Origin: Thermoplasmata archaeon
GTDB taxonomy: Archaea > Thermoplasmatota > Thermoplasmata > Thermoplasmatales > Thermoplasmataceae
Assembly (NCBI GenBank): GCA_021802205.1
Contig: JAKAAT010000004.1
Span: 1-49,817, forward strand
Direction of reading: 5' to 3'
Length of the DNA: 49,817 bases
Positions 1-49,817 of the stretch are shown in pieces; the first letter of the stretch is position 1; every line of letters starts with the position of its first letter. The notes under the pieces are model-generated. The model was not told the origin of the DNA. It did no database searches and saw only the letters and a list, made by a program, of their open reading frames with translations. A program made the translations under genes and the position numbers.

Positions 1-390
1 GCTCCACCACAGATTCAGCAAACACCCAGTGGAAGTGTAATGGGAGACATATTCGAGCAACATCTATCTGGTGTACCGCAGTATCTTGATAGGCTGTCGG
101 GCAATATTTCACAGAGTTCATACATACTTACAGAAAATTCACTGATGCCGTATTTCAGCAATCACTTGCATATATACGCTCCACCTTACACACCGGATTA
201 TTACAAGAATATATCTGAATTCAAGTACATTATAATAGAGAATAATTCCGTATGGGCAAGGATCGGAGGAAACCACTCACTTCAATACATAGTCAACAGT
301 GTATTAAAAAATGGAAGTTTTACAATAGTTGATAGATATGGCCCTGGAAATATAATGGTGCTTGAGAACACAAGAATCCTACAGCAGTAA
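1..390 (+). CDS. C-terminal end of a DUF2079-like membrane protein (5' end outside window)
   Basis: The reading frame is open from base 1, so the ATG at 40 is probably internal and the gene starts outside the window. The visible 129 codons have no membrane segment. They resemble the extracytoplasmic tail of the complete DUF2079 protein at 3611-5251: a stretch asking for a remembered or visible state (SYILTENSLMPYFSN), then FKYIIIENNSVWA and a short beta-rich end closing with GNIMVLEN. DUF2079 proteins are multi-pass archaeal and bacterial membrane proteins of unknown biochemistry, often beside glycosyltransferases, as here. The assignment rests on similarity of layout to the neighbouring paralogue rather than on a catalytic motif. 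Confidence 0.6.
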   Translation, partial: APPQIQQTPSGSVMGDIFEQHLSGVPQYLDRLSGNISQSSYILTENSLMPYFSNHLHIYAPPYTPDYYKNISEFKYIIIENNSVWARIGGNHSLQYIVNSVLKNGSFTIVDRYGPGNIMVLENTRILQQ

Positions 391-508
391 ATTTTGCTAT
401 TAAACTTAAGCTGCTATAAATTTTATGTCCATTCTACCTACGTTTTTGTATAAAACACAATACCTCAAAAATTATACAAGGATAAATATTTCCAGATATA
501 TGGCAGTA

Positions 509-2404
509 TTAATCAGATTTGAATTTGATCTTGTTATATTCCTTGTAATAGGTTAGAAGTTCATGTGAATACAGTACAACAGTTTTGGAGTAATTATTGA
601 CAATTTTGGATTCTCCGGACTTTCTACCTCTCATCTCTATTGGTATTTCCCTTATATTCCTGTTTTTATTATTAAATATCAGAAGGCACAGAAGTGGCTT
701 ATACATAGATTTGTATGGCTTAAGGCTGGCGAGCATATTCCTGCGGCACATGAAGTATCCAGATAAGGGGTCTTTAATTCGTGCAGTAAAAGGAAACATT
801 GAATGGGCCATCCCAGTGGCAATCCTGCTTATAACTTCTCTTTTGTATTCCCAGTTATTCTTTGAGCCGATTATATAGCGAGAACCTATAACCACTGAAT
901 ATCCCTGATTGAATTTTTCAACGAAATCTTTAATGTATTCAACAGGATGCTGTAAATCGCAGTCCATTACTATGATATATGGGTTTCTTGCAATTTTAGC
1001 TCCCGCTATCTGTGCATCCAGTGTACCCATCTTTTTATGACGCTTTACAAGATTAATGGCTATCCTAGTATTTACCTTCTTGTATTCTTCGATAATTTCC
1101 ACGGTACCGTCCGTACTGCCATCATCTACTATTACAATTTCGTCTATATTTTTAATATTGTAGAGTTCCAATGTTCTATAGATCTGTTCAAGCCAAGTCC
1201 TTATATTTCCTGCTTCGTTCAGTGATGCAGTTACTATGCTGATTTTATCCTTTGAAATTTGGTCTTCAAAAAGCAAATTCCGTGAAAAAGTATTAACCAT
1301 TTCAGAGCTAAAGTAATTTAAGCTTTTTCTCCTTATGCCATCCCTGAGAAATGCGTAGAAAACAGAATTATTTTCCTTCATATTTTTATATTTTTCAATG
1401 AAATTATTGAATATTTCTGGTCTGGTATTAAGAGAGAATTCAATGGTTCCTGAAATGCTCTCAGGCATCTCTGGCGCAGAATAAATATTTGTAGATAGGA
1501 GTGGGAGACCGGACAAGGGGGCCTCCAGATAGGACGAATTCAGAGGCTCATACCTTGAGAGGTTTATCATTACATCAGAGGAAGCCAGGAGACGGAATTT
1601 TAAATTATTGTCCGGATGTTCAAATAACTGTACATTTCCATACACAGATAATTTTTTAAGGCATCTTCCTGGCTTCTTTCTGTATGAGATAAACCGGAAT
1701 GTTATATTATTATATCTCCTTACGGTTTTCATTAGTAATCTATTACGCATGAAAGAAGAAATACCATAATTGCATATAACACTGAATTTTTTGCCTGGAT
1801 TTGTATAGTATTTATCATATTGAAGGTTATACTGAGGCATTTTGATTAAATTACCATCAGGAACACCCAGTTTTCTATAAAAATCTCTCTGAAACTTATT
1901 CTGAACCTGTATTTTCAGATCTATTCTATTCAGGTGACCGAAAATGAGCCTGTTAAGTATATTTATAAGGGGTTTTTCCATGAATTTTCTGTTCAGATAC
2001 TCAAAATATGTACCCTGATTGCCAAGAATTATTTTGGGATGCATGTTATTCGTGTAAAAATATTTTGACATTTTTGCAAACAAAATACTTGGACTTGCGA
2101 AATAATAAAGATCGTAATTTGTTAATTCTTTATAAATAAGATCAAATGAAAATAATCCTATGAGTTCTGCGGTCCTTCCACCGCTGAGATTGATAAATGT
2201 TTTTCTGGCAAATAGGTCCATTTTGAATGCATTAGTATTTACTGTAAATTCTCCATTAGTATTGATATTTTTATTATTACCAGGAGGGGTGAAAATTGTA
2301 ACATCATATCCCTGACCGTTGATAATCTCTGCCATCTGGATTACATTCCTTTCCGCAATTCCATTTAAACCAAGATTCGATGAACCTATTATTGCCGCTC
2401 TCAT
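509..2404 (-). CDS. Two-domain glycosyltransferase (GT4-like N half fused to GT2 C half)
   Basis: A 631-residue protein with two transferase modules. Residues 1 to about 370 look like a GT-B fold GT4 enzyme, with the Rossmann start MRAAIIGSSNLGLNGIAERN and an E-x7-E type segment (EPLNSSYLEAPLSGLPLLS). From about residue 388 a GT2 domain begins with ISIVTASLNEAGNI, followed by IVDDGSTDG, the metal-binding run MDCDLQHP and GSRY. The second half resembles dolichyl-phosphate mannosyltransferase-type GT2 enzymes but has no membrane anchor. It is transcribed away from the GT4 gene at 2493. The fusion suggests two successive sugar additions by one polypeptide (inference); substrates are unknown. Confidence 0.85.
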   Translation of the reverse strand: MRAAIIGSSNLGLNGIAERNVIQMAEIINGQGYDVTIFTPPGNNKNINTNGEFTVNTNAFKMDLFARKTFINLSGGRTAELIGLFSFDLIYKELTNYDLYYFASPSILFAKMSKYFYTNNMHPKIILGNQGTYFEYLNRKFMEKPLINILNRLIFGHLNRIDLKIQVQNKFQRDFYRKLGVPDGNLIKMPQYNLQYDKYYTNPGKKFSVICNYGISSFMRNRLLMKTVRRYNNITFRFISYRKKPGRCLKKLSVYGNVQLFEHPDNNLKFRLLASSDVMINLSRYEPLNSSYLEAPLSGLPLLSTNIYSAPEMPESISGTIEFSLNTRPEIFNNFIEKYKNMKENNSVFYAFLRDGIRRKSLNYFSSEMVNTFSRNLLFEDQISKDKISIVTASLNEAGNIRTWLEQIYRTLELYNIKNIDEIVIVDDGSTDGTVEIIEEYKKVNTRIAINLVKRHKKMGTLDAQIAGAKIARNPYIIVMDCDLQHPVEYIKDFVEKFNQGYSVVIGSRYIIGSKNNWEYKREVISRIATGMAHSMFPFTARIKDPLSGYFMCRRNMLASLKPYKSMYKPLLCLLIFNNKNRNIREIPIEMRGRKSGESKIVNNYSKTVVLYSHELLTYYKEYNKIKFKSD

Positions 2405-2429
2405 ACAGTTAAATGTAAATGAAAAATGG

Positions 2430-2460
2430 CTATATATATGTTCGTATATTAATATTTAAA
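2430..2460. promoter_or_regulatory. Divergent promoter region between the two glycosyltransferase genes
   Basis: The 88 bases between the divergent starts hold TATA-like runs: TATATATATG at 2431-2440, about 30 bases ahead of the minus-strand start at 2404, and AATATTTAAA at 2451-2460 plus TTATAATTTTT near 2468 for the plus-strand gene at 2493. Spacing fits archaeal promoters with short or absent leaders. Which box serves the plus-strand gene is uncertain. Confidence 0.45.
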
Positions 2461-2492
2461 ATTTCTGTTATAATTTTTGATTTTTTTATGTT

Positions 2493-3590
2493 ATGCCATT
2501 ATATATTTATCAATGCTTCGCATATCCTGATGTGATTACATATATAACAGTGGATTCTACAGTAACCGGAGTTGGAAAATACGCTTACGATATATATAAT
2601 CTAATGAAACCTGAGAGCAGTATAATCCAGATAATATTCAACAAAAAATATATGGATAATAGATACAGAAATCCTGTGATGGGAACAAGGTATCCGGTTG
2701 TTAATTATTTTCTATCAGGAATTGTATACCGTGACATTATAAGTGATGTAAACTCTGTTGAGGAAGTTGTGCATATTACTTCCCAGACAATGAAGCCCGT
2801 TTTTAATTCAAAGCACATGGTGGTTACTGTGCATGATATTATGGCCTCACAGAATAATATTAAAACAGGTTCTGTAATGGAAGCAGTAAAAAAAAGGTAT
2901 ATGAATCAGTATCTGAAGGCGTATATGAAGTATAATAATATTGTCACAGTTTCAAATACGGTGAAATCCCAGATACTGGAAACTTTCAATATAGATGAAA
3001 GAAAAGTAACAGTGATTCCGCCCTATATCCCGAATTACTTTTATCATCTAGAAAACAAGGAGAAACTGAGGGAGAAACTTGGACTTCCCACTGATAAAAC
3101 CCTTATTCTCTCAGTTTCTTCAAACCAGCCGAGGAAGAACCTTGGCATGGTTAAAAGGGTAATGGACAGACTCGGAAATAAATATTCACTTGTCCGTGTG
3201 GGTCCTGCTCTCGGGAATTCCATAACCTTCAATAATGTTGATGAAACCACAATGAACGAAATATACAATGCCTGCGATGTGCTATATTTTCCAACGTTAA
3301 TGGAGGGATTCGGGTATCCTGTTGTGGAGGCATTTAAAACCGGACTGCCTGTTGTTTCATCTGATATAGATATTATCAGGGAAGTATCCTCCGATGCTGC
3401 TGTTCTGGTAGATCCTACAGACCTTCAGGATAATATAAAGGGCATAAGCAGTGCCATAGAAAATGAAAAAACAATGATTGAAAGAGGATTTGTTATATCA
3501 AAAAAATATACTGCATCTTCCATCAGGCAGTTACTTGTAAATTATTACAATAATATAATTGATGGTTCAGTTAATAATAAAACATATTAA
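2493..3590 (+). CDS. GT4 family glycosyltransferase
   Basis: A 365-residue GT-B fold transferase. The first about 190 residues form the acceptor domain (TGVGKYAYDIYNL, then VVTVHDIM and IVTVSNTVKSQI). The donor domain opens with LSVSSNQPRKNL near residue 205, and the GT4 signature E-x7-E is EGFGYPVVE near residue 272, followed by GLPVVSSD. It is closely related in the donor half to the GT4 at 33612-34640 (shared SVSS..RKNL..V and LVRVGP), so the two are probably paralogues. It lies 20 bases upstream of the DUF2079 gene and is likely cotranscribed with it. Role: sugar addition to a surface glycan; the sugar is unknown. Confidence 0.88.
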   Translation: MPLYIYQCFAYPDVITYITVDSTVTGVGKYAYDIYNLMKPESSIIQIIFNKKYMDNRYRNPVMGTRYPVVNYFLSGIVYRDIISDVNSVEEVVHITSQTMKPVFNSKHMVVTVHDIMASQNNIKTGSVMEAVKKRYMNQYLKAYMKYNNIVTVSNTVKSQILETFNIDERKVTVIPPYIPNYFYHLENKEKLREKLGLPTDKTLILSVSSNQPRKNLGMVKRVMDRLGNKYSLVRVGPALGNSITFNNVDETTMNEIYNACDVLYFPTLMEGFGYPVVEAFKTGLPVVSSDIDIIREVSSDAAVLVDPTDLQDNIKGISSAIENEKTMIERGFVISKKYTASSIRQLLVNYYNNIIDGSVNNKTY

Positions 3591-3610
3591 TATCCCTGCT
3601 ATCAGTTTAT

Positions 3611-5251
3611 ATGGATAGAAAGACGGAGCAGGACCTGGCTATTGTAACCATATTTACAATAATATTTTCTGTTGCTTCATCTATTATATCCTACATGAAA
3701 TACATAAGTTTTCATGACAGCGTGTTGGATCTTGGAGTTTCCTCTGACTTGATTAAGAATGCTCTGACAAGCCCCATTGCATATAATAAATTGATATATT
3801 TTCTGATTTTTCCTGTTTATCATTTTTTTCCCTCACAGATAGGTTTAATGTCCTTTCAGGATTCTTTCATATGTGCCGGAAGTTTACCACTCTACTTCAT
3901 ATCCAGAAAAGTATTAGAGAATAGAAAGTATTCAGTCATAATATCCCTATTATGGCTTCTCTATTTCCCTCTTTCCGGAGTCCAGTGGTTCGACTTCCAT
4001 TTTATGGCCCTGTTTTCCACCATGTTCCTTATTGGCTTTGCTTTTCTTGTTTATGGGAAATATAAGGAGTCATTGATTTTTATGTATCTGGCAGGAATAA
4101 CGGACCTGCTTGCACCAGTTATACTGTTATTTCTTATTATTATACTGATAGTCAAGAAGACAAAAGTTCCAAGATACTATCTGTATGGAATAATAGTTCC
4201 AATAATTACTGTGCTTTCCATTGTGATTATAAAAGACCCATCATATATATTTGGATTTATCAACTTGCGTTCGATTTACTCAAACCCTGACATTTTATAC
4301 TCATCACTGAATAGGAAGATTTTATATTTTATACTTGCAGGGATTCCACTGGGATTGATATCCTTTATTGTGCCTGAAGCACTACTAATAATTCCATATA
4401 TGGGCCTTGTATTCGCCCATAACTACACTCCATATTTTCAGCCTGTATTATACCAGTATCCTGCATTAATTGCATCTGGAATATTCATTGCATTCATTTA
4501 TGGTTTAAAGAGGATTTCAACCAGCAAATTAAAGATAAAGATCAAACACATAATGCCGGTTGTAATTGCCATTACAGTTATAACATGGCTTTTGTTTACC
4601 CCATATGGCAACTTAATTACTAATAATAACTCCGGTATTCCCTATGCCAATGAGATATCAATGGGGAATTATGATGCCTATTCTTCCATTACATACAGCA
4701 TAGAAGACAGGGAATTAAACTCCATGATAAAAACAATTCCGGAAGGTTCATCAGTAGCAATACAGAATAATATGCCACAGCTGGTACAATCATACAATTA
4801 TGTATTGCCCTGCAATGGGTATAATGGTTCTCCACAGTACATAATTACGGATCCGTATTCTGTATGGTTTTATAATGTAGGCATATCCCCAAATGCATAC
4901 ACGGATACACTGACACTAGTTAATGAAAAATTGAGTACTGGAAATTATGGAATATTATACGAGGAGTCTGGCATGATTCTGATGGAAAAGGGATATACAG
5001 GGAAATCTATTAAATTTATACCTTATAAAACAAATGCCAAGAATAATTCAGTACTAAATTTTCTACCGCCAGGAAATTATTCGGTTCAATCTAAAGTAAA
5101 TGTAACACTTATTAGTAATAATGGAACATATAACATAGTTCCACACAATGGTTATGCGTATTTCTCAATAGAAAAATACATAACAGGTGTAAGGGTAGAA
5201 TTTAATTCAGATATGAAAATTACATTTATTCAGGAAAATTATATTCTTTAA
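3611..5251 (+). CDS. DUF2079 family multi-pass membrane protein
   Basis: A 546-residue protein with about ten hydrophobic segments in the first 340 residues and a hydrophilic, Asn-rich tail outside the membrane. The DUF2079 region includes VQWFDFHFMALFSTMFLIGF and the conserved-looking EALLIIPYMG. The family may be a GT-C type lipid-linked sugar transferase, but this is not established. The tail (NNMPQLVQSYNYVLPC, YIITDPYSVWFYN) resembles the partial protein at 1-390. It follows the GT4 gene at 2493 in the same direction. Confidence 0.8.
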   Translation: MDRKTEQDLAIVTIFTIIFSVASSIISYMKYISFHDSVLDLGVSSDLIKNALTSPIAYNKLIYFLIFPVYHFFPSQIGLMSFQDSFICAGSLPLYFISRKVLENRKYSVIISLLWLLYFPLSGVQWFDFHFMALFSTMFLIGFAFLVYGKYKESLIFMYLAGITDLLAPVILLFLIIILIVKKTKVPRYYLYGIIVPIITVLSIVIIKDPSYIFGFINLRSIYSNPDILYSSLNRKILYFILAGIPLGLISFIVPEALLIIPYMGLVFAHNYTPYFQPVLYQYPALIASGIFIAFIYGLKRISTSKLKIKIKHIMPVVIAITVITWLLFTPYGNLITNNNSGIPYANEISMGNYDAYSSITYSIEDRELNSMIKTIPEGSSVAIQNNMPQLVQSYNYVLPCNGYNGSPQYIITDPYSVWFYNVGISPNAYTDTLTLVNEKLSTGNYGILYEESGMILMEKGYTGKSIKFIPYKTNAKNNSVLNFLPPGNYSVQSKVNVTLISNNGTYNIVPHNGYAYFSIEKYITGVRVEFNSDMKITFIQENYIL

Positions 5252-5410
5252 TATTTATTCTCTACTAATCATATGCAAAATCCGATATGTAATTAAAATA
5301 ACGGATATAAGGCTGTTTGTAAATATCAAACTATCATGTAATTTTTAATACGCCGTTAAAAGAGGTATCAGACAACGTCCTACAAAAACTGTAAAATCAA
5401 TGTTTATATA

Positions 5411-5426
5411 CCAATATTTATATATG
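5411..5426 (+). promoter_or_regulatory. TATA box of the GT2 gene at 5452
   Basis: The sequence CCAATATTTATATATG is centred about 30 bases before the ATG at 5452 and about 22 before the TTG at 5443. This fits an archaeal TATA box with a leaderless or nearly leaderless transcript and no Shine-Dalgarno motif. Confidence 0.5.
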
Positions 5427-5451
5427 GTAGTGAGTTTCCTATTTGAACATA

Positions 5452-6240
5452 ATGGAACAGGACAAAGATTCAGAACTTTATCAAAAATACGAAACAGGTA
5501 TATCTTTAATCATACCTACATACCATGAAAAAAATAGAATTATGAAAAGCCTGGATAAATACATCCCTGTTCTTGAATCAACAGGATTAAAATATGAAAT
5601 TATAGTGATTATTGATGGCGAAGATGGCACAGAGAATTTATTGAATGGAATTAAAAATTTAAGCTATTATAAACCTGCAATAAGGCTTGGTAAAGGCGGT
5701 GCTGTTAAAAAGGGATTCTCACTTGCCAGATACAGCTACATTGGATATATAGACGCGGATGGTAGTTTAAGTGTAAAGGACTTTGAAAATATTCTTTCAA
5801 ACATGGAAAATAAATGTTGCACAATAGCATCCAGGTATCTGAATGGCAGCAAATGGATCAATAGGGAGCCATTATTTAACAGGATATCCAGCAGGGGGTT
5901 TAACTTCCTTGTCAATGCATTTTTCCATTTGAATGTCAAGGATACCCAGTGCGGTGCCAAGTTTTTTAATAAGAAGGTTATAGATAGGATACTGCCTGCT
6001 ATCTCTGTCAGAAACAGAACCTTCGATGTTGCCATACTGTACCATGTGAAGAGAGCCGGTTATAATATCAATGAGATTCCCGTGACCTGGAACCATGATG
6101 ATAACTCAAATATGCCAATCAAGGCAGCTATAATACCAATGTTCGTAACAATAGTTGCAATCAAGATCATGAATTCAAGGATTAAAGAATACGTTCCAAA
6201 ATTTTTATACAAAATAGTATCAAAGTTTAATTTTTACTGA
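5452..6240 (+). CDS. GT2 glycosyltransferase, dolichyl-phosphate glucosyltransferase-like
   Basis: About 262 residues of GT-A fold GT2 enzyme. Motifs in order: SLIIPTYHEKNRI, VIIDGEDGTENL (nucleotide binding), RLGKGGAVKKGF, YIDADGSLS (metal-binding DAD), ASRYLNGS, VKDTQCGAKFF and IPVTWNHD. RLGKGGAVKKG and DTQCGAKFF are typical of enzymes that charge a polyprenyl phosphate with glucose or a similar sugar. There are no clear membrane helices at the end, unlike some DPM1-like forms. ATG at 5452 is preferred; an in-frame TTG lies at 5443. The 3' end overlaps the convergent epimerase gene by 7 bases. It probably supplies a lipid-linked sugar for this locus. Confidence 0.85.
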   Translation: MEQDKDSELYQKYETGISLIIPTYHEKNRIMKSLDKYIPVLESTGLKYEIIVIIDGEDGTENLLNGIKNLSYYKPAIRLGKGGAVKKGFSLARYSYIGYIDADGSLSVKDFENILSNMENKCCTIASRYLNGSKWINREPLFNRISSRGFNFLVNAFFHLNVKDTQCGAKFFNKKVIDRILPAISVRNRTFDVAILYHVKRAGYNINEIPVTWNHDDNSNMPIKAAIIPMFVTIVAIKIMNSRIKEYVPKFLYKIVSKFNFY

Positions 6241-7127
6241 TCCAGCATCGCCCTTATTCCTGATCTAATATCATATTCCGGGGTAAAGCCTAAATCATTC
6301 CTTGCCTTTTCTATTACTGCCTGGGTGAACATCTGGTAGCTGGAAAATGGATTTTTCTCATACATTGGTTCAATGTTTGAATTCATTTCCTCCCTAATTA
6401 TTCTATAAATTGTATTGAAATCCGTTGATATTCCTGTTCCGATATTGTATGCCTCACCTGGTTTTCCCTTCTCCATTGCAAGCACGGATGCCCTTGCGTT
6501 ATCCTTTATGTATATGAAATCCCTCCTCTGTGTGCCATCACCGAATATTACAGGAGTTTTCTTATTCCTTAAATCATCTATAAACTTGTGGAATATGCTG
6601 GAGTATGCCCCCTTGCTGTTCTCCCCTATGCCGTATGTATTGAAATACCTCAAATAAACTGAATCCAGATGCCTTAGCAGGGAAAATGACCTGGCTGTTA
6701 TTTCGTTTGTATATTTCGTTACTGCGTAAAGGTTTGGATACGCATCAGTTACCATATCCTCCTTCACAGGAACATCTATATTGCCGTATACAGCAGAGGA
6801 TGATGCCAGTATAACCTTTTTTACATTATTCTTATATGCGGCCTTCAGTATATTGTATGTTCCCATTACATTTATTTCATAGCCATTGGAATTAATATCC
6901 TCGAATTCCGGTGGTGAAGTTACTGCTGCGAGGTTGAAAACATAGTCTATTCCTTTCATGGAATTGTTCAATTTATCATAATCTGATATATTACCATTTA
7001 TATGTTCATTTGCATAGTTATCCTTTTTTGCTATGTCGTATGATACAGTGTAATAGCCTTTCCTGTTCAGTAATTCAATAATGTTTCTTCCGATAAATCC
7101 TGATCCACCAATTACTAGAGATTTCAT
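6234..7127 (-). CDS. NAD-dependent sugar epimerase/dehydratase (extended SDR)
   Basis: A 297-residue extended short-chain dehydrogenase/reductase. MKSLVIGGSGFIGRN gives the NAD-binding GxxGxxG at the very start, which decides the start at 7127 over an in-frame start 66 bases upstream. The catalytic set is complete: Ser in ASSSAVYG and Tyr-x3-Lys in YAVTK. The later RRDFIYIKDNARA and YNIGTG segments are typical of UDP-glucose 4-epimerase-like and nucleotide-sugar dehydratase proteins. The exact sugar cannot be told from sequence. It is convergent with the GT2 gene at 5452, overlapping its end by 7 bases. Confidence 0.87.
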   Translation of the reverse strand: MKSLVIGGSGFIGRNIIELLNRKGYYTVSYDIAKKDNYANEHINGNISDYDKLNNSMKGIDYVFNLAAVTSPPEFEDINSNGYEINVMGTYNILKAAYKNNVKKVILASSSAVYGNIDVPVKEDMVTDAYPNLYAVTKYTNEITARSFSLLRHLDSVYLRYFNTYGIGENSKGAYSSIFHKFIDDLRNKKTPVIFGDGTQRRDFIYIKDNARASVLAMEKGKPGEAYNIGTGISTDFNTIYRIIREEMNSNIEPMYEKNPFSSYQMFTQAVIEKARNDLGFTPEYDIRSGIRAMLDQ

Positions 7128-7532
7128 AGTCTGGAATAATAAATATGCATATATTTTTTGCCATGATATATTATGGGGATATTGTAATAACAATTCAGGG
7201 ATAGATATGTTGAGGAAATGTATATTTTATCTATTAAAGATATATGGCATAATGCATAATCCCAAGGTATAAGGATTCCACAGAAATAAATTGTACAGGA
7301 AATGGATATTATTTATAACGGATATCATTCCTGAATAGTCTATGTGATTGCCATGAATCCAATAATAAGGTAAAAAATATCTAAAAGACATAGAAATTTT
7401 GAACTGAGAATCCCTAAACATAATGCTACAATTGACTGGAAAAATCGATACAATACAGCCTGTATATAAGAAAAAAATATTGGTTTGAGACAAATATCAA
7501 AACCTGTACTTTGCCAGAGACTAAATCTAAGT
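7128..7532. other. Gene-free stretch, nothing recognised
   Basis: About 400 AT-rich bases. Only unrecognised short open frames occur on the minus strand, with Cys- and aromatic-rich translations unlike real neighbours. I see no promoter, repeat or RNA structure I can support. It may be degraded mobile DNA belonging with the small gene at 7533. Confidence 0.4.
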
Positions 7533-7934
7533 CTATTTCTTTTCTGCGGAAACCCTGTCACTGTTTACATCAGGTACTTCATCTAATGGAGGACTCTTAA
7601 TATAAACAATTTTGATGTTATGCAAATCAGTCGGTAGAGCTCTTTCGCCCCGATGCTTATTGGCATGTTGTATAAGACTATCCGGAGTTATTCCGGGGAT
7701 TACCATTTGGATTCTATGTATAATGGGCTTTTCAGGCATAAATATAATTCTAGAGGCCAAGTTATTTATGTGTTTGTTGTGATCATCTATTGTATATTTT
7801 ATAGCTGTGGTGGAAAGACTTACATTTCTGGATATAGAAATCAATTCTGATATACGCCTTAAAGAATATTTATCTGTGTGCAATCTTATAATAGCAGAGC
7901 GAATTTCCGGTGTGATTTTCTTCGGTCTTCCCAT
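7533..7934 (-). CDS. Small helix-turn-helix protein, possibly a transposase N-terminus
   Basis: 133 residues. The first 55 (MGRPKKITPEIRSAIIRL, then YSLRRISELIS and TTAIKYTIDDH) look like a helix-turn-helix DNA-binding domain of the homeodomain-like type found at the start of IS630-like transposases and resolvases. The rest has no motif I recognise and no DDE residues follow in frame. No inverted repeats were found on either side. It could be a truncated transposase or a free-standing regulator. It stands alone between the epimerase gene and the repeat block. Confidence 0.5.
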   Translation of the reverse strand: MGRPKKITPEIRSAIIRLHTDKYSLRRISELISISRNVSLSTTAIKYTIDDHNKHINNLASRIIFMPEKPIIHRIQMVIPGITPDSLIQHANKHRGERALPTDLHNIKIVYIKSPPLDEVPDVNSDRVSAEKK

Positions 7935-8130
7935 ATTATTGAATTACAAAGTTCTATAAATAGTTTCGTGTTTTATTTGTGTATAATTATTATTACTTAA
8001 TTCTATATAAACATTTTGAAAATATTACTAATGAAGGTGTTAACTTAACAATAAACAGGAGTTTTTAACTTAACGGCCCTTTAATCCTATTTGTGCGCAT
8101 TTATTTCTGAAATTATATGGACAAACAATT

Positions 8131-8780
8131 GTAAACCATTGATTTTACGGTGTTTCTGAGTTTTGGTGTTTTGCACCAAAACCTGTTCAAAACTGCACCA
8201 TAATTCCAGGAGTATTGAAAACACTGGCTTACTGTGGGATTACTGGATAATTGCACCAAAACCTGTTAAAAACTCCGAAACCATTGAAAATACGGGCTGG
8301 CTGAGTTTTGAACAGGGTTTTGAACAGGGTTTTGAACAGGGTTTTGAACAGCTCAAAAATCCCGAGAACACCCCCTGAAACCACTTAAAGCAATCAGATA
8401 TCTCATTGCGTAAAGCCGTCTTTTCAAGGACTTTCTGCCACTTTACCGATCGAGCTTTAGTTTTGAGTTTTATCGACCAGTTTTGAACAACCAAAACTCG
8501 ACCAAAACTCACGACATGCTGGAAACCATTGATTTTACTACTTCCCTGAGTTTTGAACAGGGTTTTGAACAGGTTTTGGTTTTTTTCCCAAAAAGCCGAT
8601 ATTAATTTCCATTAGCAATTGTGTAAACCATTGAAAACACTATTTCCCTGAGTTTTGAACAGGTTTTGAACAGGTTTTGAACAGGTTTTGAACAGGTTTG
8701 GTTTATTTCTGGAAACCATTGAAAACACTAGTTCCTTGAGTTTTGAACAGGTTTTGGTTCACTTGTTCAAAACTAAAATT
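8131..8780. repeat. Clustered direct and inverted repeats built on GTTTTGAACAGG
   Basis: A noncoding block of a composite unit: AAACCATTGAAAACACTA, a short spacer, CCTGAGTTTTGAACAGG, then one to four tandem copies of the core, often ending in TTTTGGTTT. Units start near 8131, 8277, 8521, 8624 and 8710, with a partial one near 8211. In two places the core is inverted (CAAAACCTGTTCAAAAC at 8177-8193, a changed form near 8256), giving hairpin potential. Tandem period is 12 at 8304-8350 and 11 at 8653-8696. Function unknown. Confidence 0.85.
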
Positions 8781-8935
8781 GCCCTGAATGGAACCGGTAA
8801 TTTTAACAAGATTAATTTAATACAATTAACAAAATATAAATGGAACAATGTCTATTTTCCTTTATTTTACTGGTTCTGCACAGGAAGATTCAATTTTACA
8901 ATTTATTTTACAATCAATTCTTAAATCTAATCTAA

Positions 8936-8967
8936 AATTGAATTTAGAATTGAATTTAGAATTGAAT
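8936..8967. repeat. Short tandem repeat AATTGAATTTAG
   Basis: Two full and one partial copy of a 12-base unit (8936-8947, 8948-8959, 8960-8967). It lies in a gene-free, AT-rich stretch between the repeat block and the epimerase gene. Confidence 0.75.
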
Positions 8968-9109
8968 GCCCAAATTTCTATTTTGAAAGTAAAATGGGAC
9001 TAAATTAGCTATCCAATCGAATAGCCTATCTTTATCAATAATTTTTGGATTTTTTATACGCATATATAAAATTGGAAATAGAAAATGTGCTTAGAAGTAT
9101 GTTAAAAAA

Positions 9110-10030
9110 TCAGTAATTATAGTACTTTATCAATTTGTCAATACCCTCATCAAGGGATATCTTAGCCCTGAAGCCAATGCCGGTCTCTGTCTTCCTTATA
9201 TCTGCCTTTGTATAGTAAACGTATGTGTCCTTCATTGGATTTTCAATGTATGCAGGCTTTATATCTTTCTTCAGGTGCTTATTCAGTATTTTAACTAATT
9301 CATTCAGTGTATAGTTCTTACCTGTCCCAACATTGTAGACATTGAAGCCTTTATTGTTCTCTGCCGCAAGGATTAATGCATTCACCAAATCCTCTATGAA
9401 GACAAAATCCCTCTTCTGCTCACCATCACCGTATAGAACAGGCTGAATATTGTCCTGCATTGCCCAGAGGAACTGCGATACTAGGTTTGCATATATCTTC
9501 TTTGACCTCTCATTGTATCCATACACTGAGAAGAACCTCATTCCCGATACGCTCATACCGTACAGGTTGCAGTACAGGTTTGCTATCCTCTCCATGGCTA
9601 TCCTTGCCTCAGTGTAGTAATCTGATACCTTTGGTATAACATCCTCCTTCTGATCCTCTATTCCATTGTATATGGATGATGTTGATGCATACACTATTGG
9701 CACTCTTTTAGGCTTTGCATACTCCAGTACTGTAATTAAATCATCTATTGCATTTGCCATTAGATGTGGATTGTTCTTGTACATTGGCGATGATGAGTAT
9801 ATGCCTATATGGAAGATGTAATCCGGATTTATCTCATAGTCGTTGATATTCTTTACCCTGTCCTTTATGAATTCTACTTTCCCTATTGAATTATCTAAAT
9901 TATGGACTGATCCTGTCTGCAAATCATCAAGTGCATATACGTGGTTTTCCTTTGCCAGTGTGTTTACTAAATTTGAACCAATGAATCCTGCACCGCCTGT
10001 TACTAAAATTTCCTTATTCCTGAGTGACAT
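9110..10030 (-). CDS. NAD-dependent sugar epimerase/dehydratase with atypical active site
   Basis: A 306-residue extended SDR protein. The NAD-binding start is ILVTGGAGFIGSN, the Ser region is YASTSSIYN, and later RDFVFIEDLVNA and YNVGTGKNYTLNE match nucleotide-sugar epimerases and dehydratases. The catalytic Tyr-x3-Lys is not present in its usual form: the matching segment reads YYTEARIAME, giving Tyr-x3-Arg. Arg at this place is uncommon and could alter or weaken activity. A TATA-like box at 10051-10058 sits 24 bases from the start, supporting this start. The gene is divergent from the GT4 at 10111. Confidence 0.83.
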   Translation of the reverse strand: MSLRNKEILVTGGAGFIGSNLVNTLAKENHVYALDDLQTGSVHNLDNSIGKVEFIKDRVKNINDYEINPDYIFHIGIYSSSPMYKNNPHLMANAIDDLITVLEYAKPKRVPIVYASTSSIYNGIEDQKEDVIPKVSDYYTEARIAMERIANLYCNLYGMSVSGMRFFSVYGYNERSKKIYANLVSQFLWAMQDNIQPVLYGDGEQKRDFVFIEDLVNALILAAENNKGFNVYNVGTGKNYTLNELVKILNKHLKKDIKPAYIENPMKDTYVYYTKADIRKTETGIGFRAKISLDEGIDKLIKYYNY

Positions 10031-10050
10031 GGAAGGTAATCTGATGTTTG

Positions 10051-10090
10051 TATAAATAAGTTTATTACATGAATAGTGAGTTTTATAAAT
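10051..10090. promoter_or_regulatory. Paired TATA boxes of two divergent leaderless genes
   Basis: TATAAATA at 10051-10058, read on the minus strand as TATTTATA, lies about 24 bases from the start at 10030. TTTTATAAAT at 10081-10090 lies about 25 bases from the ATG at 10111. Neither gene has a Shine-Dalgarno motif in the remaining space, so both mRNAs are probably leaderless. Confidence 0.65.
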
Positions 10091-10110
10091 AAAATGACTA
10101 TAATGTTTAA

Positions 10111-11172
10111 ATGAGGATTTTATGGTTTGCCCATAGAGATATTAAACATCCAAAAGCAGGTGGGGCAGAGAGGACTATCTATGAAGTTGGGAAAAGATTG
10201 GTAAAATTAAATGTAGATGTTAATGTGGTAACTGTCAATCCCGGTAACCTATTAAATTATGAAGTTATTGATGGAATCAAGACGTACAGAATTAAGCACA
10301 ATATCAGAGCCCATTTAAGTGTTGGTAAAATGATTAGAAGAATTGAACCGGATGCCATAATTGACGATATGGGTCATGCCATCCCATGGTGCTCCCCACG
10401 GTTCACTGATAAGAGGGTGATAGTGTTTTTCCATCATTTGCATGCAAGGTCTTTAAATGGTCAGGTAAATATTTTTCTGGCAAAGTTAATTACATTTATT
10501 GAAAAGGGATATCCGTATATATACAAAAATAATATGTTTATTACCGAATCAGATACGTCAGAAAACGATTTAATTGATTTGGGCATAAGAAAGGAAAATA
10601 TAATTAGAATACCGCCAGGCGTTGATTTAAATTTATTTCATCCCGGAGAGAAAACAAAAAATATACAATTATTATATTTTGGTGGCCTAAGGAAGTATAA
10701 AAGACCGGAGTATGCAATACAGGTTTATAAGGAACTATATAAAGAGATTAAAGATTTAAAGTTAGTTGTAACCGGAAATGGACCATTATTAGATATAATG
10801 AAAAGAGATGTAAATAATAAAAATTACAATATCGATTTTCTAGGAAAAATAGATTATAATGAATTATCAACCATAATCAGAGAATCATGGGTTAATCTTC
10901 ATTTTTCAGTTACAGAGGGCTGGGGGTTTTCAATCCTGGAATCATCTGCATCGGGAACACCAAGCGTTGCATTTGGGGTTCCAGGAGTCATGGATACTAT
11001 AAAAGATAATTTCAATGGTTTTTTAGTAAATGATATTAATGAATTTAAGGATAAAATATTGTATATTATTAAAAATGAGGATTTATTTATTAAAAATTCG
11101 AGAGAATTTGCTGAAAAGTTTACATGGGATAAGACAGCTGAAATGTGGTATAAATTATTAAGCCAATCCTGA
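10111..11172 (+). CDS. GT4 family glycosyltransferase
   Basis: 353 residues, GT-B fold. The start MRILWFAHRDIKHPKAGGAE carries the Gly-Gly acceptor-side loop of GT4 enzymes. The donor domain has LYFGGLRKYKRPEYAI, LVVTGNGP and an E-x7-E signature, EGWGFSILE near residue 271, followed by SASGTPSVAFGVPGVMDTI. It belongs with mannosyltransferase or phosphatidylinositol-glycan type GT4 proteins; the sugar cannot be predicted. The gene has its own TATA box. An IS remnant lies about 100 bases downstream. Confidence 0.9.
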   Translation: MRILWFAHRDIKHPKAGGAERTIYEVGKRLVKLNVDVNVVTVNPGNLLNYEVIDGIKTYRIKHNIRAHLSVGKMIRRIEPDAIIDDMGHAIPWCSPRFTDKRVIVFFHHLHARSLNGQVNIFLAKLITFIEKGYPYIYKNNMFITESDTSENDLIDLGIRKENIIRIPPGVDLNLFHPGEKTKNIQLLYFGGLRKYKRPEYAIQVYKELYKEIKDLKLVVTGNGPLLDIMKRDVNNKNYNIDFLGKIDYNELSTIIRESWVNLHFSVTEGWGFSILESSASGTPSVAFGVPGVMDTIKDNFNGFLVNDINEFKDKILYIIKNEDLFIKNSREFAEKFTWDKTAEMWYKLLSQS

Positions 11173-11271
11173 GGTTATTTGATTATTCCGTTAGAACGTC
11201 CCACCATGTGCGATTTCACAATTACATTATTCTCCTAAGTAGAAGGTTGTGTATATTATTTTGTGTAAATA

Positions 11272-11639
11272 CAGATTCTCCGCATGTCCGACTAATAGCA
11301 GTAACTATAATTGTTGAATCCTGTTACAATTAGAACTAATAAAATCATAGTGCCTACCAGAATTAAAATTGGTGGAATTAATTCCGAGTTATGACAAACA
11401 AAACAATTCTCCGGATAAATAATGTTAATGCAGTTAAAAAGTTTTTCTGTTCCTCTCTCAAGGATATATTCCCTGTTAAGCCACAGTCCAGTCATTCATC
11501 AGGGGATATCATTCATGTAATAAGGAATGCAATATCCTCAAAGGAATATATTGAAACATATGTAAGGAACACTAACTGTAATCATATTCCCTCAGCAGAC
11601 ACAGTATTCAGGAGGATAAAGGATATTGCATCAGAGGTT
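11272..11639 (+). mobile_element. Truncated IS4/ISH3-like element (same type as the one at 35079-36605)
   Basis: Starts with CAGATTCTCCGCATGT, a close match to the 16-base terminal repeat of the complete element at 35079-36605, and runs through the matching 5' noncoding DNA into the start of the transposase gene. Homology stops after GCATCAGA near 11635. Both edges carry the same sequence type in direct orientation: GTGTATATTATTTTGTGTAAAT at 11249-11270 and GTGTAACATATTATGTGTAAAT at 11640-11661. These resemble the IS256 terminal repeat at 29959, so the fragment appears cut out between IS256-like ends. Confidence 0.75.
11391..11638 (+). pseudogene. N-terminal fragment of an IS4/ISH3-like transposase
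   Basis: About 80 residues align to the first 85 residues of the transposase at 35308-36486: shared VKKFF.SSLK.IF, VIRNAISSKEYIET and NHIPSADTVFRRI..IAS. None of the DDE catalytic residues are included. The frame ends in the IS256-like terminal sequence at 11640, so the protein is not functional. Confidence 0.8.
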
Positions 11640-11761
11640 GTGTAACATATTATGTGTAAATATGAAAACCAATCTACCCCTAATATAAGTTATTGAAATT
11701 GTATTGTAGTTAGAAATAAGTTATGCATGCAATGATATAGAGCTTATCTGAGGGTAGGCAA

Positions 11762-12541
11762 TCAACTCAAAATATATCCTAATAGAAAGGGTATTCCACG
11801 TATAGCATAAATAATTAATAAAATGAAAAAATCAGTTATTATCTTTGGCTTCCTAATTCTAGAATCCGGTTTTCCTAGGTCGGAATATACAGTATTTTTT
11901 AATAATTTTGTATTTTTTCCATATTTATAAAACTTTTTTATTTCCTTTATGGGATCCTGGGATATGTGCATAATATAATTATCATTTAATTTTTCTATCT
12001 TATTACTTATTTTGTAGCTTTCATAATATATAAGTTCTAAGTCCATGGCTTTTATATCATTAAATAAGTCACTACTTAAATTATTTTTTATATTGTTTAA
12101 CGCTTCTTTCAAAATATATGTTTTATAGATTCGGGGTAATGAAAACATATTTTTCTTTGGTTCCATTTTTGAATTATAGTTAATATTTATTTGACGATTT
12201 ATTAATTTATCATAGATGTTATTTACTTCTTCAATTTCATTAATGACACCAATATCAAACATATTTAGATTTAGATTTAAAAAAAAGGTTTCAGAGAAAA
12301 ATCTCGTGTCATCCATTATTATCGTATATGTTCCTGACGCTTTGATTCCAGTGATATACCTAGATTGCAATATATTGGTTTTTTTATTTATTTCCGTAAA
12401 ACCAAATTTTTTAATTAAATTTGAGATCTGCTCATCTTGAATTGCGTTGTTGATAATCACCTCAACATCTTTCGTTATAATAGAGTTCAGGCATTTTTCA
12501 AGATTCTCGGAAGAAGTTGAAGTTATAATTATACTCAACAT
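11762..12541 (-). CDS. Divergent GT2-like glycosyltransferase
   Basis: 259 residues. The start MLSIIITSTSSENLEKCLNS matches the first strand of a GT-A fold, and KASGTYTIIMDDTRFFS matches the strand leading to the DxD metal site (here IMDDT). The middle and end are poorly conserved and very rich in Asn, Ile and Lys. The last 25 residues are hydrophobic (ITDFFILLIIYAIRGIPFLL) and may be a membrane anchor. No other GT2 motifs can be placed with confidence. It is more AT-rich than the GT genes on the left. Confidence 0.6.
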   Translation of the reverse strand: MLSIIITSTSSENLEKCLNSIITKDVEVIINNAIQDEQISNLIKKFGFTEINKKTNILQSRYITGIKASGTYTIIMDDTRFFSETFFLNLNLNMFDIGVINEIEEVNNIYDKLINRQININYNSKMEPKKNMFSLPRIYKTYILKEALNNIKNNLSSDLFNDIKAMDLELIYYESYKISNKIEKLNDNYIMHISQDPIKEIKKFYKYGKNTKLLKNTVYSDLGKPDSRIRKPKIITDFFILLIIYAIRGIPFLLGYILS

Positions 12542-12803
12542 TAAGTCTGAATTTATGTTTTATATTTAATTGTTTGGTAAATGCGGGATATGGGCCACTA
12601 TTCTTTCAGCTTCGTTATTATCAGATAAACTTTACTGCCTATGAACTCTTATGAGAATTAAAACTTGGTTCATGATCCGAACTTTTAACTTTCCGCTCAA
12701 TAAAACTATATATCCTCTTACAGTGCTCCTTATGATCTCTTCGATATTGGCCCTCTTCTTCGTAATACATATACGTCGTATGCTTTTGATAGGTAGGTTT
12801 ACC
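12542..12803. other. Gene-free stretch before the IS3 element
   Basis: About 260 bases. Short open frames on the minus strand run from here into the IS3 end and have no recognised domain. I see no promoter or repeat I can support. Confidence 0.4.
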
Positions 12804-12843
12804 TGATGTTGGATAGTGATTCTTAAACAAAAATCTTTCCATT

Positions 12844-13750
12844 TCATGTGACATTGAGCATCGACCTCTTATAATAATTATGCTTTCTCCTTCTGTAGCC
12901 ATCCTTTAAATTCCTTAAGAATGCTCTGTATTTTTCCCTGAAGCTGCTGTCATTGTTCCATTTGTCTAAGAACTGCAATGGTGAATAGTAATCCAATGTA
13001 GAATGTGGCCTCATATTGTTATAATCATAGAATGCATTCTCTATTATTTCCTTGCCTTCATTGAAATTATTGATTTCATTGATCCAGATATAATCTGTCT
13101 TTATTGAATTATGGAATGATTCAATATCTCCATTCTCCTCAGGTGTTTCCCTTTCTATATATTCATGGTTGATTCGCATTGTTTTCAAATAGTTATTGAA
13201 CTCCCTAGAGATATACTGGGAGCCATTGTCTGTTCTCAAAGTATATTATCAGGCACTGTTCCATTGAACTTCCTTATTATTGAATCATCCATGGCATTGA
13301 TAGGATCCTTAGCAGTGCATGATGTATTGTAGCTATAGCCATACCATTCCTTGGAGAATACATCCTTTATGCACATTAAATATGTCATTCCATTATTGGT
13401 TGGAATATATGTTATATCTGTTTCTATGAGCATTTCAGGTTTATCAGCTCTTAACAGCTTCAATTCCTTTCTGTTCTTATGGCTATGCACTGGCAAGGTT
13501 AGATTATTGTTTTTCATTATCCTGTATACTGTCTTCCTGGCTATTCTTATCCCAGAATTCCTTAATAGTGCCCATATCCTGTTATATCCATAGGTTACTC
13601 TTTCTTTGCATAGATCTATTATTTTACCAATAATGCTGCTGTCGATCCTTGTTATATACCTCCTGTCCTCAATGCTTTCATGCTTCTTCCTGTAATAGTA
13701 TGTTATCCTGTTGATTCCTGAATAATAACATCCTTTTTTTACTTCAATAC
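12844..13750 (-). pseudogene. IS3 orfB transposase (copy A), frameshifted and interrupted
   Basis: Encodes the IS3 orfB with an integrase (rve) core: IETDITYIPTNNGMTYLM carries the first Asp, MRTDNGSQYIS the second, and ENGDIESFHNS the Glu. The last two lie after a one-base loss near 13238 that puts the second half in another frame. The intact arrangement in copy C (36582-36848) reads straight through as VPDNITLRTDNGSQ. The first codons of orfB lie at 15139-15166, on the far side of the inserted IS110. Exactly the same frameshift is present in copy B. Confidence 0.85.
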
Positions 13751-13770
13751 CTCCTATGAAAAACCTGTAC

Positions 13771-14925
13771 TTAACAATCTTTTATGCCTCCCCGGTATAT
13801 TAAATTTGCTGAATCACCATGCACCTTAACATTGCCTGCAAGTTTATTCATGTTGTTTATTTTCTTTAATGACAGTTCTTCAAGCCTTTTGAAGTACAGT
13901 TCATCAGGATTGACTGTTTCAGTTCTTTCCTTTTCAATGTATCTTACATTGCTCTTTAGCATTGAATAAATTGTTTCTGCCAATATTCTTGCTATGGCTA
14001 TTATTGATCTGTTCCTCCCTAATCTTCTTACTATGCTGAGATACTTGGATTTAAATTTCTTTGTAAACTTAATCAGTGAATGCGCTGTTTCCACTAAAAA
14101 GAACCTCAATAATGATGGTCCATGCTTTGTTATATGTCCCTTTACTATTGTTTCACCTGATGAATGCTCACTGGGTATTAAACCGGTATATGATGCAAAT
14201 TTAAGTTTATTCTCAAATCTGTTGATTGTCCCTATCTCTGATACTATTCCTGCTGCTGTGTAGAAGTTTATTCCTGGAATTGTCATCAATAATTTTATAT
14301 CATCACTGCTGTTTGCTATTGAAGATATTTCTGTTTCTATTTCAATTTCCCTTTCTTTTATAAATGATATATCATTTAATAATGATCTCAAGACTATCCT
14401 ATCGGAATAATTGAGATTGCTGTAACTATTTTCTATTTCCCTTAACCCTTTCTTTCCGAATGGGTCTGTAGCCTTTATTATTATTCCGTATGATGTTAAT
14501 AATGCATGTATTTTATTCTTCTTTAAAGTCAATTCTTCTCCAAGTGAATGCCTGTACCTTACCAGGGATCTTATATTCTCTATCTCTTCAGATGGAACAT
14601 ATATCTCCTTCATTCCTCCCTTTCTGAATACATCTGCAAGCTGGAATGAATCCTCCTTGTCTGTCTTCTTATAATTCTTTGATATTTCAGGAACCTTCGC
14701 AGGATTTATCAGGTGTATTTTATAACCTAAAATTGATAACTCCTTGCTGAGATATTTGCCTGATGTAGATGATTCTATTACAATATCATGATCCTTGTAA
14801 TCAGATAAAAACCCGTTGACTGTCTCCATATTATTCTCCATATTCCTCTGGATAATAATAGTACCATTATCCTCCATTACAGTTCCGTATACGGAACGTT
14901 TATGTACATCCAAGCCAATTACCAT
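13771..14925 (-). CDS. IS110-family transposase
   Basis: 384 residues with the two IS110 domains. The N-terminal RuvC-like DEDD domain shows MVIGLDVHK (Asp5), DIVIESS (Glu) and KKTDKEDSFQLAD (the Asp pair). The C-terminal Transposase_20 domain shows LLMTIPGINFYTAAGIVSEI and TGLIPSEHSSG, then TKHGPSLLRFFLVETAH with the candidate catalytic Ser. IS110 enzymes recombine DNA using a bridge RNA encoded in the noncoding end; the 14941-15120 region is the candidate. This copy appears intact and is the only full-length one of four. Confidence 0.93.
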   Translation of the reverse strand: MVIGLDVHKRSVYGTVMEDNGTIIIQRNMENNMETVNGFLSDYKDHDIVIESSTSGKYLSKELSILGYKIHLINPAKVPEISKNYKKTDKEDSFQLADVFRKGGMKEIYVPSEEIENIRSLVRYRHSLGEELTLKKNKIHALLTSYGIIIKATDPFGKKGLREIENSYSNLNYSDRIVLRSLLNDISFIKEREIEIETEISSIANSSDDIKLLMTIPGINFYTAAGIVSEIGTINRFENKLKFASYTGLIPSEHSSGETIVKGHITKHGPSLLRFFLVETAHSLIKFTKKFKSKYLSIVRRLGRNRSIIAIARILAETIYSMLKSNVRYIEKERTETVNPDELYFKRLEELSLKKINNMNKLAGNVKVHGDSANLIYRGGIKDC

Positions 14926-14940
14926 TTAATCACCTCATAG

Positions 14941-15120
14941 TGATTCTGTGAGATTTAGAATCGTAGACTCGACAAACTCCTATTCACCTTATTAAATATT
15001 AATGAGGTATGAAATCGAGTCGAAGGGCGGCTATTCTTTAGGACGGCCTCGAAGGTCAAGGTATTGGACAACCGCCTCCGATTCTCACAGCTATATCGTC
15101 ATATAGCTGAGGCTAAATAA
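14941..15120 (-). ncRNA. Candidate IS110 bridge RNA, copy 1
   Basis: A structured region upstream of the transposase. CTGTGAGA (14946-14953) can pair with TCTCACAG (15083-15090) to close the domain; AGCTATAT/ATATAGCT (15089-15108) is a hairpin outside it. Inside are two loops. Loop A is closed by GACTCGA/TCGAGTC (14966-14972, 15015-15021). Its arms CTCCTAT (14977-14983) and GAAATC (15011-15016) flank an inner hairpin. Loop B is closed by GGGCGG/CCGCC (15025-15030, 15072-15076). Its arms TTTAGG (15037-15042) and GGTATTGG (15060-15067) flank the hairpin GGCCT..AGGTC. Loop A arms repeat sequences at the element ends; loop B arms differ between copies. Orientation as the transposase is assumed. 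Confidence 0.7.
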
Positions 15121-15162
15121 GGTTTTTCATGATTTCTTTATTATTCATTTCATCCACTGAAC

Positions 15163-15447
15163 TCACCCTTTCCTCCTCATGTAATTTTTTTTTAAAATCT
15201 CATTTGCTATGGTCATTTCACCTATTATTGCCTTCAGGCTTTCAACCTCCTTTATTAATGCTTTATCAGGGTCCTTTCCCTCTAATCCCTTTCTTCCTCC
15301 CTCCAGGAACTGATCCTTCCATTTATAGAACATTGATACAGCTATTCCATGGTTCCTGCATATCTCTGCTATTGTAATATTGGGATTATTATATGACTCC
15401 ATTATAATACTGTACTTCTCTTCACCGGTCCATATTCTTCCAGGCAT
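15163..15447 (-). CDS. IS3 orfA, copy A (helix-turn-helix transposase subunit)
   Basis: 94 residues of transposase IS3/IS911 type: MPGRIWTGEEKYSIIMES, then ITIAEICRNHGIAVSMFYKW (the helix-turn-helix) and a C-terminal leucine-zipper-like helix (VESLKAIIGEMTIANEILKK). It binds the element ends and acts with orfB. Nearly identical to copy B at 20257-20541. The partner orfB is broken here, so the pair is probably inactive. Confidence 0.9.
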   Translation of the reverse strand: MPGRIWTGEEKYSIIMESYNNPNITIAEICRNHGIAVSMFYKWKDQFLEGGRKGLEGKDPDKALIKEVESLKAIIGEMTIANEILKKNYMRRKG

Positions 15448-15533
15448 TTAGATTACCTCCCCTATATATTTATATAAATTATTCGTTATATATATCTCTT
15501 TAGATGTGTATAAGTTAAAACTATCCATAACCA

Positions 15534-15760
15534 GGCATTATGGTTTCATTCCCTGAAATCATCAGAGGAATAAGGCACGGGTTTATAAGATACTTCAATA
15601 ATATTTACAATCTTGATTTATCCAAAATATAGCTAAAATAAATCTGTACGGCATCCCCATAGGGGGAATGCCTTACGCATCTTCCAGTAAATATTATAAA
15701 CTTTTATTTAAGAATTTCTGATATTTCAGGTATTTGTTCTCGATTTTGTATCAATTTATT
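15534..15760. other. Spacer before the PAPS-reductase-like gene, with a hairpin
   Basis: No gene. GGCATCCCCATAGGGGGAATGCC at about 15651-15672 forms a G+C-rich hairpin with one bulge in otherwise AT-rich DNA; it might be a terminator or an old IS end. From about 15715 the sequence is shared with two other places in the window (25040-25180 and 31230-31360). Confidence 0.45.
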
Positions 15761-15870
15761 GGTAATTAACCTCTCAATGATAATGATTATCATGGATTAT
15801 GGAATAAATGGTAATGAGATGGATGGAGGACTGAAGCAGAATGTTTTAATATTGGAAACTGATAAGCTAT
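15715..15870 (+). repeat. Dispersed repeat, copy 1: 5' region of the PAPS-reductase-like gene
   Basis: About 150 bases covering the upstream region and first about 25 codons of the gene at 15792. Related copies lie at 31230-31360 (plus) and 25040-25180 (minus). Shared landmarks include ATTATCATGGATTATGG and TTTTAATATTGGAAAC. The other two copies lack the rest of the gene. Confidence 0.75.
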
Positions 15871-16679
15871 TAATGAAGAGAGAAGAAAAATACCTTTCAT
15901 TAAACGCCAAAATAAGAATTGCAAAAACAGTTATTGAAGATGCACTTGAAAATTTTAATAGATCTGCAACGGTATGGAGCGCAGGAAAAGATTCTACAGT
16001 GGTATTGAGTCTGGTCAAAGATGTATTTATCAAAAAAAATCTAAATATCCCACCTGCGATTCTAATAGACCATGGCCAGCATTATGATGAAACATATGAA
16101 ATGGTAAATAAAATTTCAAAGGAGTGGAATTTCAAGGTTTTATATGCTAAGAACGATAATTTTATTAGAAATGTGAATGAGGGGAAAGTTCTGATTGATG
16201 ACCTTAATGAAGATAACATAAACGAACTAGACAAAATAAACTTTGATAAAAATAAAAAATATATGGAATATTCACTTGAAACGTTTGAGGGAAACCATCT
16301 ATTAAAAACGGTACCATTTAACAATATTATAAAAAAATACAGATTCGATGCATTATATACAGGAGTAAGGTGGGATGAAAATGAGGCAAGATCTATTGAA
16401 ACATTTATTTCAAGAAGGGATAATCCGGAACATTACAGAGTTCAACCTATAATACTCTTCACCGAAAAGAACATATGGGAATATATGTTTGCCAAAAAAC
16501 TGCCTATCCACCCATTATATTATCAGGGGTATAGATCAATTGATGGAAAATATGACTCCAAAAAAATATCAGACAACCCTGCATGGGAACAGGATCTGGA
16601 AAATACTGAAGAAAGAGCTGGAAGGGCACAAGACAAGGAAAAGATGATGGAGCGTTTAAGGGAGTTTGGGTATATGTGA
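15792..16679 (+). CDS. PAPS reductase / CysD-like PP-loop protein
   Basis: About 295 residues of the adenine nucleotide alpha-hydrolase fold. The PP-loop is VWSAGKDSTVVLSLV near residue 65; IDHGQHYDETYEMV follows, and YTGVRWDENEARS matches the substrate region. The end (ERAGRAQDKEKMMERLREFGYM) resembles sulfate adenylyltransferase subunit CysD and archaeal PAPS-reductase-like proteins. Possible roles are sulfate activation or sulfur transfer; the sequence does not decide. Starts at 15759 (TTG), 15777 (ATG) and 15792 (ATG, MDYG) are possible. The GTG of the next gene overlaps its stop, so the two are translationally coupled. No CysN, CysC or sulfotransferase gene is in the window. Confidence 0.75.
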   Translation: MDYGINGNEMDGGLKQNVLILETDKLLMKREEKYLSLNAKIRIAKTVIEDALENFNRSATVWSAGKDSTVVLSLVKDVFIKKNLNIPPAILIDHGQHYDETYEMVNKISKEWNFKVLYAKNDNFIRNVNEGKVLIDDLNEDNINELDKINFDKNKKYMEYSLETFEGNHLLKTVPFNNIIKKYRFDALYTGVRWDENEARSIETFISRRDNPEHYRVQPIILFTEKNIWEYMFAKKLPIHPLYYQGYRSIDGKYDSKKISDNPAWEQDLENTEERAGRAQDKEKMMERLREFGYM

Positions 16680-17956
16680 ATAATAAAAATATTATTTTAA
16701 TTGTTGCTGATACATTAAGAAAAGACGCAATATCATTATATAATAATCGCATTAAAACCCCAAATATAGAATATCTTGCCAGTGATTCAACAGTTTATAA
16801 CAATGCAATTTCACCGGCATCATGGACAATTCCATCACATGCTTCCATATTTACGGGAAAATATGTGAATGAACATAAAATACATGAGACATATGATATA
16901 AAAACTTCTCAGCTTTCTGGTAGCATGAATAATGTTAAATACAAAACAATAGCGGAAATACTCAATAAAGAGGGTTACAATACAATAGGGCTATCTGCGA
17001 ATCCGAATATAACCCCAGGTTCGGGATTTGACCGTGGCTTTAATGTATTTAGCCATATGGATAATTATTATAGATCAATTTTAGTTGATAACGGATTAAA
17101 TAATAAAGATGTTAATAAAATAAGGTTCATTTTAAATTATTACAAAAATAATGGATTAATGAGTTCAGTCAATTTATATAGATTATATAATTTGTGGCTA
17201 AAAAGTGGTAATGGCCATTTATACGACAAGGGTGGTTATTCAATAACAAATTACATCAAAGACATGAGTGTTAAGGAACCTTTTTTCATTTTTATAAATT
17301 TACTTGAAATGCATGAGCAATACTTAGTTCATGAACCTAATGGTGCTGTGAATTTCCTGAATAATAAAAAAATAGATATTAAGAAAATCAATACACTAAA
17401 GGAAGCATACTTTAGCATGTCGTTAAAATTAGACTATTATATTGGAATTATAATAAAATTTTTGAAGGACAACGGTATTTATGATAATACAGATATAATT
17501 TTCACATCTGACCATGGTCAAATGATAAATAAAGATTATTATGGACATGGAATATTTTTAAATGATGAACTTATAAACGTTCCCCTGGTTGTTAAAAATG
17601 GCAAAAAGGAGTCTGTCAACAAAAATGTATCAACAATAATTATAAATGATATTATAAAAAATATAATTCATAATGACAGCAATTTAAATATAAATGATTC
17701 TATTTTTTCAGAGTCATATGGCATGCATCAATGTGAGGCATTATCATTTAAAAATCGCATGGATAAGGATTTATCGAGAATAGCAGTTTTTAAATCTGGA
17801 TATAAATTGGTTATAAATAGTAAAAACATCATAGAAGAATTTAAAAATGGAAATAAATACATCGATAATATTAATGATAATAAAAATATAGTAAAAGATT
17901 TGATTGATGAAATATCAATATTTAATGGTAATAATACCTACAATATTGAATTATAG
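16676..17956 (+). CDS. Sulfatase-superfamily protein with Thr at the nucleophile position
   Basis: 426 residues of the alkaline phosphatase/sulfatase fold. The start IILIVADTLRKDA gives the first metal Asp; SPASWTIPSHASIFTG (about residues 44-59) is the active-site segment; IFTSDHGQMI (about residue 283) gives the Asp-His metal pair. The position that is Cys or Ser in formylglycine sulfatases is Thr (T-I-P-S-H), so it is unlikely to use formylglycine and may be a phosphatase, phosphodiesterase or group transferase. This Thr form is common in archaeal surface-glycan loci. The start is GTG, overlapping the stop of the PAPS-reductase-like gene. Confidence 0.8.
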   Translation: MNNKNIILIVADTLRKDAISLYNNRIKTPNIEYLASDSTVYNNAISPASWTIPSHASIFTGKYVNEHKIHETYDIKTSQLSGSMNNVKYKTIAEILNKEGYNTIGLSANPNITPGSGFDRGFNVFSHMDNYYRSILVDNGLNNKDVNKIRFILNYYKNNGLMSSVNLYRLYNLWLKSGNGHLYDKGGYSITNYIKDMSVKEPFFIFINLLEMHEQYLVHEPNGAVNFLNNKKIDIKKINTLKEAYFSMSLKLDYYIGIIIKFLKDNGIYDNTDIIFTSDHGQMINKDYYGHGIFLNDELINVPLVVKNGKKESVNKNVSTIIINDIIKNIIHNDSNLNINDSIFSESYGMHQCEALSFKNRMDKDLSRIAVFKSGYKLVINSKNIIEEFKNGNKYIDNINDNKNIVKDLIDEISIFNGNNTYNIEL

Positions 17957-17976
17957 TTAGAGTGCCCTAACATACG

Positions 17977-18053
17977 TCAACTCACCATATACATAATTTT
18001 CCTCCCTGAAATGCCAGCAATTTTATTTGCCATTACAATGCAGTTATACGCGA
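17977..18053 (-). pseudogene. Orphan C-terminal fragment next to IS110 copy 2
   Basis: An open minus-strand frame of about 26 residues (IGVAYNCIVMANKIAGISG and onward to a TGA) begins exactly at the IS110 edge. It reads like a real protein end but is too short to assign. The sequence on the other side of the IS110 does not continue this frame. Confidence 0.3.
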
Positions 18054-18073
18054 CTCCTATGAAAAACCGATAC

Positions 18074-19226
18074 TTAACAATCTTTTATACCTCCCCGGTA
18101 TATTAAATTTGCTGAATCGTTACTCACATTACTATCTTTAGCAATTCTTCTCATGTTGTTTATCTTCTTTAATGACAGTTCTTCAAGCCTTTTAAAGTAT
18201 AATTCATCAGGATTGATTGTTTCACTTCTTTCCCTTTCAATGTATTTTACATTGTTCTTTAACATTGCATAGATTGTTTCCGCTAATATCCTTGCTATTG
18301 CTATTATTGACCTCTTCTTCCCTAATCTTCTTACTATGCTGAGATACTTGGATTTAAATTTCTTTGTATACTTTATTAATGAATGTGCAGTTTCAACCAG
18401 GAAGAATCTCAATAATGATGGGCCATGCTTTGTTATATGGCCCTTTACTACCTTTTCACCTGATGAATGCTCCTTGGGTATTAAACCGGTGTATGATGCA
18501 AACTTGAGCTTGTTCTCGAATCTGTTTATTGTTCCTATTTCTGATAATATACCTGCTGCTGTGTAGAAGTTTATTCCTGGAATTGTCATTAATAATTTTA
18601 TATCATTGCTGTTATCTGATATTGATGATATCTCTGCTTCTATTTCCCTTTCCCTGGTTTTAATTAATGATATGTCATTTAACAGTGATCTTAAGACTAT
18701 TTTATCAGAATAACTGAGATTGCTGTAATTATTTTCTATCTCCCTTAATCCCTTCTTACCGAACGGGTCTGTAGCTTTTATGATTATTCCATAGGATGTT
18801 AACAGTGCATGTACCTTATTCTTCTTCAAGGTTAGTTCTTCTCCCAGGGAATGCCTGTATCTAACTAAGGACCTTACATTCTCTATTTCATCTGATGGAA
18901 TGCATATCTCCTTCATTCCACCCCTCCTGAATACATCTGCAAGCTGGAATGAATCCTCCTTGTCTGTCTTCTTGTAGTTATTTGCTATTTCAGGAACCTT
19001 TGCAGGATTTATCAAATGTATCTTATAGTTTAATTTTAATAATTCTTTACAAAGGTATTTTCCTGATGTAGACGATTCTATTACAATGTCATGATCCCTG
19101 TAATCAGATAAAAACCCATTGACTGTCTCCATATTATTTTCCATATTCCTCTGGATAATAATATCCCCATTATCCTCCATAGCCGTAGCATATACGGAAT
19201 TTATGTACATCCAAGCCGATTACCAT
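18074..19226 (-). pseudogene. IS110 transposase, copy 2, frameshifted near codon 10
   Basis: Aligns along its length with the copy 1 transposase, including VIESSTSGKYL, KKTDKEDSFQLAD and TKHGPSLLRFFLVETAH. The proper start is the ATG at 19226 (MVIGLDVHK), but two bases (CG) are missing after the Lys codon, which throws the frame. The remaining long frame can start only at 19210 and then lacks the first catalytic Asp. Unless frameshifting occurs, it is inactive on its own, though it could be mobilised by copy 1. Confidence 0.85.
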
Positions 19227-19241
19227 TTAATCACCTCCTAG

Positions 19242-19420
19242 TGGTTCTGTGAGATTCTGAATCGTAGACTCGACAAACTCCTATTCACCTTATTAGATAT
19301 TAATAAGGTATGAAATCGAGTCGAAGGGCGGGTATTCTGATTAACGGCCTCGAAGGTCAAATATACCAACAACCGCCTCCGATTCTCACAGCTATATCGT
19401 CATATAGCTGAGGCTAAATA
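19242..19420 (-). ncRNA. Candidate IS110 bridge RNA, copy 2
   Basis: Almost identical to copy 1 except at loop B, whose arms read TGATTA (19338-19343) and ATATACCA (19361-19368). Loop A arms CTCCTAT and GAAATC are unchanged. The inner hairpin of loop A is CCTTATTAGATATTAATAAGG, perfectly paired where copy 1 has a G-U pair. Confidence 0.68.
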
Positions 19421-19439
19421 AGGTTTTTCATGATTTCTT

Positions 19440-19796
19440 ATTTCTAACCAACAATACGTTTAAAGTGCTTTGAAACTAAGTATTATAATGAAGATAAAAT
19501 TTCTCAATTCTTCTTAAAATATTTTTAATCTCGTGGATGAAAACTTTGTTATAGATGTGAAATGTGTAGTGACCTCAAAAATTAATAATAAAGTAAAGTG
19601 TTATCCAGGAAAAAACAGAGAAAATATTAATGAACCGATAATACTAAACAATAACTTTAATGGAGATGAAATTACTCAAAAATTCGCAGCAAATTCAACA
19701 TTAAATTATAAAAAAATTATTTTATTTCTTACCAGTTTCCAATATTTAACCCTTGTCCTACCATGTCATATTTATAGGCTAATTTAATTTTCAGTG
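19440..19796. other. Stretch between IS110 copy 2 and a transposase fragment
   Basis: About 350 AT-rich bases. One plus-strand open frame at 19533-19787 has no recognised domain and Asn/Lys-rich composition; I do not call it a gene. TATTTATAGG at 19769-19778, about 30 bases before the ATG at 19800, may be the promoter of the next fragment. Confidence 0.35.
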
Positions 19797-19799
19797 ATT

Positions 19800-20170
19800 A
19801 TGAAAACAGTGAAGAAGATACTGAAAATACCTGCTAATGAAATAGTAGAATCAATGAATATTGACATCAACTCAAAGAGGATTAAATTCATTGACCATGT
19901 ATATTATTTAATATACAGTGCACTGCATGGATCTGATTTAACCGATACTTCCATTGACAATGGAATAAGCAGGTCATGGCTTTCAAAGCTAAATAAAAAT
20001 AGAACATATATTCCATTCATTCAACTATTCTATAAATTATTAGAGCCATACATTAAGGCACATGACTATAGAGTGTACAGCAGGTACATGCGTGTTCTTG
20101 CTATAGACTCAACATTCATTAAAACATTAATGAAAGGATCAGGCAGCTATAAGGGAATATCAGATGGAAT
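19800..20170 (+). pseudogene. N-terminal fragment of an IS4-like transposase
   Basis: About 124 residues: MKTVKKILKIPANEIVESMN, then FIDHVYYLIYSALHG, ISRSWLSKLN and VLAIDSTFIKTL. The IDSTFI segment looks like the first DDE Asp of an IS4-type transposase. The gene is cut off by the left end of IS3 copy B at 20171 and the rest is not seen elsewhere in the window. It is different from the IS4/ISH3-like transposase at 35308. Confidence 0.65.
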
Positions 20171-20256
20171 TGGTTATGGATAGTTTAAACTTATACACAT
20201 ATAAAGAGATATATATAACGAATAATTTATATAAATATATAGGGGAGGTAATCTAA

Positions 20257-20541
20257 ATGCCTGGAAGAATATGGACCGGTGAGGAGAAGTACAGTATTAT
20301 AATGGAATCATTTAATAATCCCAATATTACCATAGCAGAGATATGCAGGAACCATGGGATAGCAGCATCAATGTTCTATAAATGGAAGGATCAGTTCCTG
20401 GAAGGAGGAAGAAAGGGATTGGAGGGAAAGGACCCTGACAAGGCATTAATGAAAGAGAATGAGAATCTGAAGGCAATAATAGGTGAAATGACCATAGCAA
20501 ATGAAATTTTAAAAAAAAATTACATGAGGAGGAAAAGGTGA
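20257..20541 (+). CDS. IS3 orfA, copy B
   Basis: 94 residues, nearly identical to the copy A orfA. MPGRIWTGEEKYSIIMES is followed by the helix-turn-helix IAEICRNHGIAASMFYKW and a coiled-coil-like end (ENLKAIIGEMTIANEILKK). AGGGGAGGTAATCTAA ahead of the ATG contains a GGAGGT Shine-Dalgarno run, unusual for this leaderless-leaning genome. Its stop overlaps the GTG of orfB (GTGA), suggesting coupling rather than the usual -1 frameshift. Confidence 0.9.
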   Translation: MPGRIWTGEEKYSIIMESFNNPNITIAEICRNHGIAASMFYKWKDQFLEGGRKGLEGKDPDKALMKENENLKAIIGEMTIANEILKKNYMRRKR

Positions 20542-21209
20542 GTTCAGTGGATGAAATGTATAACAATGGAATAAAAATAAACAATGCATGCTATTATTCC
20601 GGAATTAATAGGATAACATACTATTACAGGAAGAAGCATGAAAACAATGAAGATAAGAGATATATAACAAGGATCGATAATAGTATCGTTAATAAAATAA
20701 TAGAATTATGCAAAGAAAGAGTAACCTATGGATATAACAGGATATGGGCACTATTAAGGAATTCAAGCATAAATATCGATAAGAAAACAGTATATAAAAT
20801 AATGAAAAACAATAATCTAACCTTGCCAGTGCATAGCCATAAGAACAGAAAGGAATTGAAGCTGTTAAGAGCTGATAAACCTGAAATGCTCATAGAAACA
20901 GATATAACATATATTCCAACCAATAATGGAATGACATATTTAATGTGCATAAAGGATGTATTCTCCAAGGAATGGTATGGCTATAGCTACAATACATCAT
21001 GCACTGCTAAGGATCCTATCAATGCCATGGATGATTCAATAATAAGGAAGTTCAATGGAACAGTGCCTGATAATATACTTTGAGAACAGACAATGGCTCC
21101 CAGTATATCTCTAAGGAATTCAATAACTATCTTAAAGCAATGGGGATTAACCATGAATACACAGAAGAAGAAACACCAGCAGAGAATGGCGATATTGAAT
21201 CATTCCATA
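20538..21209 (+). pseudogene. IS3 orfB, copy B, 5' exon (frameshifted)
   Basis: Starts at GTG 20538 with SSVDEMYNNGIKINNACYYS, then helix-turn-helix-like CKERVTYGYNRIWALLRNS and the integrase core (IETDITYIPTNNGMTYLM). At about 21075 one base is missing compared with copy C, so the frame breaks just before RTDNGSQYIS. The second frame then continues to ENGDIESFH and ends at the intron boundary, 21209. The same lesion is in copy A. Confidence 0.85.
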
Positions 21210-21741
21210 GCGCGCCAGGGAAGCTCTATGACTCAACAGTGGAAGTCTGGAACCGGCAATTGTGCATTCAGCCGGATAGCGAAAGGCACAGCATACCCAG
21301 CGATGGCTATGCTGAAGCTGCCCGTATGCAAAACTGCAGGCCGTATCGAAAGAGAATGCGATGTAGCACCGAAAGTTCTGGGAGGGGAAGCTGAATGCAT
21401 TGTGGAAGCATGAAGGCTGCCATATCCTCGGAAACAAATGCACATGAAGAGGATGTTCCCCCGGTGTTTCAGCAATGGCATGCAGTGAAAGCCATAGAGG
21501 GTAACCTGGGAGGCCATGCCATGTCCTTGCCAATTATAGAGAGATCTGATGTGATCATTTGGGAGGTAAGGGATTCTATAAGCAAAGGCGAAGTGAATCC
21601 CAAAGCATGGCATGGAGTCGGATGGCCTCACAGTACCCATGACGTGAAGGACAGCATAACCTTCACAGAGGGAAGGAGACCTGCTCGTGACATGACCGTT
21701 CTGATCTCAGAGGAGTCCCATTCCCGCGAGGGTAGGAGGAT

Positions 21742-22992
21742 ATGAAAACACTCAGGGAGATTCAAAACGGTCTTTACGCAAGGGCTAAGTCGGAAAAGGA
21801 TGCAAAGTTCAACACGCTGATGGACAAGGTATGCCGATCAGACGTGCTGAAGGAGGCATGGAACCTTGTATATGCGAACAGGGGATCACCGGGAATAGAC
21901 GGCGAATCGGTAAGGCATGTGAAGGAGAGGGAGGAGGATCTTGTGAACAGGACATACAGGGTGGAATCCGTCAGGAGGATCTTCATCCCGAAATCCAACG
22001 GGAAGGAACGGCCTCTCGGCATTCCAACGGTAAAAGATCGCATAGTGCAGCAGGCGGTAAAGCTGATCATCGAACCCATCTTTGAGGCAGATTTTCATGA
22101 CAGCAGTTACGGGTACAGGCCGAACAGGAATGCAAAGCAGGCATCCCTTGAGATACGCAGGTATCTGAACTACGGCTGCACTGAGATTGTGGACATGGAT
22201 ATATCATCGTTCTTTGACAGCATTGATCACCGTATAATGATGTCCCTTGTGGAAAGGAGAATAAGGGACGGCTATGTCCTTCACCTGATAAGGGAATGGC
22301 TCAGGGCAGGAGTGGTATACAGCGGAGAAACAACATACCCGGCACTTGGCACTCCTCAGGGCGGAGTCATATCACCACTGCTTGCAAACATATACCTGAA
22401 CGAGATCGACAGATTCTGGGCAGAAGATGGAAGATACACAGCAGAGAAGTACGATGCACATCTCATAAGATATGCGGATGACATGGCGATACTTTCAGGA
22501 AGCAATCCAGAGACGATCATGGCGATCATGAGAAAACTGCTGAATGAACTCAAACTATCCCTGAACGAGGAGAAGAGCAGGATCGTCACGGCAAGGGAAG
22601 GCTTTGACTTCATCGGCTTCCACTTCTTTCGAAGGTACATAGCAAGGAAGGGCAGGGAAATCACCATATTCCAGCCCTCGAAAAAGGCGGTAAGAAACTT
22701 CAGGGAAAAGGCAAAGAAGATACTCAATCGAAAGAATCTTTCCATGGATGAAGATGAAGCGGTGAAAAGGATCAATCATCTAATAGCAGGCTGGACAAAC
22801 TATTTCAATCACACAAACGCAAGCAGAATATATAACGTACTGCAGAGATTCATCGACTGGTTGTTCTACAAGTTCGTGGCATATAGGCACAAGAAAAGGC
22901 AATTAGCCGTATCGGATAACCTGTATACGCGAATTTACCGCAGGAAACTCAAGCCCCTGAAGGGAATAATACGGTATAGCGCCGTTGCGTGA
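21742..22992 (+). CDS. ltrA: Group II intron reverse transcriptase/maturase
   Basis: 416 residues. The reverse transcriptase domain runs in order: IFIPKSNGKERPLGIPTVKD, DFHDSSYGYRPNRNAKQA, IVDMDISSFFDSIDH, GTPQGGVISPLLANIYL and the catalytic RYADDMAIL. Next comes the thumb and maturase domain X (VKRINHLIAGWTNYFNHTNA). There is no C-terminal HNH endonuclease, so the intron would have to rely on other priming for mobility, as in several bacterial classes. Codon use is G+C-rich compared with neighbours. The protein helps splice its own intron and copies it into new sites. Confidence 0.95.
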   Translation: MKTLREIQNGLYARAKSEKDAKFNTLMDKVCRSDVLKEAWNLVYANRGSPGIDGESVRHVKEREEDLVNRTYRVESVRRIFIPKSNGKERPLGIPTVKDRIVQQAVKLIIEPIFEADFHDSSYGYRPNRNAKQASLEIRRYLNYGCTEIVDMDISSFFDSIDHRIMMSLVERRIRDGYVLHLIREWLRAGVVYSGETTYPALGTPQGGVISPLLANIYLNEIDRFWAEDGRYTAEKYDAHLIRYADDMAILSGSNPETIMAIMRKLLNELKLSLNEEKSRIVTAREGFDFIGFHFFRRYIARKGREITIFQPSKKAVRNFREKAKKILNRKNLSMDEDEAVKRINHLIAGWTNYFNHTNASRIYNVLQRFIDWLFYKFVAYRHKKRQLAVSDNLYTRIYRRKLKPLKGIIRYSAVA

Positions 22993-23003
22993 AGTAGCAA
23001 GGA

Positions 23004-23076
23004 GAGCCGTGTGACCGAAAAGGTCAAGCACGGTTCGAAGCGGAAGGGTCTGGAGTAATCCAGGCCTTTACCCTAC
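23004..23076 (+). ncRNA. Group II intron domains V and VI
   Basis: Domain V at 23004-23036 reads GAGCCGTGTGACC, a GAAA-containing loop, then GGTCAAGCACGGTTC, with the AGC catalytic triad at 23005-23007. Domain VI follows at about 23037-23076, pairing AAGGGTCTGGA with TCCAGGCCTTT around TAA, which can offer the branch-point adenosine. Confidence 0.88.
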
Positions 23077-23342
23077 ATTCAATTAAACCTGACTATATCT
23101 GGATCAATGAAATCAATAATTTTAATGATGGTAAGGAAATAATAGAGAATGCATTCTATGATTATAACAATATAAGGCCACATTCTACAGTAGATTACTA
23201 TTCACCATTGCAGTTTCTTGACAAATGGAACAATGACAGTAAATTCAGGGAGTATTACAGATCATTCTTAAAGAATTTAAAGGATGGCTACAGAAACAGA
23301 AAGCATAATTATTATAAGAGGTCGATGCTCAATGTCTCATGA
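23077..23342 (+). pseudogene. IS3 orfB, copy B, 3' exon
   Basis: Continues the transposase after the intron: NSIKPDYIWINEINNFND, then NAFYDYNNIRPHSTVDYYS and the end NVS followed by TGA. It matches the end of orfB in copies A and C. It has no start of its own and depends on splicing. Confidence 0.85.
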
Positions 23343-23450
23343 AATAGAAATATTTTTGTTTAAGAATCACTATCCAACATCACTAATTATTAAAAAGAAC
23401 TACAAATCGAGATTGTTTTCAGGATAAATGCAAAAGTATTGTAATTAAAT

Positions 23451-23569
23451 AAAAATCCATTGACTATCTCTATATTATTCTCCATATCCCTCTGGACAAT
23501 AATAGTACCGTTATCCTCCATTACAGTTCCGTATACGGAACGTTTATGTACACCCAAGCCAATTACCAT
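23451..23569 (-). pseudogene. IS110 transposase N-terminal fragment, copy 3
   Basis: About 40 codons: MVIGLGVHKRSVYGTVMEDN, then a decayed end with a stop. The first catalytic Asp is changed to Gly (GLGVHK instead of GLDVHK). Non-functional. Confidence 0.8.
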
Positions 23570-23658
23570 TTAATCACCTCTGATTCTGTGAGATTTAGAA
23601 TCGTAGACTCGACAAACTCCTATTCACCTTATTAAATCAGGTTTTTCATGATTTCTTT
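23451..23658 (-). mobile_element. IS110 remnant, copy 3
   Basis: Holds the first part of the transposase gene and the two edges of the noncoding end, joined after a deletion of most of the bridge-RNA region: TTATTAAAT is followed directly by CAGGTTTTTCATGATTTCTTT. The breakpoints share AAAT, so a short-homology deletion is likely. Confidence 0.8.
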
Positions 23659-23812
23659 AAGCTATCCATGACCATTTTGACTCTTAGTGTAGCGATAATA
23701 CAGTAATATTTGCTAATATAAAAACAAATATTATTTATTCACAACCCCTAAGATAACATAACTATTGTCCTTTTATATATGAGAATACTACATAATGTTA
23801 TCTCGAAATATA

Positions 23813-24793
23813 CTATCTTTGGAGCATTTTTATAAATAGTCTTTCATATTTGAAATTAAAATAAATCCTTCCAGCAACCGATCGAAGACCTCTAGAAAAA
23901 TTGTTTCCTAAAGTAGAGCCTCTTAATGCTTTTATACTGTAACTTATGAATGCAAATCTAGCGTCTGTGAGAACGAAGCGGTATGACAGATCCACGTCTT
24001 CGCGCTCATTAATATAAGTTTCATCAAATATATGATCTCCAAGCGTCTTTATATAATTAGAGCTTAATATTGAGAAAGCAGTGATGTTGATAAAATCAGT
24101 GCCCTTAACTTTTTTAAAAATAAATTTAGACTTTAACGTAAAGCGAGAATTAAAGAAGTTCACATCGAATTTATCGTAAAATATTTTTGTCTGCTTTTCT
24201 GTTATAAGCTTATATATCTGGTACGTAATTCGTTTTTTTGATATATAGAAAGGAATTGTGTGATAATCGGAACTGGAAGGAAATACGACGTCGTAGTAGC
24301 TATTATCGAGGCTGTTAAGTGCTTCTTTTAAAATTTCAACATTGTCCACTTTATCCATATCATCGTTAGAAACTATGATCCATTTAGGATTGTATTCCAT
24401 AGCCTTTCTTATACCTACATTGCAATTATGCGCATAGTTAAAATAAAAATTATTATAATAGCTTTCGACGAATATTATATGAAGACCTTTGAAAATGTTT
24501 TGACTACAGTTCCTAGCAAATTCACCTTCTGAATCGATCGTCGGGATCACGAGGATGATGTCATTGTCCCCTTCAATCTCACGTATTGCACAATTACCCC
24601 TAGGTCTGTCCCTCATCCACTGAATGAGCTGATTTCTATTCTCGAAACTATTATAGAACTCGATGATCTTTTTACGGTTATTACTAGTGAAGAAGTTATT
24701 GCGGTAGTCAACAAGACTGAAAGACATCCCAGAATTATTTTTATTAAATGGGCAAACAAGTCTTGAACCAGTTAATTCTACCAGCTTCTCCAT
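23813..24793 (-). CDS. GT2-like glycosyltransferase
   Basis: 326 residues. IILVIPTIDSEGEFARN looks like the first GT-A strand, although it starts near residue 74 after an unusual N-terminal extension. NVGIRKAMEYNPKWIIVSNDDMDKV resembles the strand leading to the metal-binding site, here NDDMD. INEREDVDLSYRFVLTDARF fits the acceptor-side ED motif of GT2 family members. The conserved GT2 GSRY element is not seen. Codon use (more CGA, TCG and GAC) differs from the Asn/Ile-rich neighbours, hinting at recent acquisition. It stands between IS remnants. Confidence 0.68.
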   Translation of the reverse strand: MEKLVELTGSRLVCPFNKNNSGMSFSLVDYRNNFFTSNNRKKIIEFYNSFENRNQLIQWMRDRPRGNCAIREIEGDNDIILVIPTIDSEGEFARNCSQNIFKGLHIIFVESYYNNFYFNYAHNCNVGIRKAMEYNPKWIIVSNDDMDKVDNVEILKEALNSLDNSYYDVVFPSSSDYHTIPFYISKKRITYQIYKLITEKQTKIFYDKFDVNFFNSRFTLKSKFIFKKVKGTDFINITAFSILSSNYIKTLGDHIFDETYINEREDVDLSYRFVLTDARFAFISYSIKALRGSTLGNNFSRGLRSVAGRIYFNFKYERLFIKMLQR

Positions 24794-25039
24794 ACAGAGA
24801 TTATTTAACTGTATTATTTAAATGTTCATATGAAAACTATCATGGCGTAAAACGGTAACATTGCTAACATTAAATATAACTTATCCTTCTCGACTTGTCT
24901 ATGAATAGTTGTAATACTAACTTCACAATGTTTTAGAATATAACTTTAGCATAGATATCTCAGCAATTTTTTGTAACCTCTCTGGGATTTATAACACTGT
25001 TTTTCTTGCGCCTTTGATAATTATATATATATCTTACCT
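24794..25039. other. Gene-free stretch, nothing recognised
   Basis: About 245 AT-rich bases between the GT2-like gene and a dispersed repeat. No ORF, hairpin or repeat that I can support. Confidence 0.4.
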
Positions 25040-25180
25040 GTTTCCAATATTAAAACATTTCCTTTAAATTCTCCATCCATCCCATTACCATTTACTCCAT
25101 AATCCATGATAATTACTAGCATTTATAGGTCAATCATCAATCAATTGATACAAATTTAAGGGCAAATACCGGAAATATCA
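25040..25180 (-). repeat. Dispersed repeat, copy 3: orphan 5' region of the PAPS-reductase-like gene
   Basis: Minus-strand counterpart of 15715-15870. On that strand it can encode MDYGVNGNGMDGEFKGNV and LILETG, after which the similarity to the gene ends. Its upstream half keeps the same stretch that precedes the gene at 15792. It abuts the left end of IS110 copy 4. Confidence 0.72.
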
Positions 25181-25185
25181 AAGTC

Positions 25186-25380
25186 AGAAATCATGAAAAA
25201 TCTTATTTTGCCTCAGCTATATGATGGTATAGCTGTGAGAATCGGAGGCGGCTGTTGAAGAACTTGACCCTTGAGGCCGTTATCAGAATAGCCGCCCTTC
25301 GATTCAATTTCATACCTTATTTAATAAGGTGAGTAGGAGTTTGTCGAGTCTACGATTCTGAATCTCACAGAATCACTATC
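25186..25380 (+). mobile_element. IS110 left-end remnant, copy 4
   Basis: Starts AGAAATCATGAAAAATCTT and contains the whole noncoding bridge-RNA region in reverse orientation to copies 1-3. It ends at AGAATCACTAT, where the transposase gene should begin; instead the right end of an IS3 element follows. No transposase remains. Confidence 0.85.
25205..25378 (+). ncRNA. Candidate IS110 bridge RNA, copy 4 (orphan)
   Basis: Same fold as copies 1 and 2: closing CTGTGAGA/TCTCACAG type pairing, hairpin AGCTATA/TATAGCT and both internal loops. Read in the same direction as copy 1, loop B arms are TGATA (complement at 25281-25285) and GTTCTTCA (complement at 25256-25263), different from both other copies. 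Loop A is slightly drifted (CTCCTAC, GAAATT). The loop A inner hairpin is CCTTATTTAATAAGG. Confidence 0.62.
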
Positions 25381-25388
25381 CAACATCA
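25371..25388 (+). mobile_element. Detached IS3 right end
   Basis: AATCACTATCCAACATCA equals the right terminus of IS3 copies A-C. Its first bases AGAATCACTAT are also IS110 sequence, so the joint lies within a shared 11-base string. Confidence 0.8.
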
Positions 25389-25497
25389 GTTTTTTCAGTC
25401 CCTTTCCTCCCCGGATGTTCCAGGGCATACTGCTTTCCAATAATATTGTTTATTTCCTCCAGCTTGTAATGTATATCATCACGGGTAACCTTTCCCA
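25389..25497 (-). pseudogene. N-terminal fragment of DUF2080-type IS transposase
   Basis: MGKVTRDDIHYKLEEINNII, then GKQYALEHP, matches the first 30 residues of the transposase at 41665-42696 before the sequence diverges and is cut. Confidence 0.8.
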
Positions 25498-25528
25498 TTA
25501 GATAGTTATATATACATTATACATTACT

Positions 25529-25693
25529 ATGAATAATGTAAAGATTGAGGAGACAACAGAGTTCACAGTAAAAGGAATCTATGGTGTCATAGAGAGAAAG
25601 GTCACGAAGTTCGGGTCAGGGGCAAAGGTTGACTGCCCCAAGGAGTTCCTCGGCAGGAGGGTTAATTTAGTAATAACAATGGACCAGGAATAG
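25529..25693 (+). CDS. DUF2080 transposon-encoded protein
   Basis: 54 residues: MNNVKIEETTEFTVKGIYGV, IERKVTKFGSGAKVDCPKEF and LGRRVNLVITMDQE. It differs in only a few positions from the protein at 42733-42897. DUF2080 is a family of small proteins encoded by archaeal insertion sequences; the role is unknown, possibly binding the element's own promoter or ends. TATATATACATTA lies about 20 bases upstream, consistent with a leaderless mRNA. The stop codon TAG sits inside the terminal repeat. Confidence 0.85.
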   Translation: MNNVKIEETTEFTVKGIYGVIERKVTKFGSGAKVDCPKEFLGRRVNLVITMDQE

Positions 25694-25750
25694 TGTCCCA
25701 CACTCACATCAACCAAAAAGTTAAAATTGTATTGTTATATTCACATTGAG

Positions 25751-28700
25751 ATGCATGTTAGAAAGATTCTACCAATAATGGTTGAAATTTTGTTTTCATT
25801 TATAATCATTATACTTTCACTTAGGACGTATATTTTTGGTAATGGTTTCTTTGACTATGCCGATCAATATTGGAATCCTACAATATACAGTTATCATCTA
25901 GTTTGGCTGACACCAACTCTAGGGCATAGCTACGTATCTATTCTTGTTTTTACAAGATCGTCTATTGCAGGATTGGGTGTTGTTTTAACCTTCTTATCTA
26001 AAAACCCCGTGGTACAGGAAAAGATCTTCATAATTTACACATTTCTAATTTATATATTAGCAATATACATTCTTTCATGGATCATTACGGAGATCGTGGA
26101 GAGAGGAATTAATGTATCGTTAAATAGAGTGAAAAAAGAAGTCTTTAAGGCAGTTCTTGTTTTGGCAGTCTATTCCAACATAGCATTGATGAATCTCACA
26201 GTAGATGGTGGCACTTGGGCAGATAATCTTATAATGGTCTTTATCGCAATATCTATAGCTTATTCTATTTATTCTAAATCTCTAATGCGAAGTGTTAGCC
26301 TTACCGTTATGTTGATGACTCTTTCTGTATTCACAGATCCTGACTATTTCCTTGCATATATAATCGTGTTTTTCGTGTCCTCTCTGATAGTGTACAGGAA
26401 GAGCCTAATCAAGGGCATAGCTTTAGGTACCATGGCTGGCGTTTTATCCATGCCATCAGTATTTTTCATAATTTATGGGAGAATTGTGACTGCTACTGGT
26501 ACCGTGAACCCTCTAGCCGGAAGACCTGTTAGTACGGTATTAGGACTAAAAACTTTAAATCCCATAACCTCTATTCTGATGATTGGTCATTTATGGAGTA
26601 CATATGCCATCTCACCACCATCTGTACTCCTGTACGCAGGCAAGGAAGTTGTAGTTCCATACTTTGGTAATATTGTTCTTCTTCCATCTTCGTGGATAAC
26701 AATTTTATGGTTCGTATCACTCGTTTTATACCCTCTGATAGCACTTTTAGCTGTATTTCTTAAAAGATATTGGAAAATAACAATACCATTCTTCAGTATG
26801 TGGCTAGTAGGGTTTATTCTGTCTCAGTGGTGGAAGATTCCAGGTGTCTCAGAGATACTACTATGGGCAACAAGGACGCCATTAATAGGGTCTGCCATAG
26901 GCACTACACTGTCACTAGGTGGCCATTACATGAATATTGAGGGAATGGCATACTCCGTGCTTTTATCTGTTTTGTTCATCTCAGTATTGACCAAAACGGC
27001 TAGCTTTTGGAACCCATTTAGGCAGTTTTTTTATATATTTTATATAGGTATTTCAGGACTATTTGCATTATACGCTTATTCCACCGTGTTTAAAATCAGT
27101 TATCGTTCTCTTTCCTATGTAGCTATTGGAATCCTTTTGTTTTCAATATCACTATCAATCGTTACAGCTCACAAGCATAGACATTTTGATGCAATTTACA
27201 GATCGAAAGGTTTAATTTTTGTCCGGAGACATGTAAAGCAAAAAATGAATACCATAATCGCGGTTTTTATTGTATTCATTATAATTATGGTTGGGTGGCA
27301 AGCATTCAACGGGTCATTCTACCCAGAGAGATCGTTTTCAGGTACATCAGCCGGTGTTCTAGATACCAATGCTGGTCCATATTCACCTGTCTACGTCCCA
27401 CAGTATGTGATAAACTCATACAACAACCTTACATCGAATCATAGCTACGAAACAGTATTCTTTGCACCACAAATGCCCAACAACCTTCCTAACGTATATG
27501 ACCGAGTCTATCTGAATTATCTTATTGATGGGGGATATGCGGCCGATATACCATATTTTCTCCACTTAGAGAATATAAGATATCTAATAACTTATGACGA
27601 TCCTTCACATATAACGGCGGTCTTGAATGAATCTGGTCTCTACCATTATACAATAGGAGATGGATCCTATGTGTATGTCCAAAATTCCAGTGCTGGCCAA
27701 TCCTACGATGCTAACATCATGCTTAACTATCCAGGTCATAACTACAATTTTCTGCAGTCATACAGCGTCTTTGAGAGCCTAAACCTGACCCCGGTGTTTA
27801 GCAACAGCGGGGCTGTTTTATTATCATTGAATAATTATAATGGAAATTTTGACATATTTAACCCTTTAACTTTCTCTGGAGATATATTCGACCATAGAAT
27901 TTCTGCGCAGTCGGCATTCGAAGTCAATAAAACAGTTTATACTGTGCCTTCACTAGCAAGTAAGTATATTGCAGACAACTGGTATATTTTTAATTCTGCC
28001 AACCATGGTGTAGACGTAAAACTGATAAACGGAACATTATCGGATTATGTCACTACAAAAGGCATTAATCTTTATTATGGCAATGCAACTACACCGGGGC
28101 ATTTCATAGTCGTTCCAGTACAGAACTTCCGAAACGTGACTCTCCTTGGAAGGATCAACTTCGAATACAGGACATCAACCAACTTTACTGGAACTATATT
28201 GTCTAAATTCGGTTATTCATATTATTCGGGGCAGAATTCCTACTATGAATATTCTCCATCGGTAGCGTACAACCGTACTACTTCATGGACCAATACATCC
28301 TTCTCTTTTGATTTTCCATTAAATACAGCATATTTTTCGCCACATATATTGCTTAATGGTACGTCTGGGCAGGTCTATTTAAGGAATGTTAGCTTCGAAT
28401 GGATAACCTACAAGAACGTGCCACAGGAGGATCAAGTATATTATCCCCTCTCACTGTACAACCATACCGTAGAACTGAAAAGACCGGGTAACTACTACGT
28501 TCTTGCAAGCGGCAATGGTACCATTAATGATCTTCATATATCGTCAATTGCTCATACATGGTTACATATATATGGTAACAAATTGAGTATAGTGGGTAAT
28601 GCGACAATATACACGATCATCTATACTGGAAATAATACCATTCATAATTTAATCCGGAAGTATACAATTCTGAATACTCCCTACTCAAATATGATCAGAA

Positions 28701-28912
28701 TGGTTACTGGATCAGGTCCGTATAAGTCGATTCCGACTCTTACGGGAAAGAATGTTTTTCCGGTTGGGGAGGTGGAGCCAAAGTTTCTGCTTAAGGGCAG
28801 AACTAACATAATTCTAGGCTATGCACTACTTTTGATATACATTACATCCTTTTTTATTTTAACATTCAGCCCTTGCCTTGTAAGGAAGTTTAAGCGACTC
28901 TTCCTTTTGTAA
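25751..28912 (+). CDS. Very large multi-pass membrane protein with extracytoplasmic domain, possible GT-C enzyme
   Basis: About 1053 residues from the ATG at 25751; an in-frame TTG lies at 25727. The first about 510 residues hold roughly 12-14 hydrophobic segments, starting ILPIMVEILFSFIIIILSL. The first outer loop, FFDYADQYWNP, has the acidic character of GT-C glycosyltransferase loops. The rest to about residue 1020 is hydrophilic, Asn-, Ser- and Tyr-rich and beta-like, with many NxS/T sites. A last helix (NIILGYALLLIYITSFFIL) is followed by positive residues. The organisation resembles large archaeal GT-C/oligosaccharyltransferase-like or YfhO-like proteins, but no diagnostic motif is clear. 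The native promoter seems replaced by IS DNA. Confidence 0.72.
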   Translation: MHVRKILPIMVEILFSFIIIILSLRTYIFGNGFFDYADQYWNPTIYSYHLVWLTPTLGHSYVSILVFTRSSIAGLGVVLTFLSKNPVVQEKIFIIYTFLIYILAIYILSWIITEIVERGINVSLNRVKKEVFKAVLVLAVYSNIALMNLTVDGGTWADNLIMVFIAISIAYSIYSKSLMRSVSLTVMLMTLSVFTDPDYFLAYIIVFFVSSLIVYRKSLIKGIALGTMAGVLSMPSVFFIIYGRIVTATGTVNPLAGRPVSTVLGLKTLNPITSILMIGHLWSTYAISPPSVLLYAGKEVVVPYFGNIVLLPSSWITILWFVSLVLYPLIALLAVFLKRYWKITIPFFSMWLVGFILSQWWKIPGVSEILLWATRTPLIGSAIGTTLSLGGHYMNIEGMAYSVLLSVLFISVLTKTASFWNPFRQFFYIFYIGISGLFALYAYSTVFKISYRSLSYVAIGILLFSISLSIVTAHKHRHFDAIYRSKGLIFVRRHVKQKMNTIIAVFIVFIIIMVGWQAFNGSFYPERSFSGTSAGVLDTNAGPYSPVYVPQYVINSYNNLTSNHSYETVFFAPQMPNNLPNVYDRVYLNYLIDGGYAADIPYFLHLENIRYLITYDDPSHITAVLNESGLYHYTIGDGSYVYVQNSSAGQSYDANIMLNYPGHNYNFLQSYSVFESLNLTPVFSNSGAVLLSLNNYNGNFDIFNPLTFSGDIFDHRISAQSAFEVNKTVYTVPSLASKYIADNWYIFNSANHGVDVKLINGTLSDYVTTKGINLYYGNATTPGHFIVVPVQNFRNVTLLGRINFEYRTSTNFTGTILSKFGYSYYSGQNSYYEYSPSVAYNRTTSWTNTSFSFDFPLNTAYFSPHILLNGTSGQVYLRNVSFEWITYKNVPQEDQVYYPLSLYNHTVELKRPGNYYVLASGNGTINDLHISSIAHTWLHIYGNKLSIVGNATIYTIIYTGNNTIHNLIRKYTILNTPYSNMIRMVTGSGPYKSIPTLTGKNVFPVGEVEPKFLLKGRTNIILGYALLLIYITSFFILTFSPCLVRKFKRLFLL

Positions 28913-28975
28913 GTACTTCCAGATGGAATGTCATATGATTAAAAAAGCTTTGTTCGACATCCATTTTTTTCTGCG

Positions 28976-28996
28976 TTGTTATTTCTACGCAATTCC
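28976..28996 (+). mobile_element. ISAzo13-like terminal remnant
   Basis: TTGTTATTTCTACGCAATTCC repeats the right terminus of the element at 31656-32891 (GTTATTTCTACGCAATCCC). It directly abuts an IS3 orfB fragment, as a past insertion or deletion would leave. Confidence 0.6.
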
Positions 28997-29060
28997 TATG
29001 AGGACGGACAATGGCTCCCAGTATATCTCTAAGGAGTTCAATAATTATTTAAAACCTTAA
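28997..29060 (+). pseudogene. IS3 orfB fragment
   Basis: GACGGACAATGGCTCCCAG and onward encodes RTDNGSQYISKEFNNYLKP followed by a stop, the second catalytic-Asp region of IS3 orfB. Only about 20 codons remain. Confidence 0.8.
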
Positions 29061-29112
29061 CTCACTGATTCTTAGGTAATATCTCTGTATATTTTGATCG
29101 TGTACTGGGATC

Positions 29113-29173
29113 TGGTTATGGATAGTTTAAACTTATACACATCTAAAGAGATATATATAACGAATAATTTATA
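29113..29173 (+). mobile_element. Detached IS3 left end
   Basis: TGGTTATGGATAGTTTAAAC and the next 40 bases match the left ends of IS3 copies A and B up to CGAATAATTTATA. orfA is missing. Confidence 0.85.
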
Positions 29174-29242
29174 ATACTTTTGCAAAATGACCCTTAAAGT
29201 GAAAAGATATAAGCCAGAATACAATGTTTGCAGGACATTAGT

Positions 29243-29958
29243 ATGACTTTAACAGTTTCTGTAGCTGAACTTACTAAACGAATAGGTAAATTTTCTGATA
29301 TGATGACATATGGAATGAAGAGGTCCGTGAGGAAGCACTTCAGGGAATACCTTCTCGGAATAATGATCCCTCCTGAGAACAGGAGGAAGAGCATCTCAAA
29401 TATATCATCACTTGTATCGGAATATAATCAGAGCACAGTCAACAGGGCATTCCATGGAATAGATTCTTCACTACTGGAACAGAACTATATTAAATTCCTG
29501 AAAACAGTAATAGGAAACCATAGTGTTATGTTCATAGGTGATGATACAATGCTGGATCATCCTGGATCTAAGACTATGGAGTATGTAGGATGGTTCTTTG
29601 ACCATGCATCAGGAAACAATGTGCTTGCACACCAATCCGTTACCTCCGGGCTATACGACCTTGATACCGATGCATTCTATCCATTCATTACAGGGCTTTA
29701 CATAAAAAAGATGTATGGAAAAGAATTTAAAACAAAGCTTGAGATCATGGAAGACATATTCAATACAGCAGAAAACAACTTCAATGTGGCAGGCAAGGTT
29801 GTTGATTCATGGTACTCAAGTATAAAGTTCCTAGGCAGTAATTTTGTCACTGAATTAAAATCCAACAGGAAAGCATCCTTTGATAATATGGGAAGGATGA
29901 CAGTAAAGAACAGTGATTTGTTTTACACCATGGATGAGATTATTGAATCAACATGGTT
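29243..29958 (+). pseudogene. DDE transposase (IS701/DDE_5-like), truncated by an IS256 insertion
   Basis: About 238 residues. VMFIGDDTMLDHPGSKTMEY carries the first DDE Asp, followed by VLAHQSVTSGLY and VAGKVVDSWYSSIKFLG with the second acidic residue. This fits DDE_5/IS701-type transposases. The frame is cut at 29959 by the left terminus of the IS256 element, and the C-terminal Glu region does not reappear on the far side. An in-frame TTG at 29228 precedes the ATG at 29243. Confidence 0.75.
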
Positions 29959-31217
29959 GTGTACCATATTTTGTGTAAATATAAACCCCCTGTTAATAAT
30001 GAAATGATCATTAAATAACAGGGAGAAATACCTCTTCTGAAACCAAGGAGGTAATAAAATATGGAATATGACAATATAAACATATCGAATGTAGAAGACA
30101 TAATAGAAAAGACAGTGAAGGAAAAGCTGGAAGCACTTATGAAAATAGAGCATGACCAGTATTTAGAGGAGAATCCAGAAATAAAGAATGGATACTATAA
30201 AAGAAACTTAAAGACCAAACATGGTGAATTAAAGGAATTATCAGTGCCAAGGAACAGGGATAATACATTCCACAGTGCAGTAATAGATAATAACAGGGTA
30301 GGCCTTGAGGAATTGATAACCTCAATGTACTCAAATGGAGTATCTACAAGGCGAATATCTGCCATATTAAAGGATATATTCAATAACAGGTACTCTCCAT
30401 CATCAATATCAAGGATAACAGACCTGGCATTAGAGGAGGTAAATAAGTTTGTAAATAGAAAGCTTGATAAAAGGTACATAGCTGTAATGTTAGATGGATT
30501 GTTCTTCTACTTAAGGAGGGAAACTGTAGACAAGGAGCCTGTAATATTTGCATTAGGTATTAAGGAATCAGGAGAGTATGAGATATTGGGATTCTATTTA
30601 ACCATAAAGGAATCACATAATAACTACAAGGATGTTTTAGAAGACTTATACAGAAGGGGATTGAAGGAATCATTATTATTCATAGCGGATGGAATTACAG
30701 ATTTAGATGAGGAGATAATGAAGATATATCCCGGAAGTGACTTCCAGCTGTGCACCATACACTATTCCAGGGGACTGAAATCAAAGGTAAAGGAAAAGGA
30801 TATAGAAATAATAGAGGATGCAAATAAAATGTTCAGGTGCAGCAATAAGCAGGAGGCTATAACCAAATTCAATGAATTTAAGGATAAGTGGAATGGCAAA
30901 TATCCAAATGTAATATACAATACTGAGAGAAAGCTCGGTCAGTTATTGAGATTCTATGATTATCCCTCTAAAATAAGGAATTCACTTAAATCTACAAATG
31001 AGATAGAGAGATTGAATGGTGAGATAAGAAGGAGGGTTAAAGTAATATCATCATTCCCTGATGAGGACTCTGCAATGAAGGTATTCTATTTGAAATCAAT
31101 AGAGTTCAATTCCAAGCATGCATTCAGGAAGATGAACGGATACTATAAATGCCATGATGAGATTAAAGAGATGTTCAACAAGAGGTACCCTTTATAAATA
31201 CACATAATATGGTACAC
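29959..31217 (+). mobile_element. IS256-family insertion sequence
   Basis: 1259 bases. Left tip GTGTACCATATTTTGTGTA, right tip TACACATAATATGGTACAC: inverted repeats with one mismatch. No 8-9 base target duplication is visible, so one flank was probably lost after insertion. Confidence 0.9.
30061..31197 (+). CDS. IS256-family (mutator-type) transposase
   Basis: 378 residues, full length for the family. Catalytic DDE: VMLDGLFFYLRR (first Asp, about residue 143), FIADGITDLDEEI (second Asp, about 205) and STNEIERLNGEIRRRVKV (Glu, about 325). C/H-type LCTIHYSRGL follows the second Asp as expected. AAGGAGGTAATAAAAT just before the ATG is a good Shine-Dalgarno motif, in contrast to the leaderless chromosomal genes. 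It appears intact and potentially active. Fragments of relatives lie at 33313-33445 and 36853-37093. Confidence 0.95.
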   Translation: MEYDNINISNVEDIIEKTVKEKLEALMKIEHDQYLEENPEIKNGYYKRNLKTKHGELKELSVPRNRDNTFHSAVIDNNRVGLEELITSMYSNGVSTRRISAILKDIFNNRYSPSSISRITDLALEEVNKFVNRKLDKRYIAVMLDGLFFYLRRETVDKEPVIFALGIKESGEYEILGFYLTIKESHNNYKDVLEDLYRRGLKESLLFIADGITDLDEEIMKIYPGSDFQLCTIHYSRGLKSKVKEKDIEIIEDANKMFRCSNKQEAITKFNEFKDKWNGKYPNVIYNTERKLGQLLRFYDYPSKIRNSLKSTNEIERLNGEIRRRVKVISSFPDEDSAMKVFYLKSIEFNSKHAFRKMNGYYKCHDEIKEMFNKRYPL

Positions 31218-31229
31218 GATCTTTTTTTC

Positions 31230-31365
31230 TTTATTTTGCATCAATTGATTGGTGATTAACCTCTCAATGATAATAATTATCATGGATTATAGAGTAAATG
31301 GTAATATGTTGGATGAAGAATTTAAAGGAAATGTATTAATATTGAAAATTGGTAAGTAAATTATA
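31230..31365 (+). repeat. Dispersed repeat, copy 2: orphan 5' region of the PAPS-reductase-like gene
   Basis: Begins within 15 bases of the IS256 right end. Shares ATTGGTGATTAACCTCTCAA and ATTATCATGGATTATAG with 15715-15870. It could encode MDYRVNGNMLDEEFKGNV and LILKIGK, then a stop. Confidence 0.72.
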
Positions 31366-31655
31366 GTATATGAATGACCGGGGCATTCCTGTAATGTATG
31401 ATATTCTTTTTAACGGCATTTTACTGGAAAGTTCCATTGCTGACATTACCTTCTCCTCCCTTTTAAGTTTTTTTTAAATGTTTCTATTGCCATTGCCTGG
31501 TCTCCCACCAGCTTTTTAAGGTCATCAACTTCCCTTTCCAGTGATATATCAGGCTTATTTCCTGACAATCTCTGTTTTGCACCTTCAAAGAATTCATCCT
31601 TCCATTTGTAAAACAGTGATGGTGCTATATTGTATCTCCTGCATATCTCTGCTAT

Positions 31656-32891
31656 GGGGTTGCGTAATAATAACATATCCAAGTCAGGTGTCTGGAGTGC
31701 TACTGTCAGGCAGTAATGTATAGTTCCATTTCGGATGCAATGAATGTGGTTTCAAATGTAATTTTGTCATATCCCCGTCTGAGAATTTTACTCCCGTGGG
31801 ATATTTATTGTTATCCTCACGTACAGCCACTTTAAAGCCTTTTTTTGTTTCAGTGGAGCCTATGAGTTGTATGACAGTCTCATAACTGACAAGCGGCTTT
31901 CCCTTCCAGTTCATGCTAATGAAGGAAAACATGCGATGCTCTATCTTATTCCACTTGCTTGTTCCCGGGGGATAATGACATACCGTTACAGGTATGCCAA
32001 TCCGGTTCACAAGTTCCTGCAGGTGAACCTTCCATCCCCTGTTGCGTGATCCGTTGGAACCGCCCCCATCCGCACATATCAGGAGCTTCTTTGCACCCGG
32101 ATAGCGGTGCCTTCCGATCAATGACCACCACTGCCTTATGCTTTCTACAGCAAATTCAGATGTATCGTGATCGGTACCCACATTTACCATCCCCTCATTT
32201 TCTGTTACATCGTATATGCCGTAAGGAATTGCTATTCCGATGGCCATGGATCGGAAATCGTATGCATTTACCTTTCTCGGTTTTCCGGACTTCACCCATG
32301 TACTGCCGGCATTCTTGAACTCCCCCACCAGTTCCTTCTTCTTTGTGTCGACAGAGATGATTGGATTACTGTCTCCGGAAAAACTCTTCACGTTTGCCTG
32401 CAGTGAATAATCCTTCTCCTTCAGGAGTCTTGCAACCGTGTTTGGTCCAACATCATGTCCCATACTCTTCAGCTCCTCGGAAATCTTCCTGGTGGACTTG
32501 GATGACCATCTGAGAAAACTCATGGGATCGCCTGCAGTGTTTTCGTCCATGATGGTCTCCAGATCATCGATGATCTTCTGGTCTTTCAATTCAACCTTCT
32601 TTCTTCCTCCACCCTCTGCCCGGAGTTTCCCGGGTTTTTCCACTATTTCCTTTTCCTGTATCTCCCGAGTGCCCTTTTCAATGGTTGAATGTGACATGCC
32701 TGTGAGTTCAGCAATCCTGGAAACACCACCCCACCCTATGTCCAATGCCATTGCAGCAGCAAATCTTCTTGCCTGTACCTCATCCGCACCCTTGATGACC
32801 TTCACGAGATAATTGTATTCAACCTTTTTTTTCATATATGTAGATCGGCTACAAGGTCTTAATCTTTGCTATGTTATTTCTACGCAATCCC
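31656..32891 (-). mobile_element. ISAzo13-like insertion sequence
   Basis: 1236 bases. Ends are GGGGTTGCGTAATAATAACA at 31656 and, read inward from 32891, GGGATTGCGTAGAAATAACA. It is flanked by TAT at 31653-31655 and 32892-32894, a 3-base target duplication proven by the orfA frame that it interrupts. Confidence 0.88.
31684..32835 (-). CDS. ISAzo13-family (Rhodopirellula-type) transposase
   Basis: 383 residues. N-terminal helix-turn-helix DIGWGGVSRIAELTGMSHST, linker GGGRKKVE, then the DDE core: ISVDTKKKELVGEFKN (first Asp), LLICADGGGSNGSRNRGWK (second Asp), VCHYPPGTSKWNKIEHRMFS (Glu). These are the marks of the DDE_Tnp_ISAZ013 family. Codon use is more G+C-rich than the surrounding IS remains. 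Full length, apparently intact. It was the last element to enter this stack. Confidence 0.92.
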   Translation of the reverse strand: MKKKVEYNYLVKVIKGADEVQARRFAAAMALDIGWGGVSRIAELTGMSHSTIEKGTREIQEKEIVEKPGKLRAEGGGRKKVELKDQKIIDDLETIMDENTAGDPMSFLRWSSKSTRKISEELKSMGHDVGPNTVARLLKEKDYSLQANVKSFSGDSNPIISVDTKKKELVGEFKNAGSTWVKSGKPRKVNAYDFRSMAIGIAIPYGIYDVTENEGMVNVGTDHDTSEFAVESIRQWWSLIGRHRYPGAKKLLICADGGGSNGSRNRGWKVHLQELVNRIGIPVTVCHYPPGTSKWNKIEHRMFSFISMNWKGKPLVSYETVIQLIGSTETKKGFKVAVREDNNKYPTGVKFSDGDMTKLHLKPHSLHPKWNYTLLPDSSTPDT

Positions 32892-33041
32892 TATGGTTTC
32901 ATTGCTGTTAAGCGACTCCATTATAATATTGAATTTCTCCTCACCTGTTCTTATATTCCTCATTATAACACACCCCTGTTAATACTGTAATAATATTCTA
33001 CAATATTTATATATTCCTTTTCATAACTGTCCAAATTATTA

Positions 33042-33236
33042 ATGGGACATACCACAACAATATACACATCCAACAAATCATTTTCAGAATGGGGTGAGGT
33101 GCTGGGGGACAATGTAATGGCATCTGCAGTACTGGACCGTATACTGCACCACTCTGTGGTTATCAACATAAAGGGTGAATCCTACAGATTGAAGGACAGG
33201 AAAAGGAATTCTTTCCAGGCATCAAGGAGTGAGTGA
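33042..33236 (+). pseudogene. C-terminal fragment of IS21 IstB helper ATPase
   Basis: About 60 residues: YTSNKSFSEWGEVLGDNV, MASAVLDRILHHSVVINI, KGESYRLKDRK. This is the standard end of IstB, the AAA+ target-selection protein of IS21 elements. The Walker motifs and the partner istA are absent. Confidence 0.85.
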
Positions 33237-33312
33237 TAAAATGGAGAAAAATATAAATATAGGTGGGGAATTTTATTCCGGCAGAATCGGGGAAATTTTA
33301 ACCGGTGTTTAC

Positions 33313-33445
33313 ATTATCTCACCATTCAATCTCTCTATCTCATTTGTAGATTTAAGTGAATTCCTTATTTTAGAGGGATAATCATAGAATCTCAATAACT
33401 GCCCTAGCTTTCTCTCAGTATTGTATATTACATTTGGATATTTGC
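33313..33445 (-). pseudogene. Internal fragment of an IS256-type transposase
   Basis: Reverse complement of about 130 bases of the IS256 gene at 30061-31197, corresponding to GKYPNVIYNTERKLGQLLRF through to EIERLNGEI. No ends remain. Confidence 0.8.
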
Positions 33446-33463
33446 TATCCATAACCACTAATG

Positions 33464-33502
33464 TAATAATTACAATGGACTAGGAATAGTGTCCTACATT
33501 CG
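33464..33502 (+). mobile_element. Terminal remnant of a DUF2080-type IS
   Basis: AATGGACTAGGAATAGTGTC and the next bases match the end of the DUF2080 gene and the right terminal repeat found at 25705 and 42909 (here with CCTACATTC instead of CCCACACTC). Confidence 0.75.
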
Positions 33503-33611
33503 ATTAATTGATAAGAGTTATAAAAAGGAATATAATTCGATTTGAGCAGTTCATCTGAAACAAAGCTTCGGAGTTTCGAAGGAATATTAACCATCAAATA
33601 ATGGGTCTTGG

Positions 33612-34640
33612 CTAAAAGAAACGCTTAAAGTACATTTGAATGTTCCCTTTAAAGACATCAAAGTTAAAAAATTTAGAGCGTTCAATGCCCTTTGCTCTCA
33701 GATATTCTGCATTCTCTTTTGCATATTTTATTCCATTGATTATCTTGTCTATTCTCTTCGGATTTACAAGAACTGCTGAATTTCCTGCAACTTCTTTTAT
33801 AGTTGGGATATCTGATGATACCACTGGTAAACCGGCAGAGAAAGCCTCTACTATTGGAAGACCAAATCCCTCATATAGTGAGGGAAAAAGAAGGATGTCG
33901 CTTGCATTGTAAACCATATTCAACCTTTCGTTGTCTATATTTTGCAGATTTATACTGTCAGCCAATGGAGGTCCAACCCTTACAAGTCTGTACTGATCAC
34001 CAAAGGAGCGGATAGCCCTCTGAACCATATCAAGGTTTTTCCTTCGTTCTGATGATGAAACAGAGAGTATTAGGAGCTTATCAATGGGTAAGCCAAGTTG
34101 TTTGCGTATCTCCTCTTTTGACATGTTCAGAACACGGAACGTAGGAGATACGGACAGATGAATAACTTCCGGCTCGTAATGAAAGCCAAACCTCTTCAGA
34201 TCCTCTCTGAGACAGGAGGTTTGTACAACAATGTTTTCTTTGGTCGAGAGTTTCTTGTACAACAGCTTTACATAGAGTTTATCATAAGTTTTGGCATTTT
34301 CCAAGTAGAAGGGTGAATCATGAACGAAGACGACTTCTGGGCGCCTTTTAATATCCAGCGTACCTGAAAATTGATTTGAATAAGTTACTATCGTATCATA
34401 TGGATACTTCTCTATGAATTTTATAACACTTCTGAAATTATATTTGAGAGTCATGTGATTTATGTATCTGTTCTTCGTCAAGGGGTCAAAATCCTCTCCC
34501 ATGTGTGGTTTTTCCCAGCCATTTCGCTGGAATTTTAAGTTAACAATTTGTGTTGGTATTTGGATGCTATTATAAAGATCTACGGTATCGTGATAGATAG
34601 AAGTTAAAGGGGGATACCTGTTGATAATAATCGAATTCAT
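33612..34640 (-). CDS. GT4 family glycosyltransferase
   Basis: 342 residues, GT-B fold. Acceptor half includes VVFVHDSPFYLENAK and IVVQTSCLREDLKRF. The donor half starts LSVSSSERRKNLDMV near residue 195, then LVRVGPPLADS and the E-x7-E signature EGFGLPIVE near residue 258 with GLPVVSSDIPTIKEV. Strongly similar in the donor half to the GT4 at 2493-3590. Codon use is richer in CGA, TCG and GAG than the rfb genes, which suggests a different history. It lies between IS fragments and has no operon partner. Confidence 0.9.
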   Translation of the reverse strand: MNSIIINRYPPLTSIYHDTVDLYNSIQIPTQIVNLKFQRNGWEKPHMGEDFDPLTKNRYINHMTLKYNFRSVIKFIEKYPYDTIVTYSNQFSGTLDIKRRPEVVFVHDSPFYLENAKTYDKLYVKLLYKKLSTKENIVVQTSCLREDLKRFGFHYEPEVIHLSVSPTFRVLNMSKEEIRKQLGLPIDKLLILSVSSSERRKNLDMVQRAIRSFGDQYRLVRVGPPLADSINLQNIDNERLNMVYNASDILLFPSLYEGFGLPIVEAFSAGLPVVSSDIPTIKEVAGNSAVLVNPKRIDKIINGIKYAKENAEYLRAKGIERSKFFNFDVFKGNIQMYFKRFF

Positions 34641-35078
34641 TATGTAAGGCTATACTCTTCTGTTTATAAACGTTTTGCCAAAATCTGTGCGTATGTTATA
34701 TCGAATTGAGTTCCTTGTATAATGATTTTAACCTAAACTTCATTATGGCAATGATCAGGAAATACTTTTATAATTGATGTTGGATAGTGATTCTTAAACA
34801 AAAATATTTCCATTTCATGAGACATTTATCATCGACCTCCTATAATAATTATGCTTTCTCCTTCTGTAGCCATCCTTTAAATTCTTTAAGAATGCTCTGT
34901 ATTTTTCCCTGAAGCTGCTGTCATTGTTCCATTTGTCTAAGAACTGCATTGGTGAATAGTAATCTAATGTAGAATGGGGCCTTATATTGTTATAATCATA
35001 AAATGCATTCTCTATTATTTCCTTACCTTCATTGAAATTATTGATTTCATTGATCCAGATATAATCTGTCTTTATTGA

Positions 35079-36605
35079 CAGACTCTCCGCATGTGTCAAT
35101 AGCAGATGGTGAAATATAGCCCTTTAACATGAAAACATCCTTTTCTTCTATTCATTTGTCTCATGAATTGCCATTACTGTAGTGCTATAAATGACAATAA
35201 TCTGTATATTTCGCAGGATTATCAGGAGAAACATACTTCAACTGCATAGCTGAAGCTAATCATATGTATTGAGTGCCCCTAATTTATTGCTTCTCTTTAC
35301 TTATTTCTCATCCATTGTCATTCATAACCATATTGCACCTCCTGCCCATGGATATAATAAAGTCCATGAGTGTGATCCATCCATAGTTTGCCATTCTTCT
35401 AATAAGATTAAAAAGGATCCACATATTGTACAGCAGCACTGAAAGGAAGAAGAGGAAATACCTTACACCCATGTCAGGGGAATGGGTTTTACCCTTGACA
35501 TCCTTCTTTTCCAGGTAGCCATTCTCTATACCCCATCTCTCCCTGTAGGTTTCAGCTATATCCCTTGCATTAACTTCATCTACATTTATACTGGTATAAA
35601 AGGAGAAATCATGCCTCTTCCTGTCAGGATAATATATTATATGCACAAAGTTGGTTTCTACTGATTCTTTCCCTGATGATATTCTATCATTGATTACAAG
35701 GAATTGAATGCCATTATAATACTTCATTTCCATTTTCTTATATTTTAAAACCTTTTTATTATCCTTTGCCGGTATTATGTATTTCATATTGAGTGATTCC
35801 ACTGTTCTTATTACACCTGCATCTAAGTACCCACGATCCATCAGTAAAATATTTATTTTTATTCCCAGAGACATTGCATGCCTGATAAGATAATCAACCT
35901 CATTTGCATTGTCAATTCCATCAAGCTGTTCCTTCTTCATTATGGATAATGTTAATCTCTCACCATTCTTTACAGATTCCAGTGTTGCAAACCTGTATGC
36001 TTTATCAGTTCCACGAAACTTATGGAATGGTGCATTGATAAGGTACCTGCTGTCCATTCCATAGTATGGCTCATCATGATCATCCATTGCAGCATTCACA
36101 GGATTGGAGAATGCATTATTTGCTATGGCTATTGTAACAGTTTCATCTATTAACATGCTGATATATTCAATCCCATAATTAACAGTATGCCTCTTCAGAT
36201 TCTCAGAACCACTGCGTCTATGCGACCCTGATTCTGATGCAATATTATTAATCCTCCTGAATACTGTATCAGCAGATGGAATATGATTGTAAGCATGGTT
36301 CCTGGCATAGGTTTCAATATATTCCTTTGAGGATATTGCATTTCTAATTACATTGATGATACTTCCAGATGAGTACCTGGACTGTGGCTTAATCCTATCA
36401 GAGAATATGCCCTTAAGAGAGGAAGAGAAAAACTTTTTAACTGTCTTAACATTATTAAGTTGGGCGATTGTTTTGTTTTTGTTCATAAATTACAATCAAT
36501 TCCCCTTATTTTAACATTGGCTGACATGATATTGCTGTTATTTCTCATTGCTACATGATTTGGCAATTATAGTTATGAGTCTTAGTCAGACATGCGGAGA
36601 GTCTG
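35079..36605 (-). mobile_element. IS4/ISH3-like insertion sequence, complete
   Basis: 1527 bases bounded by CAGACTCTCCGCATGT at 35079 and its inverted copy ending at 36605, flanked by a 6-base duplication TATTGA (35073-35078 and 36606-36611). The intact orfB sequence in copy A confirms the duplication exactly. Confidence 0.93.
35308..36486 (-). CDS. IS4/ISH3-like DDE transposase
   Basis: 392 residues. The N-terminal region (VKKFFSSSLKGIFSDR, SADTVFRRINNIAS) is followed by the DDE core: MLIDETVTIAIANNAF (first Asp), INILLMDRGYLDAGVI (second Asp) and YRERWGIENGYLEKKDVKGK, a Y-(2)-R-(3)-E-(6)-K type signature of IS4-related transposases. The C-terminus is hydrophobic (YFLFFLSVLLYNMWILFNL). Full length and apparently intact. 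It probably belongs to the archaeal ISH3 branch, which I infer rather than prove. Confidence 0.88.
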   Translation of the reverse strand: MNKNKTIAQLNNVKTVKKFFSSSLKGIFSDRIKPQSRYSSGSIINVIRNAISSKEYIETYARNHAYNHIPSADTVFRRINNIASESGSHRRSGSENLKRHTVNYGIEYISMLIDETVTIAIANNAFSNPVNAAMDDHDEPYYGMDSRYLINAPFHKFRGTDKAYRFATLESVKNGERLTLSIMKKEQLDGIDNANEVDYLIRHAMSLGIKINILLMDRGYLDAGVIRTVESLNMKYIIPAKDNKKVLKYKKMEMKYYNGIQFLVINDRISSGKESVETNFVHIIYYPDRKRHDFSFYTSINVDEVNARDIAETYRERWGIENGYLEKKDVKGKTHSPDMGVRYFLFFLSVLLYNMWILFNLIRRMANYGWITLMDFIISMGRRCNMVMNDNG

Positions 36606-36852
36606 TATTGAATTGTGGAATGATTCAATATCTCCATCCTCCTCAGGTGTTTCCCTTTCTATGTATTCATGGTTAATTCCCATTGTTTTCAAATAATTAT
36701 TGAACTCCTTAGAGATATACTGGGAGCCATTGTCTGTTCTCAATGTAATATTATCAGGCACTTTTCCGTTGAACTTCCTTATACTGGAATCCTCCATGGC
36801 ATTGATAGGATCCTTAGCAGTGTGGTATGTCCCATTATATTCATACACATCA

Positions 36853-37047
36853 TTCCCTGAGGAACATCAAAGAAAGCTACATACAAACAATGTAACAGAG
36901 AGATTCAATAGTGAATTAAAGAGAAGGACAAAGAAGATAGGTGCATTTCCTGATAGTGATTCACTGCTAAGGCTTGTTGTTTCAATAGCAATGGACATCA
37001 ATGAGGAATGGCTGCTAAGGAAATACATAAATATGGAGGTTGATTAA
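36853..37047 (+). pseudogene. C-terminal fragment of an IS256-type transposase
   Basis: About 64 residues: EEHQRKLHTNNVTERFNSEL, KRRTKKIGAFPDSDSLLRL and VVSIAMDINEEW. NVTERFNSELKRRTK carries the catalytic Glu region of IS256 transposases. The N-terminal two thirds are gone. Confidence 0.85.
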
Positions 37048-37093
37048 GGATAATGGAAGAGGGCCATTTGAATTTACAGTAAACATATTACAC
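36853..37093 (+). mobile_element. 3' end of an IS256-type element
   Basis: Holds the transposase end and the right terminal repeat TTTACAGTAAACATATTACAC closing at 37093. The terminus resembles that at 11640 more than that of the complete IS256, so it is from a second IS256-type element. Confidence 0.78.
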
Positions 37094-37255
37094 TATCAAT
37101 GTGTCAATATTCTTATCAATAAAATTTTTTATTACTATTATTTCATAATATTCTTTGTTTAGTGTTTGATTTAAAGCAGATTTTATAGCTTCTATTATAT
37201 ATTCCTTTCTTTTATATGCTACAATTATTACAGTAATTAAGGGTGTTTCTTGCAT
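37094..37255 (-). pseudogene. N-terminal fragment of a GT2 glycosyltransferase
   Basis: Minus-strand ATG at 37255 opens MQETPLITVIIVAYKRKEYI, then IEAIKSALNQTLNKEYYE and IIVIKN, the typical start of a GT2 enzyme. After about 52 codons it runs into the right tip of the IS256 fragment and stops at 37088. The missing part is not elsewhere in the window. It shows that a further glycosyltransferase gene once stood here. Confidence 0.8.
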
Positions 37256-37440
37256 TTAATAGCAATTTCATTGCCGTATTTAATTTTATACTTTGAATCC
37301 AGTAAATTACATAATTCGATATTATTATTTATAAACCCCACCTAATTTATTATATTCATTATAAAAATAAACCTTTAACATCATTTCCAGTATTATATTT
37401 TCAGGCCTTGCCATTCTTATTGCATCACCAAAAATCGCAT
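37256..37440 (-). pseudogene. Probable debris of another glycan gene
   Basis: On the minus strand, open frames encode MARPENIILEMMLKVYFY, NEYNKLGGVYK and, overlapping the start of the GT2 fragment, NNNIELCNLLDSKYKIKYG. They look like real protein ends but are too short to name. Part of this DNA is repeated at 38029-38068. Confidence 0.35.
37341..37380. repeat. 40-base direct repeat, left copy
   Basis: CCTAATTTATTATATTCATT and the next 20 bases recur at 38029-38068 with one mismatch. The pair brackets the integrase-type fragment at 37536-37991. Confidence 0.85.
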
Positions 37441-37535
37441 TATCCTAGAAAAGTATATTTTAACATCCCTTCTCAATCCATGATTGTTCTTAATTTTCCA
37501 AAGCTCTTGATTTAATATGTGTATAAATATTGTAA

Positions 37536-37991
37536 TATGAGTATAATAAAAATGAGAAATTAATAATTATAGAGGATGATGCTTCTATGTTCATAGTAGG
37601 TTTAGGAACATATAAAGAGGAAACAATTGATAATATAATAAACAATACATTAATGCATGCAATAGAATTATATGGTAAGCCTAAAGAGATAATAACAGAC
37701 CATGGTACTCAATTCTTCTCAAATGGTAAGAATGGAATTATGGGTGATAGGAATAAATTTCAACAATATTTAGATAATAATAATATTAAACATATATTGG
37801 CAAGAATAAACCATCCTGAAACCAATGGCAAACTGGAGAGATTAAATTATACAATAAAGAGGTTAAGGCCATATTTTACAACATGGGAGGAAGTAGTATA
37901 CCATTACAATTATGAGAGAATGCATGATTCACTGTCAGATGGTGATAATATTGTCACACCTGCAATGGCATATAAAAATAAGAGGGGGTAA
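37536..37991 (+). pseudogene. C-terminal part of an integrase-core (IS481-like) transposase
   Basis: About 150 residues in an open frame starting after a stop at 37533. LIIIEDDASMFIVGLG is the usual strand with the first Asp, IITDHGTQFFS the second Asp, and HPETNGKLERLNYTIKR the Glu, ending YNYERMHDSLSDGD, as in archaeal IS481-like rve transposases. The helix-turn-helix N-terminal part is missing. The ATG at 37587 is internal. Confidence 0.82.
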
Positions 37992-38028
37992 AATGAAAAT
38001 ATATAAGTTTATAAAGTATATAAAGCTC

Positions 38029-38068
38029 CCTAATTTATTATATTCATTATAAAAATAAACATTTAACA
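38029..38068. repeat. 40-base direct repeat, right copy
   Basis: Matches 37341-37380 with one difference. The segment between 38069 and 38278 holds no gene; TTATTAAAC at 38248-38256 may be the TATA box of rfbA. Confidence 0.85.
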
Positions 38069-38278
38069 CTATTGATTCAAAAATTAAACTATTATGGATT
38101 CCACAATATTAGAATATACAAGCATAAGAACTTACATTTTGATCTTGTAAATCACGGTACTATTGAGGCTGAAAAATAGGTATATTAATGGTAATTTTTT
38201 GATAAACAATTTTAATATACCAATAACTAAAACAACTATTAAGAAAAATTATTAAACTCTAAAAATATCACATATTAA

Positions 38279-39319
38279 ATGAAGGCGTTAATTTTGCATG
38301 GCGGTTCGGGCACTAGGTTAAGACCGTTAACATATACCGGGTCAAAGCAGCTAATTAAAATTGCCGGAAAACCAATATCGCAGTACGGAATAGAGGATTT
38401 AAGAAATAATGGAATTACAGACATTGCAATAATATTGGGCGATAATTCACCAATGGATGTTATAAATTATTATGGTAATGGTTCAAAATTCAATGTCAAT
38501 ATAACTTATATATACCAGGGAGAACCAAAAGGTCTTGCAGATGCCATATATAAGGCAAAGGACTTTATAGAAAATGATGATTTTATAGTATATTTGGGCG
38601 ATAATATAGTTTTAAATGGAATTGAAGACATGTTAAATTTTAATGGTTATGCATCTATTTTACTTGCAAGGGTTGACAATCCAAACAGATTTGGCGTGGC
38701 ATTGATAGATAACAATAAAATAATTAAATTGATAGAAAAACCAAAAGAATTTATTTCTGATCTGGCCTTGGTGGGTGTTTATGCATTTACTCCTGAAATA
38801 TTTAATTACATAGAAAAATTAAGGCCTTCCAATAGGGGGGAGCTTGAAATAACAGAGGCGTTACAGAATTTGATAGATGATAATAAAACAGTGAATTTTT
38901 CAATTATAAATGACTGGTGGAAGGATAATGGAACTCCGGATGATCTATTGGAGGCAAATATAAAACTTCTGGACAAATTTACCCCAGAATATAATAATAT
39001 AAATAAATGCATTCATGGACGTGTAAACATACCTGAAACATCTGAAATTGTTAATTCACAAATCTATGGTCCAAGCCATATAGGCAATAATGTTACCATA
39101 AAAAATTCATACATAGGCCCTTATACATCAATAGGTGATAATTGCATTATAGAGGATTCAGAAATATCAAACAGCATAATTTTTGATAATACGATGATAA
39201 GAGAAACAAAATTGATAGAATCAATAATAGGCGAGGATACAAAAATTAAAAAAACAGATAATAAACCAAAAAACTCAAAATTTGTTATTGGGAAGGGATC
39301 AATCATCTCACTGGAGTGA
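38279..39319 (+). CDS. rfbA: Glucose-1-phosphate thymidylyltransferase (long, LbH-tailed form)
   Basis: 346 residues. Makes dTDP-glucose from dTTP and glucose-1-phosphate, the first step of dTDP-rhamnose synthesis. The nucleotidyltransferase signature is LILHGGSGTRLRPLTYTGSK at residues 4-23, with IVYLGDNIV (metal Asp) near 103, IEKPKEFISDLALVGVYAF near 160 and WWKDNGTPDDLLEAN near 222. From about residue 245 a left-handed beta-helix tail begins (IHGRVNIPETSEIVNSQIYG), as in archaeal RfbA forms. The unusual LHGGSGT replaces the common LAGGxGT, so position 5 is His. It leads the rfbA-rfbD-rfbB operon. Confidence 0.93.
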   Translation: MKALILHGGSGTRLRPLTYTGSKQLIKIAGKPISQYGIEDLRNNGITDIAIILGDNSPMDVINYYGNGSKFNVNITYIYQGEPKGLADAIYKAKDFIENDDFIVYLGDNIVLNGIEDMLNFNGYASILLARVDNPNRFGVALIDNNKIIKLIEKPKEFISDLALVGVYAFTPEIFNYIEKLRPSNRGELEITEALQNLIDDNKTVNFSIINDWWKDNGTPDDLLEANIKLLDKFTPEYNNINKCIHGRVNIPETSEIVNSQIYGPSHIGNNVTIKNSYIGPYTSIGDNCIIEDSEISNSIIFDNTMIRETKLIESIIGEDTKIKKTDNKPKNSKFVIGKGSIISLE

Positions 39320-39323
39320 TAAA

Positions 39324-40133
39324 ATGAAAAAAATATTGATATTTGGATCATTCGGCCAGCTTGGCTCGCAATTAATAAATTTGTTAAAGGATGAATATGA
39401 GTTAATTAAAATAAATCATGCTGACCTGGATTTTAACAAATTTTATTTAATAGAGGATAAAATATTAAAAATTAATCCGGATATCATAATAAACTGTGCG
39501 GCATTGACAGATGTTGATAGATGTGAAACCTATAAGGAGGAGGCATATAATGTAAATGCCGAGGCAGTAAAGCACATAATAAGGCCGTTAAAATTAACAA
39601 ATTCATATTTTATAAATATTTCAACGGATTATGTTTTCAATGGCATAAAAGGAAATTACAGTGAAAACGATACCCCTGATCCGGTTAATTATTATGGCCT
39701 AACAAAGCTTTTGGGTGATGTATATTCAAATTCATATGATAACTCATTAATAATAAGGACATCTGGAATTTTCCTTAATAAGGGATTTCCAGTATTTGTT
39801 TACAAAAATTTGGTTCAAAACAAAAAGGTAACGGCAATTCCCGGATATTATTCGCCCATATCAGCATATAATCTGGCACTGGCAATTAAATATATAATTC
39901 CATTGAACAGAACAGGAATATTAAACATAGCAGGAAATAAAATATCAAGATACGATCTGGCAATTAAAGTTTCAGAATTATATAATTTGAATAAAAACAT
40001 AGAGGAAAATAATATTGAATTAACGGCAAAAAGGCCGTTTGACTCATCATTAAATATAGATAGGGCAAAAAAATTGATAGATTTCAATTTTTATGATATA
40101 AATGAAAATCTAAAGCATATGGTGATGAAATGA
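39324..40133 (+). CDS. rfbD: dTDP-4-dehydrorhamnose reductase
   Basis: 269 residues from the ATG at 39324, four bases after the rfbA stop. Reduces dTDP-4-keto-L-rhamnose to dTDP-L-rhamnose. MKKILIFGSFGQLGSQL is the nucleotide-binding start, which fixes this start over the in-frame one at 39282; INCAALTDVDRCE, NISTDYVFNG and the catalytic Tyr-x3-Lys in YYGLTKLLGD follow. The end is typical of RmlD (RPFDSSLNIDRAKKLI). It overlaps rfbB by four bases (ATGA), indicating coupled translation. Confidence 0.93.
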   Translation: MKKILIFGSFGQLGSQLINLLKDEYELIKINHADLDFNKFYLIEDKILKINPDIIINCAALTDVDRCETYKEEAYNVNAEAVKHIIRPLKLTNSYFINISTDYVFNGIKGNYSENDTPDPVNYYGLTKLLGDVYSNSYDNSLIIRTSGIFLNKGFPVFVYKNLVQNKKVTAIPGYYSPISAYNLALAIKYIIPLNRTGILNIAGNKISRYDLAIKVSELYNLNKNIEENNIELTAKRPFDSSLNIDRAKKLIDFNFYDINENLKHMVMK

Positions 40134-41065
40134 TATTTGTAATAGGAGGCGCAGGCTTTATAGGCTCATCATTTGTTAGAAAGATAGAAAATCCGGTGAT
40201 ATATGATAAATTAACATATGCCGGCAGAATGGAAAATATAAATGATGTAAAACATATTTTCATAAAAGGTGATGTTTCATCCCCTGAATTGGAGGAATCA
40301 ATAAAAAAATACAGGCCTGAAATAGTTGTTAATTTTGCTGCAGAATCGCATGTGGATAGATCAATAAACAATCCATATAATTTTATAAATACAAATATTA
40401 ACGGGCCTGTAAACATTCTTGAAAATCAGAGAAAATACGATTTTAAATACGTACATATATCAACAGACGAGGTCTACGGCGAGGACATGGCAGATGAAAA
40501 TGCATGCCTTGATCCATCATCACCGTATTCATCATCAAAGGCGTCAGCTGATTTGTTTATAAAAAGCTACATAAGGACATACGATGTAAATACATTAATT
40601 ATAAGGCCCTCCAATGCATATGGTGTAAGGCAGTATCCTGAAAAGCTGATACCAAAGGCGATTATAAGGTCAATATTAAAAATGGAGGTTCCTGTCTATG
40701 GGACTGGCAATCAGGTAAGGAACTGGATTTACGTTGATGATCTTGTTAATGTAATTAAGGATTTAATGATAAACGGCAAAAAGGGCGAGGTATATAACAT
40801 AGCCGGAAATAATATGAAAACCAATATGGAAATATTGGAAATGATAGGAAAATACATTGATGTTAAAATCAAGTATGTCCATGACAGGCCTGGCCATGAC
40901 CGTGTTTATAATATGTACAACACAAAATTGAATTACAATATTACACCAATGGAAGATGGCATAAAAAACACCGTTGAATGGTATAAAAATAATAGATGGT
41001 GGTGGGAGCCACTGATTAATGATAGATATTTTAGCGATGATGAACCATGGCATATAAAGATTTAA
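40130..41065 (+). CDS. rfbB: dTDP-glucose 4,6-dehydratase
   Basis: 311 residues. Converts dTDP-glucose to dTDP-4-keto-6-deoxyglucose. IFVIGGAGFIGSSFV binds NAD; FAAESHVDRSI, STDEVYGED (catalytic Asp-Glu) and YSSSKASADLF (Tyr-x3-Lys) are the family marks; RPGHDRVYNMYNTKLN and TVEWYKNNRWWWEPL close the protein. Slightly short for the family (usually about 320-350). Starts inside the rfbD stop. Its last four bases overlap the end of convergent rfbC. A decayed second copy of its 3' end is at 43526-43822. Confidence 0.94.
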   Translation: MIFVIGGAGFIGSSFVRKIENPVIYDKLTYAGRMENINDVKHIFIKGDVSSPELEESIKKYRPEIVVNFAAESHVDRSINNPYNFINTNINGPVNILENQRKYDFKYVHISTDEVYGEDMADENACLDPSSPYSSSKASADLFIKSYIRTYDVNTLIIRPSNAYGVRQYPEKLIPKAIIRSILKMEVPVYGTGNQVRNWIYVDDLVNVIKDLMINGKKGEVYNIAGNNMKTNMEILEMIGKYIDVKIKYVHDRPGHDRVYNMYNTKLNYNITPMEDGIKNTVEWYKNNRWWWEPLINDRYFSDDEPWHIKI

Positions 41066-41604
41066 AATATTTTTGTATCAATGAGCTTTTTCCAGTGTTT
41101 ATCCTTATCAGATAATTCAGGCTCATTGGCAGGCCATTTAATGTTTATTTCTGGATCATTCCATATTATGCCTGAATCAGAATCCTTATTGTATTCATTT
41201 GTTGTTTTGTAATAAACTAAAGAATCTTCAAGTGCATAAAAGCCATGGGCATAATTTGGTGGTATAAACAGCATGTTGTTTTTAGCCGATGATAATTCCC
41301 TCATTACATATTTTTTATAATATAATGAATTGCAATCTATGTTGACTGCAACGTCAAGGATTCTTCCGGAAATAACGCTGACAAGCTTGCCCTGTCCATA
41401 TGGTTTGTTCTGGAAGTGCAATCCCCTAAGGACATTTTTTCTGGAAAATGATAAATTGTCCTGAATGAAATCATATTTGATTCCGTTGTTGTAAAAATCA
41501 CTTTTTTTGTATTTTTCCAGAAAATATCCCCTTTCATCATTGAATATTTTTGGCTCTATATAAATTACCTCCGGTATTTCAGTTTTAATGAAATTAAATG
41601 GCAT
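41062..41604 (-). CDS. rfbC: dTDP-4-dehydrorhamnose 3,5-epimerase
   Basis: 180 residues of cupin fold. Family marks are IFNDERGYFLEKYKKSDF, VLRGLHFQNKPYGQGKLV (catalytic His region), VISGRILDVAVNID and FIPPNYAHGFYALEDSLVY. It completes the dTDP-rhamnose set but is transcribed against the other three genes, with a four-base overlap at the 3' ends. TATTTATTA at 41619-41627 is a likely TATA box about 20 bases from the start. The DUF2080-type IS begins only 43 bases upstream of the start, just beyond this box, and may affect its expression. Confidence 0.94.
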   Translation of the reverse strand: MPFNFIKTEIPEVIYIEPKIFNDERGYFLEKYKKSDFYNNGIKYDFIQDNLSFSRKNVLRGLHFQNKPYGQGKLVSVISGRILDVAVNIDCNSLYYKKYVMRELSSAKNNMLFIPPNYAHGFYALEDSLVYYKTTNEYNKDSDSGIIWNDPEINIKWPANEPELSDKDKHWKKLIDTKIF

Positions 41605-41618
41605 AACTGGTAATATGT

Positions 41619-41627
41619 ATTTATTAG
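41619..41627 (-). promoter_or_regulatory. Likely TATA box of rfbC
   Basis: Read on the minus strand it is TAATAAATA, about 20 bases before the rfbC ATG at 41604. Any upstream transcription-factor B element lies within a few bases of the IS edge at 41648. Confidence 0.45.
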
Positions 41628-41664
41628 ATAAATCTAATCTAATTATTGAGTGTGGGACACTATT

Positions 41665-42696
41665 CTACAATCTACCCATATTGAATAAATTATGCCATGT
41701 GCCTGTGCGGAACAGTGCACTGTATATTCTGTCATTTCTCCTCTGTGCCACATTCCATCCAAGCATCTTCTTGTCAGCTGCAAATCCCGATTCTGAATTG
41801 CTTCTCTGGTGGTATTCTTCCATGTAATGCATGGTATTTTCAACAAACTCCCTCATGGCATCCTTCCATTTCCTGGAACCATTAAGTGTTGAATTCTTCT
41901 TTGGAATTACAAATACTTTGGTATTTCCCAGGTTATCCATGTATGATGGGAATGAATAGTACCTGTCCAGCCTGATTGAATCCATTTCCACATTGATATC
42001 TTCAAGCATTTTGATTGCCCTGTCATATGCCTGCCTCTCAGATTTCATTGATGCTCCCATGGCTATGTATAATCTTGTTTCAAGGTCCATTATATTGAAT
42101 GAGTATGCAAACAGCCTCTTCTTATGCCCCTTTGTTTTACCCTTATTTTCCCTGTTTTCAGGACTCTCCTTTGCCAAATCCTTCAATCTCTGTGCGTATG
42201 ATTCATAGTTCTTCTTAACTGTAAGACCATAGCCTGTGCCATCACCTGTTGCATTTGAATTGTTTACACACTTTTTCCTCAATATCAGTATATGTATATT
42301 ATATATTGCAAGGATAACTTCATCATCAGAATACAATCTCTCAATGGTTTTGTACGATATATCTATCCCAGATATCATGGAGAATATTACAGGCATGCTG
42401 GAAAACATCCTGTTGGATTTGCCCACAAGCTGCTTGATCAATAATAGCTTTACCCTCTGTTCCAGTGATAGTGAATGTGGATGCCCTGGTTTTGGTGCTG
42501 TATGTATTGCAGATACTGCTTCTTTCACCAGTGGATCAAGTTCCCTCATTGCCGTTTTTATCCTCTCTGGGAATTCTTTCTCATAGTTTTTCCAGTTTCT
42601 TTCCTTTAATGGATGTTCCAGTGCATACTGTTTTCCAAGAATATCATTTATTTCCTCCAGTTTATAATGTATGTCATCACCGGTAACCTTTCCCAT
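41665..42696 (-). CDS. DDE-type transposase of the DUF2080-linked IS
   Basis: 343 residues. The N-terminal segment MGKVTGDDIHYKLEEINDI is followed by a region with SLEQRVKLLLIKQLVGKSNR. The likely core includes NSNATGDGTGYGLTVKKNYE (first Asp), DRAIKMLEDINVEMDSIRLD and YYSFPSYMDNLGNTKVFVIP, with a C-terminal EEYHQRSNSESGFAADKKML (Glu region) as in IS4/ISNCY-like transposases. Full length. A fragment of the same gene is at 25389-25497. The gene is divergent from the DUF2080 gene and probably leaderless. Confidence 0.82.
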   Translation of the reverse strand: MGKVTGDDIHYKLEEINDILGKQYALEHPLKERNWKNYEKEFPERIKTAMRELDPLVKEAVSAIHTAPKPGHPHSLSLEQRVKLLLIKQLVGKSNRMFSSMPVIFSMISGIDISYKTIERLYSDDEVILAIYNIHILILRKKCVNNSNATGDGTGYGLTVKKNYESYAQRLKDLAKESPENRENKGKTKGHKKRLFAYSFNIMDLETRLYIAMGASMKSERQAYDRAIKMLEDINVEMDSIRLDRYYSFPSYMDNLGNTKVFVIPKKNSTLNGSRKWKDAMREFVENTMHYMEEYHQRSNSESGFAADKKMLGWNVAQRRNDRIYSALFRTGTWHNLFNMGRL

Positions 42697-42732
42697 TAGA
42701 TAGATATATATACGATGTATATATACATTACT
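42697..42732. promoter_or_regulatory. Palindromic divergent promoter of the DUF2080-type IS
   Basis: Only 36 bases separate the two starts. TAGATATATATACGATGTA and ATATATACAT provide TATA boxes on both strands, with near two-fold symmetry around 42715. The same design is at 25498-25528. A small protein such as DUF2080 could bind here (inference). Confidence 0.6.
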
Positions 42733-42897
42733 ATGAACAATGTAAAGATTGAGGAGACAACAGAGTTCACCATAAAGGGAATCTATGGTGTAATAGAGAG
42801 GAAGGTTACAAGGTTCGGATCAGGTGCTAAGGTGGATTGTCCCAAGGAGTTCCTTGGCAGGAGAGTTTACCTAATAATAACAAGGGACGAGGAATAG
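42733..42897 (+). CDS. DUF2080 transposon-encoded protein
   Basis: 54 residues: MNNVKIEETTEFTIKGIYGV, IERKVTRFGSGAKVDCPKEF and LGRRVYLIITRDEE. The ATG at 42733, rather than an upstream in-frame one at 42715 within the TATA box, is chosen by comparison with 25529. The fold looks like a small beta-rich protein of AbrB-like type (KVTRFGSGAKVDCPKEFLGR resembles a SpoVT/AbrB strand-loop-strand), so DNA binding is possible. The stop codon lies in the right terminal repeat. Confidence 0.85.
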   Translation: MNNVKIEETTEFTIKGIYGVIERKVTRFGSGAKVDCPKEFLGRRVYLIITRDEE

Positions 42898-42973
42898 TGT
42901 CCCACACTCGATTAATAATAAACATGGATTTGCAATCAAAGCGAAATATGCCTTTATATATGTACTTTTGAGA

Positions 42974-43115
42974 CTTTCCAGCAGAAGGTATCGAAGCTAT
43001 ATCCAGCACAGGATTTATAGAAAAGTTCAGAAAAATAGGTAGGTATATTATATATAATCGAAAGTATAGCGTCCAAAAAATAATTGATTTTAATGATATG
43101 AAAATAGTTCAATAG
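42974..43115 (+). pseudogene. Possible orphan C-terminal fragment of an unknown gene
   Basis: An open frame following a stop reads PAEGIEAISSTGFIEKFRKI, GRYIIYNRKYSVQKIIDFN and ends with TAG at 43113. It has the composition of a real protein end but no start codon or recognised domain. Confidence 0.25.
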
Positions 43116-43130
43116 AAACCACATCAGCTG

Positions 43131-43159
43131 ACAAATACTTAATATATTCCCACAATATC
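43131..43159 (+). promoter_or_regulatory. Orphan copy of the zinc-ribbon gene promoter
   Basis: ACAAATACTTAATATATTCC and the next nine bases match 45432-45460 with two differences. There the same string is the promoter of the gene at 45468. Here it leads only to a five-codon frame (ATG at 43167), so the promoter may be left over from a rearrangement. The rest of 43160-43525 shows no gene. Confidence 0.5.
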
Positions 43160-43525
43160 TAACTTCATGTTTAACAGCGATTAAATTCCTTTTGAGTTTC
43201 CAAGAATCCTTTAAAAATTCTTGAATTACCTACCTCTTTATTATAAACATATTCCAGATTTGTATATTAGATGATATATGCTATTTATTTTGATCATAAT
43301 ATCAAGATTTTGTAGAGTATGAGTAATGTTAAATAGATATTTTATTATTACTAATTCTATGAAAAATTCATGAAATACATTTTTAAGATATCCTTGGATA
43401 TGATACAATTCTTAAATAAATATAATTGAAAATTGAAACTACAATTAGAAATATATATTCTACAATAGTTCGAAACCTACGAAGGAATTGTAAATAAATA
43501 TTTTGCTCCAATCTATTAAATATGA

Positions 43526-43822
43526 TATCCTATAATTAGAAATCATGAGTTATCAAATATAGAGATTGTGAATAAAATATTTGGTATAATGAATAAAAAC
43601 GGAAGAATCAAATTTGTTTCCGACAGACCCGGTCATGATATAAGGTATTCTATAAACTCCGAAAAATTAAGGAAATTGGGATGGAAACCACAATACACTT
43701 TTGACGATGCATTGAAATCAACAGTGGAATGGTACATTAACAATAAAGAATGGTGGAACAAATTAATTGAGAGGAATAATAATATATTATCAGAGGAGCC
43801 ATGGAAACTGAAATGGAATTAA
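43526..43822 (+). pseudogene. rfbB: 3' fragment of a second rfbB
   Basis: About 98 residues of dTDP-glucose dehydratase: NHELSNIEIVNKIFGIMNK, KFVSDRPGHDIRYSINSEKL and STVEWYINNKEWW. It corresponds to the last third of the gene at 40130 but is clearly diverged from it. The NAD-binding and catalytic parts are missing; homology begins just after a TGA at 43523. The end overlaps the rfbC fragment by four bases, the same arrangement as the intact pair. Confidence 0.88.
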
Positions 43823-44222
43823 AAATCCAAATTCAGTTCACCTAAAGATTTTAAGTTTTTATCCTTATCAGAAATTATTATATTGTCAGGCAATTTTATA
43901 TTTAATTCCTTATCGTCGTATCTGATTCCTGAATCAAGATTACTATTGAATTTATTTGTTGCTAAATATAATACATAGGAATCCTCAAGTGCTAAAAAGC
44001 CATGAGCAAAACCTTCAGGAATAAAAAGCATCTTTCCATTGATTAATTCGTAGTGCACATTTTTTTTATAGGACTCGGAATTTTTCCTTAAATCCACGGC
44101 ATAATCTATGATTTTTCCTGACACAACTGTTACAAGTTTGCCCTGTGGTTCAGGGTTTAACTGGAAATGGAATCCCCGGAAAACATTTTTTTTTAGAAAA
44201 GGATAAATTTATCAGATTCATT
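43819..44222 (-). pseudogene. rfbC: 3' fragment of a second rfbC
   Basis: Encodes about two thirds of a dTDP-4-dehydrorhamnose 3,5-epimerase: NVFRGFHFQLNPEPQGKLV, SGKIIDYAVDLRKNSESYK, FIPEGFAHGFLALEDSYVL. Near 44190-44200 a run of A/T bases breaks the frame, and upstream of about 44222 the gene stops. An IS110 end-like sequence follows at 44232. It is a diverged homologue of 41062-41604. Confidence 0.88.
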
Positions 44223-44231
44223 ATAGAAATT

Positions 44232-44248
44232 AGAAATCATGAAAAACC
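44232..44248 (-). mobile_element. IS110 terminal remnant
   Basis: AGAAATCATGAAAAACC is 17 bases identical to the left edge of IS110 copies 1-3. No other IS110 sequence follows. It lies where the second rfbC gene breaks off. Confidence 0.6.
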
Positions 44249-44369
44249 AATCAATTCCCTGTATTGAACTATACAGAGGATTAACATTGAATTGGAATTT
44301 ATGGGAAAATGAATTATGCAACTGACTAATTAAAAGCAAAAAAATAAATATAATAAAGAGTTAAGCTCT

Positions 44370-45281
44370 ATGAGTAACGGAAGTAATACAATGAGCACTA
44401 TTTATAAGTTTAATTTAATAAAATCTGTAAAAAGACATTTTGAAATAAGTTATTTATCAATAATTAAGAACTATATTTTGGATAAAAAGAAAAATATGAA
44501 AGTAAAGGAAAAAGCCAGTGGTATTTCGGTTTCTTTATCTTTGGGCAAGATGTCTATGCTAGCAATGTTGCTAGATAATAATTGGAAGATATTAGATAAT
44601 ATCATCCCATATATTAAGTTAAGAGGACCTAACGGTGAAATCATATTTTGTAGAACAATGGCAGGATATGATTTTGGTCATTTGGTTGAGATCTATGTTA
44701 CAAAAGTATATGGAAGTAATTTTAATGGAAAAAATATAATAGATGTTGGAATGAGTAATGGTGATTCTTCGATTTTTTTTGCAAAAAATGGGGCGAAACG
44801 AGTTGTAGGTGTTGAACCGGACAAACGAAGTTTCGATCTAGCATTGAAAAATATAACCGAATCACGTATTGATAATATTATTTTACCGTTGAATAAGGCA
44901 GTAAGCCATCAATCAGGTACGATAGAGATGACGGTGTATACTTCCAACCCTAATGCCAATTCAATATATGAAAGTAATATGGTACAAATAAACGATACGA
45001 AAATAAAGGAAAATATTGAAGCAGTAAGACTTGGAGAAGTAATAGATATGTTTAATAATGAAAATATAGACCTTTTAAAGATGGACTGTGAAGGATGTGA
45101 ATATAAAGTTTTAGAAAATATACCAGAAAAATATTTTTCTAAAATAACAAAAATATACCTTGAATATCATCATGGATTACAGGATATACCGGAAATATTT
45201 AATAAACATGGATTCCATGTAAAAGTAAATGAATCGAATAACATAATGGGATATATATTAGCAAATAAAAATGTGGACTGA
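44370..45281 (+). CDS. FkbM-family methyltransferase
   Basis: 303 residues. The S-adenosylmethionine domain begins NIIDVGMSNGDSSIFFAKNG near residue 125, with VVGVEPDKRSFDLALKNI (acidic residue for the ribose) and LLKMDCEGCEYKVLENIP near 233, the characteristic DxEGxE motif of FkbM proteins. FkbM enzymes methylate sugar hydroxyls in natural products and surface glycans. The first about 100 residues form an extra N-terminal region. Its position next to the rhamnose genes suggests O-methylation of a glycan sugar (inference). Confidence 0.9.
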   Translation: MSNGSNTMSTIYKFNLIKSVKRHFEISYLSIIKNYILDKKKNMKVKEKASGISVSLSLGKMSMLAMLLDNNWKILDNIIPYIKLRGPNGEIIFCRTMAGYDFGHLVEIYVTKVYGSNFNGKNIIDVGMSNGDSSIFFAKNGAKRVVGVEPDKRSFDLALKNITESRIDNIILPLNKAVSHQSGTIEMTVYTSNPNANSIYESNMVQINDTKIKENIEAVRLGEVIDMFNNENIDLLKMDCEGCEYKVLENIPEKYFSKITKIYLEYHHGLQDIPEIFNKHGFHVKVNESNNIMGYILANKNVD

Positions 45282-45431
45282 TAATTGTTAAAATTTATTA
45301 TCGTCTTATCTATTATAATTTATATAGGAGTGAGATTCAATGACTATAAAGGCATTGTTATAGAGCCTTCTGAATGAATAGATATTGTTTACAAAATTTT
45401 GCGTCACTAAACGAACTATATCATGATGTTC

Positions 45432-45460
45432 ACAAATACTTAATATATTCTCATAATATC
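45432..45460 (+). promoter_or_regulatory. Promoter of the zinc-ribbon gene
   Basis: ACAAATACTTAATATATTCT contains CTTAATATA at 45439-45447, about 25 bases before the ATG at 45468, so the mRNA is leaderless. A near-identical orphan copy lies at 43131-43159. Confidence 0.7.
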
Positions 45461-45467
45461 AACAACT

Positions 45468-45659
45468 ATGACAATAAACAATATAACAGTGTGCCCTCAC
45501 TGCAACTTAAATATGGAATTGAAGATGGCACCATTTGAAAGGGATGGAGTAGCAATAGGCAATTTCGAGGCATACGTATGCCCAAACTGCGGAAGAGTAT
45601 TCTATACAGACAATGGCTATAATGAACTTAACAAATTCACCATGAAGAAGAAAAACTAA
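45468..45659 (+). CDS. Small zinc-ribbon protein
   Basis: 63 residues with two Cys-x2-Cys knuckles: CPHCN near residue 9 and CPNCG near 39, then RVFYTDNGYNELNKF. The metal site fits a zinc ribbon, perhaps an accessory nucleic-acid-binding or redox protein. No enzyme domain. It has its own promoter and a 54-base gap to the next gene. Confidence 0.8.
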   Translation: MTINNITVCPHCNLNMELKMAPFERDGVAIGNFEAYVCPNCGRVFYTDNGYNELNKFTMKKKN

Positions 45660-45713
45660 AGGTTTTACTCCAAAATTTTATATATTCTCTGAAAATTAAA
45701 TGCAGGTGTTATT

Positions 45714-46661
45714 TTGATAGAAAAAATAGGCATAATAGGTGCAGGTGCAATGGGATCATCCATAGCAGAGGTTTTTGCATACAACGGATACAGTGTTTAC
45801 CTCAAGGATCAGAATGCTGATTATGTGAATAAGGGAATAAGCCATGCAAGAAAGGTTCTAGATGATTTCCAGGGCTATGTGAATTCCCTTCCTGAAAAGG
45901 AGATAAAGAGAATAGAGAAGAACGGCATAGAATTGAATGAACAGCAGAGGAATACCCTTGAGAAGAACCTTGCAAGGAAGATCGACATTGATAAGATCAT
46001 ATCCAGAATACATCCGGTGGAATCATATAATGATCTATCACAATGCGGACTCATAATAGAGGCAGTCTTCGAAAAGCAGGAGATCAAGAACAATCTTTTC
46101 AGGGACCTGTCGGAATCAATCGGAGAGAATACAATAGTTGCATCAAATACATCATCACTGAGCATAACGGAGATGGCTTCAAACTATAAGTATCCGGAGA
46201 ATGCACTGATAATACACTTCTTCAATCCGCCATATACCATGCCATTAGTGGAAATAGTGCCTGCAATACAGACATCTGAGAGAACAGTGGATTCTGCATA
46301 TGAACTTATCTCAGGATTGAGGAACCACAGGGAGACCATGGTTCCGGTGAAGGCAAAGGAGAGGTCAGGATTCATAGTCAACAGGATACTCATAGAGGTA
46401 ATCAACGAGGCAATAAAAATAGTGGAGGAGGGCATTGCCGATGAGAAATCCGTGGATATAGCCATGAAGAAGGGTGCAGGATTCCCCATGGGCCCATTCG
46501 AGCTCGGTGATTATGTGGGTCTTGACATAGTCTATGATGTACTGAAATCATTCAATAAAGCATACGGTGATGCGTACATACCGCCTGAGAGGCTCAAGAA
46601 CATGATTATAGCCGGATACCTTGGAAGGAAGACCGGAAAGGGCTTTTACAATTATAAATGA
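45714..46661 (+). CDS. 3-hydroxyacyl-CoA dehydrogenase (NAD-dependent)
   Basis: 315 residues. Oxidises 3-hydroxyacyl-CoA in beta-oxidation or acts in the reverse direction. IGIIGAGAMGSSIAEVFA binds NAD; LIIEAVFEKQEIKNNLF, SNTSSLSITEMA and HFFNPPYTMPLVEIVP carry the catalytic His-Asn area (HFFNP), and the C-terminal domain shows FPMGPFELGDYVGLD. The start codon is TTG at 45714, about five bases after GCAGGTGTT, a plausible ribosome binding site. An insertion of about 25 residues around residue 65-90 (NGIELNEQQRNTLEKN) is typical of the family. G+C is a little higher than in the mobile region. Confidence 0.92.
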   Translation: MIEKIGIIGAGAMGSSIAEVFAYNGYSVYLKDQNADYVNKGISHARKVLDDFQGYVNSLPEKEIKRIEKNGIELNEQQRNTLEKNLARKIDIDKIISRIHPVESYNDLSQCGLIIEAVFEKQEIKNNLFRDLSESIGENTIVASNTSSLSITEMASNYKYPENALIIHFFNPPYTMPLVEIVPAIQTSERTVDSAYELISGLRNHRETMVPVKAKERSGFIVNRILIEVINEAIKIVEEGIADEKSVDIAMKKGAGFPMGPFELGDYVGLDIVYDVLKSFNKAYGDAYIPPERLKNMIIAGYLGRKTGKGFYNYK

Positions 46662-46726
46662 ATCATTATTTTTTATTCCATATTTTCATATAGGAAAGAT
46701 AATATTGAACACAAAGATTTACTTTT

Positions 46727-47392
46727 ATGGTTAAATTATTATTATTTGATATTGACGGGACATTGATGGAGGAATCTCCCACACATACTGCATCCTTTAA
46801 CTATATATGCCAGTCCATATACGGCGTTCAGACAGAGATAGAATCATTCCCGAGGCACGGAATGACTGATACGGGAATACTCTACGGATTGCTTAAAAAG
46901 GAGAATGTTGAGGATGACCAGATCAGGAACAGCATGAAGAAGGCATTTTCAGCAATGGTTGAATACGTTTCTGCGAATCTCAAGCCGGATGATTATAAAC
47001 TACTGGACAATGTCAGTGCAGTTCTGGATAAACTCCATAACAGCGAATACAGCCTCGGAATTCTAACTGGGAACCTCCAGGCAATAGCATCGCTCAGGCT
47101 GGAAAAATCAGGCATATCATCTTACTTCGTCGCCGGCGGCTATGGTGATGACAGCAGGGTACGTTCTGAGCTTGTAAACCATGCCATCCAGAGATTCGGG
47201 AAATCCATTGAGAGGGAAAATATCTACCTTATAGGTGATACGCCGCTGGATATAAGGGCTGCAAGAGATGCATCGGTAAATGCCATAGGAGTTGCCACAG
47301 GCGTGTATAAATCATCGGATCTGTCAGGAGCAGATCTTGTTCTTGAGAATTTCAGGGAAGAAAAAAAATTATTTGAATTCTTAAAAATTTAG
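46727..47392 (+). CDS. HAD-superfamily phosphatase (phosphoglycolate phosphatase-like)
   Basis: 221 residues. Motif I LLFDIDGTLMEESPTH (two Asp, nucleophile first), motif II LGILTGNLQ, and motif IV YLIGDTPLDIRAARDA with the metal-binding Asp pair; the helical cap lies between residues about 20 and 90. It most resembles phosphoglycolate phosphatase and beta-phosphoglucomutase-like subfamily I HADs; the substrate is not predictable. It lies 65 bases after the dehydrogenase in the same direction and may be cotranscribed. Confidence 0.9.
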   Translation: MVKLLLFDIDGTLMEESPTHTASFNYICQSIYGVQTEIESFPRHGMTDTGILYGLLKKENVEDDQIRNSMKKAFSAMVEYVSANLKPDDYKLLDNVSAVLDKLHNSEYSLGILTGNLQAIASLRLEKSGISSYFVAGGYGDDSRVRSELVNHAIQRFGKSIERENIYLIGDTPLDIRAARDASVNAIGVATGVYKSSDLSGADLVLENFREEKKLFEFLKI

Positions 47393-47668
47393 GTATCCTT
47401 TGATGCCTTTTCCAGTCTTTCTTCACCCTAATGATTCCGGTTTAATTCTATGCAAATATCCATATATTTCTCTGCTTTGATTGTTTTTAAGTCTAAATAA
47501 TCAAAAATATAATATTTATGGTTATTTTAAAAATAATGCTATGGGTGACTTCTGAAAATATCTCAATTGATTGCAATTTATTGAATATATGACAATAATA
47601 GGTTCAGGAAATTTATTCATATGATATATTCACTCCTTTTATGTTTGGATTGTTTTGTAACTGTCAAG

Positions 47669-47679
47669 AATATATATGA
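47669..47679 (+). promoter_or_regulatory. TATA box of the HxlR-type regulator
   Basis: AATATATATGA is centred about 25 bases before the ATG at 47698, leaving no room for a leader. The region 47393-47668 upstream of it holds no gene. Confidence 0.6.
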
Positions 47680-47697
47680 ATTCGCATTATATATTGT

Positions 47698-48030
47698 ATG
47701 GATCAAAACATTGCTAATGCGTGCATGCTCCACGAGAATGGAAAAACAATCTGCATAGACCCATCACTGCCTATCTTCAGGCTGATGGGAAAAAGATACA
47801 CAATGTTCATTCTTGGAGTGATAGGAAATAACAATACAAGAAAGAATTTCAATGATATTGTTAAATCCATTCCAGGCTCCAGCAGGACAATTATTGCAAA
47901 GAGGATCAGGGAACTTATTCAAGCAGGAATGATCAAGAAATGCCATAATAAAGTTCTAAGCTATGAACTTACAGAATTGGGATATAAAATAAGGAAAGGA
48001 ATAATTTGCTTTCTGGAAGAACTTGGATAA
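47698..48030 (+). CDS. HxlR-family winged-helix regulator
   Basis: 110 residues. FRLMGKRYTMFILGVIG opens the HxlR winged-helix domain, IVKSIPGSSRTIIAKRIREL is the recognition-helix area, and ELIQAGMIKKCHNKVLSYEL the wing. Cys at 9 and 19 in the N-terminal arm could make it redox-sensitive, as known for some family members; this is only a possibility. It is alone, with its own promoter, and its targets are unknown. Confidence 0.87.
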   Translation: MDQNIANACMLHENGKTICIDPSLPIFRLMGKRYTMFILGVIGNNNTRKNFNDIVKSIPGSSRTIIAKRIRELIQAGMIKKCHNKVLSYELTELGYKIRKGIICFLEELG

Positions 48031-48132
48031 ATCGAAACACTTGTGATGAATTAATAGATATATAACAACGTATTTTTTAACATTAAAAGCTAGAAGCCAC
48101 ATATATTGATATTAGAAGGATGTCGTTTATCC

Positions 48133-48264
48133 TTACAATTTCATCAAATATTCATGAGCCCGTTGATGCTTCCATTTATATCTGTTTTTCACCTCTTCAG
48201 AAATTGGTCTAGGAGTGTTATACAATTCCTTATCATTCAGTGTAAAAAAATGAAGATGCTTGAA
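48133..48264 (-). pseudogene. Unassigned short frame downstream of the AbrB gene
   Basis: An open frame of 43 codons with no ATG reads FFTLNDKELYNTPRPISEEV, KNRYKWKHQRAHEYLMKL and TAA. Its composition is protein-like and it lies on the same strand just after the AbrB gene, where a partner toxin gene often sits. I cannot assign it. Confidence 0.25.
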
Positions 48265-48274
48265 TCATGATATA

Positions 48275-48523
48275 TCATAATGTATTCCTTTTAAAAATTT
48301 CATTTTTATATTCGTTATATGTTATTTTATTTATACTCATTCCGTTTTTAGAAATATCTCTAAATATTTTTACCGAATTCGTTTTTAATTTTTCCAGTAT
48401 TATTCTATCACCATCTAATCTGAAAATTACCCTTGAACCGGGTGTGATTTTTAGCGCTTTTCTTAAGGCAAGCGGTATCACAACCTGCCCGTTGCGACCT
48501 ACTTTCATTTCTTTTTCATTCAT
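48275..48523 (-). CDS. AbrB/SpoVT-domain DNA-binding protein
   Basis: 82 residues. MKVGRNGQVVIPLALRKALK, then ITPGSRVIFRLDGDRIILE, is a complete swapped-hairpin AbrB domain, as in archaeal regulators and MazE/VapB-type antitoxins. The C-terminal 35 residues (FRDISKNGMSINKITYNEYK) are extended. No convincing toxin gene is adjacent, only an unassigned fragment at 48133-48264. It may be a lone regulator. Confidence 0.85.
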   Translation of the reverse strand: MNEKEMKVGRNGQVVIPLALRKALKITPGSRVIFRLDGDRIILEKLKTNSVKIFRDISKNGMSINKITYNEYKNEIFKRNTL

Positions 48524-48551
48524 GTATACTTACCAGTATGTTAACACATAA

Positions 48552-49010
48552 CATGTACTTATATTTTCTTTGATAATGAAATCCTTTTGTGATAAAGCTC
48601 GTCACTATGAAAGAAATATTGAAAGATCGGACAATATCCAATAGGAATACCGCCATTCACTGGGCTAATATGCTTAATTTAACTGCTATGGCTGAGGGTT
48701 CCTGAAAATACTGGTCAATGTTTATGAGAGCAAATAAATTCCTTTAGGTCTATTTCATGAATATCTTAATTCTGTTGATATGCAAAGTACCCAGATTCTT
48801 ATTGCCTTAGTTAACGGCATTGTTTAAAATTATAGATTAATTAGGATCAAATACTATTACACTTCCTTATATGAAAGTGATATTCCGTGAATTTATTATT
48901 CTGTTTAATTCACTGGTCTCTCAATGATAACCGGTTACAGGAAAAATCGGAAAGAAAATCATCAACATTGTATAAGTAATTATTGAAAAATAAATATAAA
49001 ATTAATAGAG
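48552..49010. other. Gene-free stretch, nothing recognised
   Basis: About 460 AT-rich bases between the AbrB gene and the convergent end of the sugar-binding protein gene. No ORF with a recognised domain, no repeat. The end of the solute-binding gene is followed by several A/T runs (48980-49020) that could serve as a terminator. Confidence 0.4.
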
Positions 49011-49024
49011 ATATAAAAAAATTA

Positions 49025-49817
49025 TTAGACGATTATGGGTTTATACATACCATTTTCATAGTCCTGTGCAACTGTATAGTTGTAATTGCTCAGCAGATAT
49101 GAGTACATGGCTGAGTTGGCATTTGCAAGTGCAGTGGATATGGAACTGTAAGTCTGCGCATGCCCGCTGGTTATAACAGTGCTCCATGCTGAATCCATTA
49201 ATGTCTGCCATTCCCCTATCCATGGTACAGGGTCTCTTATGAATACCCCTTCGCTTATGGCCTTTAATGATACGTTAAGCACTGAGTTGTTTCCGGTTAA
49301 GCCTGTTACATTCATACCTACGGTGCTGGTATCCACTGAACCGGGCCACTGGTAATCCATCATTGTGTATTTATCTGCGGCTAATCCCTTGTATGTTGCC
49401 CAGTATGAAGTTTTGTACTCAGGGCTGAAATACTTGCTCAGGTTGTATATGTAATACATTGCGCTGACATCGTTGGTAGAGTTGAATGTAACCGGGTTGC
49501 CTCCGAACTGTACGAAGAACTGGTAAAGCTCCGTTGCAGTACTGGCTCCTCCATGTCCCTGGAAATTGATCATGCCTCTTCCGTACTTTGTATCCAGTAT
49601 TTTTGCATCGTTGAGCAGTGCAGTGAAATTGCTTGGCTCTGCGTTTATGCCTGCGTTTTTCAGTGCGGTCTGATCAATCCATACCAGCGGTGTGTTTATG
49701 ATTTCTGTTATAAATGGTACAGATCCGGAGAATATTGTGCCTTCATAGTCTGTAAGATCCACTATTGATGGGATTACATTGCTCGGCATCAGTGTTTTTA
49801 CTCCTCCCTTTACCGTG
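49025..49817 (-). CDS. Extracellular solute-binding protein (ABC sugar transporter), 5' end outside window
   Basis: The frame is open to the window edge, so about 264 C-terminal residues are visible and the signal peptide is not. IVDLTDYEGTIFSGSVPFIT, WIDQTALKNAGINAEPSNFT and MINFQGHGGASTATELYQFF follow the pattern of family 1 solute-binding proteins, where a linker is followed by the sugar-cleft Trp and Gly-rich turns. Near the end, EWQTLMDSAWSTVI and MYSYLLSNYNYTVAQDYENG give the typical closing helices. The protein sits outside the membrane and delivers sugar to an ABC permease, presumably encoded beyond the edge. Confidence 0.78.
   Translation of the reverse strand, partial: TVKGGVKTLMPSNVIPSIVDLTDYEGTIFSGSVPFITEIINTPLVWIDQTALKNAGINAEPSNFTALLNDAKILDTKYGRGMINFQGHGGASTATELYQFFVQFGGNPVTFNSTNDVSAMYYIYNLSKYFSPEYKTSYWATYKGLAADKYTMMDYQWPGSVDTSTVGMNVTGLTGNNSVLNVSLKAISEGVFIRDPVPWIGEWQTLMDSAWSTVITSGHAQTYSSISTALANANSAMYSYLLSNYNYTVAQDYENGMYKPIIV

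What the first reader, a model, noticed from the sequence alone, without database searches (positions are those of the whole stretch)
14941..15120. IS110 left end encodes a two-loop RNA whose near-constant loop repeats both element termini
Three of four IS110 copies keep a noncoding region with a conserved fold: outer stem CTGTGAGA/TCTCACAG, hairpin AGCTATAT/ATATAGCT and two internal loops each wrapped round an inner hairpin. Loop A has arms CTCCTAT (14977-14983) and GAAATC (15011-15016). CTCCTAT is also the right element edge on the same strand (13751-13757); GAAATC is the complement of GATTTC at the left edge (15131-15136). One arm is sense to one end and the other antisense to the other end, as in the donor-binding loop of bridge RNAs (established for IS110-family IS621). 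Inner-hairpin sequences change among copies while pairing stays, which supports structure.
Basis: partly seen in the sequence, partly recalled or inferred. Interest (0 to 1): 0.88.

Follow-up and report, generated by a model that had tools for sequence, protein, structure and literature searches.

The report
Mirror-reading bridge RNA in archaeal transposon
A jumping gene in an archaeon appears to carry a guide RNA that spells out both its own ends and the site where it lands, but reads them in the opposite direction to the best-studied relative, and a sister group has it the other way round, which suggests that the reading direction can flip in evolution.

Summary
The element at 13751-15137 is an IS110-family insertion whose upstream end encodes a two-loop RNA. 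Covariation in 28 homologues supports the fold (88% of cells paired, slid controls 30-44%). Donor-loop arms track the element tips in relatives. Target-loop arms match their own insertion sites beyond 20,000 permutations (27 elements), though 9 of 27 rank poorly. By inference it is a bridge RNA/seekRNA; no transcript was tested.

Read on the transposase (minus) strand, the 5' donor arm is antisense to the left end and the 3' arm sense to the right end: the reverse of IS621 (re-read in two copies) and the order published for IS1111. Yet the RNA lies upstream of the gene, as in IS110, while the ends carry a 10-bp subterminal inverted repeat, as in IS1111. Clades A and B (22 of 22 two-ended elements) have this order; sister clade C (6 of 6) has the IS621 order with its tips swapped. 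Haloarchaeal relatives point to A/B as ancestral.

The parts
13751..15137 (-). IS110-family element, copy 1, with a core dinucleotide at each edge (CT on the + strand at 13751-13752 and 15136-15137; AG on the transposase strand)
   Evidence: ends shared with other copies; flanks joined with one CT align gap-free over 202 columns (180 identical) to the uninterrupted IS3-type homologue within 20380-20760
13771..14925 (-). DEDD transposase/recombinase, 384 aa
   Evidence: PF01548 E 4.3e-23 and PF02371 E 3.9e-22; PDB matches ISCro4 E 1.2e-10 and IS621 E 1.4e-9, best stretch residues 195-328
13756..13765 (+). right-end subterminal inverted repeat ATGAAAAACC (as read on the + strand)
   Evidence: sequence; corresponding 9-14-bp repeats in the relatives listed
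15121..15130 (-). left-end subterminal inverted repeat ATGAAAAACC (as read on the transposase strand)
14929..15130 (-). stretch matched by RNA model R1 (RNA plus left sTIR and ribosome-binding site)
   Evidence: E 4.6e-48; copy 1 is one of the 28 sequences the model was built from, so it matches by construction
15088..15109 (-). 5' hairpin of the RNA
   Evidence: 6 of its 7 modelled pairs have changes on both sides across 28 homologues
15036..15066 (-). target-binding loop: 5' arm CAATACCTT (15066-15058), 3' arm TAAAG (15040-15036)
   Evidence: the 5' arm has the letters of the + strand flank and core at 13745-13752; the 3' arm those of the other flank plus core on the transposase strand
14977..15016 (-). 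donor-binding loop: 5' arm GATTTC (15016-15011), antisense to the left tip; 3' arm ATAGGAG (14983-14977), sense to the right tip
   Evidence: sequence; arms and tips change together between subclades
13745..13750 (+). left target half in the RNA frame (CAATAC), read by the 5' target arm
18054..19438 (-). copy 2 with RNA 19230-19431; its target arms do not match its present flanks (5' arm rank 22 of 27)
23439..23656 (-). copy 3, remnant: left tip, deleted RNA, start of the transposase gene
25186..25379 (+). copy 4, remnant: RNA kept, no transposase; its RNA end runs into an IS3-type terminus
20380..20760 (+). region holding the uninterrupted IS3-type homologue of the copy-1 target

Best explanation
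The RNA is a bridge RNA (seekRNA) made from the transposase strand, upstream of the gene, and bound by the element's DEDD recombinase (inferred). Loop 1 (5') pairs with the two halves of the insertion target and loop 2 (3') with the two halves of the circle junction, the guides overlapping the core dinucleotide. In the frame in which the core reads CT, the 5' arm of each loop is sense to the left half and the 3' arm antisense to the right half, as in IS621. In this element that frame is the strand opposite to the transposase gene: gene plus RNA sit in the element the other way round than in IS621 (mirror polarity). Shown by sequence: fold, arm-to-tip tracking, arm-to-target matching over the set, insertion without duplication beyond the core, and the opposite polarity in sister clade C with the two tips swapped. 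Inferred: transcription, RNP formation, catalysis, and that the flip came from inversion of the interior between the subterminal inverted repeats.
For: Covariation over 28 sequences: 88.3% of cells paired, 24 of 38 pairs and 154 cells changed on both sides, score 0.419 against 0.198 shuffled and 0.05-0.11 slid. Donor arms: of 81 RNA hits 78 could be scored at the left tip; 62 fit the mirror order better, 13 the IS621 order, 3 tied; at 4-5 of 5 matches 51 fit the mirror order and 9 the IS621 order, all nine clade C. Of 28 elements with both tips, 22 of 22 A/B fit the mirror order at the right tip (4-5 of 5; left tip 4-5 in 20 and 3 in 2) and 6 of 6 C fit the IS621 order at both tips. Single elements covary: L031 (tip AGGTC, arm GACCT), L033 (GTGTC, GACAC). 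Targets, 27 elements: 5' arm total 125 against 95.8 +- 5.4 permuted (0 of 20,000), 3' arm 92 against 75.5 +- 4.3 (2 of 20,000); the opposite polarity is at chance (8006 and 18,554 of 20,000). By clade: A/B 169 against 131.8 (0 of 20,000), C 48 against 40.2 (267 of 20,000); opposite polarity 7260 and 19,650 of 20,000. Tree: A+B 100/98, C 100/98, A+B+C 100/98.
Against: No transcript seen. Of the 27 elements, 11 rank first with their own site for the 5' target arm, but 9 rank 10th or worse: copy 2 (L003), L025, L054, L095, L033, L093 and, in clade C, L037, L058, L085. Clade C has only six target pairs and its 5' target arms alone are not significant (5829 of 20,000; 3' arm 349 of 20,000); the exact left junction in C is uncertain by a base or two. 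The right-tip counts are partly conditioned, since groups were labelled by the right tip. One of five covariation measures, further pair types, is not beyond shuffles (55 against 52.0, 67 of 500), and the donor stem has no double changes. Some tips and arms differ by a base, e.g. L088, L094, L025, L052. The transposase tree does not settle IS110 against IS1111.
Confidence: 0.9

Rival explanations
1. Bridge RNA with the ordinary IS621 polarity on the transposase strand; the reversed order is a misassignment of ends or strand.
For: The RNA lies upstream of the gene as in IS110-group elements.
Against: Under this polarity the A/B target score is at chance (131 against 128.7, 7260 of 20,000) and the two-ended A/B elements match their tips at only 0-2 of 5. 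The same scoring gives the IS621 polarity in clade C, and two IS621 copies read by eye show the published order.
Confidence: 0.03
2. The functional RNA comes from the opposite (+) strand, antisense to the transposase.
For: The + strand folds about equally well (z -3.59 against -3.41).
Against: On the minus strand each guide pairs with the 3' half of a DNA strand plus core bases, as in IS621; on the + strand it would pair with the 5' halves. G-U cells outnumber A-C cells 78 to 42 when read as minus strand (20 of the 42 come from one small helix), which is modest support. In PMC11187229 the transposase mRNA and the long RNA are held to be co-transcribed.
Confidence: 0.05
3. A structured 5' leader that only regulates transposase translation; the matches to tips and targets are incidental.
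For: The stretch ends in a Shine-Dalgarno-like GGAGGTG that can pair with letters just upstream; 17 of 25 distinct stems have at least 5 of 6 pairs, in a best-of-several search without a random control.
Against: It does not predict arm-to-tip tracking or target matching. A leader hairpin can coexist with a bridge RNA.
Confidence: 0.03
4. The clade C polarity arose by exchange of the two arms in the RNA, not by swapping the ends.
For: Either change would give the same order relative to the gene.
Against: RNA arms align as homologues across clades (5' GACAC/GACAT/GATTT, 3' ATAGTAG/ATAGAAG/ATAGGAG), whereas the tips are exchanged: the C right tip GACAC is the complement of the left tip GTGTC of B-type L033, and the C left tip CTACT corresponds to the A/B right tip.
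Confidence: 0.1

Closest known systems
IS621 bridge RNA (IS110 group; PMC11208160, PMC11208158)
   Same: DEDD recombinase; RNA upstream of the gene; 5' stem-loop, target loop, donor loop in that order; CT core in the RNA frame; guides pair with bottom-left and top-right
   Different: order of the arms relative to the transposase strand is reversed in the window element; 10-bp sTIR against the 2-3-bp pattern reported for the IS110 group; archaeal host
IS1111-group seekRNA (ISEc11, ISPa11, ISKpn4; PMC11187229)
   Same: long subterminal inverted repeats; top-strand-pairing arm 5' of the bottom-strand-pairing arm
   Different: in IS1111 the noncoding region is usually downstream of the gene; here it is upstream. 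The paper notes a few with an upstream region (ISMtsp17) or both (ISHvo10, ISAcp5), but the passages I read give no guide order for them
ISEc21 (IS110 family; PMC11187229)
   Same: upstream noncoding region; an IS3-family target
   Different: opposite arm order; sTIR reported absent or short in that family
Haloarchaeal IS110-family elements on plasmids (14 loci among L179-L197)
   Same: RNA-like region of about 200 nt upstream of the gene; 14-18-bp sTIR in 12 of 14; right-tip-sense match late in that region: same order as the window element
   Different: about 30-35% transposase identity; in most a further stretch of roughly 190 nt lies between gene stop and right end, which I did not search for guides

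Membership tests
IS110-family bridge RNA / seekRNA | adjacent DEDD + Transposase_20 recombinase | tested here: met
IS110-family bridge RNA / seekRNA | two internal loops with a conserved fold | tested here: met
IS110-family bridge RNA / seekRNA | donor loop complementary to both element ends | tested here: met
IS110-family bridge RNA / seekRNA | target loop complementary to both target halves | tested here: met
   met over the set and for copy 1; copy 2 and some others fail individually
IS110-family bridge RNA / seekRNA | core dinucleotide, insertion without further target duplication | tested here: met
   against a homologous, not identical, uninterrupted copy, which reads CA at the core
IS110-family bridge RNA / seekRNA | RNA expressed, bound by the recombinase and required | not testable with these tools
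   needs RNA-seq, pull-down, transposition assay
IS110 group (IS621/ISEc21 type) | noncoding region upstream of the gene | tested here: met
IS110 group (IS621/ISEc21 type) | bottom-strand arm 5' of top-strand arm | tested here: not met
   (met only in sister clade C)
IS110 group (IS621/ISEc21 type) | no or very short sTIR | tested here: not met
   10 bp
IS1111 group | sTIR of 7-17 bp | tested here: met
IS1111 group | top-strand arm 5' of bottom-strand arm | tested here: met
IS1111 group | noncoding region downstream of the gene (usual) | tested here: not met
IS1111 group | transposase within the IS1111 clade | tested here: inconclusive
   groups with other Thermoplasmatales and haloarchaeal rows; long branches, few named references

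The most novel reading that the evidence does not exclude
The guide order that is reported to separate IS110 from IS1111 RNAs is not a property of the RNA or the enzyme but of which way round the RNA-plus-transposase cassette lies between the element's ends. In this archaeal clade the cassette flipped on the clade C branch, and the system kept working because the RNA acts in trans and the sTIRs make the ends near-symmetric. Bridge-RNA elements would then exist in two mirror forms that can interconvert by inversion between the sTIRs, possibly by the recombinase itself in a Piv-like reaction.
Probability: 0.6. Interest if true: 0.75.

Novelty: new variant of a known kind. Interest (0 to 1): 0.6.

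Why it matters
Siddiquee et al. (PMC11187229, discussion) argue that the reversed guide order means the two families cannot be assumed to move in the same way. A single clade holding both orders, with homologous RNAs and swapped ends, argues instead for one mechanism in two mirror arrangements. It also offers a set of archaeal bridge-RNA elements whose donor and target guides can be read off, for testing programmable recombinases.

Tried and rejected
Rfam at gathering thresholds finds only two group II intron matches in the window. RNAalifold on A1 predicted only 22 pairs and missed most of the donor loop; I named a 38-pair structure by hand and counted pairs on it, so that structure is mine and was drawn from these sequences. 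A1 holds 28 of the 29 RNAs I had listed (L056 is identical to L030); three partial RNAs (copy 3, L023, L062) were left out beforehand. Model R1 was built from A1, so hits on A1 members are not independent. In one search, 3 of 81 hits were dropped (L173 no left tip, L149 and L156 arms missing). In one search, 27 of 29 candidate rows were used (L026 a duplicate, L094 with a deleted arm). The transposase tree was tried for IS110 against IS1111 placement and left open. The ribosome-binding-site hairpin was looked at without a random control and is not claimed. In one search the first part (printing L162) ran and the second part failed; RNAs without a transposase were not pursued. In one search the repeat finder took a wrong pair for L179; that locus was read by eye.

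Literature: searches (PMC open-licence library, no preprints); listings were capped (30 of 45, 9 of 9, 17 of 17, 40 of 175, 15 of 390 shown). PMC11187229: abstract; results on family features with the opening of the ISEc11 part, RNA co-purification, seekRNA matching, ISEc21, many targets; discussion. PMC11208160: passages and the section on diverse IS110s. PMC11208158: passages. Figures and supplements were not seen, so guide orders drawn there for other elements could include this combination. Among the listed titles and abstract openings I saw none on an upstream noncoding region with the reversed order, or on polarity reversal.

Full report
The window is contig C32 of a 1.75-Mb, 105-contig genome; the two named relatives found by the transposase are Thermoplasmata archaeon MAGs. 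It is crowded with transposase-like frames and repeats. The element in question encodes a 384-aa DEDD transposase on the minus strand (PF01548, PF02371).

Observation. The edges are fixed by comparison of copies and by an uninterrupted IS3-type homologue: the flanks joined with a single CT align without a gap to a stretch within 20380-20760 (180 of 202 identical; that homologue reads CA at the core). On the + strand the element runs CT-CCTATGAAAAACC ... GGTTTTTCATGATTT-CT, so the ends carry a 10-bp inverted repeat set in from the tips.

Fold. Read on the transposase strand, the region gives a 5' hairpin, an outer stem and two loops, each round an inner hairpin. I aligned 28 homologues from this genome and relatives, named a 38-pair structure and counted: 88.3% of cells paired, 24 pairs with changes on both sides, covariation score 0.419 against 0.198 in shuffles and 0.05-0.11 in slid versions; the count of further pair types is not beyond shuffles (55 against 52.0), and the donor stem varies on one side only. 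The covariance model finds matches in 42 of 117 genomes of the order at E 1e-4. The transposase finds 60 of 117 genomes at E 0.001 and, in the class, 14 of 300 at E 1e-60, all 14 in this order.

Donor loop. Relatives fall into three subclades. A (the window): left tip AG|AAATC, right tip AGG|AG, arms GATTT and ATAGGAG. B: left AG|ATGTC, right AGA|AG, arms GACAT and ATAGAAG. C: left CT|ACT, right GACAC|CT, arms GACAC and ATAGTAG. Within B, L031 and L033 change tip and arm together. Decayed or divergent copies that do not fit are listed (for example L040, L084, L093, L143, L159). Of 81 RNA hits 78 could be scored at the left tip: 62 mirror, 13 IS621-like, 3 tied; at 4-5 of 5 matches, 51 mirror and 9 IS621-like. 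Of 28 elements with both tips, all 22 A/B fit the mirror order and all 6 C the IS621 order; the right-tip half of this is partly conditioned by how I labelled groups.

Target loop. For 27 elements (28 plus C11 typed, less a duplicate and one with a deleted arm) I compared arms with flanks in the frame where the core reads CT, allowing an offset of one base either way. The 5' arm total is 125 against 95.8 +- 5.4 permuted (0 of 20,000), the 3' arm 92 against 75.5 +- 4.3 (2 of 20,000); the opposite polarity is at chance (8006 and 18,554 of 20,000). Reduced to one element per distinct 5' arm (23) the signal stays (0 of 20,000). A/B alone: 0 of 20,000; C alone: 267 of 20,000, opposite 19,650. By rank, 11 of 27 have their own site first for the 5' arm and 9 of 27 rank it 10th or worse. 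Examples: window copy 1, CAATACCT; L028, ATGATGG plus CT; L054, CATAAAGGAT in its 3' arm. Copy 2 does not fit its own flanks; its arm letters GGTATATT fit the site of a relative's copy (L051), which suggests that its flanks or its RNA have since changed.

Polarity. In the transposase frame, A and B pair their 5' arm with the top strand and their 3' arm with the bottom strand. That is the order reported for IS1111 seekRNAs; ISEc21 and IS621 have the reverse (PMC11187229; PMC11208158). I re-read two IS621 copies: the 5' target arm ATCGGGCCT matches each left flank at 8 of 9 (ATCGGGTCT, ATCAGGCCT) and the 5' donor arm ACAGTATC is the right end. Clade C, sister to A+B, has the IS621 order, with RNA arms homologous to those of B but the two tips exchanged.

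Outgroups. Fourteen haloarchaeal loci were read. In the 13 where the script called a plausible repeat, a right-tip-sense match of 6 nt or more lies at position 125-153 of the upstream region in 12 (only 6 nt in L192 and L197; L189 has a 6-mer elsewhere); L179 shows ATAGGTGT by eye. A left-tip-antisense match at the expected place was found in only 3 of the 13 (L183, L188, L194). Likely target-arm matches lie in the same order: right-flank-antisense at 36-46 in 6 of 13, left-flank-sense at 65-73 in 9 of 13. These counts have no chance control. As loci with a downstream noncoding region, L174 (12-bp sTIR) shows 7-nt matches in the mirror order, and L066-L068 of this order an 8-nt right-tip-sense match each (3 of 3 printed), also without a control. 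Together they point to the mirror order as ancestral and C as flipped, with moderate confidence.

Mechanism. I take the RNA to be a bridge RNA working as in IS621, with the gene cassette mirror-mounted. Shown here: fold, tip tracking, target matching over the set, insertion without duplication beyond the core, and both polarities inside one clade. Inferred: strand of transcription, RNP, catalysis, inversion as the cause. The hybrid set (upstream RNA, long sTIR, IS1111-type order) does not fit either group's definition in full, so I file it as an IS110-family bridge-RNA element and leave the subgroup open.

Noticed in passing
L054 (G068), RNA at 5337-5538: This relative sits in an IS3-type transposase gene within the codons of CIKDVFS, which look (by eye) like the second catalytic D; Siddiquee et al. 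report that kind of site for ISEc21, whose guide order is opposite.
   Followed up: partly
L025 and L026 (two genomes): A B-type and a C-type element stand head to head, joined as CATGACAT-CT-ACTATG; the C element's 5' target arm (CAGATCT) matches the flank now on the far side of the B element, so B appears to have entered at C's left junction.
   Followed up: partly
RNA-to-gene junction in relatives; in the window about 14926-14947: GGAGGTG or GAGGTG before the start can pair with letters just upstream, possibly hiding the ribosome-binding site (17 of 25 distinct stems at 5 or 6 of 6 pairs, no random control).
   Followed up: partly
clade B loci, e.g. L025, L028, L029, L030: At the place of the clade A ATG, many B elements have ATC or ATA at a good distance from the Shine-Dalgarno: a possible non-AUG start (not counted).
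   Followed up: no
L162 (G005), about 2266-2800: Deletion derivative with the RNA, both tips and only the start of the transposase: a possible non-autonomous bridge-RNA element.
   Followed up: no
window 21242-23076: Group II intron (RF02005, RF00029) with a reverse-transcriptase-like frame (by eye) set in an IS3-type element.
   Followed up: no
window 25360-25400: Copy 4's RNA runs straight into a stretch (AATCACTATCCAACATCA) also found at the IS3-type end near 23365, a recombination scar between unrelated elements.
   Followed up: no
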